Assembly: GCA_021323595.1 (NCBI GenBank)
Contig: JAJPKR010000023.1
Location: 1 to 63,428, forward strand
Direction: 5' to 3'
DNA from: Terriglobia bacterium
Lineage (GTDB): Bacteria; Acidobacteriota; Terriglobia; Terriglobales; SCQP01
Length of the DNA: 63,428 nucleotides
A program made the translations under genes and the position numbers. The notes below the pieces were generated by a model. It saw nothing but the letters and a program-made list of their open reading frames with translations, was not told the origin of the DNA and searched no databases. Of the stretch, positions 1-63,428 are shown piece after piece (position 1 is the stretch's first letter; each line of letters starts with the position of its first letter).

Positions 1-284
1 GCGTGGGGAAAATACGTCGTGCCGTCGGCGTAGCTGGCGATGTGGCGGCCGGCCCCGAAGACCTCGCCCCGCTGCCAGGCGCCGTTGGCGGCCGCCATCT
101 CCGCCACTATGTGGCCGCTCAGGTCGTAGATCTCCTCGAACTTCTGCCCGCCCACCGCGCGCTCCACGCGCCGGCCCTCGGCGTCATAGACGTAGCGGGC
201 CGTCGCGCCGCCATCCACGCCGGTCAGCCTGCCCGCGGCGTCGTATTGATAGGTGTGCGCGCCGTCGCTCGTCAGTTCGCCGGC
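1..284 (-). pseudogene. RHS/YD-repeat protein fragment (antisense piece, runs off the window start)
   Basis: Read on the minus strand, this stretch encodes typical YD repeats (motifs YQYDAAGRLT, YVYDAEGRRVER, EIYDLSGHIVAEM, then a GRHIASYADG-type end). RHS proteins are large secreted or wall-associated filaments that often carry C-terminal toxins. The minus frame stays open above about 284 but no longer resembles RHS. From there the plus strand carries a Gly/Ala-rich tail that has a homologue later in the window. I therefore place a breakpoint near 275-290, with an RHS core piece inverted against a sense-strand tail. The fragment continues left of base 1, so its true C-terminus is unseen. RHS identity is clear; the pseudogene status is inferred from the junction. 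Confidence 0.7.
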
Positions 285-551
285 GGCGCCATCGGCGGGG
301 TGGTCTCCGGCGCAGGCGTAGTCGGCGGTGTTGTCGGCGCGTCCACCGCAGGATCGGTCGTGCTGCCCGGCTCGCAGTTGGTCAGTCTCGGCGTCACCGC
401 CTCGGGTGAAGTTGCCACGCAGGCCGCTGGCGAAGCGGCGGCGCAAGCCGTCGCGCAGGCGAGCGCTGTCGCTTCGGGGGTGGTCCTCGCCAAATTGGTC
501 GGCGACCTGGCGACATTCGGGTGGGGGTTCCTGGGAGCCTGTTCGCGATGA
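285..551 (+). CDS. Gly/Ala-rich membrane-seeking tail A (5' end lost or unclear)
   Basis: The frame stays open leftwards into the antisense RHS piece and ends at TGA 549-551. It encodes a low-complexity Gly/Ala/Val run (GGVVSGAGVVGGVVGAS) and then LAKLVGDLATFGWGFLGAC. That end matches the tail at 2781-2966 (WAKFGLDFLTFGAGLFAC), which supports it as real coding sequence. No convincing start exists; GTG 300 is possible, but a fusion to a lost upstream RHS body is as likely. Its stop overlaps the ATG of the next gene (ATGA, 548-551). The composition suits a membrane-inserting peptide or toxin tip. That function is inference only. Confidence 0.5.
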   Translation, partial: GAIGGVVSGAGVVGGVVGASTAGSVVLPGSQLVSLGVTASGEVATQAAGEAAAQAVAQASAVASGVVLAKLVGDLATFGWGFLGACSR

Positions 552-1261
552 GTGAGCTGGCCCAGGACGCAGTCTTCAGCGTCGGCTTACTTGGCGCATT
601 CCTGATCGCCGCTGTGTCTTACGACAGGGCAATTATGGGGCCGGCGACCGGTCGCGGAAATTACTGGCGCCGCAGGGGACCGGTCATCTTCGGGTTCTGG
701 CTCCCCACCGCGGCGATCGCCGAGCTGGGGGTCGCCCTCGCGGCCGCAGCCCCGAGGACATGGCGCTGGCACGTAGCCGCGATTGTCACGGCTCTCTGCA
801 TTTGGGGTGGGCTCCTCTGGCTGCGCTACTCGATCATCCAGCGCCGCCGCCGGGCGCGGGGCGAGGCGCCGCCCCGGCCGCTTTGGCAGCGCGTGTCGGC
901 GGAAAGTTGGCTCACGCTCGCCTGGATCGTCGCCCTCGCCGCGAGCCTGATCGAATGGAATGTCTATGTTGACGGCGCCGGCCGGTTGGCCTTCGCTCTG
1001 CTCTGGACGGCGGCGGCCGGCGGCGCGGCGGCCTGGCCGGGCGCGCGCCGAGCTCGCGCCGCCGCGGGTCTTAAGGTCGTGCTCGTTTTGGGTGTCATCG
1101 GCCTCATCGTCCAGCCCGCCCTGGGCGCGGCGCTGGCCGTCGCCGGGCTCGGCGTCGCGTTGTTCCTGCTAACGCGCCAATCCGGCGCGGCCTACCAGGA
1201 TTTAGCCGAGATCAACGACAGCGCCCCGTCGGTCACGCACGGTGAGTCGCGAAAGCGCTGA
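548..1261 (+). CDS. Multi-pass membrane protein A, candidate immunity partner of tail A
   Basis: This 237-residue integral membrane protein has about six or seven hydrophobic segments, a basic loop in the middle (RRRRRARG) and a polar C-terminus. ATG 548 is chosen because it overlaps the TGA of the preceding tail (ATGA), as in its paralogue at 2963. The two paralogues share the block AWPGARRARAAAGL and a C-terminal Y-x-DL-x-EI element. I recognise no named family. A membrane protein coupled to a small hydrophobic tail in RHS debris suggests an immunity role, but an accessory or export role is also possible. The last bases overlap the open frame of the next RHS tip, which starts after a stop at 1243-1245. 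Confidence 0.7.
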   Translation: MSELAQDAVFSVGLLGAFLIAAVSYDRAIMGPATGRGNYWRRRGPVIFGFWLPTAAIAELGVALAAAAPRTWRWHVAAIVTALCIWGGLLWLRYSIIQRRRRARGEAPPRPLWQRVSAESWLTLAWIVALAASLIEWNVYVDGAGRLAFALLWTAAAGGAAAWPGARRARAAAGLKVVLVLGVIGLIVQPALGAALAVAGLGVALFLLTRQSGAAYQDLAEINDSAPSVTHGESRKR

Positions 1262-1994
1262 ACGGGCAGACGACGTATGATCTGTACGGGGCAAGCGACG
1301 GCGGCCACCCCATCGCTGAGAATTCAGGCGGGGCGTGGTACCGCGAGGCGATCATGGAGGGCGTGCGCCGGGGCTGGCTGTACCAAAATGGCGACGGGCG
1401 CTTCACGCTGCCCGACGCGCTGGGCTCGACGGCGGTCCTCGCCCAGGACGGCACGGTCCTCGAAATCACCTACCCCTGCGGGGAAGGGGGCGGCAACGGC
1501 GGCGGGAGCGGCGTTACCTGGGGCGGCGGCGGTGGCGGCGGGGGCTGCGGTGGAGGCGTCCCCAAGTCGATGGCGGTTTTCAGCGTTTTCGGCCCCAGCC
1601 CGTTCGCTTGCGGCGGCCCGGCCGGTGGCGGGGCCATCAGGGCGGCAGCGGCAACGGGCCTGCCAGCCCACACAAGCCGGCGCCTGGGAACGGCGGGAAG
1701 CAGCCTGGAAAACCGCAGCCACTGGGCGGACCTAACAAAAACTGGTGGTACGAGCTCCTTTGCAAGGCGTCTCCGGCGGCGCGAGTACTAGCGAGCGTCG
1801 AACAGGGAGCAGCAGTGGGCGCGCTTCGCGGTGCAACGATCGGCGCCGCCGGGGGCGAAGTTATAGAACCGTTCGGCGGGGGTGTGCCGGGCGCGATTGC
1901 GGGCGGTTTCGTACTGGGCGTGATTGGCGCCGGCAGCGGTGTCCTTTTGGGGGCAGCAGTAGCCGCGGCCTGCGCCGGCCTGGGGGCCTACTAA
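1246..1994 (+). pseudogene. Orphan RHS tip B with Gly-rich C-terminus, broken by a frameshift
   Basis: From about 1258 one frame reads like the end of an RHS core (TTYDLYGASDGG, WLYQNGDG, DALGSTAVLAQDGTVLE), followed by a poly-Gly linker. The frame that continues the protein sensibly then changes between about 1600 and 1660. The third frame carries PHKPAPGNGGKQPGKPQP, KNWWYELLCKASPAARVL and a glycine-zipper membrane tail ending AAACAGLGAY at TAA 1992-1994. The original frame instead ends at 1791 in arginine-rich sequence. No good start codon exists (first in-frame ATG 1354), so this looks like a displaced tip that lost its core. It could be a decayed cassette or an indel error in GC-rich, repetitive sequence. 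Confidence 0.6.
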
Positions 1995-1995
1995 A

Positions 1996-2166
1996 GTGCC
2001 GCCCGCGAAGCGCCAGATCGGCTCGCTTTGGCACCTGCTGCCGCGCCGCGGTCTTACCTTCGGGCAGCGCTTTGTGGGCGTCCTAGCCACTTGGGGGCTC
2101 CCTATTTTGGTTTGGCGCAGGCTTATTCCACAGCGCCCAGCGCTGGCCATTATTCCTTACGATTGA
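1996..2166 (+). CDS. Small hydrophobic protein directly behind tip B
   Basis: A 56-residue frame opens with GTG 1996, one base after the TAA of tip B, which suggests translational coupling. It has a basic N-terminus (PPAKRQIGSLWHLLPRRG), one hydrophobic segment (FVGVLATWGLPILVW) and ends IIPYD. It sits where the membrane partner sits in the two neighbouring pairs. A second plus-strand frame, open from 2087 to TAA 2249-2251, encodes another hydrophobic stretch (EVPATALGALVVAALKH). The original gene may therefore have continued through a frameshift near 2090-2150. I recognise no family. Confidence 0.4.
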   Translation: MPPAKRQIGSLWHLLPRRGLTFGQRFVGVLATWGLPILVWRRLIPQRPALAIIPYD

Positions 2167-2258
2167 GGTGCCGGCAACCGCCCTGGGCGCGCTGGTGGTC
2201 GCCGCGCTCAAACACGCAATCTTTAGCTCACGCACCACTGACGGCGACTAAAGGCAGG

Positions 2259-2288
2259 TAGCGCCCACCTGCGGTCGTGTGGGCGCTA
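2259..2288 (+). terminator. Candidate hairpin terminator after the tip B module
   Basis: A perfect 10-bp stem (TAGCGCCCAC at 2259-2268, GTGGGCGCTA at 2279-2288) encloses a 10-base loop and is followed by only three T residues. It separates the tip B module from the next three-gene module. The short T run makes efficient intrinsic termination uncertain. Confidence 0.45.
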
Positions 2289-2337
2289 TTTAGGCTGGCG
2301 GCGAGGAGATCGCCGCGGGCTTAAGGGAATATTCCGC

Positions 2338-2784
2338 TTGGCGGTCGTGATCAGGATCAAGCTCGTGAGCGGGCGGACCGGACGGGCCGTGGCCGGCGTG
2401 TGCGTGAATGTCTGGGTGGGGAACGAACGCAAATCTGCGCTGGCGATTCCGACCGACAACGACAATGTTGCGTCGCTTCGCCTTACCAATCGAGATGCCG
2501 AAGTGAGTGCCCAGATGCGATGGGAGGAGTGCGGAGACTTCGGCGCCACTGATCCCGTCGTCGCATACGCTAGCTCCATCGGGATCAACGTAGGGTACGT
2601 GTTGTGCCAGGTTCGCCGTGCCGTTCACACATGGCTAGCAACCCTGAGCTTCGATACTAAACAAGTGCTTCAGTCCGGCATTGTTAGCGCCAACACATGC
2701 GGCAAGGCGAAGGCGCTGCCGACGCCCGGTGAGGTCGTCCTCTTCGTCAGGCCGCTAAGCTGGTGGGAGAAGCTGAAGGAGTGA
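2338..2784 (+). CDS. Acidobacterial conserved protein with a carboxypeptidase-regulatory-like fold
   Basis: This 148-residue protein begins with a beta-rich stretch typical of carboxypeptidase-regulatory or transthyretin-like modules (IRIKLVSGRTGRAVAGVCVN, then a DNDNVASLRLT strand). It ends with SANTCGKAKALPTPGE and LFVRPLSWWEKLKE. From memory, this C-terminal signature recurs in short hypothetical proteins of Acidobacteria; that recollection was not checked. Start TTG 2338 lies 12 bases after AAGGGA; the frame is open further upstream but has no better start. Its TGA overlaps GTG 2781 of the next small gene (GTGA). It therefore forms a coupled three-gene module with tail C and membrane protein C. 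No catalytic motif is visible. Confidence 0.65.
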   Translation: MAVVIRIKLVSGRTGRAVAGVCVNVWVGNERKSALAIPTDNDNVASLRLTNRDAEVSAQMRWEECGDFGATDPVVAYASSIGINVGYVLCQVRRAVHTWLATLSFDTKQVLQSGIVSANTCGKAKALPTPGEVVLFVRPLSWWEKLKE

Positions 2785-2966
2785 ACGGCGTTATGGCCGC
2801 AAACGCAGGTCCTGCAAGCGCGGTTGTGCGCGGGCGTTCCGGCGCGGCCGCCGATGCCGCCTCGGGCGCCAGCACGCTGGGCGAGGCCGCCATGCCCTTC
2901 GTCGGGTGGGCGAAATTCGGGTTAGACTTCCTGACGTTTGGTGCGGGGCTGTTCGCATGCCGATGA
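2781..2966 (+). CDS. Small Ala/Gly-rich tail C, stand-alone homologue of tail A
   Basis: This gene encodes about 61 residues if it starts at GTG 2781, which overlaps the upstream TGA; ATG 2793, after AAGGAG, is the alternative. The N-terminal half is Ala/Gly/Ser-rich. The C-terminal part (FVGWAKFGLDFLTFGAGLF, then AC and R) matches the end of tail A near 480-548 in residues and spacing. Here it is a free small gene, not attached to an RHS core. Its TGA overlaps the ATG of membrane protein C (ATGA, 2963-2966). A small hydrophobic peptide coupled to a membrane protein resembles bacteriocin/immunity or toxin/immunity pairs by arrangement only. Confidence 0.55.
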   Translation: MNGVMAANAGPASAVVRGRSGAAADAASGASTLGEAAMPFVGWAKFGLDFLTFGAGLFACR

Positions 2967-3640
2967 CCAGCGACCTGCCGCTCGCCTGGCGGCTTCTCTT
3001 TCCGCCGTGCGGCGTCGCCGCAGTGGCGGTGCTTTTCTATCTGGGGTACGTCGGTCCTCGTGGGATGAGCAACCCGCTGCGGCGCGGCCTCTTAATCCAC
3101 GGCTCGATCTTCCTGTTGGGAGCCGGCTACGCGGAGGTGTTCGAAGACAAGCTCTGGCAGCTCACGGGGTTTGAGTGGACCTGGGCGCTTTTGACGGCCG
3201 TCTGGGGCTGGCTGGTGCTGCGCGACGCGCTGCGGCGCTATCGCCGGCCGCAGCCGGCGGAGGGCACGGTCGCCCCGCCCACTGCACCGGCGCGACCACG
3301 CGCGGCGGGCGCGGAGCGCTGGCTGGCCGCCGCCTGGATGATCGTCCTCGCCGGCGCGATGATCGCCTGGGCCGCGTACTTCGACCGCAAGACGACGCTG
3401 CTCTGGCCGCTTGCCTGGAGCGGCCTGGCGGCGGCCTCGTTGGCTTGGCCAGGGGCGCGCCGCGCACGGGCCGCCGCCGGGCTGCGCGGCCTGCTGCCTT
3501 TGGCGATTATCGGCGCCATCGGCGTCCACACCTGGCCGGTTTTCGTGTTGGTCGCGGGCCTGGCGCTGGCGCTGTGGCTGCTCGCGCGCGACCGTTCCGC
3601 CCCTCGCTACCGGGACCTGAGCGAAATCACCCGAGGCTGA
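2963..3640 (+). CDS. Multi-pass membrane protein C, paralogue of membrane protein A
   Basis: This 225-residue integral membrane protein has about six hydrophobic segments. ATG 2963 forms ATGA with the stop of tail C; ATG 2957 is an in-frame alternative. It shares with the protein at 548-1261 the layout of N-terminal helices, a basic Pro-rich cytoplasmic loop (RRYRRPQPAEG), two helices, the AWPGARRARAAAGL block, another helix pair and a C-terminal YRDLSEI. Homology covers roughly the last 110 residues well and the first half weakly, which is what a diversifying partner protein might show. I recognise no family. Immunity to the coupled tail is the favoured guess. Confidence 0.7.
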   Translation: MTSDLPLAWRLLFPPCGVAAVAVLFYLGYVGPRGMSNPLRRGLLIHGSIFLLGAGYAEVFEDKLWQLTGFEWTWALLTAVWGWLVLRDALRRYRRPQPAEGTVAPPTAPARPRAAGAERWLAAAWMIVLAGAMIAWAAYFDRKTTLLWPLAWSGLAAASLAWPGARRARAAAGLRGLLPLAIIGAIGVHTWPVFVLVAGLALALWLLARDRSAPRYRDLSEITRG

Positions 3641-3758
3641 CGTGCTGACACGTGCCGCGCCGGCGAGCAGCAATTCCCTCGACTGTCCTGCGTCCCGGGG
3701 CTTTGAAGTGTTTCGGGAGCGCTGCGTTCGCGCAATCTAACATGATCCGGGGGGCATT

Positions 3759-4182
3759 TTGAACGCGCCGCGACGTCGCACGATGGAGTCCGTGATCCAC
3801 GACCATCGTGTCGGGAGCGTGCTTGTCGGCGCGCTGCTGCTCGCCGTCGCCATCGACGGGCTGATAGGGCCCATAGCGAAGCGCCCCCCGAGCCTCGCCA
3901 CGACGGTGATCACCGGGATCTTTTTCGCGATCTTCGTTTGGAGCGGCTCGGTCGCGAGAGGCGCTGAAAGGATCGTCTTTCTGCTCGCGGCAGTGGCCAT
4001 GGCTGTGCCCCTCGTCACCGGTCGGTATCGCGCGACCGTCGGCTGCAGCCGTCTACACCGTCGGTTCCGTCGTCGGTTCAGCCTCACTCGCGGCCATTGC
4101 TGGCGTCATCGGCGAACAAGTGATCGCCGCGTCCCGGCGGCGTTCCGAGAAAGGGGCAGGTAGCGTCCAAGCGGACACGTGA
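3759..4182 (+). pseudogene. Frameshifted small membrane protein
   Basis: From TTG 3759 (or ATG 3783) the frame encodes three hydrophobic segments (SVLVGALLLAVAIDGLIG, TTVITGIFFAIFVW, RIVFLLAAVAMAVPLV). After about 4020 it turns into arginine-rich sequence ending at 4163. The neighbouring frame from about 4024 instead reads as a further membrane segment (AAAVYTVGSVVGSAS, then LAAIAGVIGEQVIAASRR), ending at TGA 4180-4182. One base removed near CCGGTCGGTATC joins the two into one coherent protein of about 140 residues. Family unknown. It sits at the end of the island, so it may be another orphan partner protein. Confidence 0.5.
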
Positions 4183-4332
4183 AATGAAGCGTTGCCGGCG
4201 CCGATGCCGTCGCAGCCGGAGCCTCCGTCGGCGATTTTAGCGGCGCCGCGGCCGGCGGCACCGCTCGTCCCTACCCATGAAAGCACTAGCTACGCTGGCT
4301 GGGGATGCGGGGCGGAGGCGGAGAAAAAAAAT
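4183..4332. other. Intergenic remnant between the island and pnp
   Basis: This stretch holds no convincing gene. One plus-strand frame from 4191 to TGA 4278-4280 is short and Ala/Gly-rich (GADAVAAGASVGDFSGAA) but lacks a start codon. It could be debris of a fourth tail or simply GC-rich noise. It ends in the A-run of the terminator. Confidence 0.3.
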
Positions 4333-4358
4333 GGGGACAGATCAGGCTGTCCCCTTTT
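4333..4358. terminator. Bidirectional rho-independent terminator
   Basis: An 8-bp stem (GGGGACAG / CTGTCCCC, 4333-4340 and 4347-4354) has a 6-base loop. It is preceded by an A-rich run (GAGAAAAAAAAT) and followed by TTTT. Both strands therefore show stem plus U-tract. It can end island transcription from the left and pnp transcription from the right. Confidence 0.8.
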
Positions 4359-4367
4359 ACGTTTTAG

Positions 4368-6605
<2,238 letters not shown>

Positions 6606-6847
6606 CTTCAACGTTTTCCTTATCGGTCGAGATCGTCTTGCTCAAGGGGCGGACGGCCGCGGCTCCCGGCCGCCTGGCCGGGGCGGAATCCGCACCGAAG
6701 CGGGCGCGGCGAGCGCCGAACTCGGAACTCTTCCAAGATGTCGCGATGGGGCAGCCGCGGCCCAGCGGTACCGGTGAGTTTGGGGCCGCAGGCGATGGTT
6801 TCGGAACTGCCCGTCACGTTCGGGCGACTCGGACTGCATGCTGGATG

Positions 6848-6871
6848 GGACGCAGGCAGCGCCGTGCGTCC
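6848..6871 (-). other. Hairpin immediately after rpsO
   Basis: A perfect 7-bp inverted repeat (GGACGCA / TGCGTCC) with a 10-base loop lies two bases beyond the rpsO stop on the minus strand. No T-run follows, so it is more likely an RNA-processing or stabilising hairpin in the rpsO-pnp transcript than a terminator. In other bacteria this intergenic region is an RNase III target; that parallel is inference. Confidence 0.4.
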
Positions 6872-6873
6872 GC

Positions 6874-7143
6874 TTACTTGCGCAAACCTAAGTTCTGGAT
6901 CAGCCCGCGGTAGCGCTCCGGATTGCGCCCCTTGAGGTAATCCAATAAACGCCGCCGCTTGCCCACCATCAACAGCAGGCCGCGGCGGGAGTGATGATCC
7001 TTGGGATGGGTCTTGAAATGCTCGGTCAGCTCGCCAATCCGTTGGCTGAGCAACGCCACCTGCACTTCCGGCGAACCACAGTCGCCGGGATGAGTCGCGA
7101 AGGACCGAACGAGATCTTGTTTTCGTTCCTTACTTAACGCCAT
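6874..7143 (-). CDS. rpsO: 30S ribosomal protein S15
   Basis: The 89-residue protein matches S15 over its whole usual length, including [32 protein letters not shown] and the C-terminal [14 protein letters not shown]15 binds the central domain of 16S rRNA early in small-subunit assembly. It lies directly upstream of pnp with about 270 bases between them. In other bacteria S15 represses its own mRNA. Confidence 0.98.
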
Positions 7144-7175
7144 GTCAGGGTCGCATCAAGAATAGCACACCGCCG

Positions 7176-8066
7176 CTAGGGTTTTGGCCCGGCGGGGGCC
7201 GCGGCGGGCGGACCGAAATAGGCGGGATCGAGCTGGGGCGGGGCGGCAGCGGCGAGGCTCTGCACTTTTTGGCGCACCGCCGCGGCCAGCAACTGATCGG
7301 ATATTTGCGTTCGCACCTGATCGAGGGGCAAAGTGCGCCGCTCTTCGACCTCGACAATGTGATAACCGAAGGGGGTCTCGAAGGGCGCGCTCACGACGCC
7401 GGGCTTGAGGGTCCAGACGACGCGATCGAACTGCGGCACCGTCTGGCCATGCGAGAGGAAGCCCAGTTCCCCGCCCTTGGCCTTGGAGCCGGGGTCATCG
7501 GATTCGGCCCTGGCGACGGCCGCGAAACTCTCGCCCCGCTTCAGGCGCGCGGCGATGGCCTGGATCTTGGCCAGCGCCGCCGCTTTGGTGCGATGGCTGT
7601 GGGCGCCCGGCGTGGCGCTATCGGCGACCAGGATGTGGCGCACGCGAGCTTGCTCGAAGTCTTCCCGGTGCGCTTGGTAGTAGGCCTGAACTGCGGCAGG
7701 ACTGGGCGCGGCGGATTCGCGCAAATGGGCGATCAGCGCCGCGGCCAAGGCGCGCTCCCGCGCCATCCGCATTTCCGACTGGAACGCGGGATCCTGATCG
7801 AGGTGGAGGCGCAGGGCTTCCTGATCCATCGCCAGGATCTGCGCGTATTCGCCGGCGACCTCGCGCTTATGAGCGGCGGCATCGGCCTGTTCTTGCGCGG
7901 GCAGGCCGGCGATCAAGGCGTCGAATTCGCGCGCGGTGACCGCCGCGTTGCCGACGCGCAGAACCACCGTGTCGGGCGGGACCGGTTTGCCGGCGGGCGC
8001 GGTTTGCGCTCCCAAGACGCCGGCACAGGCCAGCGCCAGAAAAATGCCCTCTCTCCATTGCGGCAT
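7176..8066 (-). CDS. Exported parvulin-type peptidyl-prolyl isomerase (SurA/PpiC-like)
   Basis: The 296-residue protein has an N-terminal hydrophobic signal (IFLALACAGVLGAQ), a helical SurA-like chaperone segment (about residues 30-130) and a parvulin domain at about 140-240. Diagnostic parvulin motifs are ARVRHILVA, GGELGFLSHGQTVPQF and APFETPFGYHIVEV. It should assist folding of periplasmic or outer-membrane proteins. A Pro/Ala-rich end follows. It lies just upstream of rpsO on the same strand but is probably separately expressed. Confidence 0.9.
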   Translation of the reverse strand: MPQWREGIFLALACAGVLGAQTAPAGKPVPPDTVVLRVGNAAVTAREFDALIAGLPAQEQADAAAHKREVAGEYAQILAMDQEALRLHLDQDPAFQSEMRMARERALAAALIAHLRESAAPSPAAVQAYYQAHREDFEQARVRHILVADSATPGAHSHRTKAAALAKIQAIAARLKRGESFAAVARAESDDPGSKAKGGELGFLSHGQTVPQFDRVVWTLKPGVVSAPFETPFGYHIVEVEERRTLPLDQVRTQISDQLLAAAVRQKVQSLAAAAPPQLDPAYFGPPAAAPAGPKP

Positions 8067-8116
8067 GCTGGCCTACGTTCCGGGCCGGCGGGAAGCCGGC
8101 CCTGATGTGATTTTCT

Positions 8117-11047
8117 TCAGTTTACCGTAAGCGTCACTTGCACGTTGTGGCTGGTGCTGCCGGCCGTCGCGGTCAGCGTCAAGCTGTAGTTGCCCGGCGG
8201 CGTCCTCTGGCTGCTGCTGCTGCTACTGCCGCAGCCCAGCCAAGCCAGCGACATCAAGGCCAGCCCCAGGGCGGCGGTGACCGCCCAACGGCGGCGCCGC
8301 GACTGCGCCAGACCGCGCCGGAGCATCCAACCCAGCGCCAACAGGCTCAGGCCCAAAAGCGCATACCACCACGGCGACTGCGGCGCGTCCCAGGGGCCGG
8401 GCGCGAGGAACCCGGCGCTTGTCGTCACCGTGTAAGTGGCGTTCGAGGCCGAAGTGCCGTTCATGGTCACCGACGTGGGCGAGGGGGTGCAGGTCGCGCC
8501 GGTGGGCGCGCCGGTGCAGGTGAGCGTGACCACCTGCGTGTAGCCGTTGGCGGGCGTCACCGTCAATTGATAGCTCGTGGTCGAGCCCGCGGTGATCTGC
8601 GCCTGCGTCGGCGTCACGCTCAGGCTGAAATCGCCGCCGGTACCGTTCAGCGCCATGGATTGCGAGCCGCCGGGGGCGTTGTCGGTAACCACCAGCGTGC
8701 CGGTGGCGGCGCCGGTCGCCGTCGGCGAGAAGGTGACACTGATGTTGCAACTGGCGTTGGGGATCAACGTCGCCGGACAGTTGTTGGTCTCGGCGAACGG
8801 CCCGGTCGTGGCGATACTGGAAATCGTCAGGTTCAATTCGCCCGAGTTGGTGAACTGAACGACTTCCGCCGAGCTCGTGGTGCTGACCGATTGCGCCGCG
8901 AACGACAACGGGTTGGGCGCAAAAGTCCCCACCGCCGCGCTGATGAATTTCGCCAGGAAGGCGTCTTGCGAACTCGCCGGCGCGGTTTGCAGCGCGCCCT
9001 TGGTGACCGGGAAGTCCTGCGACCCGGTGTTGCCGGCGACAAAAATGTCGCCGCCGGAATCAATGGCGACGGCATTGGCCTGATCGAGCTGCGAACCGCC
9101 CAAGAACGTCGAGAAATCGAGCTGCGTCCCGATTAGGTTCAGCTTGAACAAGAAGGCGTCGTCATTGCCGGCCAGAGTCGTGCTCACCGCCGAGGCGGTG
9201 GTCGGGAAATCTGACGAGGCCGTGTACCCGGCGACGTAAGCGGCGCCGCTCGCGTCGAGGGCGATGCCGGTGCCCACGTCCGATGCCGTGCCGCCGACAT
9301 AGGTGGAGTAAACCAGCGCCGAGCCACTGCGATTGAGCTCGGCGACGAACACGTCGCTGGGTCCGATCGGCGCGGTGCGGTAGGCGCCCGGCGAGGTGGG
9401 GAAATTGGTGGAATCGGTGAAGCCGGTGATGAACGCGTCGCCGGCGACATCCACGGCGATGGCATTGGCCTCGTCATCGCCGGCGCCGCCGAGGTAGGTC
9501 GCGTACTGGATCGCGCCGCCGCTCGTGTACTTCACGACAAACGCATCGAATTTGCCGCCGAATGTCGTTTGTTCCGCCGCGGCGGTCACTGGGAAATTAG
9601 TGGACGAGGTGAATCCGGTCACATAGACGTTCCCCGAGCCGTCGAGCCCGATGCCGGTGGCTTTGTCGCTGCCGCTGCCGCCCAAAAGCGTCGAATAGGC
9701 CAAATCCGCGGCGCCGGCGCCGGCGGGAACGATCTTGGCGACGAAGGCATCCTGCCCGCCGCCGGAGGTCGCTTGCTGCGCGCCGGTGGTCACCGGGAAG
9801 GCGCTGGAGATGGTGTCGCCCGCGACCCAAGGATGTCCCGCGGAATCGAGCGCGATGGCGTTGATCTCATCGTCGCTGGTCCCGCCCAGATAGGTCGAGT
9901 ACTTGAGGCTGGCGCCGCCGGGCGCCAACTCGGCCAAGAAGCCGTCCTTGCCGCCCGCCTCCACCGTCTGAAAGGCGCCCGTCGTCACCGGGAAGTTGCT
10001 GGAATTGGTGAAGCCCGCGACGAAAACATCGCCGGAACCATCGACGGCGACGGCGTTGGCTTCATCGTCGCTCGAGCCGCCGAGATAGGTCGAAAAGATC
10101 AGCTTGGCGCCGGTGGGATCGATTTCGGAGACGAAAACATCGAAACCGCCCGCTGCCGCACCTTGCACGACGCCGGTGGTGACCGGGAAATCCGTCGAGA
10201 GCGTGAAACCCGCCAGGTAGGCATCCCCGCTCGAATCGGCGGCGACCGCGTTGGCCTGGTCCACGCCCGAACCGCCGAGGAAGGTCGCAAAGGACAATAC
10301 CGGGTCGATCACCAGCGCGCGGCTATGATCATAGGCGCCGAGCGCGAAGCCGATGGTATTGCCCGCGCGGCGGTAGCGAGCAGCGACGAAATGCCGCCGG
10401 CCGTTGACGATCTGATAGGCCACCGGCTTCAAGAGCGCAAACCGCAGCGCTCCGATCCGGAGCTGCAGGTCGCCCGATGGCGAGAGCGTGGTCTCGGTGG
10501 CCCCGGAGAGCGCTAGACGAATCGCCTCCGGCCGCGCGCCCGGAGCCACGTCGAAGTCGTATTCGAGTTGGCTGGCACGACCGTAGTAAACGAGATCGAT
10601 GCCCGGATAGATCCCCGGATAGAGGACACGCCGATATTCCGGCACGTCGCGGCGCCAGGCGCGGGGATTGGCGCCCAGCAGATAGTTGGCATGAGCTGAC
10701 GCGCGCGCCACGCCCCGCGGCACGACCGCGTTTGCCCCCAACAGCCGCAAATCGAGTACTCCGGCTTCGCCGTCACGCCGCGCGGCACGCAGGCGCGCAC
10801 GGTCAGAAGTGAGGAACAGCACATAGCCGGAATTGCGGGTCAAAAACAGGGCCCGGGAGTCGGTCTGCCCGTGGTTCGCCTCGAACAGCAAGGGCACGCT
10901 GATCGGCCGAACCCGCGGCTTCGGCGCGCGAAGCGCCGGCATCGGAGCAGCGGCAGCGGCGGCGCAAACGAAGGCCGAGATCAAGGCGAAGATGCCGAGC
11001 ACACGAAGCGAGCGCAAAGACGAACGATTGGGGGAGTATCCAAACAT
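8117..11047 (-). CDS. Secreted SBBP-repeat protein with choice-of-anchor-D and Ig-like domains
   Basis: About 976 residues. ATG 11047 is chosen because a signal peptide follows at once (LGIFALISAFVCAAAAAAP). Next comes a conserved N-terminal domain of SBBP proteins (FEANHGQTD, FLTRNSGYVLFLT), then seven SBBP repeats of about 60 residues (YLGGSSDDEANAVAVD, GDVFVAGFT, NFPVT). An ASPM/SPD-2/Hydin-type anchor-D domain (PNPLSFAAQSVSTTSSAEVV) and an Ig-like domain (DFSLSVTPTQAQI) follow. Near the C-terminus are a membrane helix (WWYALLGLSLLALGW) and a second hydrophobic segment ending LGCGSSSSSS. It is probably a cell-surface beta-propeller protein of unknown ligand. This architecture is common in Acidobacteriota. 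Confidence 0.9.
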   Translation of the reverse strand: MFGYSPNRSSLRSLRVLGIFALISAFVCAAAAAAPMPALRAPKPRVRPISVPLLFEANHGQTDSRALFLTRNSGYVLFLTSDRARLRAARRDGEAGVLDLRLLGANAVVPRGVARASAHANYLLGANPRAWRRDVPEYRRVLYPGIYPGIDLVYYGRASQLEYDFDVAPGARPEAIRLALSGATETTLSPSGDLQLRIGALRFALLKPVAYQIVNGRRHFVAARYRRAGNTIGFALGAYDHSRALVIDPVLSFATFLGGSGVDQANAVAADSSGDAYLAGFTLSTDFPVTTGVVQGAAAGGFDVFVSEIDPTGAKLIFSTYLGGSSDDEANAVAVDGSGDVFVAGFTNSSNFPVTTGAFQTVEAGGKDGFLAELAPGGASLKYSTYLGGTSDDEINAIALDSAGHPWVAGDTISSAFPVTTGAQQATSGGGQDAFVAKIVPAGAGAADLAYSTLLGGSGSDKATGIGLDGSGNVYVTGFTSSTNFPVTAAAEQTTFGGKFDAFVVKYTSGGAIQYATYLGGAGDDEANAIAVDVAGDAFITGFTDSTNFPTSPGAYRTAPIGPSDVFVAELNRSGSALVYSTYVGGTASDVGTGIALDASGAAYVAGYTASSDFPTTASAVSTTLAGNDDAFLFKLNLIGTQLDFSTFLGGSQLDQANAVAIDSGGDIFVAGNTGSQDFPVTKGALQTAPASSQDAFLAKFISAAVGTFAPNPLSFAAQSVSTTSSAEVVQFTNSGELNLTISSIATTGPFAETNNCPATLIPNASCNISVTFSPTATGAATGTLVVTDNAPGGSQSMALNGTGGDFSLSVTPTQAQITAGSTTSYQLTVTPANGYTQVVTLTCTGAPTGATCTPSPTSVTMNGTSASNATYTVTTSAGFLAPGPWDAPQSPWWYALLGLSLLALGWMLRRGLAQSRRRRWAVTAALGLALMSLAWLGCGSSSSSSQRTPPGNYSLTLTATAGSTSHNVQVTLTVN
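8945..10300 (-). repeat. Seven tandem SBBP-repeat units within the secreted protein
   Basis: Seven units of about 180 bases each encode the pattern (F/Y)-(S/A)-T-(Y/F/L)-(L/V)-GG, a D/N-rich turn, A(I/V)A(V/L)D, (V/I)(A/T)G-x-T and DFP/NFP. The units differ at synonymous and variable positions, so they are old coding repeats rather than recent DNA duplication. Confidence 0.85.
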
Positions 11048-11314
11048 GGTGGTTGGGTAGGATCGGGCACGGCTATGCCGGGCGCACGATGTACTAGAGT
11101 AGAACGAACTCTGGAAAAAATCATGCAAGGAATTTAGGCTGGTGCGTTCTTCCATCGCATGCGCTCGATCGCCGCAATGGAGGCTTCGCCCCGTGGACGG
11201 GGGCCCGGGCCGCGATTGCAGGTACTGCGGCGGACCGAAACGGGTGGGCAAAATGTTGCGCAACCAACGGATGGGGCGAGAATCCGATATGCTCAGGGGC
11301 AGCGCGCCTCCCGC
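11048..11314. other. Divergent promoter region between the SBBP gene and the sigma factor
   Basis: About 270 bases separate two divergent genes. The sigma-factor frame stays open leftwards to 11159, but that part is unlike a sigma factor and is probably non-coding. I see no clear -10/-35 pair or strong palindrome here. Confidence 0.4.
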
Positions 11315-12190
11315 ATGCTTGCCGCGCCCACAGATCGGTCTCCGCTGTTGCCCGCCGACGCAGCGACAACCTTGCCGGCCCTTTACGCCCAGACCGAAGC
11401 CGGCCGTTACGGCATCGAGCTGGCCGATTTCGAGGCTTTCCTAGGCGAAGCGGAAAGCTTCTATTTGGGCTTGAACGCCAGCCCAACGACGCGCAAGGAC
11501 CTGCGCGCGCGGTTGCATGTGCGGGATCTGGTGCTGGCGCGGGCCTGCGCCCGGGGGCACGAAACGGCTTGGGCCGACTTTCTGCGGCAGTACCAGCCGA
11601 AGCTGCGACTGATGGCGCAGGCGCTGCTGCGCGACCGGCAACAGGCCTGGGACTTAGCCGATTCTCTGCCCGCGCACCTATTTGGAGGAATCAACCGGGA
11701 GGGCGAGCGAACCTCGAAACTGAGCCGGTACATGGGCGGCGGCTCGCTCGAAGCATGGCTGCGCAGCGTGCTGGTGCAACGGCGCGTGGATGAGTGGAGG
11801 CGGCAGCGCGCCAACGTGCCTTGGGATGAGGTGGAGGCGACGGTCCAGCGCACCATGGTCGCGGCTCCGGCCGAGCCCGACTTTGTCGCGCCGCTGAAGC
11901 GGGCTTTGCGCGCTGCGCTCGCGGAGCTGAAGCCGGAACACAAGCTGATCCTCACGCTTTACTTCTTGGACGGCCGCCATTTGGCCGAAATCGCGGCGCT
12001 GTTTCGTGTCCATGAGAGCACGATGAGCCGCCGGGTACACCGGCTGGAGGCGGCGTTACAACGGGCGGTACGGCGGGAACTTTTGCGTCAAGGATTGGAC
12101 CGGCGCGCCGTGGGTGAAGCACTGCGCGCCGACGTAAGAACCTTGGATTTCGATCTGCGCCAGGCCCTGGCGCCGGACGATGTGGGTTAA
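11315..12190 (+). CDS. Sigma-70 family (ECF-like) RNA polymerase sigma factor
   Basis: From ATG 11315 the protein has 291 residues. Region 2-like sequence (ACARGHETAWADFLRQYQP, then GGGSLEAWLRSVLVQRRVD) is followed by a region 4 helix-turn-helix (LILTLYFLDGRHLAEIAALF, VHESTMSRRVHRLE). This directs RNA polymerase to a dedicated regulon. The start is uncertain because the frame is open upstream and no strong ribosome site is seen. The next gene, 26 bases downstream, has the zinc-finger motif of anti-sigma factors, so the two probably form a regulatory pair. Confidence 0.85.
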   Translation: MLAAPTDRSPLLPADAATTLPALYAQTEAGRYGIELADFEAFLGEAESFYLGLNASPTTRKDLRARLHVRDLVLARACARGHETAWADFLRQYQPKLRLMAQALLRDRQQAWDLADSLPAHLFGGINREGERTSKLSRYMGGGSLEAWLRSVLVQRRVDEWRRQRANVPWDEVEATVQRTMVAAPAEPDFVAPLKRALRAALAELKPEHKLILTLYFLDGRHLAEIAALFRVHESTMSRRVHRLEAALQRAVRRELLRQGLDRRAVGEALRADVRTLDFDLRQALAPDDVG

Positions 12191-12216
12191 AGGCCTCAGT
12201 ACGGTGTGTGTGGGAC

Positions 12217-13326
12217 ATGGATTCGTGGCATCGGCTAATTCGTGAATCGCTGGCGGCGCTGCAGACGGAGGGAGAAGACCATCCGCCGGCGGAACAGTTG
12301 GCGGCGTTCAGCCAGAGGCACCTGCCGCGCCGGCGATGGCGGGCGGTGGCCGAGCATTTGACCCAGTGCGCGAGCTGTCGCGCCCGGGTTGTGAACGTGA
12401 TGCCGGCGCCCGCGGCCCGGCCGCAGCTCAGCCGCCAGTGGGCGACGCTGGCGGCGACGGTCGTCCTCGCGGCGGCGGCGTTGGTCGCGCGCGGTGCGTG
12501 GGGCCCGGGCATTGCGCCCCCCTCGCCGCCGGCGCCACCCGCTGCCCCCGCCGCCCGCTACCTCCGTCTCGCGCCCGAGGCGCGGGTGGCGACGCAACGG
12601 CCGTTGCCTGCGCGGCCGAGCACGACGGCGGTCGCCTCGCGAACCGCATCCTCCGGCCGTGCGGCGGCGAGCCTGCCGCTGCCCGCACCCTCGGTGGCCA
12701 CACCGGCGCCCATGGCTACCGCCGCGGCGGGTTTTGCCGAACAGCCCCGCCTCACGCAACCCGCACTGACGGCCCATGCCGGTACACCGCAGGGGCTTGT
12801 CGGCTTCATCCCGGCCTCGGCGGCGGCAGCCGCGCCGCCGCCGGACATCGCGAGCGCCTTCACGGCGGCGCCGAGCGCGCCGCGCGCGCCGCGCTTCACC
12901 ATTCACCTATCGCTGGCCCGGCCCAGCTTGGCGCGGGCGGCCGGGGCCGCGCAGACCACGGCGCTTGATGCGAATGGCTGGGCAAGCCGGCAATCGCTTT
13001 TCGCGCCCTCGCTCTGGCGCGTCACGCCGCGGGGCGCCCTGGAGGCCTCGCCGGACGGAAAGATGTGGTTCGAGTGGCCCTACGCTCCCGTCACCAACAC
13101 CGCCGCGGTGGCGGCGGTCAACGGGCGGGTTTGGATCGTCTCCGGCGCGACGATTTTCTACTCCTCCGACGCCGGCGCCCATTGGCAGCGACTGGCGCAA
13201 CTCCCGCCGCAAACGGTGGTTCGCTCGCTGGTCTTCGACGATGCCGCGCATGGCAGCTTGCTGACGGCAAGCGGCCACTCATGGTTGAGTCGAGACGGCG
13301 GCCGCAGTTGGCAAGCAGCTAAGTAG
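12217..13326 (+). CDS. Putative membrane anti-sigma factor with C-terminal Asp-box (BNR) repeats
   Basis: The 369-residue protein has an N-terminal zinc-finger anti-sigma motif H-x3-C-x2-C (EHLTQCASCR, about residues 46-57). A single membrane helix (WATLAATVVLAAAALVA, about 74-92) and a long Ala/Pro-rich linker of about 160 residues follow. The C-terminal domain carries Asp-box/BNR-like turns (YSSDAGAHWQRL, LSRDGGRSWQAAK) as in exo-sialidase or Ycf48-like propellers. ATG 12217 is preferred over GTG 12208. The likely model is that the cytoplasmic N-terminus holds the upstream sigma factor while the outer domain senses something. It ends with an 8-base convergent overlap with the acetyltransferase gene. 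Confidence 0.7.
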   Translation: MDSWHRLIRESLAALQTEGEDHPPAEQLAAFSQRHLPRRRWRAVAEHLTQCASCRARVVNVMPAPAARPQLSRQWATLAATVVLAAAALVARGAWGPGIAPPSPPAPPAAPAARYLRLAPEARVATQRPLPARPSTTAVASRTASSGRAAASLPLPAPSVATPAPMATAAAGFAEQPRLTQPALTAHAGTPQGLVGFIPASAAAAAPPPDIASAFTAAPSAPRAPRFTIHLSLARPSLARAAGAAQTTALDANGWASRQSLFAPSLWRVTPRGALEASPDGKMWFEWPYAPVTNTAAVAAVNGRVWIVSGATIFYSSDAGAHWQRLAQLPPQTVVRSLVFDDAAHGSLLTASGHSWLSRDGGRSWQAAK

Positions 13327-13756
13327 CCGGCGCCCCGGCCGGCCGGCCGGCATCGGCGCGCTTGACGAACCAGCCGTTGTCGATCTTTTCCCAGCCGAGG
13401 TGGCGGTAGTAGTCCTTGGCGATCACCGAGGCGCGCAGAATCCACTCGATGCGCGGCGACATCTCCAGTGCCATCGCCAGCAGGCGCCGCCCGATGCCGG
13501 CGTTCTGCAGGTCGGGCGCAATCGCCAAGTCGCAGATATAGCCGTGGTAAGCGCCGTCGGTCCAGCCGCGCAAGATCCCGACGAGGCGCCCCTGCTGCCA
13601 GGCCGACAGCACGACATTGGCCGCCTCATACATTTGCCGGAGCCGCGGCAGGTCCGAAGTCGGGCGGCGCAGCGGCGCCGCGTCGTAGAGGGCGGCAATG
13701 AGCTCGATCTCGGGGCGATAATCGCGGCGAAACTCGATCGGGAGGGAATCCTGCAT
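13319..13756 (-). CDS. GNAT-family N-acetyltransferase
   Basis: The protein is 145 residues from ATG 13756. It shows the GNAT core: a beta strand ICDLAIAPDLQ, then the acetyl-CoA loop NAGIGRRLLAMAL, and the C-terminal KDYYRHLGWEKI typical of the family. It transfers an acetyl group from acetyl-CoA to an unknown amine substrate. It is a single gene between the anti-sigma gene and the histidine kinase and is transcribed against both. Confidence 0.85.
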   Translation of the reverse strand: MQDSLPIEFRRDYRPEIELIAALYDAAPLRRPTSDLPRLRQMYEAANVVLSAWQQGRLVGILRGWTDGAYHGYICDLAIAPDLQNAGIGRRLLAMALEMSPRIEWILRASVIAKDYYRHLGWEKIDNGWFVKRADAGRPAGAPAT

Positions 13757-13845
13757 AGCCTCACTGTGCCATGTTTCGCCGGGGCGCGAAGGCAAGCTGG
13801 CCGGGCGGCGCGCGCTGGGGTACGCTGCAAGTGCACGCGTTCAGG

Positions 13846-15219
13846 ATGTCACCGCCGCGCCAGGACCTCTATGTGATCGCCGCGGTCGCCCTGCTGCTGG
13901 CGCTCTTCGTCGGCTTCGGGGTGTACGCGGTACATGCCACCGCGCGCCTGCGCCACGACGAGGGCCAGGTTTTGGAGCGCAACTACGCGGATACACAGCA
14001 ACTGCTGCGCATCCAGCAGGACGCGTTTCAACTGGCGGAGCTGGTCCGCGACATGGTCTTGACCACGCCGGCCCGGGCGCCGTCCGAGCCGGTCCAGCGG
14101 CTGGCGCCGCTGGCGCAACCGCCGTTCGCGATCTGGGGGCTGGAGTTCCGCCGCCTGCGGCTCGACCTGGAGGCGGCGCTGCAGCAGGAAGCGCGACTGG
14201 CGCCGCCCGCTCGCGGCACGACCGGACGCGGCGATCTGGAGCGGCAATTGGCGCAATTTTGGAGCGTCAGCGATCAAGTCTTCCGGCTGGCGCGCCTCGG
14301 CTATCCGCAAGCCGCCCGCGATCTCGTCGAGCGGGAGCTGATGCCGCAACGCCGGGTGATCAACGACCTGGTGGCGAGCTGGCTGCGCGAAGATCGCCGC
14401 CAGCAAGAGCAGGTGCAAGCGCTGATCGAGGCCGCTCCCGGGCGCATCGGCCGCAATTTCCTTTGGTTCACCTTGCTTTCGCTGGCGCTGGGTGCGATTT
14501 TTTCCTTCTGGGCGATCCGTTTCAACCGCCGGGCCTTTCGCCGCATCGAGGCGCTGGCGCGCGATCTGCATGCCGCCGGCGACCGCCTGCTGGTGGTGCA
14601 AGAGGAGGCGCTGGGACGGCTGTCGCGCGACTTGCACGACGAGTTTGGGCAGTTGCTAGTGGCGGCCGGGGCCAACTTGGCGCGCGCCGCGGCGCTGGCG
14701 GGCGCGGGCACGCCCGCGGCGCTGGAGATCGCCAGCGCACGCGACGCGCTGCAAGAAGCGCAAGGCAAGATGCGCGACCTGGTGCGCGCGCTGCGGCCGG
14801 CGCTCCTCGACGATTTCGGCCTGGAACGCGCTTTGGCGCACGCGGTGGGGCAGTTCGCGGCGCAGACCGGGGTGGAAGCGCGCTTCGAAGCGAGCGGCGC
14901 GCTGCCGGTGCTGCCGCCGGAGCGCGCCGTGCATCTCTATCGCATCGCCCAGGAATCGCTCACCAACGCCGCGCGGCACGCCGGCGCGGGCGCGGTCACG
15001 GTGATGCTGCGCGCCGAAGCGGGGCGCTTGACGCTTTCGATCCGCGATAACGGCAAGGGCTTCAGCCCCGGCGCCATCACCGCGGGAACCGGGCTGCGCG
15101 GCATGCGGCAGCGCGCGGAATTTCTCGGCGGGCGACTCGTCGTCGAGAGCGGCGCGGGCGGGACGCTCGTCCGCGCCGAAGTCCCTTGCGAGGCCAGCTA
15201 CACTACGGCTCATGGGTGA
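13846..15219 (+). CDS. NarL-type sensor histidine kinase
   Basis: The protein is 457 residues from ATG 13846. Membrane helix 1 (about 9-30), an extracytoplasmic helical sensor domain (about 33-205) and helix 2 (FLWFTLLSLALGAIF) come first. The HisKA_3 dimerisation/phosphoacceptor motif LSRDLHDEFGQ has its likely phosphorylated histidine at residue 264. The HATPase domain shows NAARHAGAGAV, SIRDNGKGF and GTGLRGMRQR. It autophosphorylates in response to an unknown signal. The end overlaps the response regulator start by 8 bases. The start is uncertain: an open frame extends to 13771. Confidence 0.9.
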   Translation: MSPPRQDLYVIAAVALLLALFVGFGVYAVHATARLRHDEGQVLERNYADTQQLLRIQQDAFQLAELVRDMVLTTPARAPSEPVQRLAPLAQPPFAIWGLEFRRLRLDLEAALQQEARLAPPARGTTGRGDLERQLAQFWSVSDQVFRLARLGYPQAARDLVERELMPQRRVINDLVASWLREDRRQQEQVQALIEAAPGRIGRNFLWFTLLSLALGAIFSFWAIRFNRRAFRRIEALARDLHAAGDRLLVVQEEALGRLSRDLHDEFGQLLVAAGANLARAAALAGAGTPAALEIASARDALQEAQGKMRDLVRALRPALLDDFGLERALAHAVGQFAAQTGVEARFEASGALPVLPPERAVHLYRIAQESLTNAARHAGAGAVTVMLRAEAGRLTLSIRDNGKGFSPGAITAGTGLRGMRQRAEFLGGRLVVESGAGGTLVRAEVPCEASYTTAHG

Positions 15220-15868
15220 GGCAACGGTTCGGGTCTTGATCGCGGACGACCATGCGCTCGTCCGGCGCGGCTTTCGCCGCCTGCTGGAGGACGATCCCAG
15301 GATTCAGGTCGTGGGCGAAGCCGGCAGCGGCTTGGAGGCCGTCGAGATGGCCCAGAATCTCCATCCGCACGTGCTGTTGCTCGACATCTCCATGCCCGAA
15401 CTCAGCGGCTTGGAAGCCGCCGAGGAGCTGGCCCGCGCGGCGCCGGAGGTCAAGCTGCTGGTGCTGAGCATGTACTCCGACGAAGCCTACGTGCGGCAAG
15501 CGCTGCGGCTGGGCGCCAAGGGCTACTTGCTCAAAGACGCCGCCAACCTGGATCTGGCGCAGGCGGTGATGGCGGTGGCGCAAGGGCAGACATACCTGAG
15601 CCCGGAAGTGGCGCGAATCCTGGCGCAGGCTTTCCAGCAGGGCCGGACGCAAGCCGCCGACGATCCGTACGAGCGGCTCACGCTCCGCGAAAAGCAAATC
15701 TTGCAGTTGGTCGGCCAAGGCAAGGCCAACAAAGAGATCGCCAGCCTGCTTTCGATCAGCCCCAACACCGTCGCCGTGCACCGCGCCAATCTGATGGCCA
15801 CGCTCGGGGTCCATGGAACGGCGGAATTGGTGCTGTTCGCGGTGAAGCGCGGGTTGGTCAAGCCGTAA
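15212..15868 (+). CDS. NarL/LuxR-family response regulator
   Basis: This 218-residue regulator has a receiver domain with acidic pocket ADD (residues 11-13), phosphoacceptor Asp58 (LLLDISMPE) and conserved Lys108 (YLLKD). A LuxR-type helix-turn-helix follows at about 150-210 (LTLREKQILQLVGQGK, NKEIASLLSISPNTVAVH). It is translationally coupled to the kinase upstream, which is its obvious partner. Targets are unknown; the ABC exporter that follows is a candidate only by position. Confidence 0.95.
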   Translation: MGEATVRVLIADDHALVRRGFRRLLEDDPRIQVVGEAGSGLEAVEMAQNLHPHVLLLDISMPELSGLEAAEELARAAPEVKLLVLSMYSDEAYVRQALRLGAKGYLLKDAANLDLAQAVMAVAQGQTYLSPEVARILAQAFQQGRTQAADDPYERLTLREKQILQLVGQGKANKEIASLLSISPNTVAVHRANLMATLGVHGTAELVLFAVKRGLVKP

Positions 15869-15937
15869 GACGCGGCCGTTCGCTGGGCGGAGCGTCAGCG
15901 CCGTTTCTAGGGCCTTTACCTACTTACCCCAAAAACT

Positions 15938-17749
15938 TTGCCTGATAGCGCCCGATGGCGGAGGCCGCTAGTCTGGCGAAGCTTGCCGTCTCGACGTCCA
16001 TCCCGCCTGCCCCGGCACGCTTGCGTCATCGCCCGGCAGATGCGTCCTTACGGCGGCTGGGTGGCGCTGGCCGCGCTCATCGGCGGGGCCAGCGCCCTGG
16101 CCGCCAGCGCCGATCCTCTCTTCTACCGCTATCTTTTGGATCTGGTGGTGCAGGCGGCCAGCGGCCATACCGGCGCCGCAGCGGTGCTGCGCCCGGCGAT
16201 CTTGGCCACCGCCGGCCTGCTAGCCGTGAATTTGGGGCAACAGGCGTTGCAAGCGGCCTTGAGCCTCACGACGAACAAAGTCCGCTTCGACGCCAGCTTC
16301 GCCTTCGCGCGGCGTTCGCTCGCGGAAGTCCTGCGGCAACCCCTCAGCCGCCATCTGGCCACCGGGGACGATCACGGAGTCGGCGCCACCATGACCCGCA
16401 TCGATCGCGGCGTCATGGCGCTCGGCCAGCTCATCGGCGACGTCCTGCAATCGCTGCTGCCCAATCTCGCCAATCTCGCCATCATGGCCGCGCTCCTGTT
16501 CCGGCTGGCGCCGCGCCTGGGATGGGTGGCGCTGGCGCCTTTGCCGCCGTTTCTGTGGGTCAGCTGGCGGGCGACGGCGGAGGGGGTGGCGGCCGAAGAA
16601 GAAGTGCAAGAGGGCTGGCGGCGCCTCTACCGGCGGGTGCACGAGGTCTTGGCCGCCATCAAGACGCTGCAATCGCTCGGCGGCGAAGATGCCGAGCTGG
16701 CGCGCTATGAACGCGGCGCCGCGGCCATCTTTGCGCGCCTCTGGCGGCTGATGCGGCGGGACGCCGGGTATGGCGGCGCGCGCGGCCTGTTATCGGCGGC
16801 CGGGCGCGCGGCGGTGCTGCTGTATGGCGCCGATCTGGTGCTGGCGCATCGCCTCACGCCCGGCACCTGGATCGCCGCCGTCAGCTATGCGGGGATGATC
16901 TATGGCCCGCTCGCCGGGCTGAGCGGCTTGTACACCTCGCTCTCGACCCATCTCGTCACCGCCGGCGCCGCCCTCGAGCTTTGCGAGGCGGCCGCGCCCG
17001 CGGGCGACCCCAGCCCCGGACCGCCGCTCGGCGGAGCGATCGAATTTCAAAACGTCAGCTTCGCCTACACCGCGCCGGGCGGGGAGAGCACGACGGTCCT
17101 GCGCGACGCCAGCTTCCGCATCGCGCCGGGAGAAATCGTCGCCCTGACCGGCCCGAGCGGCGGCGGCAAGACGACGATCGCGGATCTGCTGTTGAAGTTC
17201 TACGAACCCACGCGCGGGCGCATTCTGCTCGACGGCCGCGATCTCGCCACCGTGCCGGCGTCATGGCTGCGCGCGCAGATCGCCGTGGTGCTCCAAGACG
17301 CCATCTTGTTCGAAGGCACGGTCACCGAAAACATCGCCTTCGCGGCCTCCGAGCCCGACGCGGACGCGGTGCGCGCCGCCGCGCGAGCGGCGCAAGCCGA
17401 CGAATTCATCTTGCGGCTGCCGGAGGGTTACCGGAGTCCTATCGGCGAGCGCGGCGCGCGGCTCTCCGGCGGCCAGCGCCAGCGGCTGGCGATCGCGCGC
17501 GCCCTGTATCGCAACGCGCCGATCGTCATCTTCGACGAGGCCAGCTCGAACCTCGACGGCGCCAGCGAAGCGGCGCTGAACGCCGCGCTCGCACCGCTGT
17601 TGGCCGGCCGCACCGGGCTGCTGATCGCGCATCACGAGGCCGCGCTGGCGCTCGCCGACCGCGTACTCTGCGTCAGCGACGGGATCGTCAGCGACGCCGG
17701 CGCCGCATCCGGCGCCGTCATCGTCCCGGCCGCTCAGGCGGAAGCTTGA
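15938..17749 (+). CDS. ABC exporter, fused permease and ATPase
   Basis: The 603-residue half-transporter has an N-terminal six-helix exporter domain (about 35-320) and a C-terminal nucleotide-binding domain. The latter has Walker A GPSGGGKTT (about 404), signature LSGGQRQRLAIARAL (about 508), Walker B IVIFDEASS (about 529) and an H-loop (LIAHHE). It would act as a dimer to export a lipid, peptide or drug. TTG 15938 is the first start; the true start may lie a few codons further in. It overlaps the convergent MFS gene by 16 bases. Confidence 0.85.
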   Translation: MPDSARWRRPLVWRSLPSRRPSRLPRHACVIARQMRPYGGWVALAALIGGASALAASADPLFYRYLLDLVVQAASGHTGAAAVLRPAILATAGLLAVNLGQQALQAALSLTTNKVRFDASFAFARRSLAEVLRQPLSRHLATGDDHGVGATMTRIDRGVMALGQLIGDVLQSLLPNLANLAIMAALLFRLAPRLGWVALAPLPPFLWVSWRATAEGVAAEEEVQEGWRRLYRRVHEVLAAIKTLQSLGGEDAELARYERGAAAIFARLWRLMRRDAGYGGARGLLSAAGRAAVLLYGADLVLAHRLTPGTWIAAVSYAGMIYGPLAGLSGLYTSLSTHLVTAGAALELCEAAAPAGDPSPGPPLGGAIEFQNVSFAYTAPGGESTTVLRDASFRIAPGEIVALTGPSGGGKTTIADLLLKFYEPTRGRILLDGRDLATVPASWLRAQIAVVLQDAILFEGTVTENIAFAASEPDADAVRAAARAAQADEFILRLPEGYRSPIGERGARLSGGQRQRLAIARALYRNAPIVIFDEASSNLDGASEAALNAALAPLLAGRTGLLIAHHEAALALADRVLCVSDGIVSDAGAASGAVIVPAAQAEA

Positions 17750-18936
17750 CGGCGGTAACGGATGGCGATGAGGCTGGCGAACGCCGCCACGCCCACCGCC
17801 GCCACCAGCGGCAACCACAGCACATGCCGGGGATGGCCGGGCGCCAGCCGCGATGCCAGCCAAGGGCCGGCCGTGCCGCCCAGCAATGAAACCGTGATGA
17901 TTCCGCCGAAGACCGTGCCGGTATCGCTCGGGAAGCGATCGCCGGCGATGCCCAAAACCGTCGGATAGATCGCCGCGAAGCCCAGCCCCGTCACCGCCAG
18001 ACCCCCCAGCATGAGCGCGAACGTGCCGCCGGCGGCGGTCAGCGCCAGACCGATCGCCACCGTCGAGCAGGAGAGCCAAAGCGTCTTGAAATGGCCGAGG
18101 AGGCGCAACCAGCCGAGCGCGAAGAGCCGGCCCAGCCCCATGGCCGCAGTCAGCGCCACCAAGGCCGCCGTCGCCCGCCCCGGGTTCACCGAAAGCGCCG
18201 ATTGCACGAGCTTGCCCGCCCAAACAAACATGGCATTTTCGCTGCCCGATTCGAAGAACAAGATCACTCCGATCCAACAGACCAGCGGATTGGCCAAGAC
18301 GCGCAGCATGTCGAGCGGCTTCGACCCGGGGTGGGCGGGGGGTGGAAACCGCAGCGCGAGCACGGCGGCGAGGACCACGATGGTCACCGCCGCCAGCCCG
18401 CGCAGGATCGCCGCCACGCCGCGCGGGCTATCGGCGAAGGCGATCAGCAACGGCGCCAAGATCGCGCCGACGTTGAAGAAGAAGCCCAGCAGGTTGAGCG
18501 CCATGGCGCGGCGCTCCCGCGCCTCGGCGCGGCCGAGCGCGCTCAAATCAGAAACCAGCGCATTGGTGGCGGTATTGAGAATGCCGCCGCCAAGCCCATA
18601 GACCAGCGCCGCGGCGGCCAGCGCGCCGTAGCTCGCCAGCGAGGGCAAAACCGCCAGCGGCGCCGCCACCAGCAGCAAGCCGGCCGCCAGGATCGGCTTG
18701 GCGCCGACGGTATCGAGCAGCGGGCCGATGATCACGGTCGCGATGAGAATGCCCAACAACGGCAGCGAGCCCAGGTTGCCGGCCTGATGCAAGCTGACCC
18801 GCAGCCGCGGCAGCAGCGAACCCATGATCAGCAGCACCATGCCGAAGACGGCCATGGCGGCGTAGGCGACGCCGATCAAACCGCGGCGATGCGCCTCGGG
18901 CAGGGGGCCGGAGGCGGCGGGCGCAAGCGAGGACAT
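17734..18936 (-). CDS. Major facilitator superfamily transporter, sugar-type
   Basis: The 400-residue protein has twelve predicted helices (for example YAAMAVFGMVLLIMGSLLP, LGILIATVIIGPLLDTVGAK, GFAAIYPTVLGIAGDRFP). The D-x-x-G-A-K loop after helix 2 and the general look suit fucose/glucose-type MFS permeases. It is the last gene of the overlapping minus-strand operon with the SIS, ROK, TPR and GntR genes; its ATG overlaps the SIS stop (TAATG). Sugar uptake is inferred from these neighbours. Confidence 0.85.
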   Translation of the reverse strand: MSSLAPAASGPLPEAHRRGLIGVAYAAMAVFGMVLLIMGSLLPRLRVSLHQAGNLGSLPLLGILIATVIIGPLLDTVGAKPILAAGLLLVAAPLAVLPSLASYGALAAAALVYGLGGGILNTATNALVSDLSALGRAEARERRAMALNLLGFFFNVGAILAPLLIAFADSPRGVAAILRGLAAVTIVVLAAVLALRFPPPAHPGSKPLDMLRVLANPLVCWIGVILFFESGSENAMFVWAGKLVQSALSVNPGRATAALVALTAAMGLGRLFALGWLRLLGHFKTLWLSCSTVAIGLALTAAGGTFALMLGGLAVTGLGFAAIYPTVLGIAGDRFPSDTGTVFGGIITVSLLGGTAGPWLASRLAPGHPRHVLWLPLVAAVGVAAFASLIAIRYRRQASA

Positions 18937-19727
18937 TATCGGGATGTTACCGGAGCCGGTGACGCGGCGGCGCGCTGGCGGTGCCGGAGGCGCAAAGCGT
19001 CGTATTCGCGGAAGACTTGTTCGTTGTTGTCAGGGGCGACGCCGGTCACATTCGGCGAAACGAAGGGATGCGGCTTGACGCCGCGCTGCCGCAATTGCGC
19101 CGCGACTTCGGCGACCAGCGCCATGCCGATGGTGACGAAGGCCACCGTCGAGCCGGCGGCCACTTTGCCGGCCACGCCCTCCACGGCCACCAGCGCATCT
19201 TCGGAGGGAACGCAATTGTCGATGACCAAGTCGCAGACATCGGCCAGCTTCTTGCCGGAACTGTGCACGGCGGCGCGGCGCCGGGCATTGTCGAGCGAGG
19301 TTACGCCCACGACGCGCAGTCCGCGTTCCCGGCTTCCCATTGCCACTTCGATGCCCGCGGCGTTGAGGCCGCCGTGAGAAAAGACCAAGGTCACGTCGCC
19401 CGGCGCGAGATCCTGCCCGGCCAAAAAGACTTTGGCGTAGCCCTCGGTCCGCTCCAGCCAAAGCAACTCGCGAACGCCGCCGGCGTCGAGCACGCTGGTC
19501 CACATCAGGCGCGCGTCCATCATGGGATGGAAGCCGGCAAAGCTGCCGTAGCGGGGAAAGATATCCATCACCGGCAAGACCGAATGGCCGCTGCCGAACA
19601 CGTGCACCAAGCCGTCGGCGGCGATGCAATCGGCCATCAAGGCCGCCGCGCGCTTGATGGCGGAGGTCTGCGTGCCCCAAATGTTTTCGAGCACGGCGGA
19701 AATTTCGCGTTGATAGGTTTCGACCAT
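18936..19727 (-). CDS. SIS-domain sugar phosphate-binding protein
   Basis: The protein is 263 residues from ATG 19727, which lies just after the stop of the ROK gene. It has an SIS fold with GLVHVFGSGHSVLP as the phosphosugar-binding loop, then VTLVFSHGGLNAAGIEVA and VVGVTSLDNARR. It resembles the UPF0309/SIS group that handles amino-sugar phosphates (isomerase, etherase or similar). Next to a ROK kinase and a GntR/UTRA regulator, a role in amino-sugar or hexose phosphate use is likely. The exact reaction is unknown. Confidence 0.8.
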   Translation of the reverse strand: MVETYQREISAVLENIWGTQTSAIKRAAALMADCIAADGLVHVFGSGHSVLPVMDIFPRYGSFAGFHPMMDARLMWTSVLDAGGVRELLWLERTEGYAKVFLAGQDLAPGDVTLVFSHGGLNAAGIEVAMGSRERGLRVVGVTSLDNARRRAAVHSSGKKLADVCDLVIDNCVPSEDALVAVEGVAGKVAAGSTVAFVTIGMALVAEVAAQLRQRGVKPHPFVSPNVTGVAPDNNEQVFREYDALRLRHRQRAAASPAPVTSR

Positions 19728-19732
19728 ACGAA

Positions 19733-20683
19733 TCAGGAGTTCTCTTTCTGCTGGGATTCGTTCGCCAACTTGAGCCAAGCCAGGCGGGCGGCGCCGAGCA
19801 AGCCGGCATCGGCGCCGAGGCGGCTGAGCGACAGGCGCACTTGGCGCGCCGCCAACGGTTGCGCCCAGCGCCGCAAGGCGCGCCGCGCCGGGCCTAAGAT
19901 CCAGGCGCCCGCGCCGGTGACGCCTCCGGCGAGGACGATGACGCGGGGATTCAAGGTGCTAACCAAGTTGGCCAGGGCGAAGCCGAGCGCTTCGCCGGCC
20001 TCGGCGAGCGTTTGCCGCGCGGCGGTGTCGCCGCGCCGCGCGCGCTCGGCCAGCGCCTTGACGTCCCGGCGACGGCGATCGCGCCGCTCGGCCGCCTCGG
20101 CGATCCCCGGGCCGGCCGCCAAAAATTCCAAGCATCCGCGGGCGCGCATGGCGGCGGCCAGCTTGGGATCGGCGAAGGCGGCAGTGGGCACGACCATCCA
20201 GCCGACTGCGCCCGCCAGTTCGCCATGGCCGCGCAGCAGGCGGCCGCCGATCAAGATGCCGGCGCCGATACCGGTGCCGACGATCACCGCGACGGCGTCT
20301 TGGCAGCCGCGCGCCGCGCCCCGCCAGGCTTCGCCGGCGATGAAGGCGTTGCGATCGCTCTCGACCAGCACCGGCAAGCGCAGCGCCGCGCGCAGCCGTT
20401 TGGCGAGCGGCTGCCGCCGCCACCCCGCCAGATTGGGCGCCCAGACGGTGCCGTCGCGGCGCGCGAGCCCGGGCACGCCGACGCCCACGCCGGCCGCCCC
20501 TTCTTGCGGCAATGCACGCAGGGCGGCGGCGAGGGCTGCGACGACCGCTTCCCCGCCCTCCCGCGGCGTGGGCAAGACGCGGCGATCGCGCACCGCGCCG
20601 GCGCGCGACACCCGCGCCACCGCGATCTTGGTGCCGCCCAAATCTGCGGCCAGGACCCATGCCGGGCGAGGGCTTCGCGTCAC
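19733..20683 (-). CDS. ROK-family sugar kinase with degenerate zinc motif
   Basis: The protein is 316 residues from GTG 20683, which overlaps the TPR stop (GTGA). N-terminal phosphate-binding loop LAADLGGTKIAVARV, GVGVPGLARRDGTVW, catalytic region ESDRNAFIAGEA and the ATP-binding VIVGTGIGAGILIGG are intact. The usual ROK zinc site (a G-H pair and a C-x-C-G-x2-G-C cluster) is mostly lost. The histidine position reads GAVGWMVV and only RGCLEFLAAGPG remains of the cysteine cluster. It probably phosphorylates a hexose or N-acetylhexosamine; loss of zinc may alter stability or substrate. Confidence 0.85.
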   Translation of the reverse strand: MTRSPRPAWVLAADLGGTKIAVARVSRAGAVRDRRVLPTPREGGEAVVAALAAALRALPQEGAAGVGVGVPGLARRDGTVWAPNLAGWRRQPLAKRLRAALRLPVLVESDRNAFIAGEAWRGAARGCQDAVAVIVGTGIGAGILIGGRLLRGHGELAGAVGWMVVPTAAFADPKLAAAMRARGCLEFLAAGPGIAEAAERRDRRRRDVKALAERARRGDTAARQTLAEAGEALGFALANLVSTLNPRVIVLAGGVTGAGAWILGPARRALRRWAQPLAARQVRLSLSRLGADAGLLGAARLAWLKLANESQQKENS

Positions 20684-23517
20684 GGCTGCTCCTCGAGGGC
20701 GACGAGCAGATTGGCCAGCTCGGAGCGCGGCGATGTGTTTTGCAGGCGGGAGACCGCCTGCATCTCGGCGGTGGCCGCCGCCGTCTCGCCCTGGCGCCGC
20801 AGCAAGCGCGCCAAAAGGTAATGCGGCGCGCTCCAATCGGGCTCGGCTTGGATGGCGGCATGCGCCGCAGCCATGGCGGCGCCGTCATCGTTGCGGCGTT
20901 CCAGCAATTGCGCCCGCAGATACAGCGCCGGCGCATAATGCGGCGCGAGCGCCAGCGAGCGCCGGCACCAAAGCAGCGCTTGCCCGGCATCGGCTTGATC
21001 CAAGAGCGCGCGATAGTACCATGCCAGCGCCGCCTGGGCGCGCGGCAAATCCGGCCGGGCGGCGAGTTGGGCAAAGATGGCCGCGGCGTCGGCGCGGCGA
21101 TCGCTGGTGTAGTACGAGATGCCGAGCAGCAGGGCCGCCAGCGTCTCATCCTGGCCCAGCTGCGGGTCCGCGGCGTTGGCCGCCAAATCTTTCAGTTCTT
21201 GTTGCGCCTGCGCGCGGCGATTGGCTAGTTGCAGCAAGATGGCGCGGTCCAGCTTGAGCGCGATGGCTTGCGGCTGCCGCGCGAGGGCGGCATCGAGCAC
21301 CTGAATTCCGGCAGACCACCGGCCCTGGCTCGCGAGGAACAACGCCTGATCGCGGACCAGACGCGGATTCGACGGGTCCTGCGCCACCGCGACGCGAAAC
21401 GCGGCGGCGGCGGCGCGGGTATCGCCGGCGCCGGCCGCGATGGCGCCGTAAAGATCCGCCGCCACGCCCCGCGGCTGCGCGGCGGCGGGGATCGCGGCCA
21501 GCACCGCCAAGGCGCCGGTGCGCCGGCCCAGCGCCAGCAAGAGGCGCGCCTTGCCCAAGGCCGCGCGCGCATCCGCGGCGGGCGCGGCCGCCGCCGCCCG
21601 GTCATAAAAGGCGAGCGCTTCGTCCGGCGCATCGGCCGCCGCCAGCGCTTCGGCCGCGCGCAGGGCGTCGGCATAGGGCAAGGCGCCGGCGGGACTCGCC
21701 AGTGCCCGCTCGCAATCCCGTTGCGCCGCGGTCCGCTGGCCGGCTTGCCATTCCGCGACTCCCAGGCGTGCCTCCAGGCGCGCGGCGAGACCGGGGTCGT
21801 GCTGCGAGGCGAGCGCCGCCTGCAGGTAGCGGATGTAATGTTGCCGCTGCGCAGCCGCATCGAGGCCCAGATCGGCGCGAAAGTAAGCCAGCAAGCCGCC
21901 GCCGCCCGGACCCGGCCGCGGCTGCCGGCGGGCGGCTTCGAAGCGGGCGCGCAGGGCGCGGGCCTCCGCCAAGCGGCCGGTTTGGCTGTCGATCTGGCTC
22001 AACTGATACAGCGCCGTGACGTTTTCCGGCTGCAGCGCGAGCGCGCGCTGGAGCAGGCCGCGGGCGGCCGCGGGCCGGCCCCCTCGCGCCTCGCACTCCG
22101 CCAGCGCGGTGAGCGCCTGGACGTCGCCGGGATCCGCGGCGAGCGCGCGCCGCAAGGACTGGCCCGCGGCCTCGAGGTCGCCGGCGTCCAGCTGCATCCG
22201 GCCCTGCGCCGCCCAGGCCGGCGCCAAGCGCGGATCCAGCCGCACCGCTTCGCTTAATTCGGCCGCGGCCTCCGGCATCTCGCCACGATTTTTCTCGATC
22301 AGCGCCAGCAGAAAATGGCCGGCGGCATCGCGCGGGCGGGCGGCCACATAGCGGTGCATGGCGGCTTCCGCGACGCGGTCCTGACCACTGATTTCGGCCG
22401 AGATCGCTAAGCTGCGCTGGCCGGCGGGATCATCGGGCCGCCATCGCGCATATGCCTGCCATTCGTCGAGCGCGTCGCGCCAGAACCCTTGCTGCATGCA
22501 GAGCGAGCCGAGCGCCGCCGCGACCAGCGCCGCGCCTTGGCCGTGATCGTGCGCGGCCTTCGCCAGCGGCTCGGCGGCGACGAGCAGGCGGGTGGCGCCG
22601 GCACGGTCGCCGCGTTCGGCGAGGATGCGGGCCAAATAGTAGTCGGGTTGCCACCAGCCCGGCTGAGCCTTCTGCAGCGCCGCGAAGTCGGCGGCCGCCG
22701 CGGGCCGCGCCGGCGCGCCGGCGCAAAACTCAGCCGTCGCCAGTTGCAGACGCAAGCCGTCGCCGCCGGCGAACTGCCAGGCGCGCCGCCAGTAGCCGGC
22801 CGCCGGCGTGCAATCCTGCGCCAAAAAAAAAGCTTGGCCCAGCGAGTAGTCGAGCTTCGCTTGCGCTGCGCCGCCGGGGGCATCGCCGCGCATGGCCAGG
22901 GCCGCGGCTTCGGCTTGGCGGCGCTCGCCAGCGGCGAGCAGCAGCCGGACGTGCAGCACGCCCACCGCCGCCGGCTTGCGCGCGCGCGCCGGCAGGCCGT
23001 CGAAGATGGCGAGCGCGCGCTTTCCGCAGGCGGCACTCGCCGGGGCGTCCGAGCGGGCGCCTGCGGCGCCGGGCGCGCAGGCCGCCAGTTCGAGGCTCGC
23101 CAATTGCAGACGCGCCTCGTCGTCGGCGGGGTCAAGCTCCAGGGCCGCGGCGAACGCTTGCCGGGCGCCGTCACGATCGCCGCGCAGCAAGAAGTGATTG
23201 CCGAGATTGCTCTCGATCGCCGCACGCAGGGGCTTGGAATCGGCCCACTTCAGCGCCGTCCGATAATCCTTGTCCGCCTCGCCGCCGGCGCTCCGATGAT
23301 CGGCGATGAAGCCGGCGAGATTCCAGGCGGCGGCGCTGCGGGCGTGAGCGGCGAGATAGGCTTGGTCCAGCGCCGCGGCCGCGTCCCAGTCGCCGCGCCG
23401 GGCGGCAGCGATGGCGGCGGAAAGCGAAGCGTCTTGGCCGGCAACCGCCGCGCCCGCCAGAATCAAAACCGCGACCGGGAGGACGGCCCGGCGAAGGCGG
23501 CGGCCGCGGCGGGGCAT
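20680..23517 (-). CDS. Large exported TPR-repeat protein
   Basis: The protein is 945 residues from ATG 23517, which overlaps the regulator stop (TAATG). It has a basic start and signal segment (AVLPVAVLILAGAAVAGQ), then nearly continuous helical repeats with TPR spacing (RDGARQAFAAALELDPAD, EAVRLDPRLAPAWAAQGR, LRRALAADPGDVQALTALAE). It is very Ala-rich. TPR solenoids mediate protein contacts; no enzyme domain is seen. Its place inside a regulator-kinase-isomerase-transporter operon is unusual and suggests a periplasmic scaffold for the same pathway, but this is inference. Confidence 0.85.
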   Translation of the reverse strand: MPRRGRRLRRAVLPVAVLILAGAAVAGQDASLSAAIAAARRGDWDAAAALDQAYLAAHARSAAAWNLAGFIADHRSAGGEADKDYRTALKWADSKPLRAAIESNLGNHFLLRGDRDGARQAFAAALELDPADDEARLQLASLELAACAPGAAGARSDAPASAACGKRALAIFDGLPARARKPAAVGVLHVRLLLAAGERRQAEAAALAMRGDAPGGAAQAKLDYSLGQAFFLAQDCTPAAGYWRRAWQFAGGDGLRLQLATAEFCAGAPARPAAAADFAALQKAQPGWWQPDYYLARILAERGDRAGATRLLVAAEPLAKAAHDHGQGAALVAAALGSLCMQQGFWRDALDEWQAYARWRPDDPAGQRSLAISAEISGQDRVAEAAMHRYVAARPRDAAGHFLLALIEKNRGEMPEAAAELSEAVRLDPRLAPAWAAQGRMQLDAGDLEAAGQSLRRALAADPGDVQALTALAECEARGGRPAAARGLLQRALALQPENVTALYQLSQIDSQTGRLAEARALRARFEAARRQPRPGPGGGGLLAYFRADLGLDAAAQRQHYIRYLQAALASQHDPGLAARLEARLGVAEWQAGQRTAAQRDCERALASPAGALPYADALRAAEALAAADAPDEALAFYDRAAAAAPAADARAALGKARLLLALGRRTGALAVLAAIPAAAQPRGVAADLYGAIAAGAGDTRAAAAAFRVAVAQDPSNPRLVRDQALFLASQGRWSAGIQVLDAALARQPQAIALKLDRAILLQLANRRAQAQQELKDLAANAADPQLGQDETLAALLLGISYYTSDRRADAAAIFAQLAARPDLPRAQAALAWYYRALLDQADAGQALLWCRRSLALAPHYAPALYLRAQLLERRNDDGAAMAAAHAAIQAEPDWSAPHYLLARLLRRQGETAAATAEMQAVSRLQNTSPRSELANLLVALEEQP

Positions 23518-24353
23518 TAGCGCAGATCCACGGTCAAGCGGCACCGGTCGCCGCGCAAGACCCCGCGCGAGAGCTCGATCGCGACGCCGTCGGCGCTGCG
23601 CGTCAGCCGCTCCAAGCGCATGCCGGCGCTGCGCGGCCGCACTCCGAGCAGACGCGCCTCTTCCTGCCGCAGCAGCACCGGCTCGAAGGTCTCGCGGCAC
23701 TCCACCGGCGGCCGATGGTACTCGCTGGCCAGGAGGTCATAGACCGATCGCCGCTCATGGTCCTTGCGCTCGAGTCCGGGAAACAAGCGGTGCGGAAGAT
23801 AGGAAGTTTGCAGAAAGAAGGGCTCCCCATTCACGAGCCGCAGACGCCGCAGTTCCACCACCATCTCGCGCGCGCCGAGAGCCAGCGCCTGAGCGACGTC
23901 GGGCGCGGCGCGGACGACCGCGACGCGCAAGTTGCGCCAACTGGGCACCAGGCCCTGGCTGGCGATGTGGGTGGTGAAGCGGTAGAAGTGATCCAGCGTT
24001 TGCGACACGCGCGGCTGCGCCACCATGGTGCCGCGCCCGCGCTGGCGGCTGACGCGGCCGGCGGCCTCGAGCTCGTCGAGGGTGCGCTTGGCGGTGATCG
24101 CGCTGATGCCGAAGCGGCGGCAGAGTGCCCGCTCGGTCGTGAAAAAGTCGCCCGGCCGCAGCAGGCCGCTGGCCAGGGCGCGGTCGAGCTCGCTCACCAC
24201 TACCTCCTTGACCTGCGCGTAGAGCGGCAGGGGATGGGTGCGGTCCACCGCCGCAGATTCCTTCGCCCAGGGCGCGGAGGACCGGGCAGCGCGGAATGGC
24301 GGGGCGGGACGCGGCATGGCGAGCGTGCTGGTGTCCACCGTAGAGCGGCGCAT
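23517..24353 (-). CDS. GntR-family transcriptional regulator with UTRA domain (HutC subfamily)
   Basis: This 278-residue protein has a winged helix at about 40-115 (LPLYAQVKEVVVSELDRAL, ERALCRRFGISAITAKRTL, GRVSRQRGRGTMVA). A UTRA effector-binding domain follows at about 130-275 (RLRLVNGEPFFLQTSYLPH, AGMRLERLTRSADGVAIE). UTRA domains usually bind phosphosugars or similar small molecules. It is first in its operon and diverges from the TonB-dependent receptor, so it probably controls both directions. The N-terminal start is uncertain; ATG 24317 is an alternative. Confidence 0.9.
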   Translation of the reverse strand: MRRSTVDTSTLAMPRPAPPFRAARSSAPWAKESAAVDRTHPLPLYAQVKEVVVSELDRALASGLLRPGDFFTTERALCRRFGISAITAKRTLDELEAAGRVSRQRGRGTMVAQPRVSQTLDHFYRFTTHIASQGLVPSWRNLRVAVVRAAPDVAQALALGAREMVVELRRLRLVNGEPFFLQTSYLPHRLFPGLERKDHERRSVYDLLASEYHRPPVECRETFEPVLLRQEEARLLGVRPRSAGMRLERLTRSADGVAIELSRGVLRGDRCRLTVDLR

Positions 24354-24419
24354 GCGCCATTGTCACTCCGCCGCACGCGCCGCGGGCGGTCTCGGGGGGC
24401 GCCGGACCGCTTGCCCAAA

Positions 24420-24429
24420 TCATATATGA
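24420..24429. promoter_or_regulatory. AT-rich perfect palindrome, candidate GntR operator
   Basis: TCATATATGA is a perfect 10-bp palindrome in otherwise very GC-rich sequence. It lies between the divergent GntR regulator and the TonB-dependent receptor. A TTGACG hexamer (24436-24441), a possible -35 for the receptor, starts just after it. Autoregulation and control of the receptor are inferred. Confidence 0.4.
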
Positions 24430-24545
24430 ATATGCTTGACGCGCGCCAGCAATTGTGACAGCGTATGGGGCGAAGTTTTTGGTGCGGCAGTCAGGTATTG
24501 GCGGCAGTCAGGCACTCTTCGTTCGAGGCCGAGGGAGGATCGAGC

Positions 24546-27500
24546 ATGCGCAGCAGACTGGATTATGCACGGTGGCGGTGGGCGATCATGGCGGCGGCGC
24601 TGCTGTTCGCCGCCGGCTTGGCGGCGGCGCAAGGCGGCCGGGGCGGGGTGAGCGGCCTTATCACCGATGCTTCGGGCAGCGCCATTCCCGCCGCCCAGGT
24701 GACCCTGACCAACACCGCGACGGGCGTGGCGCGCCACACCGTCACCACCTCGGCCGGGCTCTATTCCTTCGTCGCCGTCGATCCCGGCACCTACACGCTC
24801 ACCGCCAGCCATGCCGGCTTTCGGACTACCAGCCGCGGCAATCTCACCGTGGAAGTGGATCAGACCGCGCAAGTCAATCTGACCCTCGCCACCGGCGCCG
24901 TGCAACAGACCGTGGAAGTCAGCGCCGCGCCGCCGCTGCTGCAATCCTCGAACGCCACCATTGGCCAGCTGATCACCGCGCAGGAGATCCAAAACGTCCC
25001 GCTCAATACCCGCGACGTTTACCAATTAGTGCAGCTCAGCCCCGGCGTGACACCGGTCAACGGGGTGTTGAACGACACCGAGTTCAACTCGCGCCCGGGC
25101 GCGGAGGTCAGCGGCTACTCGATCAACGGCGGGCCGCAAGGCTCGATCGCCTACATGGAAGACGGCAGCCCGCTGACCATCGCCGAAAACAATCCCGGCG
25201 GCACGATTCCCTCCCTCACCCCGCCGCTGGACTCGGTGCAGGAGTATCGGGTCGAGACGAACAATCTCTCCGCCGCCTACCAAAGCGCCGGCTCCGGCGT
25301 CATCAGTTTGGTGAGCAAGTCGGGCACCAATGCGCTGCACGGCGATCTGTTCGGCTATTTGCGGCCCAACAAGCTCGCCGCCTCGGTGCCGTTCATCAAT
25401 GTCCAGCCGGGCCAGAACATCACCGGTAACACGCCGCCCGCCTTTCACCGCTATCAATGGGGCGCGAGCATCGGCGGCCCGATTCGCAAGGACAAAACCT
25501 TTTTCTTCGCCGACTACGAAGGCACCCAGCAGCGCACCGTGGATACCTACGTCGGCACGGTGCCCACGATGGCGGAGCGGCAGGGCGACTTTTCCGATCT
25601 GGTGGACCCCACGACCGGTGCGATGGCTCCCATCTACAATCCCTTCGCTCCCGACCAATCGAACGGGAACCGCACGCCGTTTGCCAGCAACAACCTATCC
25701 GCCCATATCGATCCCGTCGCGGCGGCGCTGGTCAAATACTATCCGCAACCGAACCGCGCCGGCCAGGGCATCTATCATACCGGCAACTATTTCGATCAAG
25801 GCACGGACCCGAACGACGCCGAGAAGTTCGACGTGCGTCTCGACGACAGCTTCAGCCAGAAGCAGCAGATCTTCGGGCGCTTCTCCTTCGCCCGCCTGCA
25901 TTTCGGCAACGCCAATCACTATCACAATCTCGCCGACCCGCAGCAGTACCAGAACATCACCAACGACCGCAACTTCCTTTTCGGCGACGACTATTCGTTC
26001 TCGCCCACCACGATCTTCGAGTTCCGCTATTCCTTCGTGCGGCACTACGAAAACCAAACGTCCGATCCCGCGGGATTGGGCTTCAATATGACCTCCGTGG
26101 GCTTTCCCGCGGCCTTGGCGGCGCAGCAAGTGTTTAAGGACATGCCGTACATCTATATCAACGGCCCTAGCCTTGGCTCCCCCGCCTGGACCAACTTTCA
26201 CTTCGCCACCCAAAATCACGACTTCATCAGCGCCTTCGATCTGATTCGCGGCCGGCATTCGATCAAGCTCGGGGCCGAATACGAAGAGCAGTACATGAAC
26301 GTGGGCCAACCGGTCGCGCCCAGCGGCTTCTACATCTTCGACGGCACGGCTTCAAGCTCGAGCACCTGGGCGGGCGACGGCGACCCCTTCGCCGATTTCA
26401 TGATGGGCATGGGCGGCGCGCCCGGCGACGAATGGCAGCCGGCTTTCAGCAAGGACCAGTTCTTGGCGGAAAGCAATCCCTATTGGGCCTTCTACGTTCA
26501 AGATCAGTACCAGGTCAACGCCAAGCTGACGCTGAACCTAGGCCTGCGCTGGGATGTATTTGGCGGGCGCAACGAACGCTATGACCGCTTGGAGTGGTTC
26601 GACCCGAATGTCGCCTACTCCGTCAACGGCGTGGCGCTGAAGGGGGGCGAGCAATTCGTGCGCGATCACGAAAGTCCCTCGACCACCAACTACGGTGATT
26701 TCGGCCCACGGTTGGGACTGGCCTACCAGCCTTTCCAGAACGTGGTGATCCGCGGCGGCTTCGGGCTTTTCTACGGGCCCAGTTCGCACATGGTTTCGAA
26801 CAGCGCCATCGACAGCGACTCCTTCGCACCCAACACGCTTTGGAACGCCACGACGCTCAATGCCGACGGGAACAGCGTCATGGTGAATCCGCTGAGCAAT
26901 CCCTTCCCGAGCGGCGTCGTGCAGGGCACCAACGGGCGCCTCGGGCCGGCCACGAATTTGGGCTCCGCGCTCACCACCGTGCTGCGCAGCCAGCCCGAAC
27001 CCTCCAGTTACAACTGGAACTTCGGCCTGCAGTATGAACTGCCGGCGCAATGGGTGGTCACGGCCGCGTATGTCGCCAACCACGGCATCCACGAGATCTC
27101 GCAGACGGCCGACCTGAATCAGCTGCCGCTCTCGGTCTTCGCCAAGTACGACCCGGCCACTTGCGGCGGCTGTCCCAGCCTGACCTCAGCGGTTCCCAAT
27201 CCTTACGTGAACGCGATCACCGATCCCAACTCGCCGCTCTACGGGACAGCGACCATGCCGCTGTGGGAATCGCTCGAGCCGTTCCCGCAGTTCACGACCG
27301 GCGGCGTCAATGCCGGCGTGGGCATCTATTCCAATCCCATTGAAAGCTCGATCTACAATTCGCTCCAGCTCACCGTGCAGAAGCGGATGACCAAGCATTT
27401 CTCCATGCTGGCCTCCTACACAGGCGGCAAACTGCTGGGCACCGGGGACGGACCCTTCACCTTCATCGGCCGCGTGAGCGGCGGGCACCAGGACTGGCGC

Positions 27501-28079
27501 AACGTCGCGCTCGACAAGTCGCTGAGCGCCCAAGACGTCAACCGCTGGATGGCAATCCAAACCAGCTACGATCTGCCGATCGGGCCGGGGCGGATGATCA
27601 ACGTAAATGGCTGGGCCAACGAATTGGCCGGCGGCTGGACGCTGAATACCGTCTTGAGCCTCTCCACCGGCACGCCAGTTTCCGTCAGCGGGGCGACCAA
27701 CGATCCCTGGTTCAACCAGCGGCCCGACTTAACCTGCGACCCCGGCACGGACATGCCGAAAACCTCCGAACAATGGTTCCTGCCGGGCTGCTATGCCATG
27801 CCGGCGGATCCGTATCTGCCCGGCACCGGCCCGCGCATGCTCGATCACGTCCGGGCCGACGGCACCAGCAACCTGGATCTGGCGATCGCCAAAAACTTCC
27901 CGCTGGGGGAAAAGCGCAACTTGCAGTTCCGCGTGGAATCGTTCAATCTCACAAATTCCGTGCAGTTGGGAGCGCCGAATGGGTACTGGAATCCGAAAGA
28001 CCTCTCGACCTTCGGGCAAGTCAGCGGCGTGGTGAGCACGCCGCGGCAATTCCAGTTCGCGCTGCGGATCACCTATTAG
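24546..28079 (+). CDS. TonB-dependent receptor, Oar-like, with N-terminal carboxypeptidase-regulatory domain
   Basis: The protein is 1177 residues from ATG 24546, preceded by GAGGGAGGATCGAGC as ribosome site. A signal peptide (IMAAALLFAAGLAAAQG) is followed by a carboxypeptidase-regulatory beta sandwich (GLITDASGSAIPAAQVTLTN, about 35-115). Next come a plug region (VPLNTRDVYQLVQLSPGV, VSKSGTNALHGDLFGYLR) and a large beta barrel ending FQFALRITY, with a terminal aromatic as expected for outer-membrane proteins. It should import a glycan or similar ligand using TonB energy. Position opposite the GntR operon and before a GH42 enzyme suggests a saccharide ligand. Confidence 0.93.
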   Translation: MRSRLDYARWRWAIMAAALLFAAGLAAAQGGRGGVSGLITDASGSAIPAAQVTLTNTATGVARHTVTTSAGLYSFVAVDPGTYTLTASHAGFRTTSRGNLTVEVDQTAQVNLTLATGAVQQTVEVSAAPPLLQSSNATIGQLITAQEIQNVPLNTRDVYQLVQLSPGVTPVNGVLNDTEFNSRPGAEVSGYSINGGPQGSIAYMEDGSPLTIAENNPGGTIPSLTPPLDSVQEYRVETNNLSAAYQSAGSGVISLVSKSGTNALHGDLFGYLRPNKLAASVPFINVQPGQNITGNTPPAFHRYQWGASIGGPIRKDKTFFFADYEGTQQRTVDTYVGTVPTMAERQGDFSDLVDPTTGAMAPIYNPFAPDQSNGNRTPFASNNLSAHIDPVAAALVKYYPQPNRAGQGIYHTGNYFDQGTDPNDAEKFDVRLDDSFSQKQQIFGRFSFARLHFGNANHYHNLADPQQYQNITNDRNFLFGDDYSFSPTTIFEFRYSFVRHYENQTSDPAGLGFNMTSVGFPAALAAQQVFKDMPYIYINGPSLGSPAWTNFHFATQNHDFISAFDLIRGRHSIKLGAEYEEQYMNVGQPVAPSGFYIFDGTASSSSTWAGDGDPFADFMMGMGGAPGDEWQPAFSKDQFLAESNPYWAFYVQDQYQVNAKLTLNLGLRWDVFGGRNERYDRLEWFDPNVAYSVNGVALKGGEQFVRDHESPSTTNYGDFGPRLGLAYQPFQNVVIRGGFGLFYGPSSHMVSNSAIDSDSFAPNTLWNATTLNADGNSVMVNPLSNPFPSGVVQGTNGRLGPATNLGSALTTVLRSQPEPSSYNWNFGLQYELPAQWVVTAAYVANHGIHEISQTADLNQLPLSVFAKYDPATCGGCPSLTSAVPNPYVNAITDPNSPLYGTATMPLWESLEPFPQFTTGGVNAGVGIYSNPIESSIYNSLQLTVQKRMTKHFSMLASYTGGKLLGTGDGPFTFIGRVSGGHQDWRNVALDKSLSAQDVNRWMAIQTSYDLPIGPGRMINVNGWANELAGGWTLNTVLSLSTGTPVSVSGATNDPWFNQRPDLTCDPGTDMPKTSEQWFLPGCYAMPADPYLPGTGPRMLDHVRADGTSNLDLAIAKNFPLGEKRNLQFRVESFNLTNSVQLGAPNGYWNPKDLSTFGQVSGVVSTPRQFQFALRITY

Positions 28080-28206
28080 ACAAGGAGAGCGGTTCCATCA
28101 TGGTGGGTCGGGCTGAGGGCGGTGGCAGGGCGCGGCGTTTCTTCTAGAAAAGCGGCGCCAGCGGTGAGCCCTTCGGGCCCGGAGGTGAAACCGCGCAAGG
28201 ATAGCT

Positions 28207-30552
28207 TTGTTCCGCTTCATTTCTAAGCCGCCGCTGCGGGCGGCCCAGTCTCGCGCCATGCGGCGGAGTTGGACTCGCGCCCTCGTCGCTGCGCTGGCCC
28301 TCGCCGGCGCCTCCCTGGTTTCCGCGCAGACCTGGGAAGCGCCGATGCGCCCGGTCCGCTCCGATCAATCCGCCGCCGATCGGGAGTTCTTTCCCATGGC
28401 GGTGTGGTACTCGGGCGGCAAATATCGTGCGCCGATGATCTCGCGCCAACCCGAGCAAGAGCGGGCGGAGTGGCTGCGCGACCTGCAGACGATCAAAGCC
28501 ACCGGGTTCAACACCGTCAAGACCTGGGTGGATTGGGCGACGACCGAGCCGGTGGAAGGCCAATACCACCTCGAAGACCTCAAGCAGTTGCTGGACTTGG
28601 CGCACCAGGTGGGTTTGCGGGTCATCATCCAGCTCTACGCCGATTCCGCGCCGGATTGGGTCGGGCAGAAATATCCGGACGCGGAGTTTGTGACCGCGAC
28701 GGGCGTGAAGATTCACTCGCAGGCGGCGCCCGGCTATTGTTTCGACAGCCAAGGCGTGCGCAATGCGGTGCTGGGCTTTTATCGGGCGGTGGCGAAAGTC
28801 GGGGCGGCCAGCCCGGCGACCTACGGCTACGATCTATGGAGCGAGCCGCACATCGTCAATTGGGTCTGGTTCAACGATCTGCCGCACGCGCAGTTCTGTT
28901 ATTGCCCCTACACCCGCGCCCGCTTCCGCGATTGGCTGCGCCAAAAATACGGAACGCTGGACGCGTTGAACGCCAGCTGGTATCGTACCTTCACCGCCTG
29001 GAATCTGGTGGATCCGCCGCGCTTCGGCACGATCCTTTCCTACGCCGACTTTCTCGACTGGAAGGCCTTCATTTCCGACAAGCTGGCCGAAGATCTCCGG
29101 GCGAAGGAAGAAGCGGTGCATGAAGCGGACCCGACGCGCCTCACGACCAGCCACTCCGATATTCCGAGCGTGCTCGCCTCGCCCTTGGACGACTACGGCA
29201 TGCCCGACGATTGGAAGATGTCGGCGCAGGTGGATTACTACGGCGCCAGCATTTATCCCAAGCATGCCAGCGCGCAATTGGGCGGCTGGCCGCCGGCATT
29301 CCGCGCCTTCGCCTTCGACGGCGAGTACTCCGCCAGCCGCCGTCGCGGGTTTTACGTCGGTGAATTGCAGGCAGGCCAGGGCGCGACCGGTTTGCGCGTC
29401 AACGTGCCGGTCGAGCCCAGCGATATCGCGGACTGGACTTGGTCGCTGATCGCGCATGGCGCCAAGGCGATCTGCTATTACGCTTGGTACCCGATGAACG
29501 CCGGCTACGAGTCCAATGGCTACGGTTTCATCAACCTCGACGGTTCCTTGACCGCCCGCGCTCGTTTGGCCGGCCGGATCGCCACCGCCGTCTCGCGCCA
29601 CGCCGCGCTGTTTCACGATGCCCAGCCGCTGCCGGCCAAGATCGCAATCCTCTACAACCCGCTTGGGTATTTGAGCGGCGGCGACACCGTCGCCCCGGGC
29701 ACCGCGATCCGTGACTCGATGCTGGGCGTCTATCAAGCGCTATGGGCGGAAAATATTCCGGTCGATTTCGTCCATGCGCACCAGGTCGAGCTTGGCGGCC
29801 TCGCCCATTATCAAGCGGTTTACCTTCCCTACCCCATCACGCTGTCGCGCGCCGCTTCGAGCGCGATCGCCCGCTACGTCGAAGACGGCGGGACCGCCAT
29901 CGCCGAGGCCCGCCTGGCGTGGAACGATGAACGCGGCGCCGCCAACGAGCGCATCCCGGGCGCCGGCCTCGACCAGGTGTTCGGCGCCCTCGAGACCGCG
30001 CTCTGGCCCGGAACTCGCGGCGACTACACCTTCGCCAAGGCCGCTCCCGACGGCCTGGCAGGCCTGCGCGTGCCGGCGGCGCAGTTCGAAGAAGACCTGA
30101 GCATCCAGCGCGGCACGGTTTGGGCTCGATTCAGCGACGGCAAGCCGGCCGTCGTAACTTCCCGCTATGGCAAGGGGCGCACCGTGCTCATCGGCAGCTT
30201 CTTGGGCATGGCGGCGGAGCGTAGCGGTAATCCGGCGGCGCAACGCGCCCTCCAGGCTCTGGCCGCGTGGGCGGGCGCGAAGCCGCCGGTTTCGGTCCGG
30301 ACCTTGGATGGCCAGGGTGTGCCGGCGCAGGTCGAAGCCCGCTTGCTCGCGGATGGGCCGCAGACTTTGCTGATCGCCGTGAATCGTGGACCGACCGGCC
30401 GGTTTGGCTTTACCCTGGCGCGCACCGCCGCGCGCGCGGAGAATCTGCTTACTGGCGCCCCAGTGGCGATGCAGGGCGCCGGCTCACAATCCTGCCTGCA
30501 ACTCGGGCTCGCTCACAACGCTGTCGCCGTGATATTGCTCTCGCCGCCTTAA
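28207..30552 (+). CDS. Secreted GH42-like beta-galactosidase
   Basis: 781 residues. TTG 28207 has AAGGA five bases upstream; ATG 28258 without a ribosome site is the alternative. A signal peptide (ALVAALALAGASLVSAQ) leads into a GH42-type TIM barrel. The likely acid/base is Glu213 in DLWSEPHIV and the likely nucleophile Glu386 in FYVGELQAG. A trimerisation/glutaminase-like domain (AIRDSMLGVYQALWAENI, YVEDGGTAIAE) and a C-terminal beta domain follow. It should release terminal galactose or a related sugar from oligosaccharides outside the cytoplasm. It lies 128 bases after the TonB receptor, probably the same transcript. Confidence 0.85.
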   Translation: MFRFISKPPLRAAQSRAMRRSWTRALVAALALAGASLVSAQTWEAPMRPVRSDQSAADREFFPMAVWYSGGKYRAPMISRQPEQERAEWLRDLQTIKATGFNTVKTWVDWATTEPVEGQYHLEDLKQLLDLAHQVGLRVIIQLYADSAPDWVGQKYPDAEFVTATGVKIHSQAAPGYCFDSQGVRNAVLGFYRAVAKVGAASPATYGYDLWSEPHIVNWVWFNDLPHAQFCYCPYTRARFRDWLRQKYGTLDALNASWYRTFTAWNLVDPPRFGTILSYADFLDWKAFISDKLAEDLRAKEEAVHEADPTRLTTSHSDIPSVLASPLDDYGMPDDWKMSAQVDYYGASIYPKHASAQLGGWPPAFRAFAFDGEYSASRRRGFYVGELQAGQGATGLRVNVPVEPSDIADWTWSLIAHGAKAICYYAWYPMNAGYESNGYGFINLDGSLTARARLAGRIATAVSRHAALFHDAQPLPAKIAILYNPLGYLSGGDTVAPGTAIRDSMLGVYQALWAENIPVDFVHAHQVELGGLAHYQAVYLPYPITLSRAASSAIARYVEDGGTAIAEARLAWNDERGAANERIPGAGLDQVFGALETALWPGTRGDYTFAKAAPDGLAGLRVPAAQFEEDLSIQRGTVWARFSDGKPAVVTSRYGKGRTVLIGSFLGMAAERSGNPAAQRALQALAAWAGAKPPVSVRTLDGQGVPAQVEARLLADGPQTLLIAVNRGPTGRFGFTLARTAARAENLLTGAPVAMQGAGSQSCLQLGLAHNAVAVILLSPP

Positions 30553-30581
30553 ACATGAAAGACTCTTCGTAAGGAGACTCG

Positions 30582-30950
30582 ATGCCGGTGGCCGTGAGCG
30601 AGCCGCGGTCGGTGGATATATCCCTGTCGCAAGGCATCTCCATCGTTTGGCGCGATGGCCACCTGAGCCGTTATCCCATCCTCTACTTGCGCGAGCGGTG
30701 TCCTTGCGCTACATGCGCGGGCACCCATGGCGAAGCCACGACAAGAGTCCGTGCCGCCGACGGCCGCAGCAACCCACTGCCGATGTTCAAGCCGGTGGGC
30801 GCCACACTAAAGGCGGCGCAGCCGGTAGGGCGGTACGCGCTGCAATTTCAGTTCAGCGACGATCACAACACCGGCCTGTTCACGTGGAATTATCTGCGCG
30901 AGATTTGCCCCTGCGATCTTTGCCGGCCACCCTCGTCCGGCGGCGCCTAA
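30582..30950 (+). CDS. DUF971 (gamma-butyrobetaine hydroxylase-like N-terminal) domain protein
   Basis: The 122-residue protein matches DUF971 over its whole length: SIVWRDGHLSRYPILYLRE, a Cys pair (CPCATC), YALQFQFSDDHNTGLFTW and a second Cys group (CPCDLC). The cysteines suggest a metal site, as in the N-terminal zinc domain of gamma-butyrobetaine hydroxylase. AAGGAGACTCG gives a good ribosome site. Stand-alone DUF971 proteins are sometimes linked to Fe-S or Mrp-type proteins; function here is unknown. Confidence 0.85.
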   Translation: MPVAVSEPRSVDISLSQGISIVWRDGHLSRYPILYLRERCPCATCAGTHGEATTRVRAADGRSNPLPMFKPVGATLKAAQPVGRYALQFQFSDDHNTGLFTWNYLREICPCDLCRPPSSGGA

Positions 30951-30959
30951 CCTTCGCGC

Positions 30960-31211
30960 TCATGCCTTGCCGCCGTCCCGGTAGCCGGAGTGATACTGCC
31001 GGTCGCGCAGGAGAATCGCCTTTTGTTCCTCGTATTGTTGCGGGGTGAGTTCGCCGGAGGCCAGCCGCCGCTGCAAGATCTCGAGCGGCGTCTCACGCCG
31101 CACGAACCGCGACCGGCCGCCCCAAGGCGTCCACCAGGAAATGGCGAAAATGATGATCAGCGCCCAAATGACCCACCAAATCCACCACCAAGCCCAACCG
31201 TAGTAAGGCAC
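30960..31211 (-). CDS. Small membrane protein with SHOCT domain
   Basis: This 83-residue protein starts with GTG 31211. A Trp-rich membrane segment (WAWWWIWWVIWALIIIF) is followed by a linker and a SHOCT motif (PLEILQRRLASGELTPQQYE). SHOCT is a short C-terminal oligomerisation motif of membrane and stress proteins. No partner gene is obvious; the convergent DUF971 gene ends nine bases away. Confidence 0.75.
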   Translation of the reverse strand: MPYYGWAWWWIWWVIWALIIIFAISWWTPWGGRSRFVRRETPLEILQRRLASGELTPQQYEEQKAILLRDRQYHSGYRDGGKA

Positions 31212-31322
31212 AATTCCGGCTCCGCCATCTACGATGCCGCGATCCCGAGAGGCGCGATCTCGCCATTGCCGGCCGGATGGGCGCGCCGCTGCCGCCGGTT
31301 TGCGAGCTGAGCGCGCCCGCGG

Positions 31323-31871
31323 CTAGGCGCGGTGCGGCTTGGGCCGCGCCGGCTCGCCGTGCAGAACCTCGAAGAGGAACCACACTCGCTTTTCCGTGCC
31401 GTTCAAGATCTCTTCGAGCACGTTGGCAGTGGCGCGATCGCCGTATTGATCGCAGACTTCCAGCGCGCGGCGCTGCCGTTCGGCCATCCCGCGATTGTCC
31501 TCGAGCAGGCGGCGCACCATCTCCACGGCCGGCACGAAGTCCTCGGTGTCGTCGCCGATCTCGCGCAGCTCGCGAATTTGATCCAGCCCGCGAATCGTGG
31601 TCGCACCGATGCGGCGCAATCGCTCCGCCAACGGATCCACCGACTTCAACAGCGCCTCGGCTTGCTCGTCGAACAGCAAGTGATAGTCACGGAAAAGCGA
31701 ACCCGCAAGGTGCCAGTGGAAATTCTTGGTCTTGATATAGAGCGAGAACGCGTCGGCAATCAGCGGGTTGAGCGCCTTCGCGATCTCTTCCACGCCGCGG
31801 CGCTCGAGATCGGTAGGGGTGGCCAGTTGCGCCGGCGCCGGTGCGCCGCGCTCCAAGGGACGAGTAACCAT
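31323..31871 (-). CDS. dps: Dps-family ferritin-like DNA-protection protein
   Basis: The protein is 182 residues from ATG 31871, which has GGAGG five bases upstream. The Dps ferroxidase ligands are present: His52 (FHWH), His64, Asp68 (HLLFDEQ), Asp79 and Glu83. Dps forms a 12-mer that oxidises and stores iron with hydrogen peroxide and can coat DNA. The C-terminal tail is short, with Pro/Lys/Arg. It stands alone; the ferritin/VIT1 gene at 41.3 kb is another iron protein in the window. Confidence 0.92.
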   Translation of the reverse strand: MVTRPLERGAPAPAQLATPTDLERRGVEEIAKALNPLIADAFSLYIKTKNFHWHLAGSLFRDYHLLFDEQAEALLKSVDPLAERLRRIGATTIRGLDQIRELREIGDDTEDFVPAVEMVRRLLEDNRGMAERQRRALEVCDQYGDRATANVLEEILNGTEKRVWFLFEVLHGEPARPKPHRA

Positions 31872-32060
31872 CGCAACCTCCATCGATCGTTGAGATGGCG
31901 GCAAGGGGGCCGGTGGACGCCTTCAGCCAAGCCTTCGCGGGGCGGGTGGAAGAGGGAGGAATGGACTGCGGGGGAATTGGTCGAGAACGATTCGGTGAGT
32001 TACCGCTAGAAGTGACACAGAAGAGGACCACCCTGCCCCGCGAATACGATCGGCAACTTG

Positions 32061-33473
32061 TCAGCCGGCGGCGCGCGCGTTCGCATCCGCCGGCCAGGGA
32101 TGAACATTGGCCGGCGGCGGCGCTGCCTCTTGCTTCATCCGGCGCAGCTTGTTGTGCAAGGCCTTGTAGCTGATTTTGAGCAGGCGCGCGGCCTGGCGGC
32201 GGTTCCACCGCGTCTCCTCCAGGGCGGCGAGAATGGCGGCGCGTTCCGCTTCGCGGGCGGCGCGCCGGCCGATCTCGACCAACGAAGGCGCTCCCGCCGA
32301 ACTCGACAGCGCAGGGGACGGCAGGGCCGCCCGCGGCGGCGTCCGCAACGGCGGCTCGCCGCCCAACGGCGCCAGTTCTTCGAGCGCGGCCGCCTCGCTG
32401 CCCAGGATCAGCATGCGCCGCACGAAGTTTTCCAACTCGCGCACATTACCCGGCCAATCATGCTGGCGCAAGCGCACCATCGCCGCCGCGCTCAGCCGCA
32501 CCGGCGCCGCGCCGTCGGGCGGCGCGTGCAGGCGCAGAAAATGCTCCACCAGCTCTTCGAGGTCGTCGATCCTTTCGCGCAGCGGCGGCAAACGGACGGA
32601 GAGCACGTTGAGCCGGTAGAACAGATCCGGCCGGAAGCGGCCGGCGGCCACTTCGCCTTCCAGATCGGCGTTCGAGGCAGCCAGCACTCGCGCCTCTAGC
32701 ATCTCGCTAGTTTCGCCGCCGAGCCGGGAGAATTCGCCGCTTTGCAGGATATGGAGCAACTTGGCCTGCATCGTCGGATCCAGCTCGCTGATCTCATCGA
32801 GCAAGATCGTGCCGCGGTGGGCGAGTTCGAACTTACCGGCTTTCTTGCGCGCGGCGCCGGTGAACGCTCCGGGCTCGTAGCCGAACAGCTCGCTCTCCAG
32901 CAATTCCCGCGGGATGGCGGCGCAGTTCACCTTGATGAAGGGCGCGGCGGCGCGCGGCGAGAACTGATGGATCATGGCGGCGGCGACCTCCTTGCCACTG
33001 CCGCTCTCGCCGCGCAACAGCACCGGCGCATCGCTGCTCGCCGCTTTGGCGATCCACTGGCGCGCGATCACGATCTTCGGATGCGCGCCGATCAGATCTC
33101 GGCTGCCGGGCCGGCGGCCGCCATTGCGCCGCGACTCGAGCAGCGCCGCCAACTGCTCCTGCAGCCCGCCTGCCGACAGCGGGCGCGGCAAGATCGCATC
33201 CAGCGCGGTGCGCGCGAATTCCGTCGTGCCCGCGTCGCTCACGCCCACCAGCCACGCGCCCGGAGCCAAGGTGCGCAGCGCCCGGCAGGTTTGCAGGCAA
33301 GCCACCTCGCCTGCCGGAAGCAAAATCCAAGCCGGCTGCTCCCGGCGGATCAGTTCGTGCGCGAGGGCGACCGGCCAGGCCCCCAGCAGCCGCGCCTCCC
33401 CGCCCCAGACCTCTTGCAAAACGTGCCGCAGTTCCCAAAGCCGCGCATCCGCCACCAGGATCGTGCTCCGCAT
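32061..33473 (-). CDS. Sigma-54-dependent activator with degenerate receiver domain
   Basis: 470 residues. The N-terminal 120 residues look like a receiver fold (STILVADARLWELR), but the phosphoacceptor position reads AWILLPAGE with no Asp, so phosphorylation is unlikely. The AAA+ domain has Walker A GESGSGKE (about 155), the sigma-54 contact loop GAFTGA (about 201) and ILLDEISELDP. A Fis-type helix-turn-helix ends the protein (WNRRQAARLLKISYKALHNK). It should drive transcription from sigma-54 promoters. No target is seen; it diverges from the GGDEF gene. Confidence 0.92.
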   Translation of the reverse strand: MRSTILVADARLWELRHVLQEVWGGEARLLGAWPVALAHELIRREQPAWILLPAGEVACLQTCRALRTLAPGAWLVGVSDAGTTEFARTALDAILPRPLSAGGLQEQLAALLESRRNGGRRPGSRDLIGAHPKIVIARQWIAKAASSDAPVLLRGESGSGKEVAAAMIHQFSPRAAAPFIKVNCAAIPRELLESELFGYEPGAFTGAARKKAGKFELAHRGTILLDEISELDPTMQAKLLHILQSGEFSRLGGETSEMLEARVLAASNADLEGEVAAGRFRPDLFYRLNVLSVRLPPLRERIDDLEELVEHFLRLHAPPDGAAPVRLSAAAMVRLRQHDWPGNVRELENFVRRMLILGSEAAALEELAPLGGEPPLRTPPRAALPSPALSSSAGAPSLVEIGRRAAREAERAAILAALEETRWNRRQAARLLKISYKALHNKLRRMKQEAAPPPANVHPWPADANARAAG

Positions 33474-33630
33474 GCCGAAAACAATAGGTGCGCGGCACTG
33501 GGCCGCCTACACCCAAATGGGGAATTTTTCGGCCAACCCGCGCCGCGCCCGTGCAGCACTACGTTCAAAAGCGGCTTCGAAGCCGAAGCTGGCGGCTTGC
33601 GCATCTCACGAAATAGGCCGCGCCACTCCC

Positions 33631-34695
33631 ATGGTTCTTCCGTCACCCGTGCCGGAACAATTCGTCGTGGAAGTCGCTTCCGACCCGACGCTGGAGAACT
33701 TCGCGCATCGGCTGGAAGATCTCGTGCTGCTGCTGCGGATGGCCATCCTCTCCGGTCTGGACATGACCACGTCCACGATCCTGCACCTCTCCGCCGACGT
33801 CGCGGAACGGATGCGCTGGGCCGATCGCCAACTGCTGATCTTCACCGGCGGTCCCAGCCAGCGGCCGAGCGAGCAAGTGGCGCGCGGGTTCGAGGGCCTC
33901 GAACTCCCCCCCATCGAAGCCAATTTGCTGGCGACCTGGTGCGGGCGAGCCGGCAAGCCGATCCTGGCGTGGCGCGGCACGCACGCGGAGCTAGACGCCT
34001 TTCTGGACCGGGTGCAGGCGCGCCACGCATTGGCCGTGCCCATGTTTCTCGAGTACGGCCCGGCGGGCGCGATTCAATTCTTCCGGCGCGGCGACCCCGG
34101 GTTCAAGATCGAAGACGCGCAGATGCTCTGGTTTCTGGGCCTGCTCACCGAGGCCCAACTCGAACGCGCGCATTCCGCGCAGAAGCTGGTGACGGTGGCC
34201 TTCACCGACTATCTAACCGGCCTGCGCACGCGCGGCTACTTCGAGCAAGAGCTAAGCCAAGAGGTCAAGCGCACGCTGCGCAATCGCGCCGCCTGCAGCG
34301 TGCTACTGCTCGACATTGACGACTTCAAGCAAGTTAACGATCGTTGGGGCCACCACGCCGGCGATGAAATCTTGAGGCAATTTGCGCGCGTGCTGACGCG
34401 GGACATGCGGCAGGTGGATACCGTCGCCCGCTACGGCGGCGACGAATTCGCCATGATTCTTCCCGGTTCCGACCACGAAGGCGCGCGTTTCGTGGCCACG
34501 CGCCTGCGCGATAGCGTCCGCGAAACGCAGTTCTGGGCGCCGGAGGTCGGCAAGCCCTTGATCTTGCATGTTTCGCTGGGCGTCGCGGTCTGCCCCGCCG
34601 ACGGCACTGACAGCTTGCAATTGCTCCGTGCCGCCGACCTGGCGCTTTATCGCGCAAAACGCGAAGGCAAGAACCGCCTCTGCTTCAGCGCGTGA
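33631..34695 (+). CDS. Diguanylate cyclase with GAF-like sensory domain
   Basis: The protein is 354 residues from ATG 33631. An N-terminal GAF-like domain (about 15-170) precedes the GGDEF domain (about 185-350), with LTGLRTRGYFEQEL, LLLDIDDFKQVNDRWGHHAGD and the intact active site YGGDEF. The product-inhibition I-site RxxD (RQVD) sits five residues before GGDEF, so feedback control by cyclic di-GMP is expected. It makes c-di-GMP from two GTP. It diverges from the sigma-54 activator. Confidence 0.92.
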   Translation: MVLPSPVPEQFVVEVASDPTLENFAHRLEDLVLLLRMAILSGLDMTTSTILHLSADVAERMRWADRQLLIFTGGPSQRPSEQVARGFEGLELPPIEANLLATWCGRAGKPILAWRGTHAELDAFLDRVQARHALAVPMFLEYGPAGAIQFFRRGDPGFKIEDAQMLWFLGLLTEAQLERAHSAQKLVTVAFTDYLTGLRTRGYFEQELSQEVKRTLRNRAACSVLLLDIDDFKQVNDRWGHHAGDEILRQFARVLTRDMRQVDTVARYGGDEFAMILPGSDHEGARFVATRLRDSVRETQFWAPEVGKPLILHVSLGVAVCPADGTDSLQLLRAADLALYRAKREGKNRLCFSA

Positions 34696-34798
34696 ACGCA
34701 AGCACGGCGGCGAGCCGCGGGCCGAAGGCAGCCGCCGGCCGGGATTTCCGCGCCGCCGCCAGCCGCGCGCTCCCGGCTGCCCCGCCTGTCCCCGGACC

Positions 34799-35041
34799 TT
34801 ACTCGTCCTTAAGCTCGAACGGTTCGGCTTGCAGCCCGCCGTTGCGCTTCATCAGGATCTCGATCTTCGCCTCCGCCTCGTCCAATTGCCGGCGGCAATC
34901 GTGCGAGAGCGCCATACCCTCCTCGAAGAGGCGGATCGAATCTTCGAGCGGCAGGTCGGCGCGCTCGAGCTCGGTCACGATCGCCTCCAAGCGCTTCAGG
35001 CACTGTTCGAAGCTGGGCGGTGGCGTGGGGGCGGAAGACAC
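34799..35041 (-). CDS. xseB: Exodeoxyribonuclease VII small subunit
   Basis: This 80-residue protein matches XseB length and pattern (SFEQCLKRLEAIVTELER, LPLEDSIRLFEEGMAL). It supports the XseA catalytic subunit in single-strand DNA degradation. xseA is not in this window. It lies 12 bases after tpx on the same strand. Confidence 0.93.
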   Translation of the reverse strand: MSSAPTPPPSFEQCLKRLEAIVTELERADLPLEDSIRLFEEGMALSHDCRRQLDEAEAKIEILMKRNGGLQAEPFELKDE

Positions 35042-35053
35042 GGGCTTTCCCTC

Positions 35054-35569
35054 CTACTTCAACGCCTGGCGAGCGGCATTGAGCGCTTGCTCGTAGTTGG
35101 GGTGCTGGCCGATCTCGGGCACGTACTCGACGTAGCGGATCACGTCGTCCTTGCCGGCGATGAAGATGGCGCGCGACTCGAGGTGCAGCTCCTTGATCAG
35201 CGTGCCCATGGCCAGGCCGAAGGAACCGGATTGGTAGTCGGAGAGCGCGACGATCTGGTTGGCGCCAGCAGCGCCGCACCAGCGCTTCTGGGCGAACGGC
35301 AGATCCATGCTGACGACCAGCACGCGCACGCCGTCGAGCTTGGCGGCCTCTTCGTTGAAGCGCCGCGCCTCCAGATCGCAGACCGGAGTATCGAGCGAGG
35401 GCACGCTGGCAAAGATACGGACCGTCCCACGCGTTTCGCTCTCCCGGACCGGTTTCAGCGCGGTATCGACCACGGTGAAGTCCGGCATTTTGTCGCCGAC
35501 CCGGCGCTCGGGCCCGAGCAGGGTCAAAGGGCTGCCCTTGAAAGTCACGGCGGATTTGCGTTCATCCAT
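35054..35569 (-). CDS. tpx: Thiol peroxidase (Tpx, atypical 2-Cys peroxiredoxin)
   Basis: The 171-residue length is the usual one for Tpx. The peroxidatic Cys64 sits in the Tpx signature SVPSLDTPVCD and the resolving Cys98 in KRWCGAAG. It reduces lipid hydroperoxides and hydrogen peroxide using thioredoxin. It lies between mdh and xseB on the minus strand with short gaps, so shared transcription is likely. Confidence 0.96.
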   Translation of the reverse strand: MDERKSAVTFKGSPLTLLGPERRVGDKMPDFTVVDTALKPVRESETRGTVRIFASVPSLDTPVCDLEARRFNEEAAKLDGVRVLVVSMDLPFAQKRWCGAAGANQIVALSDYQSGSFGLAMGTLIKELHLESRAIFIAGKDDVIRYVEYVPEIGQHPNYEQALNAARQALK

Positions 35570-35614
35570 GAGCCAATCGTCCTTTCTTCTTCAATCTCTC
35601 GACGCGCCCGGGCG

Positions 35615-36544
35615 TCACAGCCCGATCGCGGCCACCAGCTCGCGCACGGCGGCGGCGGACTTCTGCAGCGCGGCGCGCTCCGACTCGCTGAGCCGCACTT
35701 CGATCACGTCCTCGATGCCCCGCGCGCCCAGCTTGCAGGGCACGCCGACGAACAAGCCGTCAATGCCGTATTCGCCTTGCAGATAAGCGGCACAGGGCAA
35801 AATCTTCTTCTTGTCCTTGAGGATCGCCTCGGCCATCTCCACCACCGCCGCCGAGGGCGCATAGTAGGCGCTGCCGGTCTTGAGGTACTTGACGATCTCC
35901 GCCCCGCCGTCACGGGTGCGCTGCACGAGCCGCTCGATCTCGGCGGCATCCAACAGCTCGGTAATTGGAATGCCGGCCACGGTAGTGAAGCGCGGCAGCG
36001 GCACCATCGTATCACCGTGGCCGCCCAGCACGAAAGCCTGTACGTTCTCAACCGATACTTTAAGTTCTTCGGCGATGAACGCGGCAAAGCGCGCCGAGTC
36101 GAGCACGCCAGCCATCCCGATCACGCGATTGCGGGAAAAGCCGGAGAGCTTGAATGCGGCTTGCGCCATCGCATCAAGCGGATTGGTGACCAGAATCAGG
36201 ATGCTATTGGGCGAGTGCGCGACGACTTGCTTCACCGTCGCGGCGATCACGTCGTAGTTTTTCTTCAGCAGGTCGTCGCGGCTCATGCCCGGCTTGCGCG
36301 CCAGCCCGGCGGTGATCACCACCAGATCGGAGTTGGCGGTGGCCTCGTAGTCGTTGGTGCCGGTGACGTGCACGTTGCTGCCGATAATGGGCGTGGCCTC
36401 ATAAAGATCCAAGCTCTTGCCCTGAGGAATGCCTTCGACGATATCGGTGAGCACGATGTCGGCCAATTCGGCGGCGGCGAGCCAATGAGCGGTGGTGGCC
36501 CCTACGTTGCCGGCGCCAACCACGGTGACTTTCTTCCTTGCCAT
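35615..36544 (-). CDS. mdh: Malate dehydrogenase
   Basis: The protein is 309 residues from ATG 36544. It has an NAD-binding loop [12 protein letters not shown], the substrate loop with arginines in [22 protein letters not shown] and catalytic His in [13 protein letters not shown]. Sequence and length place it in the LDH-like MDH group common in non-enteric bacteria. It interconverts malate and oxaloacetate. It follows icd on the same strand with 92 bases between them, forming a small TCA-cycle cluster. Confidence 0.95.
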
Positions 36545-36636
36545 GTCTTCCCTTCTCTCTCGGTCGTGGAAGCGCCGGGCCTCAGCCCAGCCTCGACGCG
36601 GCCGAGTCAATCGGGGCTTCAGCCCCGGTGCCAAAT

Positions 36637-37908
36637 TTAAGCGCGGGCGGGCACCGCCGCGCCCAGATTTTCGATCAATGCCGAAGCGAATTCGCTCGTT
36701 TTCAACCGTGTCGCGCCGGGCATCAAACGCTCCAAATCGTACGTCACGCGCTTCTGCGCGATGGTCCGCGCCAGCGCCTGTTCGATGGCGTCGGCGGCTT
36801 CGTGCCAGCCCAGGGTATGGAACATCATCACGCCGCTGAGGAGCACCGAACCGGGATTCACCATGTCTTTGTCGGCGTATTTGGGCGCCGTGCCATGCGT
36901 CGCCTCGAAGAAGGCGTATTCGCGGCTCATGTTGGCGCCCGGCGCCATGCCCAATCCGCCGACCTGCGCGGCGCAGGCGTCAGAGAGATAGTCGCCGTTC
37001 AGATTGGGGGTGCAAACGACCTGGTACTCGTCGGCGCGTGTCAGCACCTGCTGGAACATGGAGTCGGCGATGCGATCGTTGATCAGAATCTTGCCCGCCG
37101 GAATTTGGCCGTTGTAAGGCGGCTGCGCCAGCTCTTCCTCGGTGAGGCAGACGTCGCCGAACTCTTCCTTGGCGACTTGATAGCCCCAATCGCGGAAGGC
37201 GCCTTCGGTAAACTTTTGGATGTTGCCCTTATGGACCAGGGTGACGCGGTTGCGCTTATGCTCGCGGGCGTATTCGATACCCATGCGCACCAGGCGCTTG
37301 GAACCGCTCACGGACATCGGCTTGATGCCGACGCCCGAATCCGGCTTGATCTTCTTGCCGAATTCGCGATCCAAAAACGCGATCAGTTTCTGCGCCTCCG
37401 GCGTGCCTTCGCGGAACTCGATGCCGGCGTAAACGTCTTCCGTGTTTTCGCGGAAAATGACCAGGTCCATGCGCTCGGGGTGCAGCACCGGCGAGGGCAC
37501 GCCGGGATAGTACTTGACCGGGCGCACGCAGGCGTAAAGATCGAGCACCTGGCGCAGGGTGACGTTGAGGCTGCGGATGCCGCCGCCCACGGGCGTCGTC
37601 AGCGGGCCCTTGATCGCGATCCGGAACTGGCGCGCCGCCTCGACGGTATCGTCGGGGAGCCACGTCCCCAGCTTGGAAAATGCCTTCTCCCCCGCCAAGA
37701 CTTCATACCAAGCCACTTGCCGCTTGCCGCCATACGCCTGGCGCACGGCGGCGTCGAAAACCCGCCGGCTCGCCGCCCAAATATCGCGGCCGGTGCCATC
37801 GCCCTCGATGAAAGGAATGATCGGGCGATCGGGAACGACAAACCGGCCGTCGCGATACTCGATCGCCTCGCCTTCGGCCGGCACGGAGATTCCATTGAAC
37901 GAGCGCAT
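36637..37908 (-). CDS. icd: Isocitrate dehydrogenase (NADP-type)
   Basis: The protein is 423 residues from ATG 37908. Substrate and cofactor motifs are clear: [21 protein letters not shown] (with the serine that is phosphorylated in E. coli), [25 protein letters not shown] and [10 protein letters not shown]. It performs oxidative decarboxylation of isocitrate to 2-oxoglutarate. No separate IDH kinase is in the window. It lies upstream of mdh. Confidence 0.96.
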
Positions 37909-37934
37909 AGATTTGATTGTCGGCCGCACGCGCC

Positions 37935-38117
37935 TCAGAGCCGAAACCGGCTCACCACCCGGGCGACGGCCAAGGCGAGAATACCCACCAGCGCCAAACC
38001 GAACCCCAAGTTGGGCCATCCTGCCGTGAGCCGCAGTATCACGCCGACCAGCACGGCCGCCACCCCTGCCCAATACAGACTCCGGATGAACTTTCGCCGG
38101 GCGGTCAGAGGTGGCAT
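37935..38117 (-). CDS. Small two-helix membrane protein
   Basis: From ATG 38117 this encodes 60 residues with a basic start ([13 protein letters not shown]) and two hydrophobic segments ([30 protein letters not shown]). ATG 38150 is an in-frame alternative. It ends 26 bases before icd on the same strand. No family recognised. Confidence 0.5.
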
Positions 38118-38242
38118 GGAGACTGGCGCATCACGACCTAAACATCCCATCTTATCAATCCATGAGCCAAGCGTGGGGGCAACGATCGGGGATCGGGAGC
38201 GCAAACCGCGGAAAGCTCGCGCGGCGCGCCGGCGCGCGCGGC

Positions 38243-41026
38243 TCAACAGCCCATCACATCCCGATAAAGCTCGCGCGTGCGTTCTAAGACGGCCTCCAAT
38301 TCGGCGGTGAACGCGGCCGGTTCGATACGGCGGCCGGTCATCGCCGACCAAAGCAGGCCGGCGGGCTCCGCGGCGGCGGCGGGGAGTGAGATGCTGCGCG
38401 CGGGCTTGCCGGTCACGATGCGGATCACATGATCGGCGGCTCGGAGTTGCGCCGCCAAGCCGCTCAGCTCGAGCGCGCGTGCCGCTGGGAGTTCCGCGGC
38501 GGCAGCCTGCGCCCAACGTGCGAACTCCGATGCCGTGTCCCCCCGTTCCCGCGACAAGCGGCCAGTCCCTAAAGCAATGGTTGAGAGAATGAAATCGAAG
38601 TCATAGCTGCCACCTGGGCCGGTCTTGAGCGGCCGCGGTTCGGAGCGCGGCTCACGCTCCAGGCGGGCGCGCATGGCGCGCAACTCCGCCCTGGGGTCGG
38701 CGCCGCCGAAGCGCGCGGCGATTGCGCCGCGAATTTCGGCGGCCGCGCTGCGCGCCAGCTCCAGGTCGCCGGCGATGGGCCGCAGCTTGAGGTAGCTGAC
38801 CGCCTCCCAAAGACCGGCCCGCTGCCGGAAGTAATCGGCCAGCCGCGCGGGCGTGTGCACGAGCTCGCCTTGCGAGCCTTCGGGCCGCAGCCGCGCATCC
38901 ACGGGAAACACCGAGCCCTCCTGCGTATAGCTGGCCAGAATCTCGATGATTGCCGCCGCCAGCTTGGCGGCGTGCGGCTGGTCCGCTTCGCGGGCAACGA
39001 AAAGCAGATCGGCGTCGGAGAACAGCTCGAATTCGCGCGTGCCCAGGCGTCCCAGCGCCAGCACCGCCAGCGGCGGGACATCGCCGGCGTGCGCGGCGAT
39101 CTGCAGCGCGGCGGCGATGGCCGCTTCCGCCCAGGCGGTCAGACGGTGGAGGGCGGCCCGGACGCCGGTGGGGGTGAGCACTTCGCCCGCCACATAGCGG
39201 CAAAGACGGCTGTGATAATACCGGCGCAACGCACGCATGCGGCCGGCCCAATCGCTCGCGCCGCGCAAGACCGCGGCGGCGAGGGCGGCCGCGGCGCCGT
39301 TTTGTTCCTCGGGGATCAGCAGCAACTGTCGCTCGTCGAGCGCGGGCATGGGCTCGAGCAGACATTCCCAGCCGCCGGGATGCATCGAGAGGCTGTCAAT
39401 AAGAAATTCGCTGGTGTTGAGGAACACCGCCAAACGCGCGTTCATTTCCTCGGGCCAGCGACCGAAGAGCGCCGCCGCGCGGTCGCGGCCGGCCAAGGAA
39501 ACCAGCAGGCGCTCAAGCTGGCGGCGCCCACGCGGCGTCAGGCGGGGCGCAATGGCGCGGCGATACTCGGCCAAACGGCGGCTGCCCGAGGCCTCGGACG
39601 CCGCATCTTCGCCCGCAAGCTGAAACGCGCCCGAGCCCGGCGCCGCAGGCAGCGGCAGCAGTTCTTCGAAGAGCGCCGCGACTTGCCCCATCGCCTGCTT
39701 GAGCCGGGCCTGCAGCCACTCGGCATCGTCGCCGCCCTGGCCTTCCGGCACGACCCGCAGGCCGCGCGCGATTGGCCGCGCGGCTTCGGGTTCGGCGGGG
39801 AGGAAGTGAGTCTGCTGGCCGAGCCGGAGCTGCAAGCGGTGCTCGACTTGCCGCAGCAGAATATAGGCACTCGAGAGGGTCTGGAATTGGCGCCCGCTCA
39901 AATGGCGCTTGTCGTGGAGCCGCTGCAAGGCCTGCAGGGTATTGGACGCGCGCAGCCAGCCGTCGCCGCCGCCGAAGCGGCGCTGCATGCCTTGGGTGAT
40001 GAACTCGATGTCGCGAATGCCGCCGGGATCGAGCTTGACATTGATGCCATCGCGCGCGCGGCGGCGATGGTGCGCCTCGATCAGCTCGCGCGTGGCGCGC
40101 ACCGCGGCCACCGCTTCCGCGCCGCCGCGGGCGGGATAGATGCGGTCCGCCAATTGCGCCCGAAAGATCTTGCCCTGCTTCAGCAGCCCGGCGCACGGCC
40201 GCGCCTTGATGAGCATTTGCAGCTCCCAAGGCCGCGCCTCGTCGCGATAGTAGGCGAGGGCGCGCGCGAGCGGCAGCGCCAGTTCGCCTTCGCGGCCGGC
40301 GGGGCGCAAGCGCAGGTCCACGCGATACGCCATGCCTTCGTCCGTGGGCGTGGAGAGGTAGCGGACCGTCGCCTGCGCCAGCCGGATGAAGAATTCGCGG
40401 TTCGAGGTGGGCCCGGCGCTGCCCGCGCCATCGGTCTGCCCTTCGCCGGTGTACAAGAACATGAGGTCGATGTCGGAGCTGTAGTTCAACTCCTCGCCGC
40501 CGAGCTTGCCCAAACCCAAAATCACCATGCCCGCCGCCGGCGTCCCGAAGCGAGCCACGAGATCGTTCCAGCTCCAGGCATAGGCTTGCGCCAAGGCAGC
40601 GTCGGCGAGGTTCGAGAGTTCGAGCGTGGTTTCGCCCAGCGTCGCTTGGCCGCTCAAGTCGCGCAACGCGATGCGCAGCAGCTCGCGCTTTTTCCAGCGC
40701 ATCAGCGCCAGGGCGCGCTCCTCCGGGGGCGCCGCCGCCGCCGCTTCGGCCAGCTCGGCCGCCAGTTCTTCGGGCTGGAGCACGCGGTCCTGACGGCGCG
40801 CGCGCTCGAGCCAATCCACCATATCTGGATTTTGGATCAGCGCCTCGGATAAGAACTGGCTGTGACTGAAGATCACGAGCAGCGATTGAATCAGCCGCGG
40901 TTGCGCGCGGATTCGCCCCGCCGTCGCGGCGTCGGCGGCATCCAATAAACGGTCGAGCGCGTGCGCGGCCGCCGCCGGATTGGCCGCGCGGGCCAGCAAA
41001 TCGGCGATTGGAACCGATGCCTCCAT
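38243..41026 (-). CDS. glnE: Bifunctional glutamine synthetase adenylyltransferase/deadenylase
   Basis: The 927-residue length is right for GlnE. Two nucleotidyltransferase domains are visible: the first with GLGKLGGEELNYSSDIDL (about residues 168-190), the second with ALGRLGTREFELFSDADLLF (about 655-675). Each is followed by GlnE helical regions and R-LRP-G motifs (VDLRLRPAGREGEL, VDARLRPEGSQGEL). It adenylylates and deadenylylates glutamine synthetase in response to nitrogen status via PII. No glnB or glnA is nearby. Confidence 0.94.
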   Translation of the reverse strand: MEASVPIADLLARAANPAAAAHALDRLLDAADAATAGRIRAQPRLIQSLLVIFSHSQFLSEALIQNPDMVDWLERARRQDRVLQPEELAAELAEAAAAAPPEERALALMRWKKRELLRIALRDLSGQATLGETTLELSNLADAALAQAYAWSWNDLVARFGTPAAGMVILGLGKLGGEELNYSSDIDLMFLYTGEGQTDGAGSAGPTSNREFFIRLAQATVRYLSTPTDEGMAYRVDLRLRPAGREGELALPLARALAYYRDEARPWELQMLIKARPCAGLLKQGKIFRAQLADRIYPARGGAEAVAAVRATRELIEAHHRRRARDGINVKLDPGGIRDIEFITQGMQRRFGGGDGWLRASNTLQALQRLHDKRHLSGRQFQTLSSAYILLRQVEHRLQLRLGQQTHFLPAEPEAARPIARGLRVVPEGQGGDDAEWLQARLKQAMGQVAALFEELLPLPAAPGSGAFQLAGEDAASEASGSRRLAEYRRAIAPRLTPRGRRQLERLLVSLAGRDRAAALFGRWPEEMNARLAVFLNTSEFLIDSLSMHPGGWECLLEPMPALDERQLLLIPEEQNGAAAALAAAVLRGASDWAGRMRALRRYYHSRLCRYVAGEVLTPTGVRAALHRLTAWAEAAIAAALQIAAHAGDVPPLAVLALGRLGTREFELFSDADLLFVAREADQPHAAKLAAAIIEILASYTQEGSVFPVDARLRPEGSQGELVHTPARLADYFRQRAGLWEAVSYLKLRPIAGDLELARSAAAEIRGAIAARFGGADPRAELRAMRARLEREPRSEPRPLKTGPGGSYDFDFILSTIALGTGRLSRERGDTASEFARWAQAAAAELPAARALELSGLAAQLRAADHVIRIVTGKPARSISLPAAAAEPAGLLWSAMTGRRIEPAAFTAELEAVLERTRELYRDVMGC

Positions 41027-41285
41027 CCCGCCTTATGATACGTGCCGCGTGCCTCCGGCTGGGTTGGGCTTCGGTTGTGCCCTGGCGCGCGCTTCCGGCG
41101 GCGGCCCCGTCCCGACCCAGCCCGCCGAGAGAGAAGTCCGCGCAGCCGACCGCTGCCGGAAGCCCCGCGAACAGACAGGGGGAAACGGGGATTTGGAGCG
41201 GGGCCCGGCGCCGACAGCCGGCAGCCGGCATCTTCTTTGACTTGCAGCGTGGACCGCGCATCTTCGCTACGGGGACGCGCGGCGA

Positions 41286-41298
41286 ATAACACTGTTAT
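41286..41298. promoter_or_regulatory. 13-bp palindrome directly before the ferritin/VIT1 gene
   Basis: ATAACA-C-TGTTAT is a perfect inverted repeat ending 9 bases before ATG 41308 of the ferritin/VIT1-type gene. It is AT-rich within GC-rich sequence and would overlap the leader or promoter. A metal-responsive repressor site is a reasonable guess; the binding protein is unknown. Confidence 0.45.
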
Positions 41299-41307
41299 CC
41301 TGCGCTC

Positions 41308-42501
41308 ATGGCGGAAAACCCCGGACCGCCGGCCGATGAGGCGCGCCGCTTGACGCCGCGCGCGCGGCGCGAATTGCTGCGCCTAATCGAAGAAAATCTG
41401 GCCGCCGAGCGCGAAGACGCGGCCATGTACGAGCAACTGGCGGCGCAAGAGCCCGAGCCGGGCCGCAAGCAGCTGCTGCTCAAGCTCGCCGCCAGCGAGC
41501 AGCGGCATGCGCAACGCTGGCGCGCCAAGCTCGCCGAGTACGGCGGCCGCGATGACGTGCGCGGCCTGGGCTGGCTGAGCCGCTGGCGGTTGCGCCTGCT
41601 GAGCTGGATGGGCACGGAAGCCGCGATCCGGCGGCGCGAAATGGGCGAAGAGACCACGGCAGCGCGCTATCGCCGCATGGAGCAGCGCTTCGGCCCTGAG
41701 GCCGGCGATATCTTGGGCGAAATCGAGAACGAAGAGCGTTCGCACGCGCGCAAGCTGCGGTTGCTCGCCCAGACCCAGGGGCCGGCGCGCGCGCTCTCGG
41801 TCGCCATGGGGCGCGAGCGCTGGCACCGCCATGAACACAATTGGCTGAGCGACGCCATCTACGGCGCCAACGACGGGCTGGGCGCCGTCTTCGGCATCGT
41901 CTCGGGCGTGGCCGGTTACACCGACGCCGGACATTACGTGCTGATCTCGGGAATCGCCGGCATGATCGCCAGCTCCCTCTCCATGGGCGCCGGAGCGTAC
42001 CTGGCGGCCAAAAGCGAACGCGAGCTTTACGAGGCCGAGATTCACCGCGAATCCCGCGAGATCGCCGAGGCGCCGGAAGAGGAGCGTGAGGAGCTGCAGC
42101 TCTTCTACCAACTCAAGGGATTCACTGAAAGCGAGGCGGAAGCGTTGGTGGCGCGGCTCGCGCAGGATCCGCGACAGTTCCTGCAAAGCATGGCCTCGGA
42201 AGAGCTGGGCCTGGCCACTCCGCCCACGCGCCGCCCGAGTTCGGCGGCCTGGTCGGCGGGACTCTCGACGGCGGCGGGCGCGATCATTCCCGTCATTCCC
42301 TTTTTCTTTCTTTCCGGGTTGCCCGCCGTGATCACCGCTTTCATCGTCAGCTTGGCTGCGCATTTCGCCGTGGGCGCCGCCAAAACGCTCTTCACCAATC
42401 GCGCTTGGTTTTGGAGCGGCGCGGAGATGACCATCATCGGAGTGATCGAGGCAGTCGTGACGTATGGCGTCGGCCATCTGGCCTCCCTTTACGTGCACTG
42501 A
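41308..42501 (+). CDS. Membrane-bound ferritin fused to VIT1/CCC1-type iron transporter (MbfA-like)
   Basis: 397 residues. The N-terminal ferritin-like four-helix part (about 15-170) has E-x-x-H type ligands (AEREDAAMYEQLA, ASEQRHAQRW, IENEERSHARKL). The C-terminal VIT1/CCC1 transporter (about 175-395) has SDAIYGANDGLGAVFGIVSG, SSLSMGAGAYLAAKSERE and the helices IIPVIPFFFLSG and SLAAHFAVGAAK. This fusion matches MbfA, an inner-membrane iron/manganese exporter with a ferritin domain that protects against iron and peroxide stress. A palindrome lies just upstream. Confidence 0.92.
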   Translation: MAENPGPPADEARRLTPRARRELLRLIEENLAAEREDAAMYEQLAAQEPEPGRKQLLLKLAASEQRHAQRWRAKLAEYGGRDDVRGLGWLSRWRLRLLSWMGTEAAIRRREMGEETTAARYRRMEQRFGPEAGDILGEIENEERSHARKLRLLAQTQGPARALSVAMGRERWHRHEHNWLSDAIYGANDGLGAVFGIVSGVAGYTDAGHYVLISGIAGMIASSLSMGAGAYLAAKSERELYEAEIHRESREIAEAPEEEREELQLFYQLKGFTESEAEALVARLAQDPRQFLQSMASEELGLATPPTRRPSSAAWSAGLSTAAGAIIPVIPFFFLSGLPAVITAFIVSLAAHFAVGAAKTLFTNRAWFWSGAEMTIIGVIEAVVTYGVGHLASLYVH

Positions 42502-42529
42502 CGCGGAACTGGATGGCGGCGACGGCCGG

Positions 42530-43711
42530 TCAGAGGGCCAGGAGAAGGAGGGCGAGCAGGGCGGCGCGGGAGACGAGCGAGTCTTCGGTGCAATATTCGC
42601 CGGGCGAGTGCGCGCCGCCGCCGGCGGGGCCGAGGCCGTCGAGCGTGGGCACGCCCAGGGCGGCGGTGAAGTTGCCGTCGGAACCGCCGCCGGTCGCGGC
42701 GGCGGCGAGGGCGAGACCGAGCGCGCGGCCGATGCCGCAGGCGCGTTCGAAGAGCGCGGCGGCGGCGGGCGTCGGCTCCATCGGCGGGCGATTGATGCCG
42801 CCACTCACCGCCAGCTTCACCCGGGGATCGTGCGGGCGCGAGCTCTGGATGCGCGCCACGACCTCGCGCAAGTCCTGATCGCGCCAGGCGCGCACGTCGA
42901 GCTCGAGCTCGGCCGAGGCGGCTACGACATTCGAGCGCGTGCCGCCGCGCAGCACGCCCGGGTTGACGGTGACGCCGCGCTCGAGATCGGTCAAGCCGGC
43001 CCAGGCGACGGTCTGGCGGGCCAGCTCGAGCAACGCGCTCGCCCCCTGTTCGAAGTCGACGCCGGCATGTGCGGCGATTCCCTCGGCGCGCACGGTGAAA
43101 TGGGCGATGCCTTTGCGCGCCGTCTTCAAACGGCCCTCAGCGCCCGCCCCCGGCTCGAGCACGAGCACGGCCGCGGCATCGCGCGCGAGCCGTTCGATCA
43201 GCGGGCGCGCGGTGGCGCTGCCGGTTTCTTCGTCGCTGACCAAGAGCAGGGTCACCGGCCGGCGGGGTTCCAGGCCGAAGTGGCGCAGCGCCACCCAGGC
43301 CTCATAGACAACGGAAATGCCGCCCTTCATATCGAGCACACCGGGCCCCTCGATGCGACCGCCGGCGGCGCGAAACGGCATGGCGGCCAGCGTACCCAGC
43401 GGATAGACGGTGTCGAAATGGCCGAGCAGCAGCAACCCGGGGCCCTTCTCGCGTCCCGGGGCCAAGGTCAATTCCAGATGATCGCCGGCTTGAGCCTGCG
43501 GATGGATGGCGAGACGCGCGTGCGCGGCGGCAAAGTCGGCGGCAATGGCGCGGCCGCAAAAATCCAGCGCCGCCTTGTCGTCGCTCGGGCTCTCGAGTTC
43601 GACCCAGCGGCGCAACCGCTCGAGCGCGGTCTCGGCACGGGCTTGAATCACCCCGCGCAAGCGCGGCGCGAGCGCGACGAGATCGAGGCTGGCGGAGGCG
43701 TCTAGGGCCAT
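42530..43711 (-). CDS. M20-family metallopeptidase (carboxypeptidase G2-like)
   Basis: The 393-residue protein has the full M20 zinc set: LLGHFDTVYP (His and catalytic Asp), GVLDMKGG (bridging Asp), SDEETGS (catalytic Glu and ligand), VLEPGAG and the late His in GGGAHSPGEYC. A dimerisation lid lies at about 190-300. It hydrolyses terminal peptide or amide bonds, with glutamate-type substrates in CPG2. The substrate here is unknown. Confidence 0.92.
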   Translation of the reverse strand: MALDASASLDLVALAPRLRGVIQARAETALERLRRWVELESPSDDKAALDFCGRAIAADFAAAHARLAIHPQAQAGDHLELTLAPGREKGPGLLLLGHFDTVYPLGTLAAMPFRAAGGRIEGPGVLDMKGGISVVYEAWVALRHFGLEPRRPVTLLLVSDEETGSATARPLIERLARDAAAVLVLEPGAGAEGRLKTARKGIAHFTVRAEGIAAHAGVDFEQGASALLELARQTVAWAGLTDLERGVTVNPGVLRGGTRSNVVAASAELELDVRAWRDQDLREVVARIQSSRPHDPRVKLAVSGGINRPPMEPTPAAAALFERACGIGRALGLALAAAATGGGSDGNFTAALGVPTLDGLGPAGGGAHSPGEYCTEDSLVSRAALLALLLLAL

Positions 43712-43868
43712 GGACGCCTATTACTATGCCAGGGACCAGGGATCGGGGCCAGAGATCAGCAAAGCGCGCGGCCAGGCGGAGGCTGGAATGCAACGGGCAA
43801 CCGGCCGCCGGCCGCCCGGCACGCCGCTCGACGAACGGTGAGCCAAGAGGGGCCGAAGAGCGCAGGCG

Positions 43869-44324
43869 TTAGCCGCGGCCGGCGCGCATGGCGATTGCCG
43901 TTCGGCGGCGCCGGCCATAGGCCACGGCCACAACGAAAAGCAGCGCCGCCAGCGCCACCACGGTCGGACCCGCGGCCCAAGCCAGCGCGTGCGCGGCCAA
44001 GGTCCCCAAGACCCAGACCAGCACGCTCGCAATCGAGGAGGCAACGAGAAAGCGCGCCAGTCCATGGGTCAATTGCCGGGCGATGGCGGCGGGAACGATG
44101 ATGAGCGCACCTGCGAGCAGCGCCCCTAGAAAGTGCAACGACAACAGCACGGCGCCGGCGAACAGCAGCAAAAAGGCGAGGTCGAAACGCGCCGGATCCA
44201 GCCCGCAGGAGGCGGCGAGGTCGGGGAAGAACAATGTCACGGTGAACTGGTCCTTATAGCGAATCAGCGCGCCGATCATCACCGCCGCCAGGAGCAAGCC
44301 GCCGCCGATCTCGGCCCAGGTCAT
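43869..44324 (-). CDS. ABC-3 family Zn/Mn permease, C-terminal part (split gene)
   Basis: 151 residues with four hydrophobic segments (LLLAAVMIGALI, FDLAFLLLFAGAVLLSLHFLG, ALLAGALIIVPAAIA, FVVAVAYG) matching the second half of ZnuB/MntB permeases. It is in the same frame as the preceding ORF, separated only by TAA 44328-44330 and one codon. ATG 44324 would allow reinitiation. So it is either the downstream half of a pseudogene or a naturally split subunit. It ends 157 bases before the M20 gene. Confidence 0.8.
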   Translation of the reverse strand: MTWAEIGGGLLLAAVMIGALIRYKDQFTVTLFFPDLAASCGLDPARFDLAFLLLFAGAVLLSLHFLGALLAGALIIVPAAIARQLTHGLARFLVASSIASVLVWVLGTLAAHALAWAAGPTVVALAALLFVVAVAYGRRRRTAIAMRAGRG

Positions 44325-44327
44325 CGC

Positions 44328-44693
44328 TTAGGTACTGCCGAAAAGCGCTTCCAGCATCTCCGTGTTGGGCGTCAACAGCGCGCCGACGGCCAGGGCGGAG
44401 ACAAAGATCACGCCGACCGCCGTCTCCATGTCGACGTTCGCGAGCGCGCCGGCGCGCCAAATCAGCAGCGCGCCGGCGGCCAACGTGGCGGCGGCGCCGA
44501 GCAGCGGATCGAAATGCAACAGATAGGCGATGCCGAGGCCCGGCAGCGCGATGTGGGAGATGGCATCGCCGGCGAGACTGACGCGGCGCATCAGGGGAAA
44601 TGCGCCGACCAAGCCGGCGCAAATGCTGGCGGCCGCGGCGAGCAACCAAAACTCCGCCGCCATCGTTCCTGCTGCCGCGCCCGCCAAGGTCAT
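44328..44693 (-). CDS. ABC-3 family Zn/Mn permease, N-terminal part (split gene)
   Basis: 121 residues with three or four helices and the family loop SLAGDAISHIALPGLGIAYL, characteristic of ZnuB/MntB-type permeases. It ends EMLEALFGST at an in-frame TAA. In intact family members this position continues (F-G-x-L-x-V-S-W-type) into the sequence found just downstream. ATG 44693 overlaps the ATPase stop (ATGA), so coupling of the transporter operon is preserved. The only visible lesion is the stop codon. Confidence 0.85.
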   Translation of the reverse strand: MTLAGAAAGTMAAEFWLLAAAASICAGLVGAFPLMRRVSLAGDAISHIALPGLGIAYLLHFDPLLGAAATLAAGALLIWRAGALANVDMETAVGVIFVSALAVGALLTPNTEMLEALFGST

Positions 44694-45412
44694 GGTCGTG
44701 ACGGACGCGGGCGATGCTCGTAGTAAGCCAGCGGGCGTCCGTAGAGCTCCTCGAGTTGTGCCGGCGAGAGCACTTGCCGGGTCGGGCCGAAACAGGGCTG
44801 AGTGCGGTTCAGGCAGAGGACGTTTTCGGCATAGCGATACACGACGCTGAGATCGTGCGAGATCAGGACGACAGCGAGATTGCGCTCCCGGCCGAGCCGC
44901 TCGAGCCGCTCGTAGATCTGCTCCTCGGCGAGTTCATCGAGGCTCGCGGTTGGCTCGTCCACGAGCAGGACGGGGGGATCGCCCAGCAAGGCGAAAGCGA
45001 GGAACAGCTTCTGCAATTGCCCGCCGGACAGCAGCCCGATCGGCCGTTGCTCCAAGTCGGCGGGCAAAGCGGCATCGAGGTGGCTGGCCGCAAGGCGCAG
45101 CACGCGCGCTTTGGCCGCAAGCAAGTCGCGCGGGGTCAGCGGCAGCAGCAGGTCCACGGCCAGCTTTTGCGGCACATAGCCGGGGCGGACAGTATCGGCC
45201 CAGTGAATCTCGCCCGCATGCGGCACCTGCCCCATCAGGGCGCGCAGCAAGACGGTCTTGCCCGCGCCATTCGGCCCCACGATGGCCAGGCACTCGCCCG
45301 TGCGCAGTGTAAAGTTCAGGCCGCGAAAGATAACGCGGCCCTCGAGCGTAACCGCAAGGTCGCGACATTCGAGAAGCGGCCGCTCACCGATACCGGCGTT
45401 CGAGTCGCGCAT
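44690..45412 (-). CDS. Zn/Mn-type ABC transporter ATP-binding protein
   Basis: The protein is 240 residues from ATG 45412. Walker A GPNGAGKTVLL, a Q-loop (VPQKLAVD), signature LLSGGQLQKLFLAFALL, Walker B VLLVDEPTASLD and H-loop LISHDLSVVYRY are all present. The order ATPase then ABC-3 permease matches ZnuCB/MntAB. No substrate-binding lipoprotein is found next to it. Whether the system imports zinc or manganese cannot be told from sequence alone. Confidence 0.92.
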   Translation of the reverse strand: MRDSNAGIGERPLLECRDLAVTLEGRVIFRGLNFTLRTGECLAIVGPNGAGKTVLLRALMGQVPHAGEIHWADTVRPGYVPQKLAVDLLLPLTPRDLLAAKARVLRLAASHLDAALPADLEQRPIGLLSGGQLQKLFLAFALLGDPPVLLVDEPTASLDELAEEQIYERLERLGRERNLAVVLISHDLSVVYRYAENVLCLNRTQPCFGPTRQVLSPAQLEELYGRPLAYYEHRPRPSRP

Positions 45413-45434
45413 GACGCCGCGCCGCTTTTCCTGG

Positions 45435-46202
45435 CTACCGGGCCGTGTAGCCGCCGTCAATCACGAACTCGGCGCCGGTGACGAATTTGGCCTCATCCGA
45501 CGCCAGATAGACCACCGCCCAGGCGATATCGTCGGGTTCGCCCATGTGCCCTAGCGGATGCAGCGCGTCCACGGCCTTGCGGGCGGCGGCGATATCGCCT
45601 TGCACGCGCAGGACCCCCTCCACCATGCCCGTCCAGATATAGCCGGGATGCACCGAGTTGACGCGAATGCCGTCGGCGGCATAGAGCAGCGCGTCCGTTT
45701 TCGTCATCGCCCGCAGCGCGCCCTTGGAGGCGTGATACGGCGGCACGTCGGGAGCACCGATGATGCCGTAGATGGACGAAATGTTGATGATGCTGCCGCC
45801 ACCCGCTTGGCGCATCGCCGGGATCGCATGCTTTAGGCCGAAGAACACGCCTTTGACGTTGATGGCCTGAACCCGATCCCACTCCGCTTCGGTGATCTCG
45901 TGCGTCGGCTTGCTCGCGCCGGCGATGCCCGCGTTGTTGACCAGCACGTCGAGCCTGCCATTTTGCGCCACGACGGCGGCGATCGCCTTTTGAACTTGGC
46001 CTTCGTCGCTTACGTCCACATGCCAATAACGCACCTGGTTCCCGGCGTTCGCCAACTTAGCCGCCAGCGCCTGGCCGGCTGTATCGGCGACGTCGAAGAG
46101 CGCAATGGCGGCGCCCTCCTGCGCCATGCGCTCGGCGCAAGCGCGCCCGATGCCTTGCGAACCACCGGTCACAATCGCCACTTTGCCTTTCAACCGGTCC
46201 AT
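45435..46202 (-). CDS. Short-chain dehydrogenase/reductase
   Basis: The protein is 255 residues from ATG 46202, with AAGGAGGAGGCGC as a strong ribosome site. It has Rossmann motif VTGGSQGIGRA, VLVNNAGIAG, catalytic Ser (INISSIYG) and Y-x3-K (PPYHASKGAL). It ends with the FabG-like FVTGAEFVIDGGYTAR. It is an NAD(P)-dependent oxidoreductase of unknown substrate (glucose dehydrogenase/FabG-like). It is separate from the ABC genes that follow by 22 bases. Confidence 0.93.
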   Translation of the reverse strand: MDRLKGKVAIVTGGSQGIGRACAERMAQEGAAIALFDVADTAGQALAAKLANAGNQVRYWHVDVSDEGQVQKAIAAVVAQNGRLDVLVNNAGIAGASKPTHEITEAEWDRVQAINVKGVFFGLKHAIPAMRQAGGGSIINISSIYGIIGAPDVPPYHASKGALRAMTKTDALLYAADGIRVNSVHPGYIWTGMVEGVLRVQGDIAAARKAVDALHPLGHMGEPDDIAWAVVYLASDEAKFVTGAEFVIDGGYTAR

Positions 46203-46463
46203 GCGCCTCCTCCTTCGACTCGGCTGCAGCAATTACCGTGGAGCATTTGAATGTCCATTAACCAGAGCCGCGGGGGGTTCGAACTCCGATGCCACCAAAG
46301 CCGGCCCCTCGAACGCGGACCGCTAGGGGCATGTGACGCAGATTTGGCTCAATAGGCGCAGCCGGATCGCAAACAACGGCCTACGACGGTCGGTCTCGAT
46401 TAAAGTCTGGGGTGCTCGACCTAAATTGCCCGCCGTCTTTTCACGTGGGCGTTTGATTTGGCG
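46203..46463. other. Intergenic region before the MacA-MacB remnant
   Basis: No gene is seen in these 260 bases. A T-arm-like GGTTCGAAC stands near 46276 with GCCACCA downstream, but the acceptor length and pairing do not make a tRNA. The stretch is more mixed in composition than the surrounding genes and may include debris of the deleted efflux locus. Confidence 0.35.
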
Positions 46464-47280
46464 ATGAGCGCACAACCCCCATCGCACGCGAATGCGGCTC
46501 CCCCGAACGAGCCCGTACGCGCGAGACGGCCGCTGCCTTGGCGATGGATCGCGTTGGTGATGGCGGGGGCAATTTTGGTCTGGGTTTGGGCTTCCTCCCA
46601 ACGCCCGCAAGTGCAATATCAGACGCAGCCGATCAGCATGGGAACGGTGATAGCGAGCGTGGCGGCTACGGGCACGGTGAACGCGGTCGTGCAAGTGGCG
46701 TCGATCCGGCCGGCCAGACCGTCCGCCTGAACCATGTGCCCTTCACCGTTGCCGGCGTTTTGGCGCCTAAGGGCCAATCGGGCATGGGGCAGGATCAAGA
46801 CGACGTGATCCTCATTCCCATCACCACCGCACAGAAACGCCCGCCGGGCGCGAGCTCGGCGGGAGTGAACGCGGTGAACTTCATCTTCGTTCAGGCGCGC
46901 TCGAACGGCGACGTTGCGGCAGCGCAGGACCAAATCCGCACGCCGTTGCGCCAGCGCCATCGCCTGCTGCTCAGCGAAAAGGACGATTTCACGCTGCGCA
47001 ACCTGCAGGACATTCTGGCCACGCAAACGGCTTCAGCGCGGATCATGTCGGCGCTGCTGGCCGCCGTGGCTTCGGTCCCCTTATTGGTGGGCGGCATCGG
47101 CATCATGAACATCAGGCTGGTGCCGGTGACCGAGCGCACGCGCGAGATCGGCTTGCGGCTGGCGGTCGGCGCCAAGACGCACGACATTGCTGCAATTCCT
47201 GACCGAATCGGCGGCGCCATTTCCTAGGCCTTCTCCCACTTCGCCAACTGGCGGATGATACTCGGCTTCGGCGACTGGGC
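46464..47280 (+). pseudogene. Deletion remnant joining MacA start to MacB end
   Basis: ATG 46464 opens a MacA-type membrane-fusion protein start: a basic/Pro-rich head, helix ALVMAGAILVWVWASS and the adaptor motif MGTVIASVAATGTVNAVVQV. After about 46695 another frame continues with the periplasmic and FtsX part of MacB (DPAGQTVRLNHVPFTVAGVL, LVGGIGIMNIRLVPVTERTR, GLRLAVGA). Most of macA and the start of macB, including the ATPase, are gone. Further lesions follow: one extra base near 47188 (after it LQFLTESAA resumes in the next frame) and another gap before SHFANWRMILG near 47232. It cannot make a working efflux pump. Confidence 0.85.
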
Positions 47281-47304
47281 TGGCGCGTGGCGGGCGAACG
47301 GTGG

Positions 47305-48015
47305 TCAACCGGCGGCGGGCATCCAGACGTGGGGCGCGGCCGGTAGATAGCGCAGAAACCATTGTCTCGCGATGCCGGCGACCGATTCCAATGCGCCGCG
47401 CTCTTCGAAGAGGTGCGACGCACCCGGCACGATCACCAACTGCTTTTCGGCGATGCGCAGCCGGTCGAGCGCCTCGCGATTCAACTGCATCACCGGACCA
47501 TCGTTGCCGCCGACGATGAGCAGCGTCGGCGCGCGCACGATGGCCAGCGCGGCGCCCGCGAGATCGGGCCGGCCGCCGCGCGAGACGATCGCCGCGACCA
47601 GTTCCGGTGCGCCGGCGGCCGCCATGAGCGCGGCGGCGGCGCCGGTGGAGGCGCCGAAATAGCCAACGCGCATGCCCGCCAAGGATTTCTGGCCCGCGCA
47701 CCAGCGCGTCGCGCCCGACAGGCGCCGCGCCAGCAGCTCGATATCGAAGCGAAGCCGGCCGGTGCGCTGGTCCTCGACCTCTTCTTCGCGCGTCAACAAG
47801 TCGAAGAGCAGCGTCGCGAAGCCGGCATCGCGCAGCACGCGAGCCACGTATTGGTTGCGCGGACTCCAACGGCTGCTGCCGCTGCCGTGCGCAAACAGCA
47901 CCAGGCCTTGGCGCTGTTCCGGCACCTGCAAGATCCCGTTTACGATTGCGTCTTCGCACCCAATTTCGATCTCGGCGCCCAAATCGTACATGTTCGCGAT
48001 CTTGTCGGAATTCAT
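47305..48015 (-). CDS. Alpha/beta hydrolase (dienelactone hydrolase-like)
   Basis: This 236-residue alpha/beta hydrolase has an oxyanion HGSGSSR motif after VLFAHG and nucleophile elbow YFGASTGAAAA (Ser). The acid is probably Asp in LIVGGNDGPV and the histidine is in VPGASHLFEE. It is translationally coupled to the phosphoribosyltransferase upstream (ATGA, 48012-48015). This pairing of a PRTase with a DLH-like hydrolase is familiar from many soil bacteria. The substrate is unknown. Confidence 0.85.
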   Translation of the reverse strand: MNSDKIANMYDLGAEIEIGCEDAIVNGILQVPEQRQGLVLFAHGSGSSRWSPRNQYVARVLRDAGFATLLFDLLTREEEVEDQRTGRLRFDIELLARRLSGATRWCAGQKSLAGMRVGYFGASTGAAAALMAAAGAPELVAAIVSRGGRPDLAGAALAIVRAPTLLIVGGNDGPVMQLNREALDRLRIAEKQLVIVPGASHLFEERGALESVAGIARQWFLRYLPAAPHVWMPAAG

Positions 48016-48698
48016 CGCTCCACTCCTTGATTCGTCCCTTGCTTGACCTCGTGATTGGTTGCCGGCGCGGCGCCGCGCTCCAAGAGGCGTGCGACCTCCT
48101 CATCGGAGACGGGTGGAAAACTGGAATAAAACTGGCCGACTCCGTAAAAGCGCGCCGGTGTCGCCAAGCAGATCATCTCGTCGGCGCCGAAGCGCGCGGC
48201 ATCGCAATTCTCCGCCGGCGCAACTGGAACGGCGGCGACGATCCGAGCCGGGGACAGCAGCCGCAAGGCTTTTACCGCTGCTTTCATGTCCGCGCCGGTG
48301 GCGATTCCGTCGTCCACCAGGATCACCGTCCGCCCGGCCAATTCCAGCGGCGGACGATCGCGGCGATAGAGCCGCTCCCGCCGTTGCAGCTCGCTGCGTT
48401 GGGTTCCGGCGATCGATTCGATCTCGTCGGCCGTCAGCCCAAACATGCGCACCGTCTCGGGCTCGAGCACGATCACGCCGCCCGCGGCGATCGCGCCAAA
48501 CGCCAGTTCTTCTTCGCCGGGAACGCCGAGCTTGCGGGTGAGAAATACGTCTAGCGGGAGCCGCAGCGCCGAGGCGATTTCGTAAGCCACGGGAATGCCG
48601 CCACGAGGCAGCCCGAGCACGATCGCGTCCTCCCGCCCGGCATAATCGCCGAGTTGGATCGCGAGCTTCCGGCCCGCTTCGCGACGGTCGGCAAACAT
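48012..48698 (-). CDS. Phosphoribosyltransferase domain protein
   Basis: The protein is 228 residues from ATG 48698. It has the type I PRTase PRPP-binding loop TVILVDDGIATGADMKAA and the upstream GLPRGGIPVAYEIA and TRKLGVPGEEELAFGAIA motifs of the stand-alone PRTase family. No purine- or pyrimidine-specific hood is recognised. Its stop overlaps the ATG of the alpha/beta hydrolase. The reaction is unknown. Confidence 0.88.
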   Translation of the reverse strand: MFADRREAGRKLAIQLGDYAGREDAIVLGLPRGGIPVAYEIASALRLPLDVFLTRKLGVPGEEELAFGAIAAGGVIVLEPETVRMFGLTADEIESIAGTQRSELQRRERLYRRDRPPLELAGRTVILVDDGIATGADMKAAVKALRLLSPARIVAAVPVAPAENCDAARFGADEMICLATPARFYGVGQFYSSFPPVSDEEVARLLERGAAPATNHEVKQGTNQGVER

Positions 48699-48881
48699 GA
48701 CGTCCACGAATAATACCAAGCAAACCAACGGCCGTGCCAAACTGACGGATAAACCAGAGCCGGCTTTGGGCGAGGTCCCCAGCCTGGGATCATCGGCCAA
48801 TGGAACCTGGGCTTAGAGGCGGCGCGAGAAACTGCGGTTGGCTGGGGTGTCGTCCGGAAAGGAGGCCGGGGCCAGAAAACG

Positions 48882-50348
48882 TCAGCCCTTGATGACGCCC
48901 ACGGGCCGGAGCCGCGCCACCTTTTTTGAGAGTCCAGCCTCCGCTACGACATCCACAACCGCATTCACATCTTTGTAGGCGCCAGGCTGCTCCTCGGCTA
49001 ATCCCCGGCGGCTGGCGGCGCGGGCAATCACGCCGCGACTGGCCAATTCCTCGCTGATTTGCCGCTTGGACGCACCCCGCATCGCCGCGGTGCGGCTCAT
49101 CAGCCGGCCCGCTCCATGGCAAGTAGAGCCGAAGGTCTGGCGCATGCTGCCCGGCTGCCCGGCCAAAACCCAACTTGCCCGGCCCATGTCGCCAGGAATC
49201 AATACCGGCTGCCCTACGGCCGAGTACGCCGCGGGAATCTCCGGATGGCCCGGTGGGAAGGCGCGCGTCGCGCCCTTGCGGTGAACCCACACTCGCCGGC
49301 GGCGCCCGTCGACGACATGTTCTTCGAATTTGGCGATGTTGTGAGCGACGTCGTACACCAGCTCCATCCCGAGTTCCTGCCAAGAGCGCCCCAGCACGGC
49401 CGCGAAGACCTCGCGCGTTTGCCACATCAGAAGCTGCCGATTGCACCAGGCAAAGTCCGCCGCCGCGCGCATGGCGGCGATATACGCCCGGCCTTGCGGG
49501 CTGCCGGCGGGAGCGCAGGCGAGCTGGCGATCGGGAAGCACGATGCCGTAGCTCTCTGGAACGCCGCGCAGCGCCCGCAGCGCATCGTCGCAGACTTGAT
49601 AACCCAGGCCGCGCGAGCCGGAGTGGATCATTACGCAAACCATGTCTTCGGCGAGGCCGAACGCCTGCGCCGCGGAGGCATCGGCGACATGCTCGACGAC
49701 TTGGACCTCCAAGAAGTGATTGCCCGCCCCGAGGGTGCCGCACTGGTTTTCTCCGCGTTCGAGCGCCTGTTCGCTGACCTGCCCGGGATCGGCGCCCTCC
49801 AGCCGCCCGTGAGCCTCGGTAAACTCGATGTCGCGCTCGGTGGCCAATCCGCGCGCGATCAACGCGCGCGGGCCTTCCACCATCAGCTCGCGCAGCTCGA
49901 CGTTTGGGAAGCGGTACCGGCCCCCGCGCCCCACGCCGCTGGGAATCGCCTGGAACAGGGCGCCGACCAGGGCTTCCAGGCGCGGCGCGAGATCCGCCCA
50001 ATGGATTTGGCTGCGCACTAACCGGACGCCGCAATTGATGTCGTAGCCGACGCCCCCGGGCGAGATGATGCCGCCCTCCTCGGGATCCGTGGCGCACACG
50101 CCGCCGATGCAGAAGCCATAGCCCCAGTGAATGTCCGGCATCGCCAGGCTGGCAACCTGGATTCCGGGCAAACAGGCCACATTGGCGACCTGTTCCGGCG
50201 CGGGGTCGGCGCGCACGCGCTCGATGAGTTCCGCGTTGGCGTAGATGATGCCGTCCACGCGCATGCCCGGCTTGTAGGCGCGGGGGATGCGCCAGCGGCA
50301 GGCATCGAGCTGTTCGAGCGGCCCTTGGTAGCCGCGCTGGCTCTCCAT
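48882..50348 (-). CDS. rtcB: RNA-splicing ligase RtcB
   Basis: 488 residues. RtcB joins 2',3'-cyclic phosphate and 5'-OH RNA ends using GTP and Mn2+. Diagnostic features are MPDIHWGYGFCIGG, the metal-binding Cys in SPGGVGYDINCGVRL, GAGNHFLEVQ, MIHSGSRGLGYQV and the guanylylated His region GSTCHGAGRLMSR. Length is normal. Archease, its activator, is encoded four bases upstream on the same strand. Confidence 0.96.
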   Translation of the reverse strand: MESQRGYQGPLEQLDACRWRIPRAYKPGMRVDGIIYANAELIERVRADPAPEQVANVACLPGIQVASLAMPDIHWGYGFCIGGVCATDPEEGGIISPGGVGYDINCGVRLVRSQIHWADLAPRLEALVGALFQAIPSGVGRGGRYRFPNVELRELMVEGPRALIARGLATERDIEFTEAHGRLEGADPGQVSEQALERGENQCGTLGAGNHFLEVQVVEHVADASAAQAFGLAEDMVCVMIHSGSRGLGYQVCDDALRALRGVPESYGIVLPDRQLACAPAGSPQGRAYIAAMRAAADFAWCNRQLLMWQTREVFAAVLGRSWQELGMELVYDVAHNIAKFEEHVVDGRRRRVWVHRKGATRAFPPGHPEIPAAYSAVGQPVLIPGDMGRASWVLAGQPGSMRQTFGSTCHGAGRLMSRTAAMRGASKRQISEELASRGVIARAASRRGLAEEQPGAYKDVNAVVDVVAEAGLSKKVARLRPVGVIKG

Positions 50349-50352
50349 GGCT

Positions 50353-50763
50353 CTATATATCTACGATGAATTCGGCGCGCCAGCCGCCATTCACACGTGC
50401 GACGGACAGGCGATGATAGGTGATGGCCTTGATCTCGCGCAGCAAGCGGTGGCGCGCCGGATCTGCCGTCTCGCCGCTGGCGCGAGCACGCAGCGCCAAG
50501 CCGTCGATCTGGACCTGAAAGGCGCCAAGCAGCAAGTGGCGGCTGTCGAAGACGCGTAGGAGCTCGGCTAGCCAATCGAAGAGCAGATACTCCACGGCGG
50601 CAGCCGCAAGAGCCAGGTCGAGCGACTGGCGCGGCTCGACCGCCTCCGGGTTCTCCACGACCAGCGCGAGCAAGCCTCGGCCCGCCTCCGCGAAAAGTTC
50701 CTCGAGCGTGGCGGCGCTGACGCGCAGGCCGATATCGGCGGTGTGCTCGATGACCTCGTACAT
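50353..50763 (-). CDS. Archease, RtcB cofactor
   Basis: The protein is 136 residues from ATG 50763. It has the archease start YEVIEHTADIGLRV with its metal-binding Asp, a middle YLLFDWLAELLRVFDS and the C-terminal AITYHRLSV and EFIVDI. Archease speeds RtcB guanylylation and turnover. It lies immediately before rtcB, a conserved pairing. Confidence 0.93.
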   Translation of the reverse strand: MYEVIEHTADIGLRVSAATLEELFAEAGRGLLALVVENPEAVEPRQSLDLALAAAAVEYLLFDWLAELLRVFDSRHLLLGAFQVQIDGLALRARASGETADPARHRLLREIKAITYHRLSVARVNGGWRAEFIVDI

Positions 50764-50831
50764 CAAGAGAAGTATCGGCCCGTGACGGCGGACCGCGGCT
50801 AGCCTCGGCGGTTCGCGGCAGGCGCCAGCCG

Positions 50832-50837
50832 TTATAA
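50832..50837 (+). promoter_or_regulatory. TATAAT -10 element ahead of fabZ
   Basis: A consensus TATAAT lies 30 bases before the GTG of fabZ in the 104-base divergent gap with archease. The best -35 is a weak TTCGCG at 50812 with a 14-base spacer, so the promoter may depend on an extended -10 or an activator. Confidence 0.5.
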
Positions 50838-50867
50838 TGCAAGGGGTTCCCCGAGAGCGCCCCGATC

Positions 50868-51362
50868 GTGTCTGAGACCACCGACGCCACGGCGCCGCCG
50901 CGTGCGGCGCACGCACTGCCGCTCGACATCAACGCCATCGAGCGGCTGTTGCCGCATCGCTATCCCTTCTTGCTCGTGGATCGGGTTGCCACGCACCAGC
51001 CCCGCCGGCGCATCACCGCGATCAAGAATGTCACCGCCAACGAGCCCTTCTTCGCCGGCCATTTTCCCGGCCATCCCATCATGCCCGGCGTTTTGGTCTT
51101 GGAGGCGCTGGCGCAGGCCGGCGCGCTGATGATCATGCTCGAGGTCGAGGATCCGGCGCGGCATCTGATCTTCTTCACCGGCATCGATCAAGCGCGCTTT
51201 CGCCGCCCGGTCGTGCCGGGCGACCAATTGCGCCTGGAGGTGGAAGTGCTTGCCTGGCGCAGCTCGCACGGCCGCATGAGCGGCCGCGCCTATGTCGAGG
51301 ACCGGCTGGCGGCGGAAGCGGTGCTCAGTTGCCACGTGGTCCAACGTCCGGAAAAGGAGTAG
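50868..51362 (+). CDS. fabZ: 3-hydroxyacyl-ACP dehydratase FabZ
   Basis: The protein is 164 residues from GTG 50868. The FabZ signature is intact: LLPHRYPFLLVDRV, catalytic His65 in GHFPGHP and Glu79 in VLVLEALAQAG. It dehydrates 3-hydroxyacyl-ACP in fatty acid synthesis and competes with LpxA for the same acyl-ACP pool. It is first in the lipid A cluster; lpxA starts 16 bases after it. Confidence 0.95.
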   Translation: MSETTDATAPPRAAHALPLDINAIERLLPHRYPFLLVDRVATHQPRRRITAIKNVTANEPFFAGHFPGHPIMPGVLVLEALAQAGALMIMLEVEDPARHLIFFTGIDQARFRRPVVPGDQLRLEVEVLAWRSSHGRMSGRAYVEDRLAAEAVLSCHVVQRPEKE

Positions 51363-51378
51363 CCGGCTCGCACCGTCC

Positions 51379-52152
51379 ATGGCCATCGCCTCCACCGCAG
51401 TCGTCGCCTTCGCCGCGCAGATTCCCGAATCGTGTTCCATCGGGCCCTATTGCGTGATCGGCGCCGAGGTTGAGCTGGGCGAGCACTGCCGGATCGACGC
51501 GCACGTGGTGATCGAGGGCCCGACGCGGCTCGGCAGCCACAATCACGTCTTTCCGTTCACGACCGTCGGCTTGCCGCCCCAGGACATCAGCTACGCCGGA
51601 GAACCGACGCGGCTCGAGATCGGCGACCGCAACGTAATCCGCGAGTTCTGCAGCCTGCATCGCGGCACGCGGAAGGGCGGCGGGGTGACCCGCATCGGCA
51701 GCGACAACCTGATCATGGCTTATTGCCATGTCGCTCACGACTGCGTGATCGGCGATCACTGCATCCTGGCCAACTGCGCCACCCTCGGCGGCCATGTGCA
51801 CGTCGAAGATTACGCCACCGTCGGCGCCTTCTCTCCCGTGCATCAGTTTTGCCGCATCGGCCGGCACTCCTATATCGGCGGCGGCACGGTGATCACGCAG
51901 GACGTGCTGCCCTTCAGCAAGACTTCCGAGCGGCGGGAAGCGAGCGCCTTCGGCGTCAACGGCATCGGCCTGGAGCGGCGCGGCTTCGCGCCGGAGCGCA
52001 TCGCCGCCCTGCAGCGCGCCTTTCGCGTGCTGCACAAATCCGGCCTGAACACCTCGCAGGCGCTGGAGCAGATCAAAGGGATGCCGCAGACCGAGGACCT
52101 AGCCGCGCTGATCGCCTTTATCGAAAGCAGCGAGCGCGGCGTCATCAAATAA
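51379..52152 (+). CDS. lpxA: UDP-N-acetylglucosamine acyltransferase LpxA
   Basis: The protein is 257 residues from ATG 51379. It is a left-handed beta helix built from hexapeptide repeats (VVIEGPTRLG, NLIMAYCHVAHDCVIGDH with the catalytic His, ILANCATLGGHVHV) and a C-terminal helical domain (ALQRAFRVLHKSGLN). It performs the first step of lipid A synthesis. It sits between fabZ and lpxI in one transcript, so this is a Gram-negative-type cell with lipid A. Confidence 0.96.
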   Translation: MAIASTAVVAFAAQIPESCSIGPYCVIGAEVELGEHCRIDAHVVIEGPTRLGSHNHVFPFTTVGLPPQDISYAGEPTRLEIGDRNVIREFCSLHRGTRKGGGVTRIGSDNLIMAYCHVAHDCVIGDHCILANCATLGGHVHVEDYATVGAFSPVHQFCRIGRHSYIGGGTVITQDVLPFSKTSERREASAFGVNGIGLERRGFAPERIAALQRAFRVLHKSGLNTSQALEQIKGMPQTEDLAALIAFIESSERGVIK

Positions 52153-52160
52153 ACGCGGCC

Positions 52161-53006
52161 ATGCCCTCGCCCCTCCCCGTCGAGCGCTACGGACTGATCG
52201 CCGGCAACGGCCGCTTCCCTTTTCTCGTGCTGGAAGCGGCGCGCAGCCGCGGCATTCCGATGATCGTGGCCGCGATTCGCGAAGAGACCGATCCCGCCAT
52301 CGGCGAAAGCGGCGTTCCCGTGCATTGGCTGAGCTTGGGGCAGCTCGGCAAACTGATCGAGATCTTTCATCGCGCAGGCATCCGCCGCGCCATCATGGCC
52401 GGGCAGGTCAAGCACAAGCAGATCTTTTCGGGCATCCGCCCCGACTGGCGTTTGCTCAAGGTCTTGGGCTCGCTGGCGGTCAAGAATACCGACTCGCTCA
52501 TCGGCGCCGTCGCCCGCGTGCTGAGCGACGAAGGCATCGAACTGGAGAGTTCCACGCAGTTCCTGGCGCCGCTGCTGGCCGGCGCCGGCACGCTGACGCG
52601 CCGCGCCGCCGACGCACGCGAGCAAGCCGATATCGCCTATGGGCTGCGCATCGCCCGCCATCTCGCCGCTGTGGACGTGGGCCAAAGCGTGGTGGTGGCC
52701 GAGGGCGCCTGCGTGGCGGTCGAGGCCATGGAGGGCACCGACGCCATCCTGCGGCGCGCCGCCGGTTTGGCTCGTGGCCGCCCGCTGACGCTCGTGAAAG
52801 TGGCCAAGCCCAACCAGGATTTGCGCTTCGACGTCCCCGTCGTCGGCCCGCAAACCATCGCGACCATGCGCGAATGCCATGCCACCGCGCTGGCCGTCGA
52901 GGCCGGCCTGACGCTGTTGCTCGACCGCGAGGCGCTGCTGGCGGCCGCCGACGCCGCCGCCATCGCGATCACCGGCGTCGACCGTGCGCCGCAGGAGGCG
53001 TCCTAG
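52161..53006 (+). CDS. lpxI: UDP-2,3-diacylglucosamine pyrophosphatase LpxI
   Basis: The 281-residue protein matches LpxI (DUF1009): YGLIAGNGRFPFLVLEAA, MAGQVKHKQIFSGIRPD, LESSTQFL and the C-terminal VVGPQTIATMRECHATALAV. It cleaves UDP-2,3-diacylglucosamine to lipid X and is the non-homologous replacement of LpxH found in alphaproteobacteria, Acidobacteria and others. It starts 8 bases after lpxA. Confidence 0.95.
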   Translation: MPSPLPVERYGLIAGNGRFPFLVLEAARSRGIPMIVAAIREETDPAIGESGVPVHWLSLGQLGKLIEIFHRAGIRRAIMAGQVKHKQIFSGIRPDWRLLKVLGSLAVKNTDSLIGAVARVLSDEGIELESSTQFLAPLLAGAGTLTRRAADAREQADIAYGLRIARHLAAVDVGQSVVVAEGACVAVEAMEGTDAILRRAAGLARGRPLTLVKVAKPNQDLRFDVPVVGPQTIATMRECHATALAVEAGLTLLLDREALLAAADAAAIAITGVDRAPQEAS

Positions 53007-53010
53007 AGCG

Positions 53011-53997
53011 ATGGCGGACGAGCTTCGCGTCGGCGTGGTCGGTTGCGGCGCCTTCGGACGCCAGCATGTCCGCGTCTATGCCGGCCTTCCCGGCGCGCGC
53101 CTGGCCGGCGTTTACGATGCCAACCTCGAACGGGCGCGCGCGCTGGCCGCCGAATTCGCCACCCGCGCCTTCCCGAGCTTGCCCGCGCTGCTGGAGGAAA
53201 TCGACGCCGCCAGCGTCGCCGTGCCCACTTCGGCGCACGCGCAGACCGCCATCGCGCTGCTGGCCGCGGGCAAGCACGTGCTGGTGGAAAAGCCCCTGGC
53301 CGCCACCCTCGCCGAAGCCGACCAGATCCTGGCCGCCGCGGCGGCGGCGCGCCGCATCTTGCAGGTTGGCCATCTCGAACGCTTCAATCCCGCCGTGCGC
53401 ATCGTGCGCCCGCTGGTGACCAGGCCCCTCTTTTTCGAGGTCCATCGCCTCAGCGTGTTCTCGCCGCGCAGCCTCGATGTGGACGTACTGCTTGACCTGA
53501 TGATCCACGACCTGGACATCGTGCTCGACTTCTTGAGCGCCGGCGGCCAGGCTCCCGCCATCCGGGAGGTGCGCGCCGTCGGCTTGCCGGTGCTGTCGCC
53601 GCGCACGGATATCGCCAACGTGCGGGTGGCCTTCGCCGACGGCTGCGTGGCCAACTTCACCGCCAGCCGCGTCAGCACGGAAAAGGTGCGCAAGCTGCGG
53701 TTTTTCCAGCCGGGGGCCTATTTTTCCCTCGATTACAGCCGCCAAGATGCGCAGGGCTTCCGGCTGCAGCCCAGCCAAACCGCCATGCCCGCGATCACAC
53801 ACGAGCACCTGACTGGTCCCGCCGAGGAGCCGCTCGCCGCCGAGCTGGCGGCGTTCCTGGCTTCCATCCGGGCGGGTGCGCTGGCGGGCGGCGCGGCCGG
53901 GGGCGCCGCGGGACGGGCGGCGCTGGCCGCCGCCCTCGCCGCCGGAGAAGCCGTGGCCGCCCATGCGGCTCGCGTCGGCGTGGCGCCGGCGCCGTAA
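53011..53997 (+). CDS. Gfo/Idh/MocA-family oxidoreductase in the lipid A cluster
   Basis: The protein is 328 residues from ATG 53011, preceded by GCAGGAGGCG. Rossmann loop GVVGCGAFGRQHVRVY, the family motif KHVLVEKPLAATLAEADQ and the GHLERFNPAV region are clear; the C-terminal part is the alpha/beta substrate domain. It starts 4 bases after lpxI. GnnA, which makes the 3-keto precursor of 2,3-diamino sugars for lipid A, belongs to this family, but the partner aminotransferase GnnB is not next to it. A GnnA-like role is possible, not shown. Confidence 0.88.
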   Translation: MADELRVGVVGCGAFGRQHVRVYAGLPGARLAGVYDANLERARALAAEFATRAFPSLPALLEEIDAASVAVPTSAHAQTAIALLAAGKHVLVEKPLAATLAEADQILAAAAAARRILQVGHLERFNPAVRIVRPLVTRPLFFEVHRLSVFSPRSLDVDVLLDLMIHDLDIVLDFLSAGGQAPAIREVRAVGLPVLSPRTDIANVRVAFADGCVANFTASRVSTEKVRKLRFFQPGAYFSLDYSRQDAQGFRLQPSQTAMPAITHEHLTGPAEEPLAAELAAFLASIRAGALAGGAAGGAAGRAALAAALAAGEAVAAHAARVGVAPAP

Positions 53998-54145
53998 ACG
54001 TACCAGCACGTACGCGTTCGGCGCTGCCCTGCTGATATGATTAGGAGACTACGCACACCGGCCAGCGTCCTCGCGTCGTGCCTTGCGGGGCTGAGCGGCA
54101 TGGTGCGGGCGGGCGCGGGCGGGCCAGTGCCACAGGCGCTGCCTC

Positions 54146-55264
54146 ATGGCGATCGGCAATATTCCAGAAACGGTTGAGGTCCAGCGCCACTCTTCCAGCG
54201 ACTTCGATGTCGAAACCTTGTTTTTCGAGTTGCGCGACGAGCGCGAGCGCAATCGCCGCCGCGAAGCCGTCTTCCTATCGGTAATTTTTCACCTTTGCGT
54301 TTTCATTCTCATTCTTCTGCATCCCAAGCTGCCGGCGTGGCTCACGGCCAGCCATGCGGTGGTGCTGCGCTCGCCGCAAGAACAACTGCAAAACCAGCGC
54401 ATCGTCTATTTGGAGACGCCGCTTAACCCGCCCAAGCCGCGCGTGAAGGTGCGCAGCAACGTGCTCAGCGACCGCGACCGGCTCTTCCATCGCCACCAAC
54501 CGGTGCTGGAGAGCTACGCCGCGCCTTCCTCGCCGCCGCCCGCCGGCGCCTTGCACGCGCCCGTCCCGGCACGGCCCGCCTCGCCTCCGCCGCGGGCGGC
54601 GCAGCCGCGGCCGGAAACCTCCGCTTCCGTCAACAAGCCGCAGCCTGCCGCCGGCAAGAGCGCCGACGCCGGCAAAGAATCGGCGAAGAACGGCCTGCAA
54701 TTGGAGGACATCACCCCGCCGCAGGCGCAGCCGAAGCTGCCGGTGCCGATTCCCGGCATGTCGGCTGCGAGGCAGTTGCGGAATGCCCTGGACGCGGCCG
54801 CCCGCGACCGGGTGGAAGGCGGGCAGAGCGTCGCCGAGATGGGCCGGTTGCCCGCGCCCGGCGGCGCGCCGGGGTATCCAGGCGCGCCAGGACGCGGCGA
54901 AATCGGCAACGGCGTCGAGATTCTCACCGACACGCAAGGCGTGGATTTCAAGCCTTACTTGCAAAGAGTCATCGATGCCGTGCGCAGGAATTGGTATGCG
55001 GTGATGCCGGAGATGGCGTATTTGGGACGCAAGGGCCGCGTCGTCATCACCTTCGCCATCGAGCAAAACGGGTCGGTGCCGGGCTTGCTGCTGGAGTCGC
55101 CATCGGGCACCGCCTCCTTCGATCAGGCGGCGCAGGCGGCGATCAACGCCTCCAATCCCTTCCCGCCGCTGCCTTCTCAGTTCAACGGCCCGGAACTGCG
55201 GCTCCGCTTCTTCTTCTTCTACAACATCAATCCCTACCAGTCTGACATCGGCGGGAACCAGTAA
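54146..55264 (+). CDS. TonB-like energy transducer
   Basis: The 372-residue protein has a cytoplasmic start of about 45 residues, one membrane helix (VIFHLCVFILILLHP), a Pro-rich periplasmic linker (about 125-200) and a C-terminal TonB-type domain (about 275-365). The latter has YLQRVIDAVRRNWYAVMP and RVVITFAIEQNGSVPGLLL. It should span the periplasm and pass proton-motive energy to outer-membrane receptors. The receptor at 24.5 kb is a candidate client. A TATGAT hexamer at 54036-54041 is a possible -10. Confidence 0.85.
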   Translation: MAIGNIPETVEVQRHSSSDFDVETLFFELRDERERNRRREAVFLSVIFHLCVFILILLHPKLPAWLTASHAVVLRSPQEQLQNQRIVYLETPLNPPKPRVKVRSNVLSDRDRLFHRHQPVLESYAAPSSPPPAGALHAPVPARPASPPPRAAQPRPETSASVNKPQPAAGKSADAGKESAKNGLQLEDITPPQAQPKLPVPIPGMSAARQLRNALDAAARDRVEGGQSVAEMGRLPAPGGAPGYPGAPGRGEIGNGVEILTDTQGVDFKPYLQRVIDAVRRNWYAVMPEMAYLGRKGRVVITFAIEQNGSVPGLLLESPSGTASFDQAAQAAINASNPFPPLPSQFNGPELRLRFFFFYNINPYQSDIGGNQ

Positions 55265-55296
55265 CTTTCTCACGCCGAGAGAGTAAACTGGGGCGC

Positions 55297-57123
55297 ATGC
55301 ATCGTCGCCAATTTTGCCAATGGCTCGGCGCCACCGCCGCGGCAGCCGCCGCGACGCGCGCCGGGGCAAGCGGCCTCGGGCCATCCCCGGCGCAAGCCGC
55401 GGCAGCGCCCGCGCTGGACGCCGCCAATTTCGGCCGCGTCGTTCAGGACTACGCCGCCTTCTGCGCGCAAGCGCCGCAGGACCGGATCTTCTATGCCCTG
55501 CGCGGCGGCCAGATCGTGGCCGAGCGCCTCGACGAAAGCAAGTGGCAGCCGACCGGCTGGGGCGATCCGCCGCCCTTGCCGGTCCCCGGCGGCTCGCTCG
55601 ACGGCGTGCCCATGGTTTCGCCGCTGGCCGGCTTGTCGGGGACAGGCCCGTTCCAGCCGACGTGGGACTCGCTGCTGCAATACGAATGTCCCGACTGGTA
55701 CCGCGACGCCAAGTTCGGCATTTGGAATCACTGGTCGCCGCAATGCGTTCCCGAAGACGGCGATTGGTACGCGCGCAACATGTATCTGGAAAAATCGGGC
55801 CAGGCGGCGTTCCACCGCCAGCATTACGGCCCGCCCACGCGCTTCGGCTACAAAGACCTCTGCGCGCAATGGACGCTGCTCAACTGGGATCCGGAAGGGT
55901 TGATGGACCGCTATCAGCGCGCCGGCGCACGCTTCTTTCTCGCCCTCGCCAATCACCATGACGGCTTCGATACCTGGCAAAGCCGCTTTCACCCCTGGAA
56001 CGCCACGCGCATCGGCCCACACCGCGACGTAATCGGAATCTGGGCGGCGGCCGCGCGGCGGCGCGGCTTGCGCTTCGGCGTCACCGTGCATCAGGGACGG
56101 AATTGGTGGTGGTTTCAGCCGGCGCACGGCGCCGACGCCGCCGGCCCGCTCGCCGGCTTGCCCTACGACGGGCGCCTGACCGAAGCCGAAGGCGAGAACC
56201 AATGGTGGCAGGGATTCGATCCGCAGCAGCTCTACTCGGTCAAGCATCCCCCCGACGCGCTGCCCGACGCGAGCTTCGTGAAGAACTTCTATGACCGCAC
56301 CCGCGACCTCGTGGATCAGCACGACCCCGATCTGCTCTATTTCGACAACACCCTCTTCCCGCTCGGCTGGGCCGGCGTGAATGCGGGCGCCTATTTCTAC
56401 AACCACAACCTCCAGACCCACGGCGGGAAAAATGAAGCCGTCACCACCGTCAAGAACGTTCCGGCCAAGTGGACCAAGGCGGTAGTGGCGGATATCGAGC
56501 GCGGGCTGGCGGCCGATATCCTGCCCCATCCCTGGCAATCGGAGACCTGCATCGGCGACTGGCATTACCAGCGCAAGCTCTTCGAGAAGCCGGGAGAATT
56601 CGGCGGCTATCTGCCGCCGCGCGACGTCATTCACTGGCTGGTGGATACGGTCAGCAAGAATGGCACATTCGTGCTGAATATCCCCGGCAAACCGGATGGC
56701 ACGATCGACGCGAAGGAGGAGCGGATCCTCGATCGCATCGGCGCTTGGTTCCAAGGCAATGGGGAAGCGATCTACGGCACGCGGCCGTGGCGGGTGTACG
56801 GCGAAGGGCCGGATACGATCAAGGCCGGCTCGTTCGCCGGCAGTTCCGTGCGGCAGCTTGGCGCCGCCGATATTCGCTTCACGCGCAATCGCGCGGGCAC
56901 GGTCATTTACGCGTTCGCGCTCGGCTGGCCGGAGCAGGCGATCAGCATCCAATCGCTCGGGCTGGCGTCGGCGGCGCGGCCGGGCCGCATCCAGCATGTG
57001 GAGGTCTTGGCCACCGGGGAGAAGCCGCGCTGGCGGCAGTCGGCGGCGGCGCTGCGCGTGGAAGCGCCCCAGCGGCGATCCGATCCCGATTTTACGCTGA
57101 CGCTCAAGATCTTCTTGGCCTGA
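55297..57123 (+). CDS. Exported GH29-type alpha-L-fucosidase
   Basis: The protein is 608 residues from ATG 55297. The start MHRRQFCQWLGATAAAAAA looks like a twin-arginine (Tat) signal. The GH29 barrel has WDSLLQYECPDWYRDAKFG, FFLALANHHDGFDTW, GVTVHQGRNWWWF and the likely nucleophile Asp350 in LLYFDNTLFP; later DTVSKNGTFVLNIPG is typical. A C-terminal beta domain ends the protein. It releases alpha-L-fucose, or a related sugar in divergent members. It is not next to the carbohydrate operon at 17-30 kb but may serve the same lifestyle. Confidence 0.92.
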   Translation: MHRRQFCQWLGATAAAAAATRAGASGLGPSPAQAAAAPALDAANFGRVVQDYAAFCAQAPQDRIFYALRGGQIVAERLDESKWQPTGWGDPPPLPVPGGSLDGVPMVSPLAGLSGTGPFQPTWDSLLQYECPDWYRDAKFGIWNHWSPQCVPEDGDWYARNMYLEKSGQAAFHRQHYGPPTRFGYKDLCAQWTLLNWDPEGLMDRYQRAGARFFLALANHHDGFDTWQSRFHPWNATRIGPHRDVIGIWAAAARRRGLRFGVTVHQGRNWWWFQPAHGADAAGPLAGLPYDGRLTEAEGENQWWQGFDPQQLYSVKHPPDALPDASFVKNFYDRTRDLVDQHDPDLLYFDNTLFPLGWAGVNAGAYFYNHNLQTHGGKNEAVTTVKNVPAKWTKAVVADIERGLAADILPHPWQSETCIGDWHYQRKLFEKPGEFGGYLPPRDVIHWLVDTVSKNGTFVLNIPGKPDGTIDAKEERILDRIGAWFQGNGEAIYGTRPWRVYGEGPDTIKAGSFAGSSVRQLGAADIRFTRNRAGTVIYAFALGWPEQAISIQSLGLASAARPGRIQHVEVLATGEKPRWRQSAAALRVEAPQRRSDPDFTLTLKIFLA

Positions 57124-57135
57124 GCGAAGGCGGCG

Positions 57136-58236
57136 CTAGGTCCAGCGGAACCATTTCAGCGCCAGCAGAAAGGCCAGGCCGCCCCAAAGCGCGACGATCA
57201 GCATCTGCCAGCCTTGCGAAGCCAGGGGCGCGCCTTGCAGGATCACCGCGCGCAAGGCGTCGTTCAGAGCCGTCAGCGGCAATGCGCGGATCAGCGGCAG
57301 CACGGCGTGGGGAAACCGCTCGTACGAGAAGAACACGCCGGAAAACACCCACATCGGCATCGTCACCAGGTTGATGATGCCGCTCGCGCTCTCGATCTTC
57401 TCCGCGCGCGCCGAGGCGAGCAGACCCATCGCGCTGAAGCCGATGGCGCCGATCACGCCCAGGATCAGGATCGCGCCCCATGATCCCATCACCCGCATGC
57501 GGAACAGCCACACCCCGCAGGCCAGCAGCAAAAAGACTTCCAGCAGCATCAGCAGCAGGCGGCTGCTGCCGAGCGCCAGGAGAAAATCGGCGCGCCGCAT
57601 CGGCGTCGCCACCAGCCGCTTCAGCAGTTTGCGCTGCCGCATCTCCACCAGCGCGAAGCCCAGCCACATACCCGAGTTCATGAGGTTCATGCCGAGCAGG
57701 CCGGGAATCAGAAAGTCGATGTAGCGGGCCCCGGGCTCGCTGAACGGCCGGCTCGCGGCCGGCAGTGGATTGCGCCGCCCGGCGGCCGCCTGCAAGGCAT
57801 CGTCGGCCAGGCTGCGGGCGAGCAGGCTCTCGGGCCGGGCCAGATCGAAGCGGTAGGTCACTCCGCCGTTCGCGGGCACGATGACCAGGTCGAACGCGCC
57901 CAGGCGAAAGCGGTCGAGCGCCTGCGCCGCCGGCAAGACCGAAACCTGAAAGCGCCCGCCGCCCAGCGCGGCTGCGACGTGCGCCGACCCGGGACCCGCG
58001 GCCACCGCCACCGGCACGTGCTCCACCGGCGCTTGCCGGAAGGCGATGCCCAAGCCGATGGCGAGCAGCAGGGGAAAGGCGAAGGCCCAAAAGATCACCT
58101 CCGGCTCGCGCAGGAGTTCTTTCATGCGCACCGTCAGCAAGGCGGTGTAGCTGGCCCAGCGGCGGTATCGCAAACGGGATGGCGCGGGCGCGGCGGGTGC
58201 GAGGGGTTCGATTCGCGGTTCCGTCGCCATGTTCAC
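57136..58236 (-). CDS. ABC-2 type transporter permease
   Basis: 366 residues. GTG 58236 overlaps the ATPase stop (GTGA); ATG 58230 is an alternative. It has an N-terminal helix (EVIFWAFAFPLLLAIGLG), a large extracytoplasmic domain (about 65-175) and five further helices, with the ABC2 region YIDFLIPGLLGMNLMNSGMW and VSGVFF-like turn (VFSGVFFSYERFPH). It pairs with the upstream ATPase as a YhhJ/DrrB-like exporter. Convergent with the fucosidase gene, 12 bases apart. Confidence 0.9.
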   Translation of the reverse strand: MNMATEPRIEPLAPAAPAPSRLRYRRWASYTALLTVRMKELLREPEVIFWAFAFPLLLAIGLGIAFRQAPVEHVPVAVAAGPGSAHVAAALGGGRFQVSVLPAAQALDRFRLGAFDLVIVPANGGVTYRFDLARPESLLARSLADDALQAAAGRRNPLPAASRPFSEPGARYIDFLIPGLLGMNLMNSGMWLGFALVEMRQRKLLKRLVATPMRRADFLLALGSSRLLLMLLEVFLLLACGVWLFRMRVMGSWGAILILGVIGAIGFSAMGLLASARAEKIESASGIINLVTMPMWVFSGVFFSYERFPHAVLPLIRALPLTALNDALRAVILQGAPLASQGWQMLIVALWGGLAFLLALKWFRWT

Positions 58237-59177
58237 GCCTCCCGCAGGTGCCGGCCGGTCAGGTGCACGAAGACGTCTTCCAGGCTGGCGCGGCGGGTGC
58301 TCAGGTACGCCAGCGTTAGCCCCTCGCGTTCGAGCGCGGCGATCAGGGCGGGGATGGCGCGATGCGGCTCACGGACGTTCATTTGCACGATCCCGTCGGC
58401 TTGCCGCGCCGCCTGCACGCCGGGCAGCGACTGCGCCCAGTTCAACGCCCGCGCCGCGTCGTTGAGCGCGAACTCGACCACGTGGGGGCCGACGAAGGAT
58501 TCGATCAACTCGCCCGGCGAACCCAAGGCGATAATGCGGCCGTGATCCACGATCGCGACGCGGTCGCAGAGCCGCTCGGCCTCTTCCATGTAATGCGTGG
58601 TTAGCAGCACCGTGCCGCCGGCGCTCTGGAACCGGCGAATCACGTCCCACAACTGGTGGCGGCTCTGCGGATCGAGACCGGTGGTCGGCTCATCGAGAAA
58701 CAGCAATTCTGGATTGCCGACCAGCGCCGTGGCCACCGCCAGCCGCTGCCGCTGCCCGCCGGAAAGCTTGCCCACCCACGCATTCACCTTTTCGGTGAGC
58801 GCCATTTCCTCCAGCACCTCGGTGACTGGCCGCGGGCGAGCGTAAAACGCCGCGAAGAGATTGATCGTCTCGCGCACGGTGAGCTTTTCGCTCAGCCGCG
58901 TCTCCTGCAGGGAAATTCCCATGCGCTGGCGTAGGTCCATCTCGTGCCCGCGCCAAGGCAGCCCGAGAATGCGCACCTCGCCCGCCGTCGGCGCCGATAA
59001 ACCTTCCAAGATTTCGATCGTCGTGGTCTTCCCCGCGCCGTTCGGCCCCAGCAAGCCGAAGCACTCCCCGCGCGGAATCTCCAGATCGAGGCCGCGCACC
59101 GCTTCGACGCCGCCGGGATAGGTCTTGTGCAAGTTCCGGCAGAGAACGGCCGGCGACCCCTCCATGGCTTCCATCAT
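58233..59177 (-). CDS. ABC transporter ATP-binding protein (drug/ABC-2 type)
   Basis: 314 residues. Walker A LLGPNGAGKTTTIE, Q-loop GISLQETRLSEKLTV, signature KLSGGQRQRLAVATAL, Walker B LLFLDEPTTGLD and H-loop LLTTHYMEEAE are all present. A C-terminal regulatory extension (about 225-310) is as in DrrA-like exporters. Its ATG overlaps the antiporter stop (ATGA) and its own stop overlaps the permease start. The three genes are one translationally coupled unit. Confidence 0.94.
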   Translation of the reverse strand: MMEAMEGSPAVLCRNLHKTYPGGVEAVRGLDLEIPRGECFGLLGPNGAGKTTTIEILEGLSAPTAGEVRILGLPWRGHEMDLRQRMGISLQETRLSEKLTVRETINLFAAFYARPRPVTEVLEEMALTEKVNAWVGKLSGGQRQRLAVATALVGNPELLFLDEPTTGLDPQSRHQLWDVIRRFQSAGGTVLLTTHYMEEAERLCDRVAIVDHGRIIALGSPGELIESFVGPHVVEFALNDAARALNWAQSLPGVQAARQADGIVQMNVREPHRAIPALIAALEREGLTLAYLSTRRASLEDVFVHLTGRHLREA

Positions 59178-60442
59178 AGCGAGGCGTCCGGCATGGCGCC
59201 CGCGGCCGCGCTCACCGCTTTGCCGCCGCCCCAGCCGGCAAACAGGCGGCGGTACAGCGTGCCGACCGAAGTCCTATCCACCAAAAACACGGCGACCGAG
59301 GTCAGCACGATGCTGGAAACGATCACCGCATAGGTGACATTCTCCAGGGTCGCGCCCTGCGGCAATCCCATTTGCAGGGGAATTCCCGCCAGCGCCGCCG
59401 CGGCCAGGCCGCGCGGCACCATCGTTCCGATCAAGCTGGCATCGCGCGCCGTCCAGCACCGGCTGCCCGCGAAGCGCACGATCGGCACCCTCGCCGCCAG
59501 GAAGGCCGCCGCGATCGCGCCGCCCGCCGCCAGCCAGCGCCAATCGTGCACCTCGATCGAGAGCCCGATGTACACGAAAAAGAAGGTCTTCAACAGGAAC
59601 ACGATCTCGGAAAAAAAGTCCTTCTCGGTCTGATTGAGCGCGATGGGGCCGAAGAGCCGCCAGACGCCGATGTTTTCGATGTTCCCGATGGTGACGCCGA
59701 AGGCCAGCGCGGCGATCGCGCCGCTGAAACCGATGACCTCGACCAAGCCGAAGAGCAGGAAGACGAAGGCCGGCGTGGTGAACATCGCGTTTTGGATGGT
59801 GCGCACGCGCTGCAGCACCAACGACCAGAACAACGCGCCCGCGATGCCCACCATCGTGGCCACCAAAAATGAAAACAGCACGTGCAGCGCCACATGACCC
59901 GCGTGCAAGCCGCCAAAGCGGTAAGCGTCGAGCAAGCCCAGCGTGATGGCGATGGCCAAGACGTCCCCGCTGGCGGATTCCAGCGCCAGCAGCGCCGCCG
60001 GCTCATGCTCGAGATGCAATTGGCGGGTAAGCGGAATCACCACCGTCGGCGACGCCCCGCCGACCATGGCGCCGAGCAACAGCGCCGCGAAGGGCGGCAA
60101 ATGCAGGAATCGCCAGCCGAGAAAGCCGACAATCGCGAGGCTGGCGGCGAAGCTCAAGCCGCTGAAGACGATGCTCGCCCGCAGCGAACGCCACAGCACG
60201 TCCAAGCGCAGTTCCAGGCCGCCTTCGAACAGAATCAAGATCAGGGCGATGGTGGTGAACGCGGGCCCGACCGCGCCGAAGCTTTGCGGGCTGACGCGGT
60301 GGAATACCGGGCCGAGCAGGAGCCCGACAATCAGCAGAAAAAAGGCGTCGGGAATGCGGGTGCGCTCCGCGATGCCGGCCAGCAGATGCGCCAAAAAGAC
60401 CAGCGCGCCGATGAAGGCTACGACGGTGGCAATCGTCTGCAC
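59174..60442 (-). CDS. Cation/proton antiporter (CPA, Na+/H+ type)
   Basis: 422 residues with about twelve helices. Family features include GLLLGPVFHR, FEGGLELRLDVL, GGASPTVVIPLTRQL, the LESASGDVLAIAITLGLL region (with the conserved Ser/Asp pair) and FFFVYIGLSIEVHDW. It exchanges Na+ or K+ for protons in the inner membrane; the ion is not known. It leads an operon with an ABC-2 exporter, an unusual partner. Confidence 0.9.
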   Translation of the reverse strand: MQTIATVVAFIGALVFLAHLLAGIAERTRIPDAFFLLIVGLLLGPVFHRVSPQSFGAVGPAFTTIALILILFEGGLELRLDVLWRSLRASIVFSGLSFAASLAIVGFLGWRFLHLPPFAALLLGAMVGGASPTVVIPLTRQLHLEHEPAALLALESASGDVLAIAITLGLLDAYRFGGLHAGHVALHVLFSFLVATMVGIAGALFWSLVLQRVRTIQNAMFTTPAFVFLLFGLVEVIGFSGAIAALAFGVTIGNIENIGVWRLFGPIALNQTEKDFFSEIVFLLKTFFFVYIGLSIEVHDWRWLAAGGAIAAAFLAARVPIVRFAGSRCWTARDASLIGTMVPRGLAAAALAGIPLQMGLPQGATLENVTYAVIVSSIVLTSVAVFLVDRTSVGTLYRRLFAGWGGGKAVSAAAGAMPDASL

Positions 60443-60454
60443 AAGGGTTTCGCT

Positions 60455-60715
60455 TCAGTCGTTAGGGCCGGAGCGCGCGGAGGCGATTCGCCGCCGGCTC
60501 AGCCGCCGCCAGTGCTCCATCTCCCCGCACCACCACACAAAGGCCGCGAGCCGTCCCCGATAGCGCCAAAGGAAGCGCAGCATGTCACGCAGTCCGATGC
60601 GCTCGGCTTCCATGCCGGTGAAGGTTTCGATGCGCCACCGCAAGTAGGGACTGCGCCAGGGCCGCAATCGCCAGCCCCGTCCCGCGAGCCAAAGGAAGCG
60701 GAGGCGCGCCAGCAT
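60455..60715 (-). CDS. Small basic conserved protein of unknown function
   Basis: From ATG 60715 (preceded by CAGGGGGAT) it encodes 86 residues rich in Arg and Trp: RLRPWRSPYLRWRIETFTGM, then LRDMLRFLWRYRGRLAAF and EMEHWRRLSRRR. The frame is open further upstream but reads as noise. It ends 12 bases before the antiporter start and may belong to that operon. No domain recognised; the composition suggests a membrane-edge or nucleic-acid contact. Confidence 0.55.
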   Translation of the reverse strand: MLARLRFLWLAGRGWRLRPWRSPYLRWRIETFTGMEAERIGLRDMLRFLWRYRGRLAAFVWWCGEMEHWRRLSRRRIASARSGPND

Positions 60716-60821
60716 ATCCCCCTGATTTTGGTATAGGCGGCGGTCAGTTGCAACCCGGCGCGGCGCGCCGCCCGCCCGCCGAAGGGCGTATTGCAAACTG
60801 GAGCGGCGCTAGAATCAACCC

Positions 60822-61268
60822 ATGCAGTACTCGGCGCTCGTGGGCGATGTGGCCCAGGATTTCAGCCTACCCGATACGGAAGGCACGATACGGCGCCTGG
60901 CGGAGTTCCATCAAGTAGGGCCCACGGCGCTGCTCTTCACTCCCTCCGCGTGCAGTTGGCCTTCACGATGGCAATTTTGGAATTACTTGCGGCACTACGA
61001 CGCGTTCGTGCGCTTCGCCACCGAACTGGTGGTCATCAGCGGCGACGCGGTGAACGACCTGCGCCGCCTGCAAGCGCGTTTGGCCCTGCCCTTCGTCTTT
61101 CTCAGCGATCCGGACGGCCGCATCGCCGAGCGTTATGAGACGGGCCTCGGCGCGGCGACGCTCCTGATTGACCGGCGCGGCATCATTCGCTACCACCAAA
61201 ATGAGCCCTGGCTGCGCCGCACGCCGGCCCACCGCTTGCTCAAGCTGGTCCGGCAAATCGCCGCTTAG
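60822..61268 (+). CDS. Peroxiredoxin/AhpC-TSA-like redoxin with one cysteine
   Basis: The 148-residue protein has the thioredoxin fold of AhpC/TSA proteins: VGDVAQDFSLPDTEGT, ALLFTPSACSWPSRW, LVVISGDAVNDLRRLQ, LPFVFLSDPDGRIAERY and ATLLIDRRGIIRY. The only cysteine is in PSACSWPS where the peroxidatic Cys is expected; no resolving Cys is seen. It may be a 1-Cys peroxidase or a non-catalytic redoxin. It overlaps mutY by 4 bases, convergent. Confidence 0.8.
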   Translation: MQYSALVGDVAQDFSLPDTEGTIRRLAEFHQVGPTALLFTPSACSWPSRWQFWNYLRHYDAFVRFATELVVISGDAVNDLRRLQARLALPFVFLSDPDGRIAERYETGLGAATLLIDRRGIIRYHQNEPWLRRTPAHRLLKLVRQIAA

Positions 61269-62287
61269 CCGGGCAAGCGGGCGGCGGGTGTGTCCGCGAA
61301 GCGCCGGAGAATTTTGCGCGCCAGGCCGGTCAGCGGCAGCGCCGCGCATTCGGCCGGCGACGCCCAGCGAATTGCGCCCGCGGGCGAATGGGCGGCATAG
61401 ACCTCCGCTGTAATATCCGAAATCGTGACTGCATGCCGCAACCGGCCCAGCAGCCGGCCGCGGCCGCGATGGCGCGGCAGTTCCCAAAGCCCGGCCATGC
61501 GGGCGCTCGCTGCGGGCCGTTGCACGAGCGCGATCCGGCCCGCTCTCCGCGCCAAAGCGTAGCGTTCGGTCAGCGGGCGCCGCGCCGCGGCCGGGCGCGC
61601 CGTCTCGCCCTCGCCGCGTGTGCGGCAAGCGGCGCGCCACGGGCAAAGCGGGCATCGCGGACTTCGCGGCAAGCATATCGTCGCGCCGAGATCCATCAAG
61701 GCTTGATTGAAGTCTCCCGGCCGCTCGCGGCCCCAGTCCGCGATCAGCGTTTCCAGCCGCCGCAACGCCCATTCGCGGCCGAGATACCGGCGCATCACGC
61801 GCCGAACGTTCCCATCCACTGCCGCCACCGGCTGCTGGAAAGCGATGCTGGCGATGGCGCCGGCGGTATAGCGCCCGATGCCGGGCAGGCGCCGCAAGAC
61901 GGCGTAGTCGCTGGGGAGCTGCCCGCCCGATTGCACCTGAACCAGGCGGGCGGCGCGCCAAAGTTGCCGGGCGCGGCGGTAATAGCCGAGACCGCTCCAG
62001 AGCGCCAGCACGTCGGCTTCTCGCGCTTCGGCGAGGGATGCGAGATCAGGGAAGCGCGCCAGGAAGCGCTCGTAGTAGCCGGCGGCCGCCGCCACGCGCG
62101 TTTGCTGCAGCATGACTTCCGCCAGCCAAACGCAATAGGGATTGCGCGCTCGCTCCGCGCGCCGCCACGGCAAATCGCGGCGGTGTGCGTCGTACCACGT
62201 GAGCAGCGCGCGCGCCGCGCCGCGCGCCCTCCGGCCGTGCGCCGCGCCCGGTCCAGGGAGCGGGGGCGCGCAGGGGGACGCGGTCAT
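61265..62287 (-). CDS. mutY: A/G-specific adenine glycosylase
   Basis: The protein is 340 residues from ATG 62287; the frame is open to 62320. Motifs are AEVMLQQTRVAAAAGYYERF (catalytic Glu), LWSGLGYYRRARQL, helix-hairpin-helix LPGIGRYTAGAIAS with VDGNVRRVMRRY, and the 4Fe-4S cluster C-x6-C-x2-C-x5-C (CLPRSPRCPLCPWRAAC). A C-terminal NUDIX-like domain recognises 8-oxoguanine (ASARMAGLWELPRH). It removes adenine mispaired with 8-oxoG. Confidence 0.95.
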   Translation of the reverse strand: MTASPCAPPLPGPGAAHGRRARGAARALLTWYDAHRRDLPWRRAERARNPYCVWLAEVMLQQTRVAAAAGYYERFLARFPDLASLAEAREADVLALWSGLGYYRRARQLWRAARLVQVQSGGQLPSDYAVLRRLPGIGRYTAGAIASIAFQQPVAAVDGNVRRVMRRYLGREWALRRLETLIADWGRERPGDFNQALMDLGATICLPRSPRCPLCPWRAACRTRGEGETARPAAARRPLTERYALARRAGRIALVQRPAASARMAGLWELPRHRGRGRLLGRLRHAVTISDITAEVYAAHSPAGAIRWASPAECAALPLTGLARKILRRFADTPAARLPG

Positions 62288-62335
62288 CGCCAGCGTAAGG
62301 AGGGCGCGGGCGCGCCGCAATCGGCGCCGCCCCGA

Positions 62336-63178
62336 TTAGTGGATGCCGCCGGAGCGGCGCGCCAATTCGTCGGCTTTCGCCTGCTCCGCCTTGCGCGCCG
62401 CCAGCGACTTGCTGACCCATTCATTGGCCGCATCGAGATCTTGCCGCGCCGCAGCGGTGTCGGTGCACTCCATATCCGCCTTCTGGCGATACAGCAAGTT
62501 CATGTACGTCATGGCATCCGCGTAATCGGCGCGCAAATCCATGGCCTTCTGCAAACTCGCCATGCCTTCCTCGATCTTGGGCATGGAGGTTGCGGAAAGG
62601 TCGCGGCACGCCTCAACGTCTTTGCGCGAAGGCTTGGGCGGCAAGAGCGGTTTGGTCTGATCGGTGGTCTTGAGCTGTTTGCGGAGGTCGGTGTCGGGCT
62701 GGAAGGTTTCCATCCAATCGATGACCCCGATCGAATAATAGGGCGTGGGATTGTTCGGCTCGAGCTTGATCAGCCGCTGGTAATAGGTGCGCGCGTCGTC
62801 AAGCTTTTTCATGTCGTAATACATCTTAGCGAGACCGGCGACGGCGTTGGCGTTGTTGGGCTGCATTTGCAGCACTTGTTTGTAGACGGCGATGGCCTGA
62901 TTGCCCAGCTGCATGTTCTCCGCCGACGTGCCGCCCGGAACGAACTGCGATTGATAGGCCGTGGCCAAATAGAGGCGGGCCACGATGAAGTCCGGTCCGG
63001 GATCGAGCTTGATCGCGTTCTGGAAGTGCTCGATGGCGGCGTTGAATTGCGCGGCTTTGTAGGCGTCCACGCCCTTATTGAGTTGATCGCGCGCCTCCAG
63101 CTTCGTGCACGCCGTCAAGGAGACAATGCCGCCGGCCAGCGCAACGGCGGCGGCAAGTTTCATCCACGTTCTCATCAT
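62336..63178 (-). CDS. TPR-repeat lipoprotein
   Basis: 280 residues. It has a lipoprotein signal with lipobox LTAC (Cys24), then TPR units (GVDAYKAAQFNAAIEHFQNA, AIAVYKQVLQMQPNNANAVA, ARTYYQRLIKLEPNNPTPYY). Its place next to the exbD/tolR end suggests a cell-envelope role, perhaps with a Tol- or Ton-type complex. Function is otherwise unknown. Confidence 0.88.
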   Translation of the reverse strand: MMRTWMKLAAAVALAGGIVSLTACTKLEARDQLNKGVDAYKAAQFNAAIEHFQNAIKLDPGPDFIVARLYLATAYQSQFVPGGTSAENMQLGNQAIAVYKQVLQMQPNNANAVAGLAKMYYDMKKLDDARTYYQRLIKLEPNNPTPYYSIGVIDWMETFQPDTDLRKQLKTTDQTKPLLPPKPSRKDVEACRDLSATSMPKIEEGMASLQKAMDLRADYADAMTYMNLLYRQKADMECTDTAAARQDLDAANEWVSKSLAARKAEQAKADELARRSGGIH

Positions 63179-63245
63179 CGGCTCGTCCCTTGATATCCCT
63201 TGCAGCCCGCGGCAGCCCTGCTCTCCCTGCTCCGGGCTTCCGCGG

Positions 63246-63428
63246 TCATTGACCCGCTTCGATCTTAGGCGTCAGCAGACCCACCTGAATGGATGGGTCT
63301 TCGCCCATGGCGATATCGATCGCGCGCGCCACATCCTGAAATGGAATGTCCTTGTCGCCCTTGACGAACATCACCTTTTCGGCGCGGGTCTTGTAAATGT
63401 TCTCGAGCTCCGGCCCCAGTTGATCCCA
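63246..63428 (-). CDS. exbD: ExbD/TolR-type biopolymer transport protein, C-terminal end
   Basis: Partial: the gene enters from the right edge; 60 residues are visible. The end of the ExbD/TolR periplasmic domain is seen (QLGPELENIYKTRAEK, VMFVKGDKDIPFQDVA, then the terminal GLLTPKIEAGQ). ExbD/TolR works with ExbB/TolQ to couple proton flow to TonB or TolA. The upstream membrane part lies outside the window, so ExbD and TolR cannot be told apart here. Confidence 0.8.
   Translation of the reverse strand, partial: WDQLGPELENIYKTRAEKVMFVKGDKDIPFQDVARAIDIAMGEDPSIQVGLLTPKIEAGQ

Follow-up and report, generated by a model that had tools for sequence, protein, structure and literature searches.

Layout of the locus

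The window, by which we mean the whole stretch of DNA analyzed (63 428 nt), makes up the whole of contig C39, one of 65 in a 3.55-Mb genome of 97.6% completeness. It starts inside an Rhs repeat on the minus strand that runs off the contig end, and then carries on the plus strand the remains of three cassettes (A, B, and C), each pairing a hydrophobic tail or tip with a membrane protein, amid Rhs debris:

3..283, minus strand: Rhs core fragment with YD repeats (Pfam RHS_repeat, 8.8e-8 on the minus-strand ORF 3-446; upper limit, ~283, set by eye)
285..551, plus strand: tail A, 5'-truncated tip-domain stub (hmmsearch E 6e-4, rank 2 of 1099 window ORFs)
548..1261, plus strand: partner A, multi-pass membrane protein and probable immunity protein (paralogous to partner C and the C57 partner; 6 hydrophobic segments)
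1262..1465, plus strand: truncated Rhs core fragment ending LAQDGTV (1426-1459 identical to the C57 Rhs core over all 34 nt; motif shared with the C16 Rhs core)
1728..1994, plus strand: tip B, Gly-zipper-rich, of a second tip family (41% identity to the G281 tip; GxxxG excess, p=0.002)
1996..2251, plus strand: partner B, a membrane protein with two helices whose frame shifts by 1 nt near 2145 (G091 partner match, E 1.4e-5, across the shift)
2781..2966, plus strand: tail C, 5'-truncated tip-domain stub (hmmsearch E 4e-14; 81% DNA identity to C57 over 2839-3006)
2957..3640 (start 2957 or 2963), plus strand: partner C, multi-pass membrane protein and probable immunity protein (73% identical to the C57 partner)

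Every other listed feature runs antisense to the Rhs core at 3-~283. Tail A is read from the opposite strand and so is not fused to that core, and its reading as the tip of that Rhs was ruled out. The two meet head to head near 283, close to the contig end, by inversion or misassembly. Between cassettes B and C lies a 148-aa ORF (2338-2784, ending PLSWWEKLKE) whose stop codon overlaps the tail C frame and which had no match in family searches including Pfam. Another small membrane-protein-like frame 3' of cassette C (3759-4163), apparently frameshifted near its end and with a Pfam match at chance level only, is possibly a relic immunity gene. The minus-strand genes at 4368-11263, recognized by eye as polynucleotide phosphorylase, ribosomal protein S15, a PpiC-like peptidyl-prolyl isomerase, and a large repeat protein, are ordinary neighbors.

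Both tail/membrane-protein pairs that the preliminary description placed here are present. Tail A ends in AKLVGDLATFGWGFLGACSR at 551, its TGA overlapped by the ATG of partner A at 548, and tail C ends in AKFGLDFLTFGAGLFACR at 2966. The ATGA stop/start overlap, described as identical in the two pairs, stands for A; for C the conserved start is probably ATG 2957, not 2963, with a 10-nt overlap as on C57. The proposed kinship of the two tails held up as well: pairwise BLAST gave no match between them, their divergence being too great, and a profile built from 10 homologues that included neither tail ranked C first and A second among the 1099 window ORFs. Tails A and C are the 5'-truncated ends of one domain of ~160 residues. 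A reading of the window copies as working effectors is not supported: tails A and C are truncated stubs, the former lacking a convincing start codon, and because the toxin parts of the window are cut to 61-89 residues they cannot supply a complete tip.

Tip B, a member of a second tip family that has a two-helix partner of its own, was described as a Gly-zipper tail followed by a small membrane protein. The zipper is real, tip B alone among the tips tested having a GxxxG excess over shuffled sequences. The rest needs correction: the Rhs core fragment at 1262-1465 is in a different reading frame from tip B, and partner B is frameshifted. A G281 homologue of tip B carries an overlapping two-helix partner, a related partner also occurs in G091, and window partner B matches both once read across the one frameshift.

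Intact cassettes across the order

An intact counterpart of cassette C lies on contig C57 of the same genome, where an Rhs core (TIGR03696, 2.5e-14) ending in WNRYAYVGNQPLEFRDPLGF leads into a tip of ~230 aa with the same end as tail C, overlapping the gene for a third paralogue of partners A and C. The DNA of the window and that of C57 are 81% identical over 2839-3006 and 95% identical over 3197-3673, a stretch that continues beyond the stop codon. Given this match and the intact C57 tip, tail C is the leftover 3' end of a C57-kind cassette.

With the C57 tip as query, full-length relatives were retrieved from other genera of the order. Fusion to an Rhs core is seen in eight copies (C57, G576, G458, G404, G527, G446, G159, and G594), and five are orphan cassettes (G458, G446, G091, G679, and G603); named carriers are Acidipila rosea DSM 103428, with its tip at L085 4397-4840, and the MAG YP3.bin104. 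The preliminary description named as a refutation that tails never sit at Rhs C-termini; this check did not refute it, intact Rhs-fused copies occurring in the same genome and seven others. In all eight fusions the variable tip is directly C-terminal to the conserved Rhs core, a connection lost in the window. Distribution is sparse, with tip matches at E <= 0.001 in 18 of the 397 genomes of the order, some of these matches being false; short-chain dehydrogenase matches in G337 and G654 and weak matches in G405, G284, and G346 were left out of the membership. A family search around G159 returned the known carriers and nothing further, and no relatives were found in plasmid and viral collections. 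At one locus, L110 (G159:C1:2426000-2438500), the intact Rhs is followed by at least two more orphan tip/membrane frames.

An intact cassette consists of an Rhs core ending PLxxxDPxG(L/F), a Gly/Asn-rich linker, often with APNN, and a tip of ~160 residues that ends in AKFxxDxLTFxxGxxxC and whose stop codon overlaps or nearly abuts the partner start. The tip domain is Gly/Ala-rich and charge-poor; a Cys close to either end is conserved, as are columns of S, N, K, and D, and its consensus is roughly CAAxF...S[IL]A...GN[ST]xSG..N...G[LI]P...NAxTG...TLxGxTA...AKFxxDxLTFxxGxxxC.

Coupling to the downstream gene was assessed for the 13 complete tips, less G576, which lies at a contig end. All 12 checkable tips are followed by a small membrane protein, in the position and with the coupling of an immunity gene directly downstream. 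In 11 of the 12, and likewise at stub C, a membrane ORF starts at -25 to +12 nt; after the twelfth (G603) it comes ~175 nt on, followed by a second tail stub and a second membrane frame in a window-like layout. In the same DNA, 21% of ORF ends have a membrane ORF in that position, the counts for the tips not being independent because family members are related. A stub in G402 also retains its partner.

Mosaic partner genes

The membrane proteins at 548-1261 and 2963-3640 are paralogues, as had been proposed (BLASTP, 42% identity over 158 aa, E 8e-9), with AWPGARRARAAAGL common to both; queried against its own genome, partner A retrieves partner C and the third paralogue on C57. Comparison of partner C with the C57 partner reveals a sharp mosaic, the N-terminal ~80 aa being 40% identical and the remainder ~90% (95% in DNA). 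These N-terminal ~80 residues are homologous to most of the ~100-aa G458 partners (hhalign 96%), whereas the 68-82-aa partners of other tips have only a short PP...R.W pattern in common with the N-terminal block (hhalign 13% and 46%), so that shared ancestry can be claimed for some partners only. The divergent N-terminal block, which makes up nearly the whole protein in another genus, probably sets specificity, and the homogenized C-terminal ~150 residues would be an add-on.

Across the family, partners range from 62 to 237 aa, and all have hydrophobic segments by Kyte-Doolittle analysis. No relatives came from a related-locus search with the membrane-protein alignment. A class search with the membrane-protein profile convincingly found only the three copies of its own genome, all other matches being partial (E 7e-5 to 1e-3); the tip is therefore the more useful query.

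Database searches, composition, and structure models

The preliminary description knew of no named family for these proteins, and our searches agree: neither tip nor partner matched a family in Pfam, NCBIfam, PHROGs (searched with the window and C57 proteins), or PDB. Profile matches above cut-off were to the Rhs core, together with one functionless PHROG on that core, and all others were sub-threshold. The scaffold is Rhs, not CdiA. In tips of the A/C family, charged residues make up 4-10% and hydrophobicity exceeds that of the genome's other tips, with no canonical transmembrane (TM) helix (maximal 19-residue Kyte-Doolittle averages mostly 1.1-1.5). A Gly zipper does not extend to this family, as tails A and C have no GxxxG excess over shuffles. 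AlphaFold models of a relative's tip (all-helical, pLDDT 36) and of partner C (pLDDT 49) were too poor to use.

Export and genomic setting

About a dozen Rhs tips sit on Rhs cores in this genome. By eye, the genes after its other Rhs tips are mostly signal-peptide, lipoprotein, or membrane-like, which suggests action in the envelope. Sec-type signal sequences, likewise recognized by eye, begin the genome's own Rhs proteins on C14 and C7. The intact Rhs of G159, 1616 aa long, starts in the same way, and RHS repeats and this signal-like N-terminus were the only features recognized in it. No match to the T6SS sheath protein VipB (PF05943) or to PAAR (PF05488) was found in the genome, and a T6SS effector of the Tse5 type is therefore not what we see here.

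Two other loci of this genome deserve mention. At locus L028 (G000:C23:1-5500), three Rhs tips with differing C-termini succeed one another, and a multi-pass membrane ORF comes after each. One of these ORFs encodes 239 aa with 8 hydrophobic segments and starts at -1 nt; these are other tip and partner families. At L025 (G000:C7:16000-20000), an Rhs tip with a weak, sub-threshold CHAP-like match precedes a gene with a signal-like N-terminus, and that tip may possibly be a cell-wall-directed toxin.

Proposed function and alternatives

In our judgment the window probably holds decayed C-terminal cassettes, orphaned from Sec-exported Rhs polymorphic toxins, with membrane-acting tips and integral-membrane immunity proteins as partners. 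The comparisons support a real but unnamed family of putative Rhs toxin tips and membrane immunity proteins, of a general kind already known. The sequences show the tip domain family, its fusion to Rhs cores, its close coupling to membrane proteins, the mosaic partner gene, and the Sec-type signals on Rhs proteins; toxicity, neutralization, the membrane as target, and delivery to neighbors we infer as follows. The Rhs shell would leave the cell by Sec, and the tip would be released into or onto a neighboring cell, there inserting into or disrupting the inner membrane from the periplasmic side; insertion is likely because the tips are Gly/Ala-rich, low in charge, and hydrophobic, though without a canonical TM helix. 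In the producer, the co-translated membrane protein would sit in the inner membrane and block its own tip. Cassettes A and C, with the toxin trimmed to a stub and the immunity gene still open, look as would be expected of displaced cassettes kept for protection.

It is doubtful, if still worth weighing, that the tips are soluble periplasmic polymorphic toxins (an enzyme or ligand acting on an envelope component), with the membrane protein serving as immunity by guarding or mimicking the target. The Cys conserved near both ends, the conserved S, N, K, and D columns, and the want of a clear TM helix would suit such a toxin, as would the soluble-looking exported partners of the genome's other tips, one of which is weakly CHAP-like; the charge is nevertheless very low and Gly/Ala content high, and we recognized no catalytic motif and found no Pfam or PDB relatives. 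That the membrane protein is instead an accessory for export, anchoring, or processing of the Rhs tip, with the tip acting as the Rhs shell's membrane anchor or plug, strikes us as improbable. Tip and partner are both hydrophobic and tightly coupled, and toxicity is putative here, but the partners of close tips differ strongly, no two tip families share a partner, and next to truncated stubs the partners are still kept (in the window, G603, and G402), which suits immunity better than an accessory role. Chance hydrophobic frames in GC-rich Rhs debris, or a contig-end assembly artefact, are scarcely credible: the window does begin at a contig end, within an Rhs repeat and close to the head-to-head junction, and GC bias does open antisense frames, but several other genera, and the named isolate A. 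rosea, have homologous pairs arranged alike, and tail and partner C recur on C57, which refutes this for the pairs, the minus-strand Rhs/tail A junction alone being one that could be an artefact.

Returning to membrane-acting tips with membrane immunity, we put forward tentatively, aware that it may prove too bold, that they form a new class of Rhs membrane-disrupting domain, carried in Acidobacteriota by T6SS-free, Sec-exported shells, with a two-part immunity protein retained as a protective archive after toxin loss. As part of the same tentative proposal, that protein would combine a variable N-terminal specificity domain with a homogenized C-terminal membrane domain. The tip profile and the partner provide a defined, searchable domain for contact weapons in Acidobacteriota, which are abundant soil bacteria; Rhs antagonism seems little studied in them, our literature searches having returned general papers only. 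The mosaic partner genes offer a direct route to locating immunity specificity, and the Sec signals raise the question of how Rhs toxins cross the outer membrane without a T6SS.

Relation to known systems

WapA-type proteins have a Sec signal peptide, YD/Rhs repeats, a polymorphic toxic C-terminus, and an adjacent immunity gene, the known systems being Gram-positive. An example, S. suis WapA, is listed in PMC12704120. The Rhs proteins described here share the Sec-type signal, the YD/Rhs repeats, the polymorphic tip, and the adjoining candidate immunity gene, whereas their Acidobacteriota host has an outer membrane.

In their presumed working, the window's cassettes are most like Tse5/Tsi5 (PMC9637101) and the contact-dependent inhibition (CDI) ionophores with two-helix CdiI (PMC11630599). 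Tse5 of Pseudomonas aeruginosa has an Rhs shell and a membrane-depolarizing tip without a recognizable enzyme family, and its immunity protein Tsi5 is integral to the membrane, with two TM regions predicted (PMC9637101, PMC10684867). The likeness to this RhsP1-type pore-forming pair lies in the Rhs shell, the unrecognized C-terminal tip, and the membrane-integral partner, depolarization being a property of Tse5. The systems differ in that Tse5 is a T6SS-delivered protein with a PAAR-like N-terminus, whereas the Rhs proteins here start with Sec-type signals; Tse5 was not among the returns of a profile search of PDB sequences.

The window's layout resembles that of orphan rhs-CT/rhsI modules, displaced rhs 3' ends with linked immunity genes that lie downstream of the main rhs gene and have no translation starts (PMC3967940); it differs in that the toxin parts are only 61-89-residue stubs. 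In the EC93-type CDI ionophore systems, CdiI proteins of 72-100 aa form very hydrophobic two-helix hairpins, and the toxin boundary is marked by a conserved VENN (PMC11630599). CDI ionophore pairs are defined by a CdiA scaffold with a five-helix ionophore domain. CdiA-CT/CdiI pairs are likewise polymorphic, with small hydrophobic partners, but they belong to CdiA/CdiB two-partner secretion rather than to Rhs, have no sequence match to the proteins described here, and contrast with partners that here span 62 to 237 aa. APNN or AANN stands ahead of many of the tips and is possibly an exchange boundary, the recurrent APNN being comparable to VENN in CdiA.
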